A stretch of 43,369 nt of DNA from Acidobacteriaceae bacterium. Lineage in GTDB: Bacteria; Acidobacteriota; Terriglobia; Terriglobales; Acidobacteriaceae. Positions within the stretch are counted from its first letter, which is position 1, and each line of letters opens with the position of its first letter. The notes under the pieces were generated by a model. It worked only from the letters and a program-made list of their open reading frames with translations, did not search any database and had not been told where the DNA came from. Positions 1 to 43,369 of the stretch are shown here, one piece after another. Where the stretch lies: positions 19,276 through 62,644 of the forward strand of contig PKUV01000086.1 in NCBI GenBank assembly GCA_003131315.1, in the 5' to 3' direction. The position numbers and the translations under genes were made by a program.

Positions 1-33
1 GTCCTGCCGGGCGGGGACGCCCGGCGCTCCACG
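1..33. repeat. GC-rich palindrome, cut by window edge
   Basis: Inverted repeat with arms CCGGGCG and CGCCCGG, followed by CTCCAC. It matches the right half of the element at 5779-5835 and lies just past the stop of the dinG-like gene. The left half lies outside the window. Confidence 0.7.
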
Positions 34-38
34 AAATA

Positions 39-2102
39 TCATCCGACATCCGCCCCGAAGAATTCCTCCACCTTCTTCAACTCCGTCGTCCGGCTGTATC
101 GCGGCAAGCTCTCCACAAACACGCGCCCGTACGACTTCTTCAAAATCCGGTTATCGAGCAGAGCCAGCAACCCACGATCGTGCAACGATCGAATCAATCT
201 CCCAAACCCCTGCTTCAGCGTGATGACCGCGCTCGGCACCTGGTATTCGAAGAAAGCGTTGCCGCCGCCAGCGTCGATAGCCTTCACCCGAGCCGCCACC
301 ACCGGATCGCTCGGGACGGCAAACGGCAAGCGGTCGATGATCACGCAGCTCAACTGTTCGCCTTGCACGTCCACGCCCTGCCAGAACGAAGACGTCCCAA
401 ACAGCACGGCGTTGGGGGTGAGCCGGAACTCCTCCAGCAGCGCCGATTTCGGAGCGTCGCCCTGCTTGAGCATCGGATACTCCAGCAAGCCCAACAGCCG
501 CTCGTAGATTTCGTTCATCTGCTTGTAGCTGGTGAAGAGCACGAAGGCGCGTCCGCGCGTAATCTGGAGCAGGCGCCGCACCAGCCCCGCAGCCTCGGCG
601 GCAAACTCCGGCGTGCGCGGATCGGGCAGATCGGGCGGGACGTAAAGAATCGCCTGGCTTTCGTAATCGAAGTGCGACGGCACGATCAATTCGCGGGCGT
701 GGTCGAGCCCAAGTCGCTGCCGTATGTAGTCGAAGCCGCCGCCGACGGCCAGCGTTGCCGAGGTCAGCACCGACGTCTCCAGCTTCGACCACAGGCACTC
801 GCGCAGAATCTGGCCGACTTCAATCGGAGTGGCCTGCAGAAAAACATTCGTGCGGCCGCCTGCGGTTCTTTCTTCTGCTGTGAACGATGAAGACTTCCGG
901 CGCGCCCCTCCCGGCCCGCGAAACCCTCGCCGCTCGATCCAGAAGACCGTGTTCGGATCCTCGCTTTCCATCACGAAGCGAAGTTGCACCTGCAATTGCT
1001 GCGCTCGCCGCACAAGAGTGAAGACTTCTTCCGGCTTCTGCGGAAGTTGCTCCAGTTCCGCGCCCAGCCGGTACAGCGATTGATTGAGGGCGAGAAATTC
1101 TTCGCCGTTTTCCTCCAGGAATTCGCGGCGGGAGTCGAAGGCAAACCGGCCTTCGTTCGCGGGCAGGAGCGAAAAAAACAGTTGCGAGCGCTCCCGCACC
1201 GACTGAATCGCTCCTGATATTTGTGGTGTGTAGAGGTGCTCGCGCTGCAGCAGGTGTTCAACGTCGCGCGTCAGCTCGTCCATCCGCAGGTTGCTGACCG
1301 AAATCCCAAAGTAGTTGCCGGCGATTTCTTCCAGTTCGTGCGCTTCGTCGAAGATAACGGCCCCGCACTCGGGAAGGACACCGGCGTCGGGCGCGCCATC
1401 GGCTTCCAGTTTGATGGAGAGGTCGGCGAAGAACAGGTGGTGGTTGACGATGATGATGTCGCTCTCGGCCGCGCGCCGCCGCATCTCGGTGATGAAGCAG
1501 CGGTCAAACTCGCTGCACTTTTGCCCGGTGCAAGCCTCGGCCCGAGCGTCGAGCTTGTGCCAAACCGCGCTTGCCTCGGGCAGTTCCGCGAGTTCCGCGC
1601 GATCCCCGGTGCGCGTGGTTTTCTCCCATGCGGCGATGGCGCGGTAGTGCTCGATCTCTTCCAGTCCGCTGAGCACCGGCTGGCCGGTCAGGTCGTAGAG
1701 TTTCTTACGGCACAAATAATTGTTGCGCCCCTTCATGTAGCAGACGCTGAGCTTTCGATTGCCTTCGGGAAACAGCGCTCGCTCCAGCGCCGGGACGTCT
1801 TTGAAGAAGAGCTGCTCCTGCAGATTCTTCGTTCCGGTCGAGATGATGACGCGCTTGCCTGAGCGGATCACCGGCAGGAGATATGCCAGAGTTTTTCCGG
1901 TACCCGTGCCGGCCTCGACAATCAGGTGGCGCTTCTCTTCGAGTGCCTCTTCCACGGCCTGCGCCATCTGCAACTGGCCGCGGCGAAACTCGTAGGCGGG
2001 GTGCGTTTTCGAGAGCACGCCCCCCGGCGCGAAGAACTGGTAAAGCGAGAATCCCGCAGGTCGAGCTTCTGGAGGGGACACGGGATGGGATGAGGAAGGC
2101 AC
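39..2102 (-). CDS. dinG: ATP-dependent DNA helicase, DinG/XPD (Rad3) family
   Basis: Superfamily 2 iron-sulfur helicase, expected to unwind DNA 5'-3' in repair or R-loop removal. With the GTG start at 2102 the protein has 687 residues. Walker A (GTGTGKT) is near residues 65-71. Four cysteines in the pattern LCRKK ... ACTGQKC ... DRC fit the FeS-cluster domain. The Walker B box reads FDEAH, and late helicase motifs include SFWQGVDV and GFGRLIRS. The frame stays open upstream to 2276, but that would run over the start of der, and the region before residue 59 does not look like the family. A TATTAT hexamer 9 nt before the GTG supports the shorter start. The gene diverges from der. Family assignment is firm; the exact subfamily (DinG versus YoaA) is not. 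Confidence 0.9.
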   Translation of the reverse strand: MPSSSHPVSPPEARPAGFSLYQFFAPGGVLSKTHPAYEFRRGQLQMAQAVEEALEEKRHLIVEAGTGTGKTLAYLLPVIRSGKRVIISTGTKNLQEQLFFKDVPALERALFPEGNRKLSVCYMKGRNNYLCRKKLYDLTGQPVLSGLEEIEHYRAIAAWEKTTRTGDRAELAELPEASAVWHKLDARAEACTGQKCSEFDRCFITEMRRRAAESDIIIVNHHLFFADLSIKLEADGAPDAGVLPECGAVIFDEAHELEEIAGNYFGISVSNLRMDELTRDVEHLLQREHLYTPQISGAIQSVRERSQLFFSLLPANEGRFAFDSRREFLEENGEEFLALNQSLYRLGAELEQLPQKPEEVFTLVRRAQQLQVQLRFVMESEDPNTVFWIERRGFRGPGGARRKSSSFTAEERTAGGRTNVFLQATPIEVGQILRECLWSKLETSVLTSATLAVGGGFDYIRQRLGLDHARELIVPSHFDYESQAILYVPPDLPDPRTPEFAAEAAGLVRRLLQITRGRAFVLFTSYKQMNEIYERLLGLLEYPMLKQGDAPKSALLEEFRLTPNAVLFGTSSFWQGVDVQGEQLSCVIIDRLPFAVPSDPVVAARVKAIDAGGGNAFFEYQVPSAVITLKQGFGRLIRSLHDRGLLALLDNRILKKSYGRVFVESLPRYSRTTELKKVEEFFGADVG

Positions 2103-2110
2103 GGAGTCTC

Positions 2111-2117
2111 TATAATA
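2111..2117. promoter_or_regulatory. Overlapping divergent -10 boxes, dinG/der
   Basis: TATAAT (2111-2116) reads toward der; on the other strand the overlapping TATTAT reads toward dinG. No good -35 box is visible on either side. The near-symmetry of the -10 sequence could allow one site to start transcription in both directions. Confidence 0.5.
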
Positions 2118-2148
2118 GCGGGATGGACCTCGTAACTCATCCACGACT

Positions 2149-3582
2149 TTGAGCAAGAAAAAACAACCCACCCCACTCGTCGCCATCGTCGGACGCCCGA
2201 ACGTCGGTAAATCGACGCTGTTCAACCGGCTGACCGGCTCGCGGCGCGCCATCGTCGGCGACGAGTCCGGCATCACCCGCGACCGCCTCTATGGCGAGGC
2301 CGAATGGCGCGGCCACGAGTTTCGAGTGGTGGATACAGGCGGAATCGTTCCCGACGACAAAGACTTCATACCGTCGGAGATCTTCCGTCAGGCTAAGGTT
2401 GCGTTCGAAGAAGCGGCGGCCATCGTCATGGTCGTCGATGCTCGCACCGAGATCGCAGGGCCCGATCGCGAGTTGGCGAGACTCCTGGCGCGCACCGGCA
2501 AGCCGCTCTTTCTCGCCGTCAACAAGATGGACACCGACAAGCAGGATTCGTTGCTCGGCGAATTTCATTCGCTCGGAATGCGGAATATGTTTCCGATTTC
2601 GGCTGAGCATGGGCGCGGGATTGACGATCTGCTTGACGCCATTCTTCTCGTGCTGCCCGCCTCCAAAAAGGCAAACGCAGAGGACGCTGAGGCTACCGCG
2701 GAGAGCACAGAGGAAGGCTCACCAGCTCCCGAGGAGCCGCATGAAATCAAGGTCGCCATTATCGGGCATCCGAATGTTGGCAAGTCCACACTGCTGAATC
2801 AGCTCACAGGAATCGATCGTGCCATCGTCTCGCCCATTGCCGGCACCACGCGAGATTCCATCGATGAAGTCATCCAGTATAAAGGCCGCAAGATTCGCTT
2901 CATCGATACGGCCGGCATTCGCCGCAAAGGCAAGACGCACCTGATGGCCGAGAAGCTGTCGGTGGTCATGGCGCGCAAAAACATCGAAGACGCCGACATC
3001 GTGCTCTTCATGGTCGACGCGACCGAAGGCGCGAGCGGGCTTGACGCTAACATCGCCGGCTATGCCCACGAGAGCGGACGTTCGGTGATTATCCTGGTCA
3101 ATAAATGGGATCTGGTGGCGAGCGGCGAGAAGCGCGCCATCAGCCAGTCGAAGACGGCACGCATCCAGGACGCCAAGCGCCCCCACGACCGCGTTCTCTA
3201 CGAAGAGCGCCTGCGCTACGGATTAAAATTCCTGGCCTACGCTCCGGTGCTCTTTCTCTCCGCGCACACCGGCAAGGGAACGGAAAAAATTCTCCCGCTG
3301 ATCGAGAAGGTGGCCGCCGAGCGCCGCAAGCGCATCACGACCGGAGAGATGAACCGTTTTCTGAGGACGGTTGATTTCGACCGCGCCTCAGTTCCCGTAA
3401 GCAAGCGCGTGAGAATCTACTACATGACGCAGGCTGGAGTGGCGCCGCCGATGTTCGTGCTCTTCACCGATCGCGCCGTGAAGCTGCACTTTTCCTATCA
3501 GCGGTTTCTTGAGAACCAGATTCGGGAGGCGTTCGGCTTCATGGGCTCGCCTATCTGGATCAAGAACCGGGCGCGGGATTGA
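2149..3582 (+). CDS. der: Ribosome biogenesis GTPase Der (EngA)
   Basis: Essential double-GTPase that binds the 50S subunit during its assembly. The 477-residue product has two tandem Era-like GTPase domains: the first P-loop GRPNVGKS is at residues 15-22 with DTGG and NKMD following, and the second has GHPNVGKS, DTAG and NKWD. A C-terminal KH-like domain ends the protein, so length and order are normal. The start is a TTG at 2149, because an in-frame stop lies at 2116-2118 and no ATG or GTG is available between. The linker between the GTPase domains (about residues 176-196) is rich in Ala, Glu and Thr and comes from a stretch of short GC(A/T)GAGG-like direct repeats. The next gene begins at or just after the der stop. 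Confidence 0.97.
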   Translation: MSKKKQPTPLVAIVGRPNVGKSTLFNRLTGSRRAIVGDESGITRDRLYGEAEWRGHEFRVVDTGGIVPDDKDFIPSEIFRQAKVAFEEAAAIVMVVDARTEIAGPDRELARLLARTGKPLFLAVNKMDTDKQDSLLGEFHSLGMRNMFPISAEHGRGIDDLLDAILLVLPASKKANAEDAEATAESTEEGSPAPEEPHEIKVAIIGHPNVGKSTLLNQLTGIDRAIVSPIAGTTRDSIDEVIQYKGRKIRFIDTAGIRRKGKTHLMAEKLSVVMARKNIEDADIVLFMVDATEGASGLDANIAGYAHESGRSVIILVNKWDLVASGEKRAISQSKTARIQDAKRPHDRVLYEERLRYGLKFLAYAPVLFLSAHTGKGTEKILPLIEKVAAERRKRITTGEMNRFLRTVDFDRASVPVSKRVRIYYMTQAGVAPPMFVLFTDRAVKLHFSYQRFLENQIREAFGFMGSPIWIKNRARD

Positions 3583-3620
3583 GTCTCCAGATGAGAGATG
3601 ACGTGCAGGAGATTGGGACG

Positions 3621-4241
3621 ATGAAGATACCGGCGAACGTTGAAGCAGTAATTCAGCACCCAGATGGAAAAAGAGAATATATCTACTCGCCATTTCCTGT
3701 TCTGGATCGCTGGCCCGGAGTCAGCGTCGACTCTTCATCTTTCAAAGGGCTTCCTCCCGCTGAGAAGCTCTACAAGCAGGCGGCTGCATTTCTGAATGCC
3801 GCACGATCGCTTTGTCAGGTCGCGGGAAAGAAGGGTAAGAACCTTCGCTGGTCTGAAGGGTCAGTTTGTTACTACTGCTTGAATATCGCGATGGAACTAT
3901 TCTTGAAAGCGTGCATTTGCCGCTCGAAGGGAGTGATTGAAAAAACACACGACATATCACGTCTGCTGGTCATGTATCGGGAAATGTTGCCCGACAAACG
4001 GTTTCATTTCGCAACAAGTTGGGCTCCGTCTTTGCAGGATATCGAAAGAACTTTGAAAGTACAGATAGGCAGCCCGATTGACCATGCCCCTGATCAGCTT
4101 CATCGTTACGGAATCGACCTCAAAGGTAAGGGGTCTGCTGGCGTGCAGTTCTTCTCTCCCAATCACTTCTTCGGGTACGTTAAATACCTCGATGACATCT
4201 GGCAGGAGGCGTGGAATAGCATTTGTAGTGATCGAGGTTAA
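3621..4241 (+). CDS. HEPN-domain-like protein of unknown function
   Basis: No firm family match. The middle (SVCYYCLNIAMELFLKAC, then KTHDISRLL) has the look of a HEPN helical bundle, a fold found in RNases, toxin partners and nucleotidyltransferase-associated proteins. The usual RxxxxxH motif is not clearly present: the nearest R and H are nine residues apart (R-S-K-G-V-I-E-K-T-H). The ATG at 3621 is preferred because AGGAG lies 10 nt upstream; a TTG at 3579 overlapping the der stop is also in frame and would add 14 residues. The gene is visibly poorer in G+C than der and exbD and shares no pathway with them, so it may be an acquired accessory gene. No obvious toxin or antitoxin partner adjoins it. 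Confidence 0.6.
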   Translation: MKIPANVEAVIQHPDGKREYIYSPFPVLDRWPGVSVDSSSFKGLPPAEKLYKQAAAFLNAARSLCQVAGKKGKNLRWSEGSVCYYCLNIAMELFLKACICRSKGVIEKTHDISRLLVMYREMLPDKRFHFATSWAPSLQDIERTLKVQIGSPIDHAPDQLHRYGIDLKGKGSAGVQFFSPNHFFGYVKYLDDIWQEAWNSICSDRG

Positions 4242-4246
4242 TCCTA

Positions 4247-4723
4247 CTAGCCCGCCATCGGAACATGCTTCCCGTCCTCCGTAAGCAGGCCCACGCGGTC
4301 GACGCCGGCGATCCGAGCAATGGCAATCACGTCCGCGACATCCTGAAAATCGATATCGTCATCGGCCTCGACGTAGGCGATCCGCTCCACGCGAATGGCG
4401 AAAATATCCCGCAGCCGTTCGCGCAAGCGATCCCACTCCACCGATTCTTCATTCACCATGACCTGCGGGTGTTCTGCCTGAGAATGTCCCGCTCCCAGCT
4501 TCGCGTGATGGATCTGAATCACGATCGTCCGCTGAGGCGGCGGAATCGTGTTACCTGTTGGATTGGGCTGCTGCGGAATCTCCGCCTGCAAACCAGTTGG
4601 CCGCTGCTCGATTACGACCACCATGAAAACGATGATGAGCACCAGCAGAACGTCAATCAAAGGCGTGACGTTCATCTTTGGACCTGTCGAAAACGGACCA
4701 CCGCCTGCCGTTGAGAATGCCAT
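4247..4723 (-). CDS. ExbD/TolR-type biopolymer transport protein
   Basis: Inner-membrane protein that, with an ExbB/TolQ partner, uses the proton motive force to energise TonB-dependent outer-membrane transport or Tol-Pal function. The 158-residue product has a short cytoplasmic N-terminus, one membrane segment (VTPLIDVLLVLIIVFMVVV) carrying the conserved Asp in PLIDVLLVL, and a periplasmic domain ending VDRVGLLTEDG. The ATG at 4723 is preceded by GAGAGGAAAT, a good ribosome site, so the longer open frame to 5014 is not needed. No exbB or tonB lies beside it. It converges with the HEPN-like gene and diverges from the barrel gene at 4956. Confidence 0.9.
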   Translation of the reverse strand: MAFSTAGGGPFSTGPKMNVTPLIDVLLVLIIVFMVVVIEQRPTGLQAEIPQQPNPTGNTIPPPQRTIVIQIHHAKLGAGHSQAEHPQVMVNEESVEWDRLRERLRDIFAIRVERIAYVEADDDIDFQDVADVIAIARIAGVDRVGLLTEDGKHVPMAG

Positions 4724-4955
4724 TCGGATTTCCTCTCTCAGGCACGCGCGTGTCTGAATCATTGGACACCCGGAGGGAGCAGAGAGTTCCACGGCCCTGC
4801 ATTCGTTGGTTTTGTGCGGTTGATTTCGCAGACCTCGGTCGGATCTCGGCCGCAAATTCTCCGCACCCAACCGCGACCCGCTAGAATCGAATCTCCAAGC
4901 GTGTGGCACGGTACGCATCTCAACCCGATAGATCAGGGTCGTAAGTTCAGAAACC

Positions 4956-5780
4956 ATGTTGAAATACTTCTCGCAAGTGGTCGGAACCCTCTTTTTCGCG
5001 CTCAATCTATTCATGCTCGCTCTGCCTGCTCACGCTCAGGACAACTACGAAATCCAGGTCTACGGTTCGGAAGCGACGCCGAAGAACGTGACCATGGTGG
5101 AAATCCATTCCAACTTCACCGTGGACGGCCAGAAGACGGTGGTCAATGGCGTTGCCCCTACGAATCACGCCATGCACGAGACGCTGGAGATCACACAGGG
5201 CTGGACAAACTGGTTCGAGACCGGCTTCTATGTGTTTACGAGCATCCAAAACGGCGACGGCTGGGAGTGGGTGGGCGATCATATTCGTCCGCGGGTTACG
5301 GCTCCGGAGTCGTGGCACTTGCCGGTGGGCCTGAGCCTGGCGCAGGAAATTGGCTATCAGCGGCGGAAGTTTGCCGAGGACAGCTGGAACTATGAGCTTC
5401 GTCCCATCATCGACAAGAAACTGGGGCGCTGGTACTTCGCCTTTAATCCGGCGTTTGACCGGGCGCTGCATGGTCTGAACACCGGCAGGGGCTGGGAGTT
5501 TTCTCCGAATGTGAAAGTCAGTTACGATTTCACCAAGAAGATCACCGGCGGCTTTGAATACTACGGAGCTCTCGGGCCCGTCTCAAACTTCGATCCCATT
5601 TCCCAACAGTCGCAACAGATCTTTCCTACGATCGACCTTAATCTTTCGCCGAACTGGGAGTTTAATTTCGGCGCGGGAGTGGATGTAACCAACTCCGCCG
5701 ATCATTTGATCGTAAAGTGCATCATCGGACGGCGCTTCAGTTGGGGGCATGACCACAAGCCGAGCGCCGCGCAAAGATAG
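4956..5780 (+). CDS. Predicted outer-membrane beta-barrel protein
   Basis: The 274-residue product starts with a classical signal peptide (hydrophobic core LFFALNLFMLALPAHA, cleavage before QDNYE). The rest alternates polar and aromatic residues in short strands (for example WYFAFNPAF, VSYDFTKKITGGFEYYG, WEFNFGAGVDV), and the last strand is FSWGHD, followed by a short polar tail. It resembles small transporter-like barrels but I cannot name a substrate. The ATG at 4956 has no strong ribosome site. The stop codon at 5778-5780 overlaps the first two bases of the palindromic element at 5779. Confidence 0.75.
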   Translation: MLKYFSQVVGTLFFALNLFMLALPAHAQDNYEIQVYGSEATPKNVTMVEIHSNFTVDGQKTVVNGVAPTNHAMHETLEITQGWTNWFETGFYVFTSIQNGDGWEWVGDHIRPRVTAPESWHLPVGLSLAQEIGYQRRKFAEDSWNYELRPIIDKKLGRWYFAFNPAFDRALHGLNTGRGWEFSPNVKVSYDFTKKITGGFEYYGALGPVSNFDPISQQSQQIFPTIDLNLSPNWEFNFGAGVDVTNSADHLIVKCIIGRRFSWGHDHKPSAAQR

Positions 5781-5835
5781 TGGAGGGACGGGCGTCTCGC
5801 CCGTCCAGCCGGGCGGGGACGCCCGGCTCTCCACT
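5779..5835. repeat. Double palindrome flanked by AGTGGAG/CTCCACT
   Basis: Two hairpins in a row: GGGACGGGCG/CGCCCGTCC and GCCGGGCG/CGCCCGGC. They are bounded by the inverted ends AGTGGAG and CTCCACT. This is the most complete intergenic copy of the element seen elsewhere in the window. Confidence 0.85.
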
Positions 5836-5879
5836 AGCAAGCTTGGATCGACAAGCGTAACAATCACGCGGTCGCGGCA

Positions 5880-7022
5880 CTAGCCGATGGGCTCCGCCGA
5901 CGGCGGCAGCGGAGGCGCTTCGAACGGCGGCGGAGATTCTGGGACTGGGGGCAATTCCGGCGCCGGAGGCGTGGGCGCCGGATTTAGCAGCGCGTCGAGA
6001 TTCGGATATCGAGAAGCAAAGAAATATATCGCGTACGCAGGGAAGAAGACGGTGGCCGGCACGCTCACCAGGGCGATCAGGTAAATCAGGAGGAGCAGGA
6101 GCAAGCTTCCAAAGATGATCGCCAGACTGATAGTGGTCACGTTCCATCCCAGTCCTGCGGCCCTGCCCGCCAGCACGGCAACCACACCAGGGACCACGAC
6201 GAACAGTGCCGGGATGATCGCGATGATTGTGAACAGGATGCCCGCCGCAATGGAAAGCACCAACTTGAGCAGCAGGTAAACGGCATATCTCCCCTTCTCC
6301 CGTCGGATCATTGCCAGTAAACGGTGCCAGCCGTCGGCAAAATCGAGATTCTCGAGAGCCATAATCGGCACCAGAAAATCTTTAGCCAGCACCTGAACCA
6401 CAGCGGCTGCCAGCACGAAGACGACAAGCAGGCCCACGAGCAAAATCACTCCGACAATCAACCGCCCGATGTGTTCCCGCAGATTTGTCGTCCACCCCGC
6501 AGCGAACGCGAGGGCCAGCGGTAAGCCCACGAGAACCGCCAGCGACAGCCATGTCGAAATCAGAAACACAATCTGCCACAGAAAAAATCGGCCGCCGGCG
6601 CGACGCCATTTTCGCCATCCCTCACCAATCGAACATTGCTGCCGCAGAACCGAGTCGAACAGGATGAAGCGGAACACGCTGCTGATGTACAGGAAGACGA
6701 ACGCCAGCACGATTACGGCGAAGATTCCGACCACGATCAATCCGATGAACTGCCCGATGTGCTCGGAAATGTGCGCGGGATTGAAGGGAGGCCAACCAGA
6801 CGGCAGACTCGAAGATGGCAGCAACTCGCTCCCGCTTTTGTGTGGGACGCGAGGCCAACTGCCCCCGAAGTTTCCGAAATTGCATCCGCCGACATGCAGT
6901 TCCGCCGCCAGAATCCCAACCAGCGCCAGGCGCAACCATTGCCCAAAGCGGAAACGAGTAAAGAGTTGTTCCCGCGCGTGCTGCAGGGCGGGCTGTACGC
7001 AATCAACGGCGGAAACCGGCAC
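5880..7022 (-). CDS. Polytopic membrane protein of unknown function
   Basis: The 380-residue product has about six or seven strongly hydrophobic segments, for example around residues 95-115, 148-172, 185-212 and 250-318. It ends in a Pro/Glu-rich cytoplasmic-looking tail (APTPPAPELPPVPES and onward). The pattern is like glycerophosphodiesterase-associated or DUF975-type membrane proteins, but I do not recognise a conserved catalytic motif. The GTG start at 7022 has GAGGT about 8 nt upstream. It stands alone between the barrel gene and trmFO. No function is proposed. Confidence 0.75.
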   Translation of the reverse strand: MPVSAVDCVQPALQHAREQLFTRFRFGQWLRLALVGILAAELHVGGCNFGNFGGSWPRVPHKSGSELLPSSSLPSGWPPFNPAHISEHIGQFIGLIVVGIFAVIVLAFVFLYISSVFRFILFDSVLRQQCSIGEGWRKWRRAGGRFFLWQIVFLISTWLSLAVLVGLPLALAFAAGWTTNLREHIGRLIVGVILLVGLLVVFVLAAAVVQVLAKDFLVPIMALENLDFADGWHRLLAMIRREKGRYAVYLLLKLVLSIAAGILFTIIAIIPALFVVVPGVVAVLAGRAAGLGWNVTTISLAIIFGSLLLLLLIYLIALVSVPATVFFPAYAIYFFASRYPNLDALLNPAPTPPAPELPPVPESPPPFEAPPLPPSAEPIG

Positions 7023-7106
7023 GGGACGGACCTCACTCTGACATCAGCACCCTAAAGCGAATCTCCTGAAAAAACAATAAGAACTTGTCATCAAAACCCT
7101 ACGCAT

Positions 7107-7180
7107 TTGTCATCCCGAGCGACCGGGGCCCCCAGCCAGCCGCACTTGCTGGCTCGGGTGGGGGAGCGAGGGATCTGCAG
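7107..7180. repeat. TGTCATCCCGAGCG repeat with inner hairpin
   Basis: Starts TTGTCATCCCGAGCG and ends GCGAGGGATCTGCAG, with an inner hairpin (GCCAGC/GCTGGC). It is related to the ends of the MITE-like elements listed below. It overlaps the 3' end of trmFO and supplies its stop codon. Confidence 0.65.
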
Positions 7181-8519
7181 TTTGCCCGATGCACCTGCTG
7201 TACCAGCCGTCGAACTCGCTCAATGCCACTGCACACTGCTGGCGGTGCCGCTCCTTGCGGTCGCGAACGGGAGTTTCGAGCGCAGGCAAGAGGTCGAATG
7301 TGATATTCGCCGGCTGAAAGTTCTTACTCTCTGCCTGCGTGATGTAGTGGACAAGCGAGCCAAACGCCGTCGCTCGCGGCGGAGGCACCGGTTCGCCGCC
7401 GGTGGCAAGCGCGGCCGCATTCACTCCCGCCATCAGGCCGGTCGCGATCGATTCGACGTAGCCTTCGACTCCGCAGATTTGTCCCGCGAACAGCACATAC
7501 GGATGCGCCTTCATTTGTAACGTCGGATTTAGCAGCGCCGGCGCGTTGATATACGTGTTGCGGTGAATCTGCCCGAAGCGCAGAAACCGCGCGCTTTCCA
7601 GTCCGGGGATCAAACTCAGCACGTGCGCCTGCTCGCCAAACTTCAGGTGATTCTGGAACCCGACAAGATTGTAAGAATCGGCGCGCAGATTTTCCTGCCG
7701 TAACTGCACAGCCGCATACGGAATTCTGCCAGTGCGAGGGTCCTTGAGTCCGACCGGCTTCATCGGCCCGAAACGCAGCGTGTCGCGTCCGCGCCGGGCG
7801 ATCTCTTCGATGGGCAGACAACTCTCGAAATAGTTCAGCGTCTCCCAGTCCTTTTGTTCCACCGATTGCGCCGCAAGCAGCGCATCGTAGAACTTGTCGT
7901 ACTCGTCTTTCGACATTGGACAATTGATGTAGTCGGCCGACCCTTTGTCGTAGCGGGCCGCCAGGTACACCTTGCTCATATCGATGGAATCGGCCTCGAC
8001 AATGGGGCTGATCGAATCGTAAAAATAAAGGTTGTGAGGCGCGGGCACTCCTGCCCGCGAAGGGTCCAGACTCAGCCGCACAATTTCCCGCGAGAGCGCG
8101 TCCGACGTCAGCGGACCCGTTGTAATAATCGTGAGCTGGCCTGCTTCGACTGCCGTGACCTCTTCGCGGCGAATCGTGATGAGCGGGTCGCGGGAAATCG
8201 CCTCCGTCACCTTTCGTGAAAACTCGGCTCGGTCCACAGCCAGAGCGTGCCCAGCGGGCACCGCGGTTTCGCGCGCGATCTCGAGCAGCAGAGAACCCGC
8301 TCGCCGCATCTCTTCCTTCAGCAGCCAGGGTGCGGTGTTCTCGCTCTCGGATTTCAGAGAATTGGAGCAGACCAGTTCCGCGAAGTCATCCGTCTGGTGG
8401 GCAGGAGTCGTGCGCACCGGCCGCATTTCGAATAGTTCGACGGCGATGACGCGCCGCGCACACTGCCACGCCGCTTCCGATCCCGCCAGGCCAGCACCGA
8501 TGATGCGAACTTTCTTCAT
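7110..8519 (-). CDS. trmFO: tRNA (uracil-54-C5)-methyltransferase TrmFO, folate- and FAD-dependent
   Basis: Forms ribothymidine-54 in tRNA using methylenetetrahydrofolate and reduced FAD. The N-terminal FAD site is GAGLAGSEAAW (from residue 8), followed by ELVCSNSLKSES and, later, ESCLPIEE with the expected catalytic cysteine. GGAG lies 5 nt before the ATG. Two abnormalities are visible. Residues about 151-163 (LDPSRAGVPAPHN) sit between two conserved blocks and are encoded by the palindrome at 8034-8066. The last roughly 25 residues (ADPSLPHPSQQVRLAG and on) are the translation of the repeat at 7107-7180, and the stop lies in its GTCATCC motif. The natural C-terminus was therefore probably near the WYSRC stretch. 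Confidence 0.95.
   Translation of the reverse strand: MKKVRIIGAGLAGSEAAWQCARRVIAVELFEMRPVRTTPAHQTDDFAELVCSNSLKSESENTAPWLLKEEMRRAGSLLLEIARETAVPAGHALAVDRAEFSRKVTEAISRDPLITIRREEVTAVEAGQLTIITTGPLTSDALSREIVRLSLDPSRAGVPAPHNLYFYDSISPIVEADSIDMSKVYLAARYDKGSADYINCPMSKDEYDKFYDALLAAQSVEQKDWETLNYFESCLPIEEIARRGRDTLRFGPMKPVGLKDPRTGRIPYAAVQLRQENLRADSYNLVGFQNHLKFGEQAHVLSLIPGLESARFLRFGQIHRNTYINAPALLNPTLQMKAHPYVLFAGQICGVEGYVESIATGLMAGVNAAALATGGEPVPPPRATAFGSLVHYITQAESKNFQPANITFDLLPALETPVRDRKERHRQQCAVALSEFDGWYSRCIGQTADPSLPHPSQQVRLAGGPGRSG
8034..8066. repeat. Palindrome inserted in frame in trmFO
   Basis: Perfect arms GCGGGCA and TGCCCGC with loop CTCC, in the context TGTGAGGCGC...GCGAAGGGT. It is a variant of the TGTGGCGCGGACACTC hairpin found at 24733, 29279, 41396 and inside lipB. 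Conserved TrmFO sequence resumes on both sides. Confidence 0.8.
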
Positions 8520-8550
8520 TTGACTCCAGCTTCATTCAATTCCGGTTTCA

Positions 8551-8602
8551 GCGAAGCCGAGCTGCGCTCGGCTTGGGCGGACGAGGGCGTCCGCCCCTAC
8601 AC
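8551..8602. repeat. Double palindrome between selB and trmFO
   Basis: Two hairpins: AGCCGAGC/GCTCGGCT and GGGCGGACG/CGTCCGCCC with loop AGGG. It lies between the 3' end of selB and the 5' end of trmFO, so it could act on either message. Confidence 0.75.
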
Positions 8603-8604
8603 AA

Positions 8605-10497
8605 TCACAGAATCACCCGCTCGTCTCCCACGCGCCGCGTAACCCGCTCGCGATCCAGATATTCGAGAAGTGGAATCGCATACTTGCGGCTGACTCCCGT
8701 CATGTCTTTGAAGCGGGCGACATCAATTTTCGGCGCACTATTTTTGAGCGCGGCGATCTTCTGGCGAAGATCCATGAGCGCGCTCTGGTGAAAGACAAGC
8801 TCCTCTGAAATCTTGATCAGAACTTTGTCGCGCAAAAGCAGAGTGACGATCTTCTGCGCGCGGATTTTATCCACCTTCAAACTCGCCAACACTTCTTTCA
8901 GCGACGGAACTTTCAACCCCGCAGAAGCAAACGCCTGCTCGATGATCTTCTTGGACTCGGCTTCTTCGTCTTTCATGACCACGCCGCGGCCGGGTAGGTG
9001 GACGAGTTCGCCTGCGATTTCCAGTTTCTTTTCTTCCGCCAATTTTCCCAGCACGCTGTAGAACACCTCGGGGCCAAGGTTGACCCGATCGCGCAACTCT
9101 TCTTTGCTCATCCCCGCCACAAGAGGATTCGCATCGTGAAATTTCTTGACGGCCTGAAGTGCATCCGCCTTTGCTTCCGCGTATGCCGCCGGCGCAACGA
9201 GCACCTGATTGCACCACACCAATCCGGCCTTCGCGGCCAGTTTCGCCGCTTCTTCACACCGGATGTTCATTTCTCCGGGAACGTCATCCAGACGCAGGCC
9301 GATTGCTCCCCGTCGTGCGACGCGCGCTGCCAGGACTTCTTCCGGAGAACCATCCCGCATGGTCTTGAGAAATGCGGTCGCATCTTCTACGCGTTGCTTG
9401 CGAGTCGAAGGCGTAGCATCCAGCACAACGCCTCCGCCAATGGTCACTACCGGTGAAAACTGCCGCACGATGAAGCGATCTCCGGGCAGAAGCAGCATGG
9501 GCTCGGCGAATCTCAGTTGCGCGTACGCTTCGTTGCCCGGCTTCAGCTGTTTCGCTCCATACAGGCGCGTTTCCGCGATCGTTTCCGTCGTGTACGCGTG
9601 AAAGTGCACACGTGCGCCGTCCTTGAACGGCTTCGCTGAGGGAAGAAGGGAAAGGAGCGCATCGACTCGCAACGTGGAACGAAAAGTGTCCGCGGTCGCG
9701 AGCGTCATCCCGCGCGCCAGGTCTTCGGTAGAGACTCCTGCGAGGTTCAGTGCAGTGCGCTGCCCTGCAACGGCGGATTCCGCCGTCGAGCCATGAACCT
9801 GCACTCCACGGACTCGCACGCGCTTGCCGGCGGGAAACACTTCAAGTTCTTCTTCTTTGCGGATCGTCCCTGCAACGAGAGTGCCGGTCACGACCGTGCC
9901 GAAACCTTTCATGGTGAAAACGCGGTCGATGGGAAGGCGAGCCAGCGCGGCTGAGTTTTTCGCCGCAACTTCGGAGGCGACCCGAGCGAGCGCGGATTTC
10001 AACTCGTCCAGACCTGCGCCCGTCAACGAGCTCACAGCGACCATCGGCGATTGTGCCGGATCGAGAAACGATCCGCGCACATAATCTTCCACTTCCAGTC
10101 GCACCACTTCGAGCGTCTCGGCATCCACCGCATCGGATTTTGTGAGCACGGTGATGCCGCGGCGGACCGCAAGCAGGCGGCAGATGTCGAAGTGTTCGCG
10201 AGTCTGCGGCTTGATTCCTTCATCGGCGGCAATTACCAGCAGCACCAGGTCGATGCCGCCCACGCCCGCCAGCATGTTGCGCACAAAGCGCTCGTGACCG
10301 GGGACATCGACGAAGCCCAACCGAATGCTGCTGCCATCGGGGGCGGGAAGTTCGAAGTGGGCAAAGCCGATGTCAATCGTGATTCCGCGCCGCTTTTCTT
10401 CTTCGAGGCGGTCGGCATCAATGCCGGTGAGGGCTTTCACCAGCGCAGTCTTGCCGTGATCGATATGTCCGGCGGTGCCGACGATGACGGACTTCAT
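8605..10497 (-). CDS. selB: Selenocysteine-specific translation elongation factor SelB
   Basis: Delivers Sec-tRNA to UGA codons that carry a downstream SECIS hairpin. The 630-residue product begins [17 protein letters not shown], with the P-loop GHIDHGKT, the DVPGHERFV switch region and TKSD as the guanine motif. EF-Tu-like domains II and III follow, then a C-terminal set of winged-helix repeats (for example [19 protein letters not shown] and [20 protein letters not shown]) that bind SECIS RNA. The frame is open upstream to 10662, but that extension is only the translation of the composite repeat 10517-10644. A TATACT hexamer ends 7 nt before the ATG and no ribosome site is visible, so the mRNA may be leaderless. 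selA is at 29457; no selC tRNA or selD is seen. Confidence 0.96.
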
Positions 10498-10504
10498 CTG
10501 CGAC

Positions 10505-10510
10505 AGTATA
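10505..10510 (-). promoter_or_regulatory. -10 box close to selB start
   Basis: TATACT on the minus strand with 7 nt between it and the selB ATG. The predicted transcription start would fall on or next to the ATG. No clear -35 box; upstream lies the composite repeat. Confidence 0.5.
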
Positions 10511-10516
10511 GACGGG

Positions 10517-10644
10517 TGTGTGGGGCGGACACTCTTGTCCGCCGCCTTTGATCTTGGGGTTGATCTTGATTTTTGTGTTGATCCCGATTCTTCAATTTCC
10601 AGATCAACGTCAAATGCGGCGGACAAGAGTGTCCGCTCCACACA
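10517..10644. repeat. Composite inverted repeat, selB-purL intergenic
   Basis: The arms 10517-10551 and 10610-10644 match as inverted repeats at about 33 of 35 positions. Each arm itself contains the hairpin GCGGACACTCTTGTCCGC. The 58-bp centre is A+T-richer and contains repeated TTGATC words in both orientations. The whole looks like a small transposable unit built from the common hairpin. Confidence 0.85.
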
Positions 10645-10703
10645 ACCCTGGTACGAATCCACATGCGAAAAGTTGGTTGAGATGCGACAATAAAGATTCC
10701 CCG

Positions 10704-13142
<2,439 letters not shown>

Positions 13143-13145
13143 GGT

Positions 13146-13190
13146 TGCCGGGCTTAGCCCGGCTGGACGGCCGAGGGTGGCCGTCCCTAC
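13146..13190. repeat. Double palindrome between purL and purF
   Basis: Hairpins GCCGGGC/GCCCGGC and GGACGGCC/GGCCGTCC, starting 4 nt after the purL stop. They could serve as an mRNA 3'-end or processing structure between the two genes. Confidence 0.75.
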
Positions 13191-13207
13191 GCGAGCTAGA
13201 TTGGATT

Positions 13208-13232
13208 GGCTAAGAGCTAAGAGCTAAAGGCT
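13208..13232. repeat. Short direct repeats, TAAGAGC type
   Basis: Reads GGCTAAGAGCTAAGAGCTAA then AGGCTAA: a 7-base unit repeated with small changes just before the purF start. The same type occurs at 28338-28412 and 31374-31402. Confidence 0.7.
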
Positions 13233-13241
13233 AACTGTTAA

Positions 13242-14666
13242 ATGCCGTCTTTCGACAAATTTCGTGAAGAATGTGGCGTGGTCGCCATCCACGCCCATCC
13301 CGAGGCGGAGAAGCTCGCCTATCTCGGACTCCACGCCCTCCAGCATCGCGGACAGGAATCGGCGGGCATCGTCACCTCGGACGGCGAACGCCTGCGCCAG
13401 CACAAGTCCATGGGTCTGGTTGCCGATATCTTCAGCCATGAAGTACTGACTTCTCTGCGCGGTATTCTCGCCATCGGCCACACCCGATATTCGACCGCTG
13501 GCGATTCGGCCTTGCTGAACGCCCAGCCCATCATGGTGCAGTCCAATAAGGGCAAGATCGCGATTGCTCATAATGGAAACCTGGTCAACGCTCAGGCGAT
13601 TCGCGCGAAGCTGGAGGGCCAGGGCTCGATCTTCCAAACCAACAGCGACACGGAAGTGCTGGTTCACCTGATTGCGCTCTCCCGCGAGCAGACTCTGCCG
13701 GATGCCATCGCCGACGCCCTGCGCCGCGTGGAAGGCGCGTTTTCGCTGGTGATGCTCAGCCGTGACCGTATCTTCGCCGCCCGCGATCCGCGCGGATTCC
13801 GCCCGCTGGCCATGGGCCGCATTCCGGCTCTAACCGGCGAGAAAAAAGACACGGTCGTCTTTGCCTCGGAAACCTGCGCTTTTGATTTGCTCGGCGCGAT
13901 CTACGAACGCGACGTCAAACCCGGCGAACTGGTCATCGTTGGGCCCGAAGGCATCAGCTCGCGTTTTTACTCCCCGTCTCCGGCGCTGTCGAGCTGCATC
14001 TTTGAACACGTTTATTTTTCGCGTCCCGACAGTCTGGTGTTTGGCCGGTCGGTCGATCAAAGCCGCGACGCCATGGGACGCCAGCTCGCGCGGGAAGCTC
14101 CGGTGGATGCCGATATCGTGGTTCCAGTCCCTGATTCCGGCAATACCGCGGCCATCGGATACGCCGCCGAAAGTGGCATTCCTTTTCGCCTTGGCCTCAT
14201 CCGCAACCACTACATCGGACGTACTTTCATCGAGCCGCAACAGTCCGTGCGCGACTTCGGCGTGAAGCTGAAACTGAACGCCATTCGCAGCCTGATCGAG
14301 GGCAAACGAGTGATTCTGGTGGACGACTCCATTGTGCGCGGCACCACCAGCAAGAAGATCGTCCGCATGATTCGTAACGCAGGCGCGAAGGAAGTCCACA
14401 TGCGGATTTCCTGCCCGCCGACCATCTCGCCCTGCTTCTATGGAGTGGATACGCCTTCAAAAAAAGAACTCATCGCCGCCAACAAGACGATCGAGCAGAT
14501 TCGCGACTACATCGTCGCCGACTCACTCGCCTATCTCTCGCTGGAAGGTCTTAAGAAAGCTTGCGCGGACGGAGAAACAACCACTTACTGCTCCGCCTGC
14601 TATACGGGAAACTACCCCACCAAGATCGACGTGGAAGAGATCCTGCCAGCAGCCGCCTCGCGATAG
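13242..14666 (+). CDS. purF: Amidophosphoribosyltransferase PurF
   Basis: Commits PRPP to purine synthesis, replacing pyrophosphate with ammonia from glutamine. The 474-residue product has a short leader MPSFDKFREE followed by Cys11, the nucleophile exposed after propeptide cleavage in this Ntn-hydrolase class. The glutaminase blocks LGLHALQHRGQESAGI and GHTRYST are present, then the PRPP loop VILVDDSIVRGTTS. Late cysteines (CFYGVDTP, YCSACYTG) fit the [4Fe-4S] type of PurF. The ATG at 13242 has only a weak AAAGG upstream. It probably shares a transcript with purL across a 99-bp gap filled by a palindrome and short repeats. Confidence 0.97.
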   Translation: MPSFDKFREECGVVAIHAHPEAEKLAYLGLHALQHRGQESAGIVTSDGERLRQHKSMGLVADIFSHEVLTSLRGILAIGHTRYSTAGDSALLNAQPIMVQSNKGKIAIAHNGNLVNAQAIRAKLEGQGSIFQTNSDTEVLVHLIALSREQTLPDAIADALRRVEGAFSLVMLSRDRIFAARDPRGFRPLAMGRIPALTGEKKDTVVFASETCAFDLLGAIYERDVKPGELVIVGPEGISSRFYSPSPALSSCIFEHVYFSRPDSLVFGRSVDQSRDAMGRQLAREAPVDADIVVPVPDSGNTAAIGYAAESGIPFRLGLIRNHYIGRTFIEPQQSVRDFGVKLKLNAIRSLIEGKRVILVDDSIVRGTTSKKIVRMIRNAGAKEVHMRISCPPTISPCFYGVDTPSKKELIAANKTIEQIRDYIVADSLAYLSLEGLKKACADGETTTYCSACYTGNYPTKIDVEEILPAAASR

Positions 14667-14822
14667 TGTCGCGTCCCGTAGATTAGGAACATAAGTTTGA
14701 ATTGTCATCTTGAGCGGACGTAGGGACAGCCGCCCCCGGCTGTCCGGCCGGGCGAAGCCCCGCCACGCTCGCTTCGCTCCAGATGACAGGGTGGATTTAT
14801 GCTACGAAAAGCTCCTGTTTGG
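14667..14822. mobile_element. MITE-like element, copy 1, with nested palindrome
   Basis: Begins directly after the purF stop codon. The left part has ATTGTCATCTTGAGCG; the right part has CGCTTCGCTCCAGATGACA and GGTGGATTTATGC. The outer ends match copies at 19701 and 24811 in inverted order. The interior is filled by a different element, the hairpin pair GGGACAGCC/GGCTGTCC and GGCCGGGC/GCCCCGCC (about 14721-14764). No coding capacity. Confidence 0.7.
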
Positions 14823-14999
14823 GAGCGCAAATTGCGACCTCAAAGATTTGCTAGACCTTCCCCCGTGTCTCTGCACGATTTGTGCAAACTTTGTGCCTCT
14901 CTGGAGGGAATGTGCTCTCCGCTTCACTTGAGAGGTGCAAGGCGCGCCATCCGAATGGTATTCTTTCCGGCAGACGACCTTGTGTCGCTTGCAATTGTA

Positions 15000-15443
15000 A
15001 TGACGAAAGTGTTTTCAATTTTCGGGTCAAGTTCAAGGCCGCATCTGGGTCCTTTCGAGCAGCAGGTGCTGCAAAAGCTTTGGTCGCATGGCAGCGCCAC
15101 GGTTCGCGAACTGCTTGCGGATGGCAAGATCCGTCAGGCCTATACCACGGTGATGACGACCGTGGACCGTCTCTACAAGAAGGGCCTGCTCGACCGCGTC
15201 GCCGAAGGAAGGGCGTTTCGCTACACTCCGCGCCACACTGCCGAAGAACTGCAACGGGTCGCGGCGCTGGAGGGCATCCGGCAATTGCTGGGATCTGGCG
15301 ACACTTCCTCGCTGCCTCTCTCGTATCTGGTGGAAGCGCTCAGCGCCCATGATGCGCAACTGCTGGATGAGTTGCAACTCCTGGTAGAACGTAAACGCCG
15401 CGAACTCCAGAGTCGCGAAACCAAGGGCCGGGAGCGACGCTGA
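15000..15443 (+). CDS. BlaI/MecI/CopY-family transcriptional repressor
   Basis: A 147-residue winged-helix repressor. The DNA-binding part is residues about 14-75 (LGPFEQQVLQKLWSHGSATV then TTVMTTVDRLYKKGLLDRV), with a C-terminal dimerisation helix bundle. Family members are cleaved by a partner membrane peptidase of the BlaR/MecR (M56) type, and such a gene follows with its ATG overlapping this stop (TGATG). The ATG at 15000 is chosen because the N-terminus then matches the family; the frame upstream to 14799 runs into repeat-derived sequence. What signal it responds to is not shown by the sequence. The TonB-type receptor downstream is a plausible target by position. Confidence 0.93.
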   Translation: MTKVFSIFGSSSRPHLGPFEQQVLQKLWSHGSATVRELLADGKIRQAYTTVMTTVDRLYKKGLLDRVAEGRAFRYTPRHTAEELQRVAALEGIRQLLGSGDTSSLPLSYLVEALSAHDAQLLDELQLLVERKRRELQSRETKGRERR

Positions 15444-16381
15444 TGTTTGCCCTGCGCGGAATCGCCGTCTCGCTTACTTTCTTCGTCCTGCTCTACTGTC
15501 TGCTATCGGCGCTGGTAGCAGTCGCATGGCGCTCGCTGAAGTTGCTGCATGCGACGGGACAGAGCCTGGCCGGTTTGCTCTTCACGTTGCGGGTTCTCCC
15601 GTTAGCGGCTTCCGTTGTCATTACATTCGCTTTTGTAGTGCCGTCATTTCAGTTACTGGAACCCCGCTCGATTGATGAGGGAATGGGCGCGATGCCGCTC
15701 GCACTGGGCGTTTGCGCTCTCTTGCTGATTGCCTGCGGCTGCTTCCGCGTGATCGCCGCCCAGACTAGGACTTCTCGTGTGGTGGCGCGCTGGCTGGAAG
15801 GCGCGCATCCTCTGGATGCCGGTGCGCAGACAGTGACGTTTCGGTCCAGGCGCGAGGCTCCACCACTCACGCTGGTGGGTGTCCGCAAAGCGAGAGTGCT
15901 GGTTTCAGAATCCACGGTTGCGCTTCTAAGTCATGACGAACTGCACATTGCGCTCAAGCATGAACTCGCGCACATGCGATCTCGCGACAACCTGAAGAAA
16001 CTCATCTTCCGTTTTTGTCCCTTCCCCGGCATGGCCAAGCTGGAAAGTGCCTGGTCACAAGCCGCGGAACTGGCCGCCGATGATGCGGCGGTCTCGAATC
16101 TGGACGACGCCATTGACCTGGCCGCAGCCCTGGTCAAGCTCTCCCGCCTGGTTCCTGTCGAAGCCGCTCCGGTTTGCACCGTGGGCTTCGTGACCGGATC
16201 CATCAGCGCGCGCGTGGCGCGCCTGCTTGCCTGGGATGAAGCCGGCAAAGCCCAGCAGACCCGAATTCGCCCGTGGTGGTACGCCGTTCCGCCGGTTCTG
16301 GCAGCTCTGGCGTGCGTCTTTGCCACCTACGGCCCCGCTCTCGCGCTGACGCATGAAGTTACCGAGTGGCTTGTCCGCTAG
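15443..16381 (+). CDS. M56-family (BlaR1/MecR1-like) membrane metallopeptidase
   Basis: The 312-residue integral membrane peptidase has hydrophobic segments near residues 8-30, 45-70, 80-100 and 272-292. The zinc site HELAH is at residues 173-177 and the downstream AAELAADDAAV supplies the expected third ligand region. It lacks the extracellular penicillin-binding domain of true BlaR1, ending soon after the last membrane segment, so any signal must come from another protein or from the membrane. Its start overlaps the stop of the repressor by one base, so the pair is co-translated. Likely role: cleave the repressor and release its regulon. Confidence 0.92.
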   Translation: MFALRGIAVSLTFFVLLYCLLSALVAVAWRSLKLLHATGQSLAGLLFTLRVLPLAASVVITFAFVVPSFQLLEPRSIDEGMGAMPLALGVCALLLIACGCFRVIAAQTRTSRVVARWLEGAHPLDAGAQTVTFRSRREAPPLTLVGVRKARVLVSESTVALLSHDELHIALKHELAHMRSRDNLKKLIFRFCPFPGMAKLESAWSQAAELAADDAAVSNLDDAIDLAAALVKLSRLVPVEAAPVCTVGFVTGSISARVARLLAWDEAGKAQQTRIRPWWYAVPPVLAALACVFATYGPALALTHEVTEWLVR

Positions 16382-16480
16382 CAGGCTGCGGAAAAAGCCC
16401 AGCTTCGTATCAGGGCATCGCTTTAGCGATGCCGCGAATCCCTCGAAATCAACGGCCCCTTTAGGGGCTCGATGCGGCCC
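16382..16480. repeat. Palindromes after the M56 gene
   Basis: GGCATCGC/GCGATGCC with loop TTTA (16414-16433), then GCCCCTTTAGGGGC (about 16455-16468). They lie just after the M56 gene stop and before the TonB-type receptor gene. The rest of the gap to 16661 shows no gene. Confidence 0.7.
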
Positions 16481-16661
16481 GCTAACCCTTCCCACCTGCC
16501 CTCAGAGTGCTCTTCTCGCCACCCATTTCGACACCACTATCTCTGGTAGTAGCTGGCGCGTCCCGTTAGTCTCGATGAGCTAGTCCGCTTCGCCGCGCGG
16601 GCCATTTCCCCTTAGCAAGTCTGAACAGCGGCAATCCCTAAGTCCGTTGGATGGTTTCTTC

Positions 16662-19600
16662 ATGCTCGCCAGGTTTTCATTCTCTGAAATACGCAGATCG
16701 AATTGGCTGATCTGCGCCGCTATCCTCCTGATCTTCGTCGCTGTCCCTTCGCTCCTGCGCGCCCAGAATCCGAACGGCGCGCTTCGTGGAGAGGTTCAGG
16801 ACGCGAGCGCCGCGCGAGTGGCGGGCGCTCGGGTCGTCGTGCTTTCAAACGGCTCTTCCATCACCCGCGAGGCTGCGGCAGACGCTCGGGGAGAGTTTCG
16901 CATCGACGGCCTGCTGCCCGGTTCCTATCGCGTCACCGTGACGGCCAAAGGTTTTTCCCCGGCCTCTGCCGATGTGGATGTCGCGGTCAGCCTGGTGCGC
17001 GATGTCACCGTCACGCTCAAACCGGAAAGCGGGCGCGAGACGGTGAATGTGAAGGGCAATCCTTCCTCGATCACGACCGAGTCGATTGACACGGCGAGCG
17101 CGGTGCATCAGGGCGTAGTCACCAGCCGCGACCTGGAAACTCTTCCGCTCGCGGCACGCAGCTTCGCCAACATCGCGTACCTCGTGCCCGGAACCGAGCC
17201 CGTCGAGCCTTCCGACCCCACCAAGGCGCGCATCACCGCCGTTGCCACCGGCGGAAGTTCCGGCTTGAACAACGACCTGTCGGTTGACGGCGGCGACAAC
17301 TCCGACGACTGGATCGGCGGCTTCCTGCAAAATTTCTCGCCCGACGCAATTCAGGAATTTGCCGTGCGCACCGCGAATGAAGACGCAGACACCGGCGGGA
17401 CCACTGCCGGCTCCGTCGTGATCACCACCAAGCACGGCACCAACGAGTGGCACGGCGACGCCGCTTTCTACGAGCGCGCGGCGCAACTCAACGCCCGGTT
17501 TCCGATTGAGAATCCCGCACCTAATCCCAAACAGCCGTTCTCCCGCCAGAATTACGTGGGTACCATTGGCGGCCCGCTCGCAAAGGACAAAGTCTGGTTC
17601 TTCGCTTCATTCGAGCATGTGCATGAAAATGCCAGTATCGCCTACAGCCCTGCCAGCACCGCGCAATTCGATGCGCTGGCGCAACTGGCCGCGGATGGCC
17701 TGATTCCTGGCGTCCCACCCATCGCCGTCCCCCAAAACGTTCCTATTCCCTTCCGCGACTACATCAGCTCGCTGCGTTTTGACTGGGCGCAGACTTCGAA
17801 GTCGCAGTGGTTCCTGCGCACCTCCCAAGACAGCTACCTCACGCACAACGCCCTGGTGCAGCAGGCAACGCTGCCCTCCACCGGACTGACCACGCATAAC
17901 AACTACTGGAACACGGTGCTCAGCAATACTTATGCTTTCAGTCCGACCTGGCTCGGCAACTTGGTCCTCAATGCCAGCCTGTTGCACCTCACCCAGACGC
18001 GTAACTCGGATCTGGGCTTCGCTCTGGCGTTTCCCTTCAGCTCGACAGCGCTGACCGTCTCCGGCTTCGAAACTTTCGGCGACAACCAGTTCGCTACTCC
18101 CATCACTTTGTTTCCGACCCTGCGCAATCAGGACAAATACCAGGTGCGCTACGACCTGAGCCACACTGCGGGAAGTCACGCCCTCAAGTTCGGAGTCAAT
18201 TTCATTCACGAACCGGTGCTCGGCGGCGCGTTTGCCGCCACGGCCGAGAGCTTCACCCAATTCGTGTTGAATCCTGCGGACTATTTCGATCCCACGATCA
18301 ACCCCAATGGCCTTACGCAGTTTTCCGCCGATCTGACCTGCGCTGTGGTCGACGGCGTAGAACCGACACCGAATACCTCCTGCTCATTCACTCCCGCCGG
18401 CGACGGCAGCTTTTCGCAGAACGTTCAGCGACTCGGACTCTACGCCCAGGACTCCTGGCGCGTTTCGCACCACCTGACGGTTAACTACGGTTTGCGTTAT
18501 CAGACGACCTTCGGACTATTCACCGCTTCAGGCCGCAGTCAACTGGAGAATCCCGCTTACCTCACACTGAAAGCCCTGGGCGTTAACCTGATCAACGGCG
18601 CACCACACGACTACCGCAAGCAGATCGCGCCGCGCCTCGGAATCGCCTACTCTCCCGGTGGCAGTGAGAAGACCGTGATTCGCGCCGGCTTCGGCCTGTA
18701 CTACAACGATCTGGCGCAGGGCGGATGGGCCGCTGCGTTCCAGGGGGTCAACAATTCCTCAGCCGGAACTTGTTGTCTGAATCCCGGGGACCCCGGTGCT
18801 CTCATCGATCCCAATTACAAAACTCCATACGCGCTTCACGCCACGGCAGGCGTCCAACATGCGTTCAACGAACACTGGACCTTCAGCGCCGATTACACGC
18901 ACGAGCAGGGCAATCATGGGTATCGCGGCTACAACTACACGCCTGGAGTCAACATTGATCCTAATGCTCCCAGCCTCGCCGTCTTCCGCTCCGACAACCG
19001 CTCCAGTTACAACGCGCTCATGTTGCGAGTGCAAGGCAATGTCACCCGCCACTTCAACCTGACTGCGCACTACACGCTCGCCAAGGCACAAACCTGGGGC
19101 TGCGTCCTCGGCGAACTCTTCGACTATGTGAATGGCGTTTGCGATCCGCTGAATGCCTTCGGCCCCGGCGACTACGGCCCGTCCGGCGAAGACGTTCGCC
19201 ACCGCTTTGTGCTCGCCGGCACTGTGCACGTCCCCGGCGGTTTCGAATTGACCACCCTCACCCAGGCCGAAAGCGCCCGCCCCTACACCATTACCAACCA
19301 GGGCGGCAGCGGCCGCATTTCCGTGAACGGAGTCCCGACCCGCCTCGACGATTTCCGCGGAACGCCCTACATCCAGGTGGACATGCGCGTCAGCCGCCCC
19401 ATCAAGATCGGCGATCGCTGGCAGGTTAACCCGTTCGCCGAGTTCTTCAACCTCTTCAACCGCAACAACCCCGGCGCGAACTTCGTAGCCAACGTGGCCG
19501 CGCTTCCCGTCCCCCCCGACCAGATTGCAAGCGGCAACGTTACCTGCATCTGCACGGTTGCGGACTGCTCTGTAACCCAGCCCGTCACCAGCCTGAAGCA

Positions 19601-19700
19601 GCTCGAAATACCCTCGGGCGGTTTGGGAGATTTCTTCGGCCCCGGCACCACGGTTGGAATTCCGTTCGCCGCGCAACTCGGCGTTCGGGTGACGTTCTAA
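16662..19700 (+). CDS. TonB-dependent receptor-like protein with carboxypeptidase-regulatory domain (Oar-like)
   Basis: Large outer-membrane protein of about 1012 residues. Order: signal peptide (LICAAILLIFVAVPSLLRAQ), an Ig-like carboxypeptidase-regulatory domain (about residues 25-110, with GALRGEVQDASAARVAGARV and GEFRIDGLLPGSYRVTV), a plug-like region (YLVPGTEPV, SVDGGDNSDDWIGG), then a long barrel with repeated aromatic strands and the terminal strand QLGVRVTF. Acidobacteria carry many such proteins, thought to take up oligosaccharides or peptides; the substrate here is unknown. The ATG at 16662 is preferred; a TTG at 16647 is also in frame. The BlaI/M56 pair upstream on the same strand may control it. 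A MITE-like element starts at the base after its stop. Confidence 0.92.
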   Translation: MLARFSFSEIRRSNWLICAAILLIFVAVPSLLRAQNPNGALRGEVQDASAARVAGARVVVLSNGSSITREAAADARGEFRIDGLLPGSYRVTVTAKGFSPASADVDVAVSLVRDVTVTLKPESGRETVNVKGNPSSITTESIDTASAVHQGVVTSRDLETLPLAARSFANIAYLVPGTEPVEPSDPTKARITAVATGGSSGLNNDLSVDGGDNSDDWIGGFLQNFSPDAIQEFAVRTANEDADTGGTTAGSVVITTKHGTNEWHGDAAFYERAAQLNARFPIENPAPNPKQPFSRQNYVGTIGGPLAKDKVWFFASFEHVHENASIAYSPASTAQFDALAQLAADGLIPGVPPIAVPQNVPIPFRDYISSLRFDWAQTSKSQWFLRTSQDSYLTHNALVQQATLPSTGLTTHNNYWNTVLSNTYAFSPTWLGNLVLNASLLHLTQTRNSDLGFALAFPFSSTALTVSGFETFGDNQFATPITLFPTLRNQDKYQVRYDLSHTAGSHALKFGVNFIHEPVLGGAFAATAESFTQFVLNPADYFDPTINPNGLTQFSADLTCAVVDGVEPTPNTSCSFTPAGDGSFSQNVQRLGLYAQDSWRVSHHLTVNYGLRYQTTFGLFTASGRSQLENPAYLTLKALGVNLINGAPHDYRKQIAPRLGIAYSPGGSEKTVIRAGFGLYYNDLAQGGWAAAFQGVNNSSAGTCCLNPGDPGALIDPNYKTPYALHATAGVQHAFNEHWTFSADYTHEQGNHGYRGYNYTPGVNIDPNAPSLAVFRSDNRSSYNALMLRVQGNVTRHFNLTAHYTLAKAQTWGCVLGELFDYVNGVCDPLNAFGPGDYGPSGEDVRHRFVLAGTVHVPGGFELTTLTQAESARPYTITNQGGSGRISVNGVPTRLDDFRGTPYIQVDMRVSRPIKIGDRWQVNPFAEFFNLFNRNNPGANFVANVAALPVPPDQIASGNVTCICTVADCSVTQPVTSLKQLEIPSGGLGDFFGPGTTVGIPFAAQLGVRVTF

Positions 19701-19852
19701 GTGGTGTCCCGCAACCTCGAGGCATAAATCCACACTGTCATCCTGAGCGAAGCGAAGGACCTGTGTATTTGCGTGCGCCATGCATAGATCTTTCGCTTCG
19801 CTCAACATGACAGCCCAAACTTATGCCGCGACTGTGCGGACAATGCACCAGG
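19701..19852. mobile_element. MITE-like element, copy 2
   Basis: Starts at the first base after the TonB-receptor stop. Left end GTGGTGTCCCGCAA; left inner arm CTGTCATCCTGAGCGAAGCG; right inner arm CGCTTCGCTCAACATGACAG; right end CAATGCACCAGG. The terminal inverted repeats are about 60 bp and imperfect. No coding capacity. Confidence 0.75.
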
Positions 19853-19931
19853 ATTTTGGGGACAATCGACATCTCAGCGGCGTGTTCGTGGGGAACGCGG
19901 CGTCGCATGAGATCACGAGGGGCTCACAGTT

Positions 19932-20846
19932 TCAGCCCCGCGCGGTTTTTCTCGCAATCGCCACCCGCGCGATCCCCTGCAAATCGTTTCTGATCTCAAC
20001 CTCGTTCCAACTCGCCAGCAGGCTCCGCACTTGATCGGCAATCGTCCCGCTGATCTCGAACACCAGCCATCCCCAAGGACCGAGCGCCTCACGCGCCTGC
20101 GGAATCAGTCGCTCGATCACTTCCAGACCCGTCGGCCCCGCAAACACCGCATTTCGCGGCTCGAACTTGCGCACTTCGAGCTGCACAGACTCTTCCTCCG
20201 AATCCCCCACGTATGGAGGATTCGAAACCACGATGTCGAACGAAGCCGGCGGCAATCCCGGGGTCCCCGGCGCGCCCGCGTTTGGCGCGCTGGGGTGGAA
20301 TCCGCCCAGCAAATCCGCAAGGTGAAATTCGATTCGCGAAGTAAGTTCGTGCCGCGCCGCATTGGCCCGAGCCACTTCCAGCGCTTCAGGAGAAATGTCC
20401 GTTGCGTGGATCTCCGCCGATGGCAGCTCTTTGGCCAGAGCAAGCGCAATCGCTCCCGACCCGGTACCCACATCGACGATGCGTAGATCGTGGAGGGACG
20501 GGCGTCCTCGCCCGTCCGCTTTCGCCAGCTCCAGCACCGCCTCCACCACATGCTCCGTTTCCGGACGAGGAATCAGTACCGCCGGCGACACGATAAAATC
20601 CAGCCCCCAGAACTCCTGGTGCCCCGTGATGTACTGTGCCGGCACGCCGGTGGCACGGCGCGCGCGAGCTTCGTCATAGCGCTGCAGTTCTCCCGCCGTC
20701 AGTTCCCGCTCAGGATGCGCATAGAGATACGCCCGGTCACAGCCGAGCGTGAACATGATGAGGAGTTCCGCATTCATGCGCGGAGAAGGAACGCGCGCGG
20801 TAGTCAGCCGGTCAACCACCGCATTCAGAGCCTGGCGAAGTTGCAC
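19932..20846 (-). CDS. prmC: Release-factor glutamine N5-methyltransferase PrmC
   Basis: Methylates the Gln of the GGQ motif in RF1 and RF2 with S-adenosylmethionine. The 304-residue product has the N-terminal substrate-binding bundle, PRPETEHVVE, the SAM site VDVGTGSGAIALALA (about 124-138) and the catalytic NPPY at 209-212. Two short inserts are visible. Residues about 109-120 (AKADGRGRPSLHD) come from the palindrome at 20490-20519 just before the SAM motif. Residues about 183-199, rich in Gly, Ala and Pro, come from 20257-20298 just before the NPPY strand. Both keep the frame. prfA lies upstream on the same strand, the usual pairing; the 133-bp gap holds short direct repeats. Confidence 0.96.
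   Translation of the reverse strand: MQLRQALNAVVDRLTTARVPSPRMNAELLIMFTLGCDRAYLYAHPERELTAGELQRYDEARARRATGVPAQYITGHQEFWGLDFIVSPAVLIPRPETEHVVEAVLELAKADGRGRPSLHDLRIVDVGTGSGAIALALAKELPSAEIHATDISPEALEVARANAARHELTSRIEFHLADLLGGFHPSAPNAGAPGTPGLPPASFDIVVSNPPYVGDSEEESVQLEVRKFEPRNAVFAGPTGLEVIERLIPQAREALGPWGWLVFEISGTIADQVRSLLASWNEVEIRNDLQGIARVAIARKTARG
20257..20298. repeat. Palindrome inside prmC, downstream part
   Basis: Arms CCCCGGCGCGCC and GGCGCGCTGGGG around a 6-nt loop. In frame, encoding a Gly/Ala/Pro-rich stretch between FHLADLL and FDIVVSNPPY. It is weaker evidence of insertion than 20490-20519, since linker length here varies in the family. Confidence 0.6.
20490..20519. repeat. Palindrome inserted in frame in prmC
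   Basis: GTGGAGGGACGGGCG followed by CGCCCGTCCGC, identical in type to the left half of the intergenic element at 5779. It lies between the LELA helix and the VDVGTGSG motif. Confidence 0.8.
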
Positions 20847-20852
20847 AGCCCT

Positions 20853-20890
20853 ATTTCACCACGGAGTCACAGAGACACGGAGAAAAACAA
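20853..20890. repeat. CACGGAG-type direct repeat
   Basis: Reads TTTCACCACGGAGTCACAG then AGACACGGAGAAAAAC. The repeated unit is close to CACGGAGACA. The same type appears inverted inside the cytochrome c gene at 28913-28943. Confidence 0.7.
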
Positions 20891-20941
20891 ACGCGAGAAG
20901 AATTGAAGAGCCGCACAAGTCCCTAACTTACCACTGCCCCG

Positions 20942-20963
20942 CGAACGACGAACGACCAACGAC
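20942..20963. repeat. CGAACGA-type direct repeat
   Basis: GCGAACGACGAACGACCAAC and onward: a 7-base unit CGAACGA repeated about three times between prfA and prmC. Further runs occur at 22076-22103 and 22598-22627. Confidence 0.7.
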
Positions 20964-20979
20964 TGCTTCTGCAATCGCC

Positions 20980-22059
20980 TTAAACCGCCGCGCCCGTCTC
21001 CTGCTTCATCTTCTCCGCCTGATAATGCGTGATCAGCGCGTCGATAATCGGCTGCAGCTTCCCGTCCATCACCTGCTCAAGCTGGTGAATCGTGAAGCCA
21101 ATGCGATGATCCGTAAGCCGGTTCTGCGGAAAATTGTAGGTGCGAATCTTCTCCGAGCGGTCGCCCGACCCCACCATCTGCCTACGTTCTTTCGCCAGCG
21201 CGTCCTGCTGCTTCTGCATCTCGACTTCGTACAGCCGCGAGCGCAGCACGCGCATGCCTTTTTCCCGGTTCTTGATCTGCGACTTCTCATCCTGACAGCT
21301 CACCACCGTATTCGTCGGAATGTGCGTGATCCGAACCGCCGAATAAGTCGTATTCACCGACTGCCCGCCCGGCCCCGAAGAACAGAACGTATCGATGCGC
21401 AGATCCTTGGCCTCGATCTTGACGTCTACTTCTTCCGCTTCCGGCAGCACCGCCACCGTGATCGCCGACGTATGCACTCGCCCTTGCTGCTCGGTCGCAG
21501 GCACGCGCTGCACGCGATGCACGCCACTCTCGTACTTCAGGCGCGAATAGACCCGGTCGCCCTCGATCAGCGCGATCACTTCCTTCAGCCCGCCCACGCC
21601 CGACTCCGACGTGGAGAGCACTTCCACCTTCCACTTCTGTGTCTCGGCATAGCGGTTGTACATGCGGAAGACTTCCGCCACGAACAACGTGGCCTCATCG
21701 CCGCCCGTCCCGGCGCGAATTTCCAGAACCACGTTCTTTTCGTCGTTCGGATCCTTCGGCAGCAGCAAAACCTTGAGATCTTCCTCAACGCCCACAATGC
21801 GCGCTTCGAGCTTCGTCAGTTCCTCCTCGGCGTACGCCCGCATTTCGGGATCGGTTTCATCCACCAGCACGGCCCTGCTCTCGGCGATCCCGCGCTTCAG
21901 ATCCTTGTACTCGCGATACTTCTCGACGATCCCTGCGACTTCGCTATGCGCCTTGGCGGTCTTCTGGTATTTCGCCGAATCATTCGTAATCTCCGGCGAC
22001 AACAGCGCTCGAGTCAGTTCCTCGTAGCGGATTTCGATTTGGTCAAGACGTTCAAACAT
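20980..22059 (-). CDS. prfA: Peptide chain release factor 1
   Basis: Recognises UAA and UAG stop codons and triggers peptide release. The 359-residue product has the GGQ motif at residues 231-233 ([12 protein letters not shown]). The PAT tripeptide at 187-189 ([14 protein letters not shown]) marks it as RF1 rather than RF2. Length is normal. The start ATG at 22059 overlaps by 8 bases the end of the broken four-helix-bundle gene. Upstream genes on the same strand are that pseudogene and the DUF1385 protein; downstream is prmC. Confidence 0.98.
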
Positions 22060-22486
22060 GGTCGTGGGTGCGGCTATTCGTCGTTCGCTGTTCGTCGTTC
22101 GCCGCGGCTCTCGAAGGACCGCGCTTTCCCCGGACCGCTTGTATCAGACCATTTAATCCGCGGCCAAGATCGTCGGTGTTACGCGTGAGCCCCGCAGCTT
22201 GTTCCTTCGTCAGATACTCTAAACCTCTTGCAATCACAATCTGCGTCTGAAGTTCAAGGAGCGAACCCCTCGCATGGAAGAGGAAACGGCCAAAATCTCC
22301 GTCTGAACTGTGCCCCTTACCCTCGGCTATATTACTCGAAATGGAAACCGCAGCGCGTCACATCTGGGACGTCAGACCGTAGAGTTCGTGCTTTGGAAAC
22401 TCCGCCGTCGCGCGATATATCACCAGAGCCAGATCGACAGCCTCCTGCCAAATCCGCAAATCTCGATAAGAGAAGTTCGTCGCCAT
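22052..22486 (-). pseudogene. Four-helix-bundle protein (S23/IVS-type), broken by one in-frame TGA
   Basis: The ATG at 22486 has a strong GGAGG 7 nt upstream. The first 42 residues (from MATNFSYRDLRIWQEAVDLA to YGLTSQM) are a clear start of the S23-type four-helix-bundle family encoded in many genomes. At 22358-22360 the frame meets TGA. Reading through in the same frame continues the family: RAAVSISSNIAEGKG, then FLFHARGSLLELQTQIVIA and [19 protein letters not shown]. The family normally has Arg at the stop position, so a CGA-to-TGA change is the simplest cause. The last 20 or so codons are CGAACGA-type repeat. Function of the family is uncertain. Confidence 0.8.
22076..22103. repeat. CGAACGA-type direct repeat
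   Basis: On the minus strand the unit GCGAACGACGAACAGCGAAC runs through the end of the four-helix-bundle pseudogene just upstream of prfA. Confidence 0.7.
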
Positions 22487-22597
22487 GTGTCGCCTCCATC
22501 TGGAGACTAAGCGAACGTCGGCACTGACAGCAGCGACGGATAAACAATGACTTTGTGATGTTTTTCCGGAATCCAGAAGGCGATCAATCCGCGGCAG

Positions 22598-22627
22598 CGA
22601 ATAGCGAACGACGAATCGCGAACGACG
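22598..22627. repeat. CGAACGA-type direct repeat
   Basis: GCGAATAGCGAACGACGAAT and onward, at the boundary between the DUF1385 gene stop and the pseudogene leader. Third run of this type within 1.7 kb. Confidence 0.7.
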
Positions 22628-22628
22628 G

Positions 22629-23621
22629 CTACGCAATCACCAGTTCCCCGCCGCGCTGCTTTTCCAGCTTCATGGCTTCATCCAGAGCGACAATCGCGCA
22701 CTCAACCTCGCTGTCATCCGGAGGCTGGGTTGTGATCCGCTGCAGCCACAATCCTGGCGTCGTCATCAGCGCAAACAGCGAGCCGCGATGCTTGGCGGCG
22801 AAGCGAATGATCTCGTAGGAAACGCCCGCAATCAGCGGCAGCAACGCAATTCGAATGGCGAATCGAGCCCAGAAAGTATGCACGGGAATCGCCATGTACA
22901 CGATCATCGAGATGATCATCACCGTCATCAGGAAGCTCGTTCCGCACCGCGGATGATACGTCGAATACTTCTGCACTACTGCGGTTTCGAGCGGATCGCC
23001 ATTCTCGAACGCATACACCGTCTTGTGCTCGGCCCCGTGGTACTCGTACACGCGCCGAATGTCCTTCCACAGCGAAACGCCCCACACAAACAGCAGGAAC
23101 ATCGCGATCCGGATCAGCCCATCAACCAGGTTAAACACGAACTGCTGCCCGAAAACCGGATTCACCTTTTTCAGTTCCGTCGTAGCCAGCAGCGGCAGGT
23201 ACTTGTACATGAAGATGAAGAAGGCGATGGAGAAAGCGATATTTACTCCCGCCATCCAGCCGCTGATTTCCATCTTCTTGCCCTGATCGTTGGCGGGCAT
23301 CTCGTCCAGCGCCGCATTGGCGGAAAACTTCAGCGCGCGGAATCCCAGCGACATGGCGTGCCCCAGCGTCATCACCCCACGCACCACGGGCCAGCCCATC
23401 CACTTGTGCTGCTCGGAAGGCCGCTCCAGCGGCTCGCTGTGCGTAACAATCTCGCCCGAAGGTTTGCGCACCGCAATGCCCCAGGCATGCGGCGAACGCA
23501 TCATCACGCCCTCCAGCACCGCCTGCCCGCCGACGAGCGTTTCCTCGCCGCTCTCAAGAGCTGGCAGCAGTTGCACCGCCGCCAAGAAACGCAAGATTTG
23601 CCGCCAACGCCGCATCTTCAT
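22629..23621 (-). CDS. DUF1385-family membrane protein
   Basis: The 330-residue product has the family signature near the start (VGGQAVLEGVMMRSP) and later YEYHGAEHKTVYAFE and YSTYHPRCGTSFL. There are about four membrane segments (for example ISGWMAGVNIAFSIAFFIFM and FLMTVMIISMIVYMAIPV). Conserved His, Glu and Cys residues suggest a metal or thiol site but no activity is established. Genes of this family are often found next to prfA in other phyla, as here. The ATG at 23621 is the likely start; a GTG at 23666 in frame would add 15 residues. Confidence 0.9.
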   Translation of the reverse strand: MKMRRWRQILRFLAAVQLLPALESGEETLVGGQAVLEGVMMRSPHAWGIAVRKPSGEIVTHSEPLERPSEQHKWMGWPVVRGVMTLGHAMSLGFRALKFSANAALDEMPANDQGKKMEISGWMAGVNIAFSIAFFIFMYKYLPLLATTELKKVNPVFGQQFVFNLVDGLIRIAMFLLFVWGVSLWKDIRRVYEYHGAEHKTVYAFENGDPLETAVVQKYSTYHPRCGTSFLMTVMIISMIVYMAIPVHTFWARFAIRIALLPLIAGVSYEIIRFAAKHRGSLFALMTTPGLWLQRITTQPPDDSEVECAIVALDEAMKLEKQRGGELVIA

Positions 23622-23742
23622 TGGATGGTACTCAGGGAGGAACGACTCCAAATAGCAGGATATCACAGAAGGCTGTAAGTCGCCGCCAGAAAATCGCGCA
23701 ACCCATTATTTTTCATACAGATACAAATGAACGCTTCCGCGC

Positions 23743-24708
23743 TCAGTGGGCGTGATCGTGCTCGGAATGATCGGGCTCGCCGCGTTCTTCTTCCCGCAGT
23801 GGCTCCCGCACCGCGATGACGCATCCATGCGCTGTCTCGCACACCATGTGTTCCAACTGGATCGTCGTATGGTGGATCCCAAACCCCTGCCCGAGTTTTT
23901 CGTTGATCTCCCGCAGAATCGTGTCGCTCTCCGAAGTCGCCATGTCTGCGATCGTCACATGCGCGGAGAGCGCGTGGTTTTCCGACCCAATGCTCCACAG
24001 ATGCAGATCGTGCACATCGCTCACGCCCGCAATCGTCCGCATCGCCGATTCCACCGCCTCCAGGCTTATCCCGCGCGGAGTGCCCTCCAGCAGAATATTC
24101 AGCGTTTCGCGCACGATCCCGAAGCTCGACCACAAAATCAGCGCCCCGATCCCGAACGACAAAGCCGAGTCGATCCAGTATTGTCCCGTCCACAGGATCG
24201 CAAAGCCACCCACAATCACTGCCGCAGTCGAGAGCGTGTCGCCCACCTCGTGCAGTAACGCGCTCCGGACATTCACATCCCGCCCCGAACGCCACAGCAG
24301 CAGAGCGATCACGCCGTTCATCACCACGCCCGCCGCCGCCACTCCAATCATCATCCGAGCGCGCACATGCTCAGGATGCTGGATCCGCTGAAACGCCTCG
24401 TAGAAAATAAGAAACGACACCGCCACCAGCGACAGAGCATTCACCAGCGCCGCCAGCACTCCCGCGCGCCTGTATCCATAGGTTTTGGTCGCGCTCGGCG
24501 GACGACCTTCCAGATAAACCGCTACCAGCGACAACAGCAGCGCCAGAAAGTCGGACAGGTTATGTCCCGCCTCGGAAAGCAACGCCAGCGAGTGCGCGCG
24601 GATGCCGGCAATCACCAGCAGGACGACGTAAAGCATGGTGACGGCCAGCGAGATGCGCAGCACCCGCCCCGTCCCATGAGAATGTCCGTGTCCGCCGTGC
24701 GAGCGCAT
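23743..24708 (-). CDS. Cation diffusion facilitator (zinc-type) efflux protein
   Basis: Proton-coupled export of Zn or related divalent metals across the inner membrane. The 321-residue product has a His-rich N-terminus (HGGHGHSHG) and six membrane segments. The paired metal-site motifs are LLSEAGHNLSDFLAL in segment 2 and LLHEVGDTLSTAA in segment 5. A cytoplasmic domain (VSDVHDLHLWSIG) and a His/Asp-rich tail (HSEHDHAH) complete it. This fits the CzcD/ZitB branch; the exact metal cannot be read from sequence. TATCCT lies 6 nt before the ATG at 24708 and there is no ribosome site, suggesting a leaderless mRNA. Confidence 0.94.
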   Translation of the reverse strand: MRSHGGHGHSHGTGRVLRISLAVTMLYVVLLVIAGIRAHSLALLSEAGHNLSDFLALLLSLVAVYLEGRPPSATKTYGYRRAGVLAALVNALSLVAVSFLIFYEAFQRIQHPEHVRARMMIGVAAAGVVMNGVIALLLWRSGRDVNVRSALLHEVGDTLSTAAVIVGGFAILWTGQYWIDSALSFGIGALILWSSFGIVRETLNILLEGTPRGISLEAVESAMRTIAGVSDVHDLHLWSIGSENHALSAHVTIADMATSESDTILREINEKLGQGFGIHHTTIQLEHMVCETAHGCVIAVREPLREEERGEPDHSEHDHAH

Positions 24709-24714
24709 GGTATT

Positions 24715-24720
24715 AGGATA
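24715..24720 (-). promoter_or_regulatory. -10-like box close to the efflux gene start
   Basis: TATCCT with 6 nt to the ATG at 24708. The palindrome at 24733 occupies the upstream region where a -35 box would start. Confidence 0.4.
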
Positions 24721-24732
24721 GCTCAGACGCTC

Positions 24733-24760
24733 GTGTGGCGCGGACACTCTTGTCCGCGCG
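24733..24760. repeat. TGTGGCGCGGACACTC hairpin
   Basis: GTGTGGCGCGGACA and TGTCCGCG around a short CTCT loop. This is a typical copy of the type also found at 29279, 41396 and inside lipB. Confidence 0.8.
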
Positions 24761-24810
24761 CATGTGGCACGAACGGTGGCGCAGACCTAGCCGCTCGCGC
24801 TATCCTTCTC

Positions 24811-24974
24811 CACCAGTGTGGTGTCCTGCAAGTTCGCGACATAGGTTTGGGTTGTCATCCTGAGCGAAGCGAAGGATCTCCTGCATAGCGAATTCAAGTG
24901 CACAGGTCCTTCGCTTTGCGCAGGATGACAGAATGGATTTATGCCGCGAACTTGCGGTACCGCGCACACACCAG
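24811..24974. mobile_element. MITE-like element, copy 3 (best preserved)
   Basis: Left arm: CACCAGTGTGGTGTCC, GCAAGTTCGCGACATA, then TGTCATCCTGAGCGAAGCGA. Right arm in reverse complement: CCTGGTGTGTGCGC, GCAAGTTCGCGGCATA, then CTGTCATCCTGCGCAAAGCG. Arms are about 65-70 bp and imperfect. The right end stops at the ribosome site of the DinB-like gene (AGGAGG at 24973-24978), so the element may carry or abut its promoter. Confidence 0.8.
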
Positions 24975-24983
24975 GAGGACAAA

Positions 24984-25517
24984 ATGCAGAAGGCTCTCTT
25001 GATCCCGGCCTTGCTGTTGCTAGCCGCGTCGGCCATTGCACAAACCGCACCCGCGTCAACCAAGAACCCTGTCAGCAGCGCCCTCCGAGACATCCTGCCC
25101 GGCCGCCAGAAAAACACCATCGCTGCCGTCGAAGCGATGCCCGCCGACAAATTCAACTACAAACCCACCCCCGACCAGATGACATTCGGCCACCTCGTCG
25201 CCCACATGATCGAAGCGAATAACGCGCTGTGCAGCAAGGCCGCCGCCGTCCCGGCTCCCAAGGTCGAAGAAGCGAAAGAATCGGACGCCAGAGACAAGCT
25301 CGTTTCCGCGCTCAAGGCCTCTTTCGATTTCTGCTCCGACACGCTGGCGAAAATGGACGACTCAAAACTAGCCGAGACCACAGAAGGCTTCGGCGGAAAA
25401 CAAGTTTCGCGCGCCTGGGCCAGCCTCGTCCTGGCTAGCAGTTGGGCCGACCACTACGCCGAGGCCGCAATGTATCTGCGCTTAAACGGCGTATTGCCGC
25501 CGACCGCGAAGAAATAA
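24984..25517 (+). CDS. Secreted DinB-superfamily protein
   Basis: The 177-residue product has a signal peptide (MQKALLIPALLLLAASAIAQ) and then a DinB-type four-helix bundle. MTFGHLVAHMIEANN holds one metal-ligand His and SSWADHYAEAAMYLR the other conserved His. DinB-like proteins are putative metal- and thiol-dependent enzymes; this exported version is of unknown role. The ATG at 24984 has a strong AGGAGG 5 nt upstream, placed exactly at the right end of the MITE-like element. The frame extending upstream to 24933 is only translated repeat. Confidence 0.85.
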   Translation: MQKALLIPALLLLAASAIAQTAPASTKNPVSSALRDILPGRQKNTIAAVEAMPADKFNYKPTPDQMTFGHLVAHMIEANNALCSKAAAVPAPKVEEAKESDARDKLVSALKASFDFCSDTLAKMDDSKLAETTEGFGGKQVSRAWASLVLASSWADHYAEAAMYLRLNGVLPPTAKK

Positions 25518-25530
25518 CGTGTGATTAGCT

Positions 25531-25590
25531 CGTGTAGGGACGGGCGCCTCGCCCGTCCAAGCTGAGCGAAGCCCGGCCCCGGTGTGCAGC
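25531..25590. repeat. Palindrome after the DinB-like gene
   Basis: GGACGGGCG/CGCCCGTCC with loop CCT, then a weaker GCGAAGCCCGGCCCCGG part. Same type as 5779. Confidence 0.75.
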
Positions 25591-25633
25591 ACCAACGTGG
25601 GTTTCGAACCGTTGCTGAAGAAGGAGGGACCTC

Positions 25634-26191
25634 ATGAACGAGGAACAAATCCTAGCCCAAATCAACGTCTTGGAAAACCGGCAAAAACGAACCTATCAAG
25701 TTGCCGGACTATTGGCGATTGTCATGGTCGGTGCGATTGTCTTCCAATCGCGACAAATCAGGAACTTACAAAACCCGCAAAAACTCCGAGTTCGAGAACT
25801 CGCGGTGGTGGACGAGCGCGGAACCGAACGAGTGCTGATCGCAGCCCCACTGCCGGAACCCATGATTGCCGGCAAGCGGCACAAACGGGGCGGTGTTGTG
25901 TCGGGAATTATCATCTCCGATGCGACAGGCACCGAGCGCGGTGGTTATGCAACCGGCGATGGCTACGCGAATGCGATTTTTACTCTGGATGGGCAGGGCT
26001 TTCAAACGGTATTACTGCTTGCCGAACCCGACGGCAGCACAATGTTTCGAATCTGGAATCAAGATAAAGGGTCGGTAACCATGGGAGTCGAGGACAATCC
26101 TTTTCTTAACGTGAAGCAGAATGGGAAACCACTATTCACAGCACCCGCCGACAATCCAGAGAGTCGAGACCCGCGCCCCTTGTTCCACTAG
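25634..26191 (+). CDS. Membrane-anchored protein of unknown function
   Basis: The 185-residue product has an amphipathic N-terminus (MNEEQILAQINVLENRQKR), one membrane segment (VAGLLAIVMVGAIVF) and then a short polar stretch. The exported or cytoplasmic domain is made of beta-hairpin-like repeats of the form (L/I)xxxDxxG: AVVDERGTERVLI, IISDATGTERGGY, FTLDGQGFQTVLL, RIWNQDKGSVTMG. This repeat pattern occurs in many uncharacterised single-pass proteins. The ATG at 25634 is well supported by GGAGG 6 nt upstream. No neighbour suggests a job. Confidence 0.8.
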   Translation: MNEEQILAQINVLENRQKRTYQVAGLLAIVMVGAIVFQSRQIRNLQNPQKLRVRELAVVDERGTERVLIAAPLPEPMIAGKRHKRGGVVSGIIISDATGTERGGYATGDGYANAIFTLDGQGFQTVLLLAEPDGSTMFRIWNQDKGSVTMGVEDNPFLNVKQNGKPLFTAPADNPESRDPRPLFH

Positions 26192-26260
26192 ATGCTTGGG
26201 AAAGAGTTCGTGCTGGCGTACTGGCGATAAACACATGATTCGCTTGCCAGCCCCACCGCG

Positions 26261-28333
<2,073 letters not shown>

Positions 28334-28337
28334 TCAG

Positions 28338-28412
28338 TTCTGGAAGCCAAGAGCCAAGAGCTAAAGGCCAAGAGCTGACAGCTGAGAGCTGAAAGCTGAC
28401 AGCCGAGAGCTT
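28338..28412. repeat. AGAGCTGA-type direct repeats
   Basis: About eight units of 7-9 bases, AAGAGCCAAGAGCTAAAGGC and then AGCTGACAGCTGAGAGCTGA and on. They fill the gap between ligA and the DUF488 gene and end at the latter's stop codon. Confidence 0.8.
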
Positions 28413-28413
28413 C

Positions 28414-28839
28414 CTACAGTCTCTTCGCTTTCCGAATCCGTCCCCGCCCGAGCGCGCCGCGGCCCACGCTCGACGGAGGCTTCTTCATCCCCTCCAGCAA
28501 TTCCTTCAGCACCATCGCGTTGTTATGCTCCTCGTTTCGCGACGCATACAACAGCGTGACCCGCCGCTTGCCTTCCGCAAGACGATGCAGCTTCTCCACC
28601 GCCGCAGATCCCTCTTCGCTCACCAACTCTTTGAGATAGCGTTTCCGGAACATGCGCCACCCCTCAGGATTCGCATGGAACCACTGCCGCAACTCATTCG
28701 AAGGCGCCGACTCGCGCAACCAGAACTTGACCGCCGCGTCTTCTTTCTTCAACCCGCGCGGCCACAAACGATCCACCAGCACGCGTACTCCGTCCGACGG
28801 AGAAGCAACCTCGTAAACGCGTTTGACGACAACGGCCAT
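28414..28839 (-). CDS. DUF488-family protein
   Basis: The 141-residue protein of the YeaO-like DUF488 branch has the signature VLVDRLWPRGLKKEDA near residues 20-35. WLRESAPSNELRQWFHANPEGW and VTLLYASRNEEHNNA follow, the latter like the active-site strand of rhodanese-type folds but without a cysteine. Function is unknown. The C-terminus is basic (GRGALGRGRIRKAKRL). GATAAT ends 9 nt before the ATG, and AAGG directly precedes it. It diverges from the cytochrome c gene, with 56 bp between starts. Confidence 0.9.
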   Translation of the reverse strand: MAVVVKRVYEVASPSDGVRVLVDRLWPRGLKKEDAAVKFWLRESAPSNELRQWFHANPEGWRMFRKRYLKELVSEEGSAAVEKLHRLAEGKRRVTLLYASRNEEHNNAMVLKELLEGMKKPPSSVGRGALGRGRIRKAKRL

Positions 28840-28848
28840 GCCTTCCGT

Positions 28849-28854
28849 ATTATC
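28849..28854 (-). promoter_or_regulatory. -10 box of the DUF488 gene
   Basis: GATAAT on the minus strand, 9 nt before the ATG. Confidence 0.45.
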
Positions 28855-28895
28855 CTACCTCTGAGCCCGACCTTACAGTCGATGCCGCAATCATC

Positions 28896-29273
28896 ATGAA
28901 CTTATTGAAATGGATTTCTCCGTGCCTCCGTGTCTCCGTGGTGATCCTCGCGCTTCTAGCGCTCGCCGGCTGCGATGCCGAACGCCGCAAGTCCGACGCC
29001 GAACTCGGCCTCAACCCGCAACAGGCCGAAGGCAGAAAACTCTACGACAACTATTGCGACCGGTGCCACGAACCGTACTCGTCGCGCGGCAAGAAAGGCC
29101 CGAGTTTGAAAGGCGTCTTCAAGCAGCAGTACCTGTCCCTGAGCGGACTGCCCGCAAACGACGAACGCATGACCGATATCGTCAAGTATGGCCGAGCGAA
29201 AATGGAAGGCTTCAGCCAGGTCATGACCGACCAGCAGATCAAAGATTTGCTGGCTTACCTGCACACGCTGTAG
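28896..29273 (+). CDS. c-type cytochrome, predicted lipoprotein
   Basis: Small electron carrier held at the membrane. The 125-residue product has a lipoprotein signal with lipobox LAGC (Cys26), a heme-binding CDRCH at about residues 54-58 and a Met ligand in KMEGFSQVM. A final helix IKDLLAYLHTL is typical of class I cytochromes. The signal peptide segment WISPCLRVSVVI is encoded by a copy of the CACGGAG-type repeat in reverse orientation (28913-28943). A repeat has thus become part of an export signal, or the gene start was overwritten by one. Redox partner unknown. Confidence 0.9.
   Translation: MNLLKWISPCLRVSVVILALLALAGCDAERRKSDAELGLNPQQAEGRKLYDNYCDRCHEPYSSRGKKGPSLKGVFKQQYLSLSGLPANDERMTDIVKYGRAKMEGFSQVMTDQQIKDLLAYLHTL
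28913..28943. repeat. CACGGAG-type repeat inside a signal peptide
   Basis: TTCTCCGTGCCTCCGTGTCT followed by CCGTGGTGAT, the reverse complement of the type at 20853-20890. It encodes residues about 6-17 of the cytochrome. Confidence 0.75.
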
Positions 29274-29278
29274 CCTAT

Positions 29279-29302
29279 GTGGCGCGGACACTCTTGTCCG
29301 CG
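29279..29302. repeat. TGTGGCGCGGACACTC hairpin
   Basis: GCGGACA/TGTCCGC hairpin 5 nt after the cytochrome stop codon; could act as an mRNA 3' structure. Confidence 0.8.
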
Positions 29303-29371
29303 TGACTGTGTGCAGCAAGAACGCACTAGCGCCGCGCGCGCAATTGTTACCGCTCTCGATGCAAGCTTGCT

Positions 29372-29428
29372 TGTGGAGAGCCGGGCGTCCCCGCCCGGAG
29401 GGACGGGCGAGACGCCCGTCGCTCCACC
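29372..29428. repeat. Double palindrome before selA
   Basis: GCCGGGCG/CGCCCGG and GGACGGGCG/CGCCCGTC bounded by GTGGAG and CTCCAC. It is the 5779 element with the two hairpins in inverted order, 28 bp before the selA start. Confidence 0.8.
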
Positions 29429-29456
29429 CAAGCCGCCTGTGGCATAATCGCCCTCG

Positions 29457-30947
29457 GTGTTCGCCGCCAACAAATCCGAGCTCTTTCAGAAACTGCCTTC
29501 GACGGACGAACTTCTCCGCCAGCCAGACATGCAGGCGCTGACCGAGCGCGACGGTCATTCCGCCGTCGCCGAAAGTATCCGCGTCGTGCTCGCGCGCCTT
29601 CGCCAGGAAATCGCGGGTGGTCAAATCGGCGACGCCCAGCTGGACGAGAAGTCGCTGGACCTCGCGCTCGGCGGCCTGTCCGCAGCCGTCGAACGCCAAC
29701 TCCGCCAGTCGCTGAGTTACTCCTTGCTGCCGCTCGTCAACGCCACCGGCGTGATTCTCCACACCAATCTGGGGCGCGCGCCGCTGGCTGCCGCTGCGCT
29801 CGATCACGTCCGCGCCACAGCGAGCGCCTATTCCAATCTCGAATTCGACTTATCGACGGGCGAGCGCGGGAAGCGCGACGTCCATGTGGATCGCCTGTTC
29901 CAAAAGCTTCTAACTGTGGATCGTGTTGGGGATCGTGTGGAGGCGGGGCTCGGCCCCGCCTCGGCCGAGCGCAGCTCGGCCGCCATCTCGACCATCGTAG
30001 TCAACAACAACGCCGCCGCGGTTCTGCTCGCGTTGAACTCGCTTGCCGAGGGCGGCGAAGTCATCGTTTCGCGCGGAGAGCTGGTCGAAATCGGCGGTTC
30101 GTTCCGCATCCCCGACGTGATGTCGAAGTCGAATTCGACGCTGCGCGAAGTCGGCACGACCAACCGTACACGCGTCGCCGATTACGAACGTGCCATCAAC
30201 GACCGCACGCGCCTCCTGCTCCGCGTGCATCGTTCCAACTTCGAAATCACCGGCTTCACCGAGCAGCCTGGGCTCGACGAGCTGGTCGCCCTGGCCCGTG
30301 GCCGAGACCTTCCGCTCATGGAAGATCTGGGCAGCGGCGCGCTGTTCGATCTGCGTTCGGTCGGAATCACCGGCGAACCGGGCGTGCTCGACAGCCTGCG
30401 CGCCGGCGTCGATATCGTCACCTACAGCGGCGATAAACTTCTCGGCGGCCCGCAAGCTGGATTGATCAGTGGCCGCGCCGATCTGGTCGCGCGCATGCGC
30501 TCAAACTCGCTGTTTCGCGCGCTGCGCGTGGACAAGCTCACCTACTCCGCGCTCGAAGCCACGCTGCTCGCCTACGTCAAACGCGACCACGACGCAGTGC
30601 CGGTGCTGCACATGATGCGCCTGTCGAAAGACGAGATCGCGCGCCGCGCGGAAAAAATTGTTTCCCGAGTCGTATCTGCTCAAGTCAAATCCAGCAACCT
30701 CAAGCTGGAACTCCTCGATGGTGAATCCGTCATCGGCGGCGGCGCTGCGCCATCGGCCGTCTTGCCCACGCGCCTGATCGCGCTCACCCATGCCGACCTC
30801 AGCGCCGACGAACTAAGCGCCCGTCTCCGCGCCAGCACTTCGCCGGTAATCGCCCGCGTAGAAGAAGGCCGGGTCCTGCTAGACCTGCGCACCGTGTTTC
30901 CAGAGCAGGATACTGTTCTTGTAGAGGCGCTGAATTCCGTAGCGTGA
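29457..30947 (+). CDS. selA: L-seryl-tRNA(Sec) selenium transferase SelA
   Basis: PLP enzyme that turns seryl-tRNA(Sec) into selenocysteyl-tRNA(Sec) with selenophosphate. The 496-residue product starts at GTG 29457 (MFAANKSELFQKLPSTDELL), which fits the family N-terminus. Motifs: VNATGVILHTNLGRAPL, VVNNNAAAVLLALN, RVHRSNFEITGFTE, and the PLP lysine Lys327 in YSGDKLLGGPQAG. Residues about 158-178 (DRVEAGLGPASAERSSAAIS) precede VVNNNAAA where the family is normally continuous; they come from the palindrome at 29935-29983. acpS follows after 47 bp. selB is at 8605-10497; selC and selD are not in the window. Confidence 0.97.
   Translation: MFAANKSELFQKLPSTDELLRQPDMQALTERDGHSAVAESIRVVLARLRQEIAGGQIGDAQLDEKSLDLALGGLSAAVERQLRQSLSYSLLPLVNATGVILHTNLGRAPLAAAALDHVRATASAYSNLEFDLSTGERGKRDVHVDRLFQKLLTVDRVGDRVEAGLGPASAERSSAAISTIVVNNNAAAVLLALNSLAEGGEVIVSRGELVEIGGSFRIPDVMSKSNSTLREVGTTNRTRVADYERAINDRTRLLLRVHRSNFEITGFTEQPGLDELVALARGRDLPLMEDLGSGALFDLRSVGITGEPGVLDSLRAGVDIVTYSGDKLLGGPQAGLISGRADLVARMRSNSLFRALRVDKLTYSALEATLLAYVKRDHDAVPVLHMMRLSKDEIARRAEKIVSRVVSAQVKSSNLKLELLDGESVIGGGAAPSAVLPTRLIALTHADLSADELSARLRASTSPVIARVEEGRVLLDLRTVFPEQDTVLVEALNSVA
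29935..29983. repeat. Double palindrome inserted in frame in selA
   Basis: GGCGGGGC/GCCCCGCC and CGGCCGAGC/GCTCGGCCG in succession, after GTGTGGA. Conserved SelA sequence resumes directly after it. Confidence 0.85.
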
Positions 30948-30952
30948 GCGAA

Positions 30953-30986
30953 TTCCAAATTGCCAATTACAAATTACCAATTAACA
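30953..30986. repeat. AATTACAAATT-type direct repeats
   Basis: TTCCAAATTGCCAATTACAA and ATTACCAATTAACAA lie between selA and the acpS ATG. Related runs at 35257-35305 and 35344-35376. Confidence 0.7.
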
Positions 30987-30994
30987 ATGTTCCT

Positions 30995-31372
30995 ATGATT
31001 CTCGGCACCGGGGTGGACATCGCCGAAGTTCCTCGCATCCGCGAAAGCATCGAGCGGTTCGGCGACCGCTTTCTTCGTCGCATCTTCACCGACGGCGAAA
31101 TCCGTTATTGCGAACGAAAAGCCCGCCGGTTTGAAAGCTATGCCGCGCGGTTCGCCGCCAAGGAAGCCGGGATGAAGGCGCTGGGTACGGGATGGAGTCG
31201 CGGCGTGCGGTGGCGCGATATCGAAGTGGTGCGACCGAAAGGGCAGCGTCCGACCATTCAATTTCACGGTGAGGCGGCGGCCATCGCGGCCAAGCTCGGC
31301 GCGAAAAACATCGCTCTTTCGCTCACCCACACTTCCGAGGAAGCCCTGGCCCACGTCATTCTGGAAAGTTGA
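30995..31372 (+). CDS. acpS: Holo-[acyl-carrier-protein] synthase AcpS
   Basis: Transfers the phosphopantetheine arm from CoA to acyl carrier protein. The 125-residue product has GTGVDIAEVPRI at the start, with the Mg-binding Asp. RFAAKEAGMKALG carries the conserved Glu and Lys, and LSLTHTSEEALAHVI closes the fold. The length is normal with the ATG at 30995; the upstream open frame is translated AATTACAAATT-type repeat. There is no good ribosome site, the leader being A+T-rich repeat. Probably co-transcribed with selA. Confidence 0.97.
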   Translation: MILGTGVDIAEVPRIRESIERFGDRFLRRIFTDGEIRYCERKARRFESYAARFAAKEAGMKALGTGWSRGVRWRDIEVVRPKGQRPTIQFHGEAAAIAAKLGAKNIALSLTHTSEEALAHVILES

Positions 31373-31373
31373 T

Positions 31374-31402
31374 TCTCAGCTCTCAGCCGTCAGCTCTCGG
31401 CC
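31374..31402. repeat. AGAGCTGA-type direct repeats, inverted
   Basis: CTCAGCTCTCAGCCGTCAGC and TCTCGGCC, the reverse complement of the 28338 type, starting right after the acpS stop. The rest of the gap to 31651 shows no supported gene; an extended -10 like TGCTATGAT is at about 31620-31628. Confidence 0.7.
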
Positions 31403-31651
31403 TTCAGATAAAACCCGCTTTCCCGGCCAGAAATGGCGGCAACGATCACGCGATGGCACGTCCGCAGAACCGTGCAGTGAGAAACCATGAAGCGGGAAAC
31501 CGGGAACAGATATCGTCCCGGGACAACCCCAAGCCGAGCAAGTGGGAGCCTCCGTTTTGGCGCAAACCTCTCCCTTTTCGGGTCTCAAAAAATCTGGCAT
31601 GCTGAAATTTTGCGGTGTTTGCTATGATGCTTCTGTCGTTTACTGACTACC

Positions 31652-32725
31652 TTGCCTAGCCAGAAGCAGCTCAAATGGTCGCAACTACGCGTGGGACTCA
31701 CCGTCCTGTTCGCAAGCGTCACGCTCGCCGTCCTCATTTTCGTAATGAGCGGTACCGGCGGATGGCTCACCCGCAAGATCTCGCTGCGATCGTACTTCGA
31801 TAATGCAGGTGGCTTGCGCGAAGGCGCGCCGGTGCGTTTGGCGGGTGTGGACATCGGCAACGTGACGGGCGTCCGGATCGTGGGCGGCAAGCCGCTGACG
31901 CCGGTCGAAGTCACGATGAAGGTCAACACCAAGTACAAGTTCAATCTGCGCAAAGACTCCGTAACTCTGTTGGCCACTGCCGGGGTCCTGGGCGAAACCT
32001 ACGTGGACGTTGACAGTTCGGCGGCGAAGGGTCCGGAGGCGACCGACGGAGACACGTTGGCAGCCCGCAACCAGCCCGATATCCAGGACGTGGTGCGCGC
32101 CAGCCAGGGCACGCTGCAGAACATGGACGCGCTGCTGAAGCGGGTGGATCGCATTGTGGCGTTTGTCGAAAGCGGCCAGGGTTCGATCGGCAAGGTCATT
32201 TACAGTCCCGCCTTGTACGACCAGCTCAACGCGACGGTGGCTGAATTCAAGGGATTGGTGGATGACCTCCAGAGCGGAAAGGGCTCGCTCGGCCCTCTGC
32301 TCACCAGCGACGAGGCGTACAAGAAAGTAATTGCCACCATCGACAAGCTGAACGTGATGGTGGACGAACTGCAGCAGGGCAAAGGCACGGCCGGCAAACT
32401 GCTCAAAGATCCTGAACTGTATGACAACGCGAACAAAACGATCGCGAACGTTCGCCAGTTGACCGACGACATCAATGCGGGCAAGGGCGCGCTGGGCAAG
32501 ATGACGCGCGATCAGGAATTCGCCGCCAAGCTGCAGACCACGATGAACAACCTGGCGGCACTCTCCGAGCGCATGGAAAAGGGCGAGGGCACGGCGGGAA
32601 TGCTGTTCAAGGATCCTGCCCTTTACAACAACAGCAACCAGATGCTGGTGGAGACGCGGGAACTGGTCAAGGCGATCCGGGAAGATCCCAAGAAATATTT
32701 GACGTTCCACGTGAAAGTCTTCTGA
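31652..32725 (+). CDS. MCE-domain (MlaD-type) lipid-transport substrate-binding protein
   Basis: Periplasmic lipid-binding subunit anchored in the inner membrane, normally working with an MlaE/MlaF transporter. The 357-residue product has one N-terminal membrane segment (VGLTVLFASVTLAVLIFVM) and an MCE domain (SYFDNAGGLREGAPVRLAGV and VLGETYVDVD, about 45-125). A helical C-terminal part carries a fivefold repeat: GQGSIGKVIYSPALYDQ, GKGSLGPLLTSDEAYKK, GKGTAGKLLKDPELYDN, GKGALGKMTRDQEF and GEGTAGMLFKDPALYNN. The TTG at 31652 is the likely start; a GTG about 39 bp further in is possible. No mlaE or mlaF lies beside it. Confidence 0.92.
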   Translation: MPSQKQLKWSQLRVGLTVLFASVTLAVLIFVMSGTGGWLTRKISLRSYFDNAGGLREGAPVRLAGVDIGNVTGVRIVGGKPLTPVEVTMKVNTKYKFNLRKDSVTLLATAGVLGETYVDVDSSAAKGPEATDGDTLAARNQPDIQDVVRASQGTLQNMDALLKRVDRIVAFVESGQGSIGKVIYSPALYDQLNATVAEFKGLVDDLQSGKGSLGPLLTSDEAYKKVIATIDKLNVMVDELQQGKGTAGKLLKDPELYDNANKTIANVRQLTDDINAGKGALGKMTRDQEFAAKLQTTMNNLAALSERMEKGEGTAGMLFKDPALYNNSNQMLVETRELVKAIREDPKKYLTFHVKVF

Positions 32726-32760
32726 TTGCAGCAGGAGAAGTCGGCAGCGCCACAAATCAC

Positions 32761-32812
32761 GTGGGGACGGACGCCTCGTCCGTCCAGCCGAGCGAAGCTC
32801 GGCAGCGCTTCG
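32761..32812. repeat. Double palindrome after the mlaD-like gene
   Basis: GGACGGACG/CGTCCGTCC with loop CCT, then GCCGAGC/GCTCGGC. Same architecture as 5779 with changed arms, the changes compensating on both sides. Confidence 0.8.
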
Positions 32813-32845
32813 GGGGAAGTTAGGCGAGAAGGCGGCTTCGGAGAG

Positions 32846-32851
32846 TACACT
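32846..32851 (+). promoter_or_regulatory. -10-like box before the small membrane ORF
   Basis: TACACT, 6 nt before the ATG at 32858. Fits the close -10 pattern seen at other genes here; weak on its own. Confidence 0.3.
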
Positions 32852-32857
32852 CGTTTC

Positions 32858-32986
32858 ATGCTACATGTGGTGATTCCCGTTGCTGTAGCACTCGTGATTG
32901 CAGTGATCTTCATGTTGTGGCCCGTGCTGGCGGACGCACGTCACTGGTTTCCGCGCAAGAAAACCAAGGGGACTCTGGGCCACTAG
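32858..32986 (+). CDS. Possible 42-residue single-pass membrane protein
   Basis: MLHVVIPVAVALVIAVIFML begins with a long hydrophobic segment, followed by a short basic tail (ARHWFPRKKTKGTLGH). Such small inner-membrane proteins are common and often missed. The ATG at 32858 lies 6 nt after a -10-like TACACT; GGAGAG sits 12 nt upstream. The longer open frame from 32726 passes through a palindrome and is unlikely. No family is recognised. Confidence 0.45.
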   Translation: MLHVVIPVAVALVIAVIFMLWPVLADARHWFPRKKTKGTLGH

Positions 32987-33073
32987 CTTCCCCGCTCTTA
33001 GCAGCAATAAGAAATCGTGCCTCTGGCAAACTGAGACGTTACCTGGTTGACTGTTTCCGCGGCTTTCGTCCAA

Positions 33074-33079
33074 TACAAT
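33074..33079 (+). promoter_or_regulatory. -10-like box before the M13 peptidase
   Basis: TACAAT about 100 nt before the ATG at 33180. TTGACT lies 21 nt upstream of it, too far for an ideal pair. Confidence 0.3.
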
Positions 33080-33179
33080 GGTTCCGGTGTGTCCGGGGAA
33101 GTGTGTTCGGGAAACGTGCGTTCAACCCCTGCGCGTATCGCCCGGCCACGGCAGTTCCATATCTCGATTCGAGGATCTC

Positions 33180-35246
33180 ATGCGCAATTTCTTGAAAGTG
33201 TTGACCGTCTCCATGATGCTTGTGCCTGCGTTAGCCCAGGATAAGCCGGCCCAGGATAAACCGGCCCAAGACAAGACTGAAGCCGCGAAGCCGCCTGCCG
33301 ACGTGCGCTTCTCCGCCGACCTGCTCGATAAGAGCGTGGATCCATGCCACGATTTCTACGCCTACGCGTGCAGCAAGTGGCAGGCGCAGAACCCGGTTCC
33401 CGCCGACCGCTCAGCCTGGGGCCGCTTCAACGAATTGCAGCAGCGCGGCGAATACATTGTGCGCGACATTCTCGAAAAGGCGTCGGTCGACCGGCCGGCC
33501 CGCAGTGCCAACGAGCAGAAGATCGGCGATTACTATGCCAGCTGCATGGACGAAACGGCGATCGAAAAAGCGGGCACGAAGCCATTGGAGCAGGACTTCC
33601 AAAGCATTGCGGAGATCAAATCGAAAGCGGAACTTCCGAAAGAGATCGTCCGGCTGCATCGCGACGGCACCGATGTCTTGTTCGGCTTCGATTCCGGATC
33701 GGACTTCAAGAACGCGAGCCAGATGATTGCCGAGGTGGACCAGGGCGGACTGGGCATGCCGGACCGCGATTACTATTTCAAAGACGATGAGAAGTCGGTC
33801 GAGCTGCGGAAGAAATACGTCGCGCATGTGGCGAAGATGTTTGCGCTGTTGGGCGACGATCAAGGCAAAGCCGCGGCGGAAGCCAAAGTCGTCATGGAGA
33901 TTGAAACCGGCTTAGCCAAGGGCGCGCTGGACCAGACCAGCCGCCGCGATCCGCAGAAGATCTACCACAAGCTGACCACTAAGGAACTCGCCGCCATGAG
34001 TCCAGCATTCAATTGGAACACCTACTTCGAAGGCGTGGGCGCGCCCCGGTTCGATTCGCTCAATGTGGTTGAGCCCGAGTTCGTCAAAAACATGCAGGAA
34101 GTATTAAGTGCGCACTCGCTCGACGATTGGAAGACGTATTTGCGCTGGCACACGGTGCATGGCAACGTGCCGACGCTGCCGGCGGCGTTCGTCAACGAAA
34201 ACTTCGATTTCTTCGGCAAGACGATGCAGGGCACCAAGGAGTTGCGTCCGCGCTGGAAGCGGTGCGTGGGGTACACAAACAATGACCTGGGCGAAGTGGT
34301 CGGCCAGGTTTACGTCCAGCAGACCTTCGGCGCCGAAGGTAAGGAGCGCACGCTGGCGATGGTCGGGGCCCTCGAAAAAGCGCTGGGCGAAGACATCAAG
34401 AGCCTGCCCTGGATGGGCGCGGACACGAAGGCTCAGGCGCTTGTGAAATTGCAGGCGATCGCCAACCGCATCGGCTATACCGACAAGTGGCGCGACTACT
34501 CGGCGCTCCAGATCGCGCGCGGCGATGCTCTGGGCAACTCGCAACGCGCCAACCGGAACGACATTCAGCGGCGATTGGACAAGATCGGTAAGCCGCTCGA
34601 TAAGAGGGATTGGCCGTATCCGCCGATGACGGTGAACGCGAGCTACGACCCAACCCAGAACAACATCACGTTTCCCGCCGGAATTCTGCAACCACCGTTC
34701 TACGACAACCGGGCCGACGACGCGATGAACTTCGGCGGCATCGGCGCCGTGATCGGTCACGAACTCACGCACGGCTTCGACGACCAGGGCAGCCAGTTCG
34801 ACGCCGAGGGCAATCTCCGCGATTGGTGGACCGCGAGCGACAAAAAGCAATTCGAAGAACGTACCGGCTGCATCAAGGACCAGTACGCGAACTTCGTCGC
34901 GGTCGACGACCTGAAGCTGAACGGCAAGCTCACCCTGGGCGAGAACACGGCCGATAATGGCGGCCTGCGCATTGCCTACATGGCCATGCTGAACACGTTT
35001 GCCGGCAAGGAACCGGCGCCCGTCGACGGCCTCTCCGCCGAACAGCGCTTTTTTCTGGGATGGGCCAACGTGTGGTGCCAGAACCGCACCGATGCCATGG
35101 CGCGCATGCTGGTCACCATCGATCCGCACTCACCGTCAAGGTACCGGGTGAACGGAACCGTTTCAAATATGCCGGAGTTCCGCGAAGCCTACCACTGCGC
35201 GGCGACAGCGCCGATGGTGAATCAGAACGCGTGTAGGGTGTGGTAG
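33180..35246 (+). CDS. Secreted M13-family (neprilysin/PepO-like) zinc metallopeptidase
   Basis: Endopeptidase acting on small peptides outside the cytoplasm. The 688-residue product has a signal peptide (MRNFLKVLTVSMMLVPALA) followed by a threefold QDKPA repeat. The M13 N-terminal lobe opens DKSVDPCHDFYAYACSKW. The zinc site HELTH is at 527-531 (GHELTHGFDDQGSQFD) and Glu588 in ENTADNGGL is the third ligand. The ending NACRVW is the hallmark C-terminus of the family. NASYDPTQNNITFPAGIL and SPSRYRVNGTVSN are also typical. The ATG at 33180 is chosen since it starts the signal peptide; the frame extends upstream to 33078 without such a feature. Confidence 0.96.
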   Translation: MRNFLKVLTVSMMLVPALAQDKPAQDKPAQDKTEAAKPPADVRFSADLLDKSVDPCHDFYAYACSKWQAQNPVPADRSAWGRFNELQQRGEYIVRDILEKASVDRPARSANEQKIGDYYASCMDETAIEKAGTKPLEQDFQSIAEIKSKAELPKEIVRLHRDGTDVLFGFDSGSDFKNASQMIAEVDQGGLGMPDRDYYFKDDEKSVELRKKYVAHVAKMFALLGDDQGKAAAEAKVVMEIETGLAKGALDQTSRRDPQKIYHKLTTKELAAMSPAFNWNTYFEGVGAPRFDSLNVVEPEFVKNMQEVLSAHSLDDWKTYLRWHTVHGNVPTLPAAFVNENFDFFGKTMQGTKELRPRWKRCVGYTNNDLGEVVGQVYVQQTFGAEGKERTLAMVGALEKALGEDIKSLPWMGADTKAQALVKLQAIANRIGYTDKWRDYSALQIARGDALGNSQRANRNDIQRRLDKIGKPLDKRDWPYPPMTVNASYDPTQNNITFPAGILQPPFYDNRADDAMNFGGIGAVIGHELTHGFDDQGSQFDAEGNLRDWWTASDKKQFEERTGCIKDQYANFVAVDDLKLNGKLTLGENTADNGGLRIAYMAMLNTFAGKEPAPVDGLSAEQRFFLGWANVWCQNRTDAMARMLVTIDPHSPSRYRVNGTVSNMPEFREAYHCAATAPMVNQNACRVW

Positions 35247-35256
35247 GAAAGAAGGG

Positions 35257-35305
35257 AATTTGTAATTTGGTAATTTGGTAATTTGTAATTGGTAATCGAA
35301 AAGCG
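35257..35305. repeat. AATTTGTAATTTGG-type direct repeats
   Basis: GGGAATTTGTAATTTGGTAA and TTTGGTAATTTGTAATTGG, starting 11 nt after the M13 peptidase stop. The reverse-complement type is at 35344-35376, so the two runs could pair. Confidence 0.75.
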
Positions 35306-35343
35306 CGTGACGTTCCAATTGTGCAGGGAAACCGTCGGCTCTT

Positions 35344-35376
35344 AAATTACAAATTTCCAATCATCAATTACAAATT
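35344..35376. repeat. AATTACAAATTT-type direct repeats, inverted partner
   Basis: AAATTACAAATTTCCAATCA and TCAATTACAAATTC, ending at the lipA stop codon. With 35257-35305 it forms a loose, A+T-rich inverted repeat between the convergent M13 and lipA genes. Confidence 0.75.
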
Positions 35377-35377
35377 C

Positions 35378-36283
35378 TCATCCCGCCGCCACATCCGCCT
35401 GCTCATGCGCGTGATAACTCGACCGCACCAGCGGCCCCGACTCGACGTGCTTGAATCCAAACTTCAGGGCTTCTTCTTTCAGCGAGACAAACTCGGCAGG
35501 CGTGTAGTAGCGCGTCATCGGAAGATGATCTTTTGACGGACGCAGATACTGGCCAATCGTCAGAATATCGACGCCGCGTTCGCCCAGGTCGCGGAAGACT
35601 TCGATCAGTTCATCGGTCTCCTCGCCGATTCCAACCATCACGCCGCTCTTGGTCACCGTCGCCGGGTCCCACTTCTTGGCATTCGCGAGCAGATCAAGCG
35701 TGCGCTTGTAGCGCGCTCCCGAGCGTACCGCGCGGTAGAGCCGCGGGACGGTTTCGGTATTGTGGTTAAGCACGTTGGGCTTCGCTTCGAGCACGATGCG
35801 CAGCGGTTCTTCCCGACCCTGGAAGTCGGGGATCAGCACCTCGACCCGGCACTCCGGCGCGAGCTCACGAATCTGCCGGATGGTTTCGGCAAAAATCTTT
35901 GCCCCGCCAACGTTGTCATCGTCGCGGTTCACGCTGGTCACAACCGCATGACGCACGCCGAGCGTAGCGACGGCTTCCGCCACGCGTCGTGGCTCGTCCC
36001 AGTCAATCGCTTCCGGACGCCCCTTGGGGACCGCGCAAAAGCCGCAGCGGCGGGTGCAGATATCGCCCAGCAGCATGAAGGTCGCGGTGTGATGGTCCCA
36101 GCATTCTCCAATATTCGGACACTGCGCCGACTCGCAAACCGTATGCAGCCCCAGCCCGCGCGCCAGCTTCTTCAGGTTGTGAAAGTTGTCGCCAACCGGA
36201 GCCTTGGCCTTGAGCCACGAAGGCTTGGGGCTGGGGACGCTGGGGCCGAGTTCGATCTGGACGAGCTGGGAAGAGGCGGACAT
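35378..36283 (-). CDS. lipA: Lipoyl synthase LipA
   Basis: Radical-SAM enzyme that inserts two sulfurs into protein-bound octanoyl chains to give lipoate. The 301-residue product has the auxiliary cluster cysteines Cys50, Cys55 and Cys61 (CESAQCPNIGEC) and the radical-SAM cysteines Cys76, Cys80 and Cys83 (CTRRCGFC). Later motifs are VNRDD and NHNTETVPRLY, and the conserved C-terminal Ser is in GPLVRSSYHA. Length is normal. TATAGT ends 5 nt before the ATG with no ribosome site, so the mRNA is probably leaderless. It works with LipB (41452) on PDH-type complexes such as that of the pdhA gene at 40035. Confidence 0.98.
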   Translation of the reverse strand: MSASSQLVQIELGPSVPSPKPSWLKAKAPVGDNFHNLKKLARGLGLHTVCESAQCPNIGECWDHHTATFMLLGDICTRRCGFCAVPKGRPEAIDWDEPRRVAEAVATLGVRHAVVTSVNRDDDNVGGAKIFAETIRQIRELAPECRVEVLIPDFQGREEPLRIVLEAKPNVLNHNTETVPRLYRAVRSGARYKRTLDLLANAKKWDPATVTKSGVMVGIGEETDELIEVFRDLGERGVDILTIGQYLRPSKDHLPMTRYYTPAEFVSLKEEALKFGFKHVESGPLVRSSYHAHEQADVAAG

Positions 36284-36288
36284 GACAA

Positions 36289-36294
36289 ACTATA
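36289..36294 (-). promoter_or_regulatory. -10 box of lipA
   Basis: TATAGT on the minus strand, 5 nt before the ATG, in the A+T-rich stretch 36285-36302. Confidence 0.5.
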
Positions 36295-36433
36295 ATTTTA
36301 TCAGTTTGCCGGAAACGCCGCCAAGACGGCCCAACGAATGCCTGCAAAGGCATCAACAGAGATCGACAATAGATGGCAGATTAGGCTGCGACTGGAATTG
36401 ACGGGACCCACCTCTCCAAACCGGAGAACGAAC

Positions 36434-36462
36434 CGGACCGGTGACGGGAGGCCACCGGTCCG
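36434..36462. repeat. Perfect 10-bp hairpin, lipA-iorA intergenic
   Basis: CGGACCGGTG and CACCGGTCCG around a 9-nt loop. It lies downstream of the possible small minus-strand ORF at 36484 and could be its terminator, though no strong T run follows. The flanking 36295-36433 shows no gene. Confidence 0.7.
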
Positions 36463-36483
36463 CGATTCGCACCGCCGTTAACG

Positions 36484-36687
36484 TCAGTGCTTGAATTGAG
36501 CCAGCTTCGGGCTGCCATCTCCCCACGGCTGCAAGGCTTCAAGATTGCCACAAACGTCCTCACCGAAGCGAATCATTACACGTCGCCTTCCATCACGATG
36601 AATTACTTCAGGTATATCATTTATGGACGCGAGGCTCAGAGACGCCAATGGGCGCTCAGTTGCCCTGGAGTTCTTCTGCCTCGGCAT
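36484..36687 (-). CDS. Possible small protein, unrecognised
   Basis: A 67-residue open frame containing INDIPEVIHRDGRRRVMIRF and GEDVCGNLEALQPWGDG. The composition is protein-like but no family is recognised. GGAGG is only one base from the ATG, too close to be ideal, so the true start may be internal or the frame may be chance. It diverges from the 2Fe-2S subunit gene and is followed by the hairpin at 36434-36462. Confidence 0.25.
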   Translation of the reverse strand: MPRQKNSRATERPLASLSLASINDIPEVIHRDGRRRVMIRFGEDVCGNLEALQPWGDGSPKLAQFKH

Positions 36688-36710
36688 TCCTCCGATGACG
36701 AGGTTTTCGC

Positions 36711-37202
36711 ATGGCTCAGGTTACGAAGCTAAATGTGAATGGAAGCCCCCGCACCATTGACGCGGATGCGGACATCAGTCTGCTCAGCGTGTTGCGCGAT
36801 CAACTCGATCTGACGGGAAGCAAGTACGGCTGCGGAGAAGGCCAGTGCGGCGCCTGTACGGTCCTGATCGATGGAAGTCCCCGCCGATCGTGCATCACGC
36901 CGGTGGGCGCCGTCGGTCAGAAACAAATCACGACGATTGAAGGCCTCGCTCAGGGTGACCGTTTGCATCCGTTGCAGCAGGCCTTCCTTGAAGAGGCAGC
37001 GATGCAATGCGCCTACTGCACGTCCGGGATGATCATGACGGCCGTTTCGCTCCTGCACGCGAACCCCAACCCATCCGCGGCCGACATCTCGCATTCCATG
37101 CAAGGCAACATATGCCGCTGTGGAACCCATCCACGTATTGTGGCTGCGATCCAAAAGGCGGCGAAGGCCCTGAATCGGTCCATGAAGGAGTCCAGCCAAT
37201 GA
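36711..37202 (+). CDS. 2Fe-2S subunit of a xanthine-oxidase-family molybdenum hydroxylase (IorA/CoxS type)
   Basis: Electron-transfer subunit with two [2Fe-2S] clusters. The 163-residue product has plant-ferredoxin cysteines Cys41, Cys46, Cys49 and Cys61 (GCGEGQCGACT ... RSC). The second all-helical cluster is at Cys100, Cys103, Cys135 and Cys137 (CAYCTSG and CRCGTHP). It has no export signal of its own. The stop overlaps the start of the large subunit (ATGA). No FAD subunit gene is present, which matches the two-subunit isoquinoline-oxidoreductase type rather than xanthine dehydrogenase or CO dehydrogenase. Confidence 0.95.
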   Translation: MAQVTKLNVNGSPRTIDADADISLLSVLRDQLDLTGSKYGCGEGQCGACTVLIDGSPRRSCITPVGAVGQKQITTIEGLAQGDRLHPLQQAFLEEAAMQCAYCTSGMIMTAVSLLHANPNPSAADISHSMQGNICRCGTHPRIVAAIQKAAKALNRSMKESSQ

Positions 37203-39361
37203 GCGGCAAGCCAGATTTCCAAATTTCGCTGGAACCCGAACGCTACGAACTTACCGCGCCGCCCGCGTACCGCTTCGAAGTCGATCGGCGCGAATTCTTC
37301 AAGTTCCTCGGCGCCGGCATTTTGATTGTCGGTGTGCTGAAAAATGCGCATGCATTCCAGGAATCCGGCGCAGGCAAGCGGCCTGACGAATCGCTCCCCA
37401 AGGAAATCGGGGCTTGGCTGCACATTGGAGAAAATGGCGCGGTGACGGTCTATACGGGCAAGGTAGAGGTCGGGCAGAACATCCGCACGTCTCTCAGCCA
37501 GTGCGTCGCCGAAGAACTGCACGTCCCGGTGAGCAAAATCCAAATGGTGATGGGCGACACACAGCTTACTCCGTTCGACATGGGGACCTTCGGCAGTCGC
37601 ACCACCCCCACGATGAGTCCACAACTGAGGAAAGTTGCCGCAGCCGCTCGCAATCTGCTGATTGGTTTGGCGGCAACCGAGTGGCAGATCGATCGCAAGC
37701 GCCTGGTCGCCGCTGACGGCAAGGTCACAGATCCAGAGACCAAACGGTCGATTGAATACTCAGTCCTGGTGAAGGGGCAACAGCTCACCCAAACCATATC
37801 TGCGGAAGACTCCCCCATTCCTCCGGCCCAGTGGACGGTTCAAGGTCAATCTTTGCCTAAGGTCGATGGACGGGACTTTGTCACGGGGAAGCATCGGTAT
37901 CCGTCCGACCAGAAATTGCCGGAAATGCTCCACGGCAAAATTCTACGGCCCGCTTCTTTCGGAGCGACCCTTGTTTCCATTGACGCGCACGAAGCTGAAC
38001 AAATTCCGGCCGTCACGGTTGTCCACGACGGCAATTTTGTCGGAGTGGTGGCGCCGAGCGCAGAGATTGCCTCTCGTGCTGTCAAGGCCATTCGCGCGGA
38101 GTGGAAAACCGAACCGCAGCCCTCGAACAAAGAGCTGTTTGAATATCTTAAGAAGAATGCGGTCGAGCACAAGGACCCGATAGGGAATGCGTCCCGCGAT
38201 GAAGCAGGCTCGGTGGAGAAAGCGCTGGCTTCCGCCGATCATCGCCTGCATCAGACTTATACCGTCTCCTACATCGCCCATGCGCCGCTCGAACCTCGCG
38301 CCGCGCTGGCGCAATGGTCGGGTGACAACTTGACTGTTTGGACCGGCACGCAGCGCCCTTTCGGCGTGCGGAGCGAGCTGGCTGAGGCTTTTCGGATTCC
38401 AGAAGAACGTGTCCGGGTGCTGATGCCGGACACGGGGTCGGGTTACGGCGGCAAGCACACCGGCGACGCAGCGATCGAAGCCGCGCGACTGGCGCGGGCT
38501 GCGAAGCGGCCCGTCAAGCTGGTGTGGACCCGCGAAGAAGAATTCACGTGGGCGTATTTCCGTCCCGCAGGCGTCATTGAAGTCACCAGCGGTCTTCGCG
38601 GCGACGGCACAATCGTAGCCTGGGAGTTTCATAACTACAATTCCGGCGAGGCAGGAATCCAAACTTACTACGATATCGCGAACCGGAAAATTGAATTTCA
38701 TCCCACGCGTTCTCCTTTGCGGCAGGGGTCGTACCGCGCACTGGCGGCCACGGCGAATCACTTCGCCCGCGAGTCCTTCATGGACGAACTGGCTCATCTG
38801 GTGAACATGGACCCGCTGGATTTCCGCCTGAAGAATCTGAAGAACGAGCGGCTTCGCGCCGTTTTTGAAGCAGCCGCAAAGAAGTTCGGCTGGGGACGGG
38901 CGAAGGCTGCGAGCCATGGCTTCGGAATGGGCGGTGGATTCGAGAAGGCTGGAAACATCGCGACCTGCGCCGAAGTTGCCGTCGATCGAAAAACGGGCGA
39001 AGTCAAGGTGGTGCGCGTGGTCACCGCTTTCGAATGTGGCGCCATCGTCAACCCCGACAACCTGCGCAATCAGATTGAGGGCTCAAACATCATGGGACTG
39101 GGCGGCGCGCTTTTCGAGGCCATCGAGTTCGAAAACGGACGTGTCCTGAACGGGCGATTCTCGACCTACCGTGTTCCGCGGTTCAGCGATGTGCCCATGA
39201 TCGAGACCGTCCTCCTCGATCGCAAGGACATCCCTTCGGCGGGCGCAGGCGAATGCCCAATGGTAGGTTTAGCTCCCGCCATCGGCAACGCCATTTTCGA
39301 CGCGACGGGTGAGCGGATCCGCTCGCTGCCCATGGTTCCGAATGGGCTGAAAGCAGGCTAG
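37199..39361 (+). CDS. Molybdopterin-binding large subunit of an IorB-type aldehyde/isoquinoline oxidoreductase, Tat-exported
   Basis: Catalytic subunit with molybdenum cytosine dinucleotide. The 720-residue product has a twin-arginine motif DRREFFKFLGAG at about residues 29-40, followed by a hydrophobic stretch. The fold then continues with GDTQLTPFDMGTFGSRTTP, the TGSGYGGKH loop, and near the end GAGECPMVGLAPAIGNA with the catalytic Glu. It begins within the stop of the 2Fe-2S gene, so the two are translated together; folded heterodimers of this kind are exported with only one Tat signal. Substrate is unknown. Electrons probably go to a periplasmic carrier since no flavin subunit is present; the cytochrome at 28896 is only a candidate. 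Confidence 0.93.
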   Translation: MSGKPDFQISLEPERYELTAPPAYRFEVDRREFFKFLGAGILIVGVLKNAHAFQESGAGKRPDESLPKEIGAWLHIGENGAVTVYTGKVEVGQNIRTSLSQCVAEELHVPVSKIQMVMGDTQLTPFDMGTFGSRTTPTMSPQLRKVAAAARNLLIGLAATEWQIDRKRLVAADGKVTDPETKRSIEYSVLVKGQQLTQTISAEDSPIPPAQWTVQGQSLPKVDGRDFVTGKHRYPSDQKLPEMLHGKILRPASFGATLVSIDAHEAEQIPAVTVVHDGNFVGVVAPSAEIASRAVKAIRAEWKTEPQPSNKELFEYLKKNAVEHKDPIGNASRDEAGSVEKALASADHRLHQTYTVSYIAHAPLEPRAALAQWSGDNLTVWTGTQRPFGVRSELAEAFRIPEERVRVLMPDTGSGYGGKHTGDAAIEAARLARAAKRPVKLVWTREEEFTWAYFRPAGVIEVTSGLRGDGTIVAWEFHNYNSGEAGIQTYYDIANRKIEFHPTRSPLRQGSYRALAATANHFARESFMDELAHLVNMDPLDFRLKNLKNERLRAVFEAAAKKFGWGRAKAASHGFGMGGGFEKAGNIATCAEVAVDRKTGEVKVVRVVTAFECGAIVNPDNLRNQIEGSNIMGLGGALFEAIEFENGRVLNGRFSTYRVPRFSDVPMIETVLLDRKDIPSAGAGECPMVGLAPAIGNAIFDATGERIRSLPMVPNGLKAG

Positions 39362-39400
39362 CTTCCGGCTACACAAAGCCTGGCCGAGATCGTCAGTTGA

Positions 39401-39433
39401 AGCAAGAGGTAAGCCACCGGCTCACCTCTTGCT
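39401..39433. terminator. Bidirectional terminator hairpin
   Basis: Arms AGCAAGAGGTAAGCC and GGCTCACCTCTTGCT pair at 14 of 15 positions with loop ACC. It lies between the convergent molybdenum-hydroxylase and ABM-protein genes. T-rich tails are short on both sides. Confidence 0.75.
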
Positions 39434-39454
39434 CTAGTTGTCGTCCGCCGTGAA

Positions 39455-39778
39455 CTAGGCGGCTTTGCCAGCGGCAATTTTGTGAGGTGTCGAGGTGTGG
39501 ACGTTGAACGTGCGCACAGCGGGAGGACTCTCCATGAGATTCGAGAGAATCTCAGTGACCTTTGTGTAATGCTCCCGTTGATAGCGCTCCGCGTCCTCTT
39601 TTGTCTTCCAGAAGCTCAGCGCCATGACTCGATTCGGCTCCAGGTCCGAAGTGAGGACAGTCTCGTCGAGGAAGCCGGCTTGCTGGCGGAGGATTGGCAG
39701 GACCTTGTCGTTGATTGTATTTGCGAGTTCGTGGGACTTTCCGGGCTTGGTGCTGACTTCAACTACTCGTGTGAACAT
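39455..39778 (-). CDS. Antibiotic-biosynthesis-monooxygenase (ABM) domain protein
   Basis: The 107-residue protein has a dimeric alpha/beta-barrel fold. VVEVSTKPGKSHELANTI and VLTSDLEPNRVMALSFWKTKEDAERY are the two halves of the domain. Members include cofactor-free oxygenases and heme-degrading enzymes, but most small ones have no known substrate; no heme-ligand motif is obvious. The ATG at 39778 has a strong AAAGGAG upstream. It stands alone; the 256 bp between it and pdhA hold nothing I can identify. Confidence 0.9.
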   Translation of the reverse strand: MFTRVVEVSTKPGKSHELANTINDKVLPILRQQAGFLDETVLTSDLEPNRVMALSFWKTKEDAERYQREHYTKVTEILSNLMESPPAVRTFNVHTSTPHKIAAGKAA

Positions 39779-40034
39779 GGGAAGTTCTCCTTTCGTAGGT
39801 TACGGATTGAAAGGAACGTCGCGCGAGCTGCGCGGCGCAGGACGTCACCCAAATTCTGGATAGGACACAACGCTACACCCGTCAAACGGGCGCGTCAATG
39901 CCCAAGAAGAGTGCAAAGGCACTCGCTCCGGCGCGAACGTCGCAGACCAGCCGGCCTACCCGAAAGCAATCTACCTGCCCGGTTAGTCGGCATATCGTCT
40001 GCGGAAAACAAAAGGAGTCATAAGATCTCTGCCC

Positions 40035-41369
40035 TTACTTCAGATGCACCGCCGCCTCCGAGCGCTTCGGACCAGAGGACTTTCCGCCGCGCTCTCCAAT
40101 CGTCCGAGACCCAGGCATCGCGTACTTGGGCTTGATCTCGTGGCATCCAGCTTCGCAATACACTCCGCCAGCGGCCGATTCGGGCGATGGCATCGGAGAA
40201 TTCACGGCGACTTCCCGGTCGGCTTCCAACTCTCGCTCGACGCCCGCGATCAGCTTTTCGTTTTCCGCGGGCGCCAGCCACTTTTTCTTGTTCACCAGAT
40301 AATCCTCGAGCCGCGCAATCGGGTCGCGCTTCTCCCAATACTCGAACAACGGCTTCGGGACGTACTCGGCCGCGTCATGAATAGCGTGGCCTTTCATGCG
40401 CATCATCTTCGCTTCGATCAAGGTTGGACCTTCGCCGCGGCGGGCGCGCTCGCAAGCTTCATGGCAGGCGTCGTAGACCTGGCAGGCGTCGGTGCCGTCG
40501 ACGATCACGCCCGGGATTCCGTAAGCGATGGCGCGCTCGGCCAGATCCTTGACGCGAAACTGCATGTCGGCGGGCGTCGAGTATCCCCAAAGATTATTTT
40601 CGACAATCAGCACCAGGCCGAGATTCTGCACGGCGGCGAAATTCAAGCCCTCGTAGGTCACTCCGGTCGACTGCCCCCCATCGCCGATGTAAGTCATGAC
40701 CGCGATGTGTTTGCCCTGCAGCCGCGCCCCCAGCGCCACGCCCGCGAGCACCGGAATCAAATCGCCCAAAGTAGAAATCGGCGCCACCACGTTGCGCTTC
40801 TCGATATCGCCAAAGTGCGACGAAGCATCGCGACCCTTGGTCGGCGATCCGGCCTTGGCCATGTACTGCATCATGATGTCGGCGGGCGAGAAGCCGCGCA
40901 CCAAGAGCGCCCCCTGATTGCGAATCATCGGCCCCAGCCACTCGTCTTCGCGCAGAGCGTATGCCGAGGCGCAAGAGCAAGCCTCCTGCCCGAGGCCAAA
41001 GTAAACGCCGCCGACCACCTGGCCTTGTTTGTAGAGATTTTCGAGCGCCGTTTCCATGCGGCGGTTGAGCAGCATCCAGCGATAGATTTCGATGCATTGC
41101 TTCCGGCTGAGGTATTTCGACTCGCGGATCGGCGGCACCGGCTCGGAGAGATCGCCGCTCACCACTTCGTAGTGAACTCCGTCACCAGTGCGAACTTGGC
41201 GCAGCGTGAAGCTCGGCTTCTCCAGCCGGTAATCGCGGATGGTGTAGGCGCGGAGATCGCCGCTCGGCTCTGGGCTTTTAGCGGCGGGCTGTTGGCTCTT
41301 GGCTTGGGAACGGGAGCTGGTTCGGGTCCGACTCGGCTTCGGTGTGCGAACGCTCTTCTTCTTTGCCAT
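40035..41369 (-). CDS. pdhA: Pyruvate dehydrogenase E1 component, alpha subunit
   Basis: With the beta subunit it decarboxylates pyruvate (or a branched 2-oxoacid) on thiamine diphosphate and passes the acyl group to lipoyl-E2. In the 444-residue product, the ThDP motif runs from GDG (229-231, GDGGQSTGVTYEGLNFAAVQ) to NN (258-259). The residues GLGQEA and RNQGALLVRG are typical of the fold. The first 40 residues are a Lys/Ser/Pro-rich, probably disordered extension, partly encoded by TTGGCTCT-like repeats. No E1-beta gene adjoins in the window. lipB lies just upstream on the same strand. A branched-chain dehydrogenase alpha subunit is the main alternative. Confidence 0.9.
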   Translation of the reverse strand: MAKKKSVRTPKPSRTRTSSRSQAKSQQPAAKSPEPSGDLRAYTIRDYRLEKPSFTLRQVRTGDGVHYEVVSGDLSEPVPPIRESKYLSRKQCIEIYRWMLLNRRMETALENLYKQGQVVGGVYFGLGQEACSCASAYALREDEWLGPMIRNQGALLVRGFSPADIMMQYMAKAGSPTKGRDASSHFGDIEKRNVVAPISTLGDLIPVLAGVALGARLQGKHIAVMTYIGDGGQSTGVTYEGLNFAAVQNLGLVLIVENNLWGYSTPADMQFRVKDLAERAIAYGIPGVIVDGTDACQVYDACHEACERARRGEGPTLIEAKMMRMKGHAIHDAAEYVPKPLFEYWEKRDPIARLEDYLVNKKKWLAPAENEKLIAGVERELEADREVAVNSPMPSPESAAGGVYCEAGCHEIKPKYAMPGSRTIGERGGKSSGPKRSEAAVHLK

Positions 41370-41395
41370 GATCAGTCCGCGAACATGCTAACACC

Positions 41396-41422
41396 GTGTG
41401 GCGCGGACACTCCTGTCCGCGA
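41396..41422. repeat. TGTGGCGCGGACACTC hairpin, lipB-pdhA gap
   Basis: GCGGACA/TGTCCGC with loop CTCC, in the 82-bp gap between lipB and pdhA. Nearly identical to the copy inside lipB 530 bp away. Confidence 0.8.
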
Positions 41423-41451
41423 AATGATGGCCGGGAATACAACGCCGCGCA

Positions 41452-42252
41452 TCAGCCATGAAGGAAATCATCTTCACCGTGCAACCGGCGCAACTCGGCC
41501 GGCGCCTTCATCGGCAGTCCCACGCTATTGCCGAGCAGCGCATCGACCGTCTCAACCCAAAGCATCTGGCTACCTAATACGCTGCCAAAGTTGCGCGACA
41601 CCGCCTGAGCGACATCGTTCAAATCAACTTCCCGTCCCAGATCCTTCTGCATAGAAGTCACCGGCTTGGCAGAAATTCCGCAAGGCACAATCAGATTGAA
41701 GTAGCTGAGATCGGTATTCACGTTCAAAGCGAAGCCATGCGAAGTAACCGAGCGCGAAATGTGGACTCCCATGGCCGCGATTTTAGCTTCGGGGGCGGAG
41801 TCGGTCCAGACGCCGGTTAGGCCGGGTACGCGGTGAGCGGGGATTTTGAAATCGGCGCAGGTGCGGATCAGAATTTCTTCCAGGCGGCGAAGGTACTCGA
41901 CTACGCCGAGCGTCTTTCTCAGGGGGGCAGTTTCGCGGACAGGAGTGTCCGCGCCACCCTTGAGCGAGCGCAGGTCGAAAATGGGGTAGCCGACGAGTTG
42001 TCCGGGGCCGTGAAACGTGACGTCTCCGCCGCGATCGCACTCAAACACCTCAACCCCGCGAGCCGCAAGCACTTCAGTCGAAGCTAGAACGTTCGCAGCT
42101 TTCGCATTGCGTCCAAGAGTGATGACGGGCGAGTGCTCAAGCAGCAGCAGCACATCGGCGATTTGTCCCGCCTTGCGCAGATCGACAAGTTTTCGCTGCA
42201 AGCGCAGCCCTTCGGCATAGTCGATGACGCCGAGTTGAACGATGGATATCAC
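41452..42252 (-). CDS. lipB: Octanoyl-[acyl-carrier-protein]:protein octanoyltransferase LipB
   Basis: Moves octanoyl groups from ACP to lipoyl domains, the first step of lipoate synthesis. In the 266-residue product, GRGGDVTFHGPGQLVGYPI is read as DRGGDVTFHGPGQLVGYP, and the catalytic pair is Lys157 (EAKIAAMGV) and Cys191 (IVPCGI). Residues about 98-110 (KGGADTPVRETAP), before RKTLGVVEYLRR, come from the palindrome at 41933-41958. The GTG at 42252 is the start; TATAAT lies 11 nt upstream. The C-terminal 50 or so residues beyond the core are longer than in many LipB proteins. Acts with LipA (35378); pdhA follows downstream. Confidence 0.97.
   Translation of the reverse strand: MISIVQLGVIDYAEGLRLQRKLVDLRKAGQIADVLLLLEHSPVITLGRNAKAANVLASTEVLAARGVEVFECDRGGDVTFHGPGQLVGYPIFDLRSLKGGADTPVRETAPLRKTLGVVEYLRRLEEILIRTCADFKIPAHRVPGLTGVWTDSAPEAKIAAMGVHISRSVTSHGFALNVNTDLSYFNLIVPCGISAKPVTSMQKDLGREVDLNDVAQAVSRNFGSVLGSQMLWVETVDALLGNSVGLPMKAPAELRRLHGEDDFLHG
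41933..41958. repeat. Palindrome inserted in frame in lipB
   Basis: GCGGACA/TGTCCGC with loop GGAG, followed by GCCACC: the TGTGGCGCGGACACTC hairpin in reverse orientation. It codes for GGADTPVRE in LipB. Conserved LipB blocks flank it. Confidence 0.85.
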
Positions 42253-42263
42253 GGCTAGCCAGC

Positions 42264-42269
42264 ATTATA
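42264..42269 (-). promoter_or_regulatory. -10 box of lipB
   Basis: A perfect TATAAT on the minus strand, 11 nt before the GTG start, implying a leader of about 4 nt. Confidence 0.6.
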
Positions 42270-42293
42270 GGCTGCGCTCGATGCAAATTTGGC

Positions 42294-42360
42294 GGTGGAG
42301 CGCCGGGCGCCCCCGCCCGGCCGCGACGCTTCGGACGGGCGAGGGCGCCCGGCGCTCCAC
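42294..42360. repeat. Palindrome cluster upstream of the rRNA promoter
   Basis: Hairpins GCCGGGCG/CGCCCGG, and GGGCGCCC-type arms, bounded by GTGGAGCGCC and GGCGCTCCAC. Perfect outer inverted ends of 10 bp. It separates lipB from the rRNA operon. Confidence 0.8.
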
Positions 42361-42410
42361 CGACCGTAAAAACCCTCTGTGCGCGGCCAGTAACTTTTTT
42401 TATTCTCCCC

Positions 42411-42439
42411 TTGCGCAACGCCCTGCGGTTTGGTATAAC
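42411..42439 (+). promoter_or_regulatory. rRNA operon promoter P1
   Basis: TTGCGC (-35, 42411-42416), exactly 17 bp, then TATAAC (-10, 42434-42439). A T-rich run at 42393-42405 upstream could be an UP element. A second possible promoter has TTGACA at 42783 and TAGTTT 17 bp later. Confidence 0.65.
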
Positions 42440-42445
42440 AAATCG

Positions 42446-43023
42446 AGCAGAGGACAAGTGACTGAGTGTCTGAGCTGCCCGCTGAATCCTCGCGGTGGCT
42501 TTCGGCATCCAATTCAGTAAGCCTCCAACTGACCCCTTTCCGGGGTTCGCATTCGGGGACAAAGTTCCCTGAAGGGTTTCCGCGAATAGCAGAGCCTCCA
42601 AGCGATCTTTAATTTTTGAATCGTCTTCCGCTTCGGCCTGCGCTGGATTTTATGGCGAGCTGAAGGGGGAGCGCGTTTTCGGGCGCGCTGCAAAATGAGT
42701 TCTCTGGTTTGGGTTTATCCCGCACTGGATGGGAACTCCCCTCATTGTTGAAATCAGGTGGAAATCCTGTGATCTCAGAGGGTTGACAGCAGTCCGGTGA
42801 ACGCGTAGTTTTGACAAGTTTCGAGGACGCACAAATTTCCGCAAGGGAGTTTGGGCGGATTGAAAGCGCACCGCTCAGGCGGGAAGCGGATCGGTCTTTG
42901 ACAAAAGGTTGAACGTGCCAGTCGTGAGAAACAAATGTTCGGGCTCAAGTCTGAACGTACTCACAAGATGGACCTCTGCCTCAGCAGGCGGAGGTTGCCT
43001 GTCTACCCAGACAGGCTCAGGTT
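42446..43023 (+). promoter_or_regulatory. rRNA leader with boxA-like element and processing hairpins
   Basis: No gene is seen here. A boxA-like antitermination site GGTCTTTGACAAAAGG is at about 42893-42908. Strong hairpins occur just before 16S: CCTCTGCCT/AGGCGGAGG (42972-42993) and GCCTGTCT/AGACAGGC (42997-43013). Earlier ones include AGCGCG/CGCGCT near 42670-42690. A long leader with boxA is usual for rRNA operons. Confidence 0.6.

Positions 43024-43369
<346 letters not shown>

Follow-up and report, generated by a model that had tools for sequence, protein, structure and literature searches.

Matched arm changes in palindromic repeats of an Acidobacteriaceae bacterium fit REP hairpins kept foldable for a single-strand transposase

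We identified the double palindromes of an Acidobacteriaceae genome as REP elements of two related families, here called class A and class B, and the matched changes between their arms fit DNA hairpins that are kept foldable for a single-strand transposase. The elements were studied from a stretch of 43,369 nucleotides, referred to as the window, and from the genomes of related species. Covariation is strong between REP families and in the second hairpin of class B, but weak among the dispersed copies of class A. Very probably, these elements are mobile hairpins that do not move autonomously but rely on RAYTs (REP-associated tyrosine transposases, single-strand enzymes of the HUH/Y1 type), with families that diverge together with their RAYT and copies that decay after insertion.

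A sequence-only reading of the window had described five copies of a double palindrome with a shared two-hairpin plan. Hairpin elements indeed lie no more than two bases away from each of the five positions (5/5) and the double palindromes are real, but the copies divide into two families. Class A has the plan GTGGAG, hairpin, hairpin, CTCCAC and, considered on both strands, consists of two similar inverted GTGGAG-hairpins, that is, a REPIN. In class B a GTRG-type foot and hairpin 1 are separated by one or two bases from a second hairpin, the loop of which is usually a GNA triloop, and the CTCCAC end is lacking. The REPIN arrangement, in which two inverted REPs form one foldable unit, is found in class A only and not in class B. 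The class A core at 5780-5834 (+ strand) reads GTGGAG, hairpin 1 GGACGGGCG-TCT-CGCCCGTCC, hairpin 2 GCCGGGCG-GGGA-CGCCCGGC, CTCCAC, and is predicted as single-stranded DNA to fold into a clover with an outer stem and two hairpins (z -8.75). A second core, at 29373-29427, is inverted (- strand); both are intergenic. The variant at 42295-42360 (+ strand), whose ends form an 18-bp inverted repeat and in which one of the two small hairpins is partly broken, is predicted as one long hairpin despite its GTGGAG/CTCCAC ends. Finally, a stub at 1-32 (- strand) is half a class A element (hairpin 2 and the GTGGAG end), cut by the window start.

Class B is represented at 25532-25577 (+ strand; GTGTAG, hairpin 1 GGACGGGCG-CCT-CGCCCGTCC, AA, and an imperfect second hairpin GCTGAGC-GAA-GCCCGGC, 5/7 paired) and at 32759-32803 (+ strand; ACGTGG, hairpin 1 GGACGGACG-CCT-CGTCCGTCC, A, and the second hairpin GCCGAGC-GAA-GCTCGGC, 7/7 paired), the latter predicted as two separate hairpins in single-stranded DNA (z -4.49). 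Further members lie at 8556-8602 (- strand; hairpin 1 GGGCGGACG-CCCT, second hairpin GCCGAGC-GCA-GCTCGGC) and 14718-14763 (+ strand; hairpin 1 GGACAGCCG-CCCC, second hairpin GCCGGGC-GAA-GCCCCGC, 6/7), together with a class B-like element at 29935-29980 (+ strand; hairpin 1 AGGCGGGGC-TCG, second hairpin GCCGAGC-GCA-GCTCGGC). A single-hairpin type, class C, consists of a foot and GCGGACA-CTCY-TGTCCGC with or without one further pair, and occurs five times: at 10518-10543 (+ strand; GTGTGG-GGCGGACA-CTCT-TGTCCGCC), 10619-10643 (- strand; 7-bp perfect arms), 24733-24758 (+ strand; GTGTGG-CGCGGACA-CTCT-TGTCCGCG), 29277-29302 (+ strand) and 41396-41421 (+ strand). A REP hairpin GGACGGGGC-TTC-GCCCCGTCC is located at 11122-11148 (+ strand) and a single REP hairpin GGACGGGCG-TCCT-CGCCCGTCC, without a second hairpin, at 20488-20517 (+ strand).

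This division changes how the five copies compare. GTGGAG/CTCCAC-like ends, which had been ascribed to all of them, are carried by 5780, 29373 and 42295 only; 25532 starts with GTGTAG and 32759 with ACGTGG, both are without CTCCAC, and their second hairpin is a different one. The two-hairpin fold holds in prediction for 5780 and 32759 but not for 42295. Because the copies belong to two related families, the earlier arm comparison mixed families: its example set GGACGGGCG, which class A and class B copies carry, against GGACGGACG of the class B copy at 32759, and crosses family lines. The window also contains the start of a bacterial 16S rRNA gene (43024-43369, running into the window and contig end) and seven-base tandem-like GCTAAGA/GCTGACA runs at 13209-13234 and 28346-28399.

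Covariation between REP families is strong, as can be seen from the arms that flank RAYT genes. We fetched 137 RAYT loci, 131 of them over 80 bits, and retained 104 after removing genes at least 97% identical (89 in the tree); as two query proteins were used to collect them by similarity, these loci sample one RAYT clade. A foot followed by a hairpin was found 284 times in the 70.8 kb within 350 bp of these 104 genes and 27 times in the 127.9 kb at 800-1500 bp (4.01 versus 0.21 per kb). Such elements are present at 93 of the 104 loci, on both sides at 79, and absent by the scan rule at 11. In a pairing-independent scoring, each foot was given its best 8-nt arm with no choice by complementarity. 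Near RAYTs, arms were complementary at 8/8 positions for 215 feet, 7/8 for 54 and 6/8 for 27, as opposed to 20, 9 and 67 far from them, and arms are therefore mostly perfect or absent. The 104 loci carry 65 distinct 8-nt arms. Feet among 137 RAYT-side arms are TGTGG (59), TGTAG (33), CGTAG (18), GGTGG (9), TGGAG (7) and others, in a scan that itself required a GTAG-like foot; with the feet reversed, almost none are obtained. On the tree of 89 proteins, a minimum of 58 changes is required to explain the seven pairs nearest the loop, compared with a mean of 147 and a minimum of 135 when labels were permuted 200 times, and each of the 58 is both-sided because the compared arms are perfect. Two RAYTs that are 71% identical (L170 and L171), for instance, are flanked by the arms GACGGACA and GTCGGACA. 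Counted from the loop, the stems follow the rule NCNGNCN: of the 137 arms distinct within their locus, 133 have G at pair 4, the same number have C at pair 6 and 118 have C at pair 2, while pairs 1, 3, 5, 7 and 8 vary.

The sequence-only reading had suggested looking for a REP-associated Y1 transposase gene elsewhere in the genome of the window. This genome has 11 Y1_Tnp matches, at least 8 of them with hairpins on both sides, and one is a RAYT, but its hairpins are of class C and none of those listed beside the 11 matches is of class A or B. The gene (contig C140, 172218-172697) has class C hairpins on both sides, the type also found in the window at 10518. In a RAYT family test of two proteins, the C140 protein scored 91.7 bits and the other 95 against NF047646 (cut-off 80), and both were above the cut-off for PF01797. 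The C140 protein has HVH and YIRQNP motifs, read by eye, and resembles E. coli TnpAREP in matching PDB 4er8 TnpArep at E 5.1e-8 (chain 4er8_A, which we take to be the E. coli protein). Its relatives were gathered from 61 genomes, own included, and from the best 80 of 468 matches on named contigs; among these 80, the closest come from metagenome-assembled Terriglobales and Acidobacteriaceae. Other Y1 transposases of the same genome (L006, L004, L008) have hairpins of their own, and those of L006, at 1358-1377 and 1930-1949 of the locus, have the arms GGCATCGC and GTCATCGC, both of which are matched by the opposite arm.

The identification of the elements as REPs, which the sequence-only reading had offered by analogy, is borne out by RAYTs of related genomes that have the class A hairpin (L154, L216, L207) or the GGACGGACG double hairpin (L239) beside them. 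L216 is the gene that also occurs in genome G003, and its counterpart L154, from G004, is 89% identical and shares its neighbourhood. Upstream of both lies a TGGAG-footed GACGGGCG hairpin, whereas on the downstream side GACGGGCG in L216 stands against CACGGGCG in L154, both arms being swapped at corresponding positions. L207, 60% identical to L216, has the GACGGGCG hairpin on both sides, L212 has a GCACGGGCG hairpin with a TGGAG foot, and L155 is bordered on both sides by inverted pairs of GTGGA-footed hairpins, a REPIN-like plan. Upstream of L239, CGTAG-GGACGGACG-CCT-CGTCCGTCC is followed by GCGGAGC-GAA-GCTCCGC, which repeats the layout of the copy at 32759 except for a single swapped pair in the second hairpin. 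When the 61 genomes were searched with the L216 protein, close matches came only from G003 (100%) and G004 (89%), the next being at 56%; the genome of the window has no close relative of it, the class C RAYT (46%) being the one protein there that reaches E <= 1e-20. On the basis of this search, class A and class B elements appear to be orphans in their own genome, with their RAYTs found only in relatives. The assembly is interrupted within these repeats by contig ends and N gaps, so a repeat-flanked RAYT gene could be missing from it.

The second hairpin of class B provides a further test, which we anchored on a GCGNAGC core no more than 22 nt after hairpin 1, so that the outer pairs played no part in the choice. 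All five outer pairs are complementary at 30 of 46 REP-linked GCGNAGC sites compared with 18 of 2865 other ones. Covariation is strong overall: 38 distinct copies have 25 both-sided cells in four of the five pairs (shuffle mean 7.8, maximum 17), 5 one-sided cells and 33 broken cells (shuffle mean 60, minimum 46). By itself, the subset from the window's genome with ACGGGCG as hairpin 1 (13 copies) is suggestive, with 6 both-sided cells where shuffles have a mean of 1.7 and a maximum of also 6. A GNA loop occurs in 36 of the 46 genome readings with complete pairing, some elements being read from both strands. A perfect 6-bp second hairpin is present in 38 of 223 RAYT-flanking REPs, in 19 loci, and is thus limited to some families; 26 of these 38 have a GNA loop. 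GNA loops closed by G-C are described as forming DNA mini-hairpins of extraordinary stability, GCGAAGC melting only at temperatures of up to 78 C (consulted part of PMC4686876). The stability of such loops suggests that the folded form is DNA rather than RNA.

Within class A, covariation is weak and hardly anything suggests that individual copies are kept to their fold after insertion. Our larger set contained 81 N-free near-full cores (79 distinct, from five species) out of 181 profile hits. Across the 79 cores, the outer stem has 6 both-sided cells versus a shuffle mean of 5.8, hairpin 1 has 7 (2.4) and hairpin 2 has 2 (0.5). Five of the 9 inner cells (3.0 in shuffles) are one and the same pair, G-C to A-T at positions 10-28, changed in the window's genome (G000, two), G017, G003 and G020, with one-sided intermediates present. 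In the two hairpins without pair 9-29, 28 cells hold a pair-keeping G-T and 25 a pair-breaking A-C, and single changes are therefore without preference for pairing. The compensating arm changes claimed by the sequence-only reading thus stand between families and in the second hairpin of class B, but class A alone comes near to what that reading had named as its own refutation, namely no covariation beyond that expected from the shared ancestry of the arms. A smaller class A set, from which 14 of 53 cores were dropped (N or short) and in which 31 of the remaining 39 were aligned, left out one duplicate and seven cores with insertions, deletions or a broken arm, including 42295, and so favours the fold; its 10 both-sided cells (shuffle mean 3.5) look stronger than the 79-core result and are not relied on. 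On the 31-core alignment, RNAalifold chose a long-hairpin fold for class A. This candidate was rejected: its one both-sided pair lies in the outer stem common to both folds, and by explicit counts in the 31 and the 79 cores, the inner compensations belong to the clover, whereas the arms of the long hairpin are without any (0 both-sided cells in the 79 cores, shuffle 0.5).

Could matched arms arise by mutation, with template switching or gene conversion copying arm onto arm (quasi-palindrome correction) and no selection? The both-sided changes of class A lie mostly at or near helix ends, as this would predict, and flank swaps around the 47 near-full class A cores of the window's genome have their breakpoints at the border of the REPIN, pointing to possible sequence exchange between copies. 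On the other hand, dispersed class A copies decay and are left uncorrected, with broken pairs persisting, perfect arms are concentrated beside RAYTs, and pairs 4 and 6 are near-invariant amid varying neighbours, which arm copying alone does not predict. We therefore regard mutational matching as rather unlikely. Given the strong covariation between families and the weak covariation within class A, selection seems to act on the copies that can be mobilised and not on each copy in place.

Alternatively, the hairpins might be kept as RNA, as terminators or protectors of mRNA 3' ends, with the host selecting paired arms in place. The 5780 copy sits between two convergent gene ends, and in three relatives this gap is occupied by other palindromes, as might be expected of such a role. 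We could read the site in 9 of 24 genus genomes, own included. Class A copies or remnants are present in G000, G004, G012, G018 and G020, another palindrome, TGTCATCCTGAGCGAAGCGAAGGACC or its inverse, in G009 and G003, and a third palindrome in G017, but in G014 the site is empty (TAGTTTCTAG). A similar truncated right junction is shared by G004, G012, G018 and G020, suggesting one ancestral insertion. Their hairpins differ: in G020 the end pair is T-A and one pair is G-T, in G004 the loop is closed by A-T and other pairs are broken, that of G012 is collapsed and that of G018 is only half on the contig. The TGTCATCCTGAGCGAAGCGAAGGA repeat, found in the window at 19736-19762 and 24853-24879, is a separate palindromic family and replaces class A at this site in G009 and G003. 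As for the 29373 element, it is absent in 9 of 10 relatives read on both flanks, and G017 keeps half of it with the hairpin unchanged; beyond this half, orthologous copies at the 29373 and 32759 sites offered almost nothing informative. Elements are gained, lost and replaced, which disfavours a strong role in place. The decay of class A copies also speaks against selection as RNA, and Rfam matches in the window at gathering score are to SSU rRNA only, with none for the elements. The sequence-only reading had left the selected form as either RNA or DNA; since most second-hairpin loops are of the DNA mini-hairpin type (GNA) and terminator prediction called nothing at the element at 5780, the RNA form is not favoured, and we judge it quite unlikely.

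Another question regards the units in which these elements are dispersed. The window, at 19276-62644 of contig 6, belongs to a genome of 6.0 Mb in 194 contigs, the host of which probably lives in soil or peat. Allowing up to three mismatches, the class A hairpin 1 pattern GGACGGGCGNCTCGCCCGTCC has 67 forward and 62 reverse matches in this genome, compared with 2 + 2 for the reversed pattern, many sites being counted on both strands because the pattern is near-palindromic. A foot with a perfect hairpin of at least 8 bp occurs 199 times in a sampled 1.43 Mb (3 with reversed feet) and 99 times in stretches of four relatives (8 with reversed feet). Densities of the ACGGGCG type are inflated in these samples because the stretches were partly picked to cover known matches. 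Of class A, 53 elements or fragments were recovered by an nhmmer profile search with an E-value limit of 1e-4. The sampled contigs of this genome contain at least eight REP arm types (ACGGGCG, GCGGACA, ACAGCCG, ACGGGGC, GCGGGGC, GCGGACG and others); only one RAYT of the studied clade was found in it, and RAYTs with several of its arm types sit in relatives.

Some class A copies are part of a unit of about 135 nt, the ends of which, CTAGTACCGTGACCGCGTGAT and ATCACGCGGTCGCGGCACTAG, are inverted with 19/21 matches and terminate in CTAG in full units. In the window, the 5780 copy is followed by the right arm of this unit, with the end ATCACGCGGTCGCGGCACTAG (5835-5883, + strand), and lacks the left arm (flank type -R), and the 29373 copy has a right arm at 29328-29372 (- strand). 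Class A could accordingly be viewed as a MITE moved by a classical (DDE) transposase on 21-bp CTAG-ended terminal inverted repeats, the REPIN core being a passenger, and the unit arms recognisable in the sampled DNA do lie next to a class A core, unless they are truncated where a contig ends. Yet both arms are present at only 7 of the 47 near-full cores and neither at 20 (left only at 10, right only at 8; at the remaining 2 the left arm is present and the right side is off the contig), and in relatives the class A hairpin flanks RAYTs without unit arms. No consistent direct repeat indicative of a target-site duplication was seen by eye at the ends of the longer unit, several copies having ends that do not match. 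A MITE origin is, in our opinion, very unlikely. In this genome and its relatives the longer unit is often without one arm, the break lying at the REPIN edge, as if recombination swapped the flanks between copies or the REP foot served as one end in transposition.

The reading that we prefer, REPs handled by RAYTs, might work as follows. A RAYT would recognise a GTRG-type foot and a perfect hairpin in single-stranded DNA, could cleave and mobilise the REP, and through this recognition would be the keeper of matched arms. Class A would be the paired inverted form (REPIN), and class B would add a second DNA mini-hairpin. Each RAYT lineage would maintain the pairing of the copies that it can move, and families would shift their arm sequence in step with their transposase. 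If families diverge with their RAYT, their arms would therefore change together between families, and a copy, once inserted, would decay freely. A tentative extension, possible though doubtful, is that the REP of this RAYT clade serves as a single-stranded DNA tag in which pairs 4 and 6 (and mostly 2) are fixed and odd pairs can vary freely, the paired odd positions forming a RAYT-REP identity code. Some families might then add a GNA mini-hairpin that stabilises or protects the single-stranded intermediate, and orphan REPs may be served by the RAYTs of relatives.

Compensating changes in REP arms are already in print, in the consulted parts of two studies (PMC3116915, PMC3733652), and therefore the headline of the sequence-only reading is known behaviour in a new host group. 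For Pseudomonas fluorescens REPINs, Bertels and Rainey (2011; PMC3116915, in part) describe REP doublets, compensatory changes, two folds and a link to RAYTs. Class A is comparable in being made of two inverted REPs, in having clover and long-hairpin folds and in its link to RAYTs; unlike the REPINs in that part of the paper, it comes from another phylum, has a GTGGAG foot and weak covariation, and often sits in a longer CTAG-ended unit with inverted arms. The GTAG families of Di Nocera et al. (2013; PMC3733652, in part) have a GTAG foot (GTRG/GTGG in some) and a short stem, most of them have subfamilies with alternative complementary stem residues, and some dimers are inserted in longer palindromes. 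However, Acidobacteria appear in the consulted part of that study with TIR-flanked transposases (TIRYTs) and not with GTRG REPs, and neither the NCNGNCN rule nor a GNA second hairpin features there. According to the consulted part of a third study (PMC8266576), Group 3 TnpAREP proteins (Stenotrophomonas, Marinomonas) have perfect palindromic REP stem-loops. In Stenotrophomonas a mid-stem mismatch reduces or nearly abolishes cleavage, whereas changes of stem blocks are milder, and for other RAYTs the cleavage of single-stranded REPs depends on foot and stem-loop to differing degrees. The acidobacterial REPs resemble those of Group 3 in being perfect stem-loops and differ from E. coli REPs, which need a stem bulge according to the same part of that paper. 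The stem rule and the DNA-type mini-hairpin partner look new: the titles and abstracts listed from the open-access literature gave no report of an NCNGNCN stem rule or a GNA-loop second hairpin, and we found no open-access paper on palindromic repeats in Terriglobales.

These results separate two questions that are often merged, in that structure is maintained between mobile families but not visibly in the dispersed class A copies. Moreover, the 104 loci with their 65 distinct 8-nt arms amount to many natural RAYT-REP pairs, in which most stem pairs vary with compensation and two do not. They offer ready material for working out hairpin recognition by a single-strand transposase.
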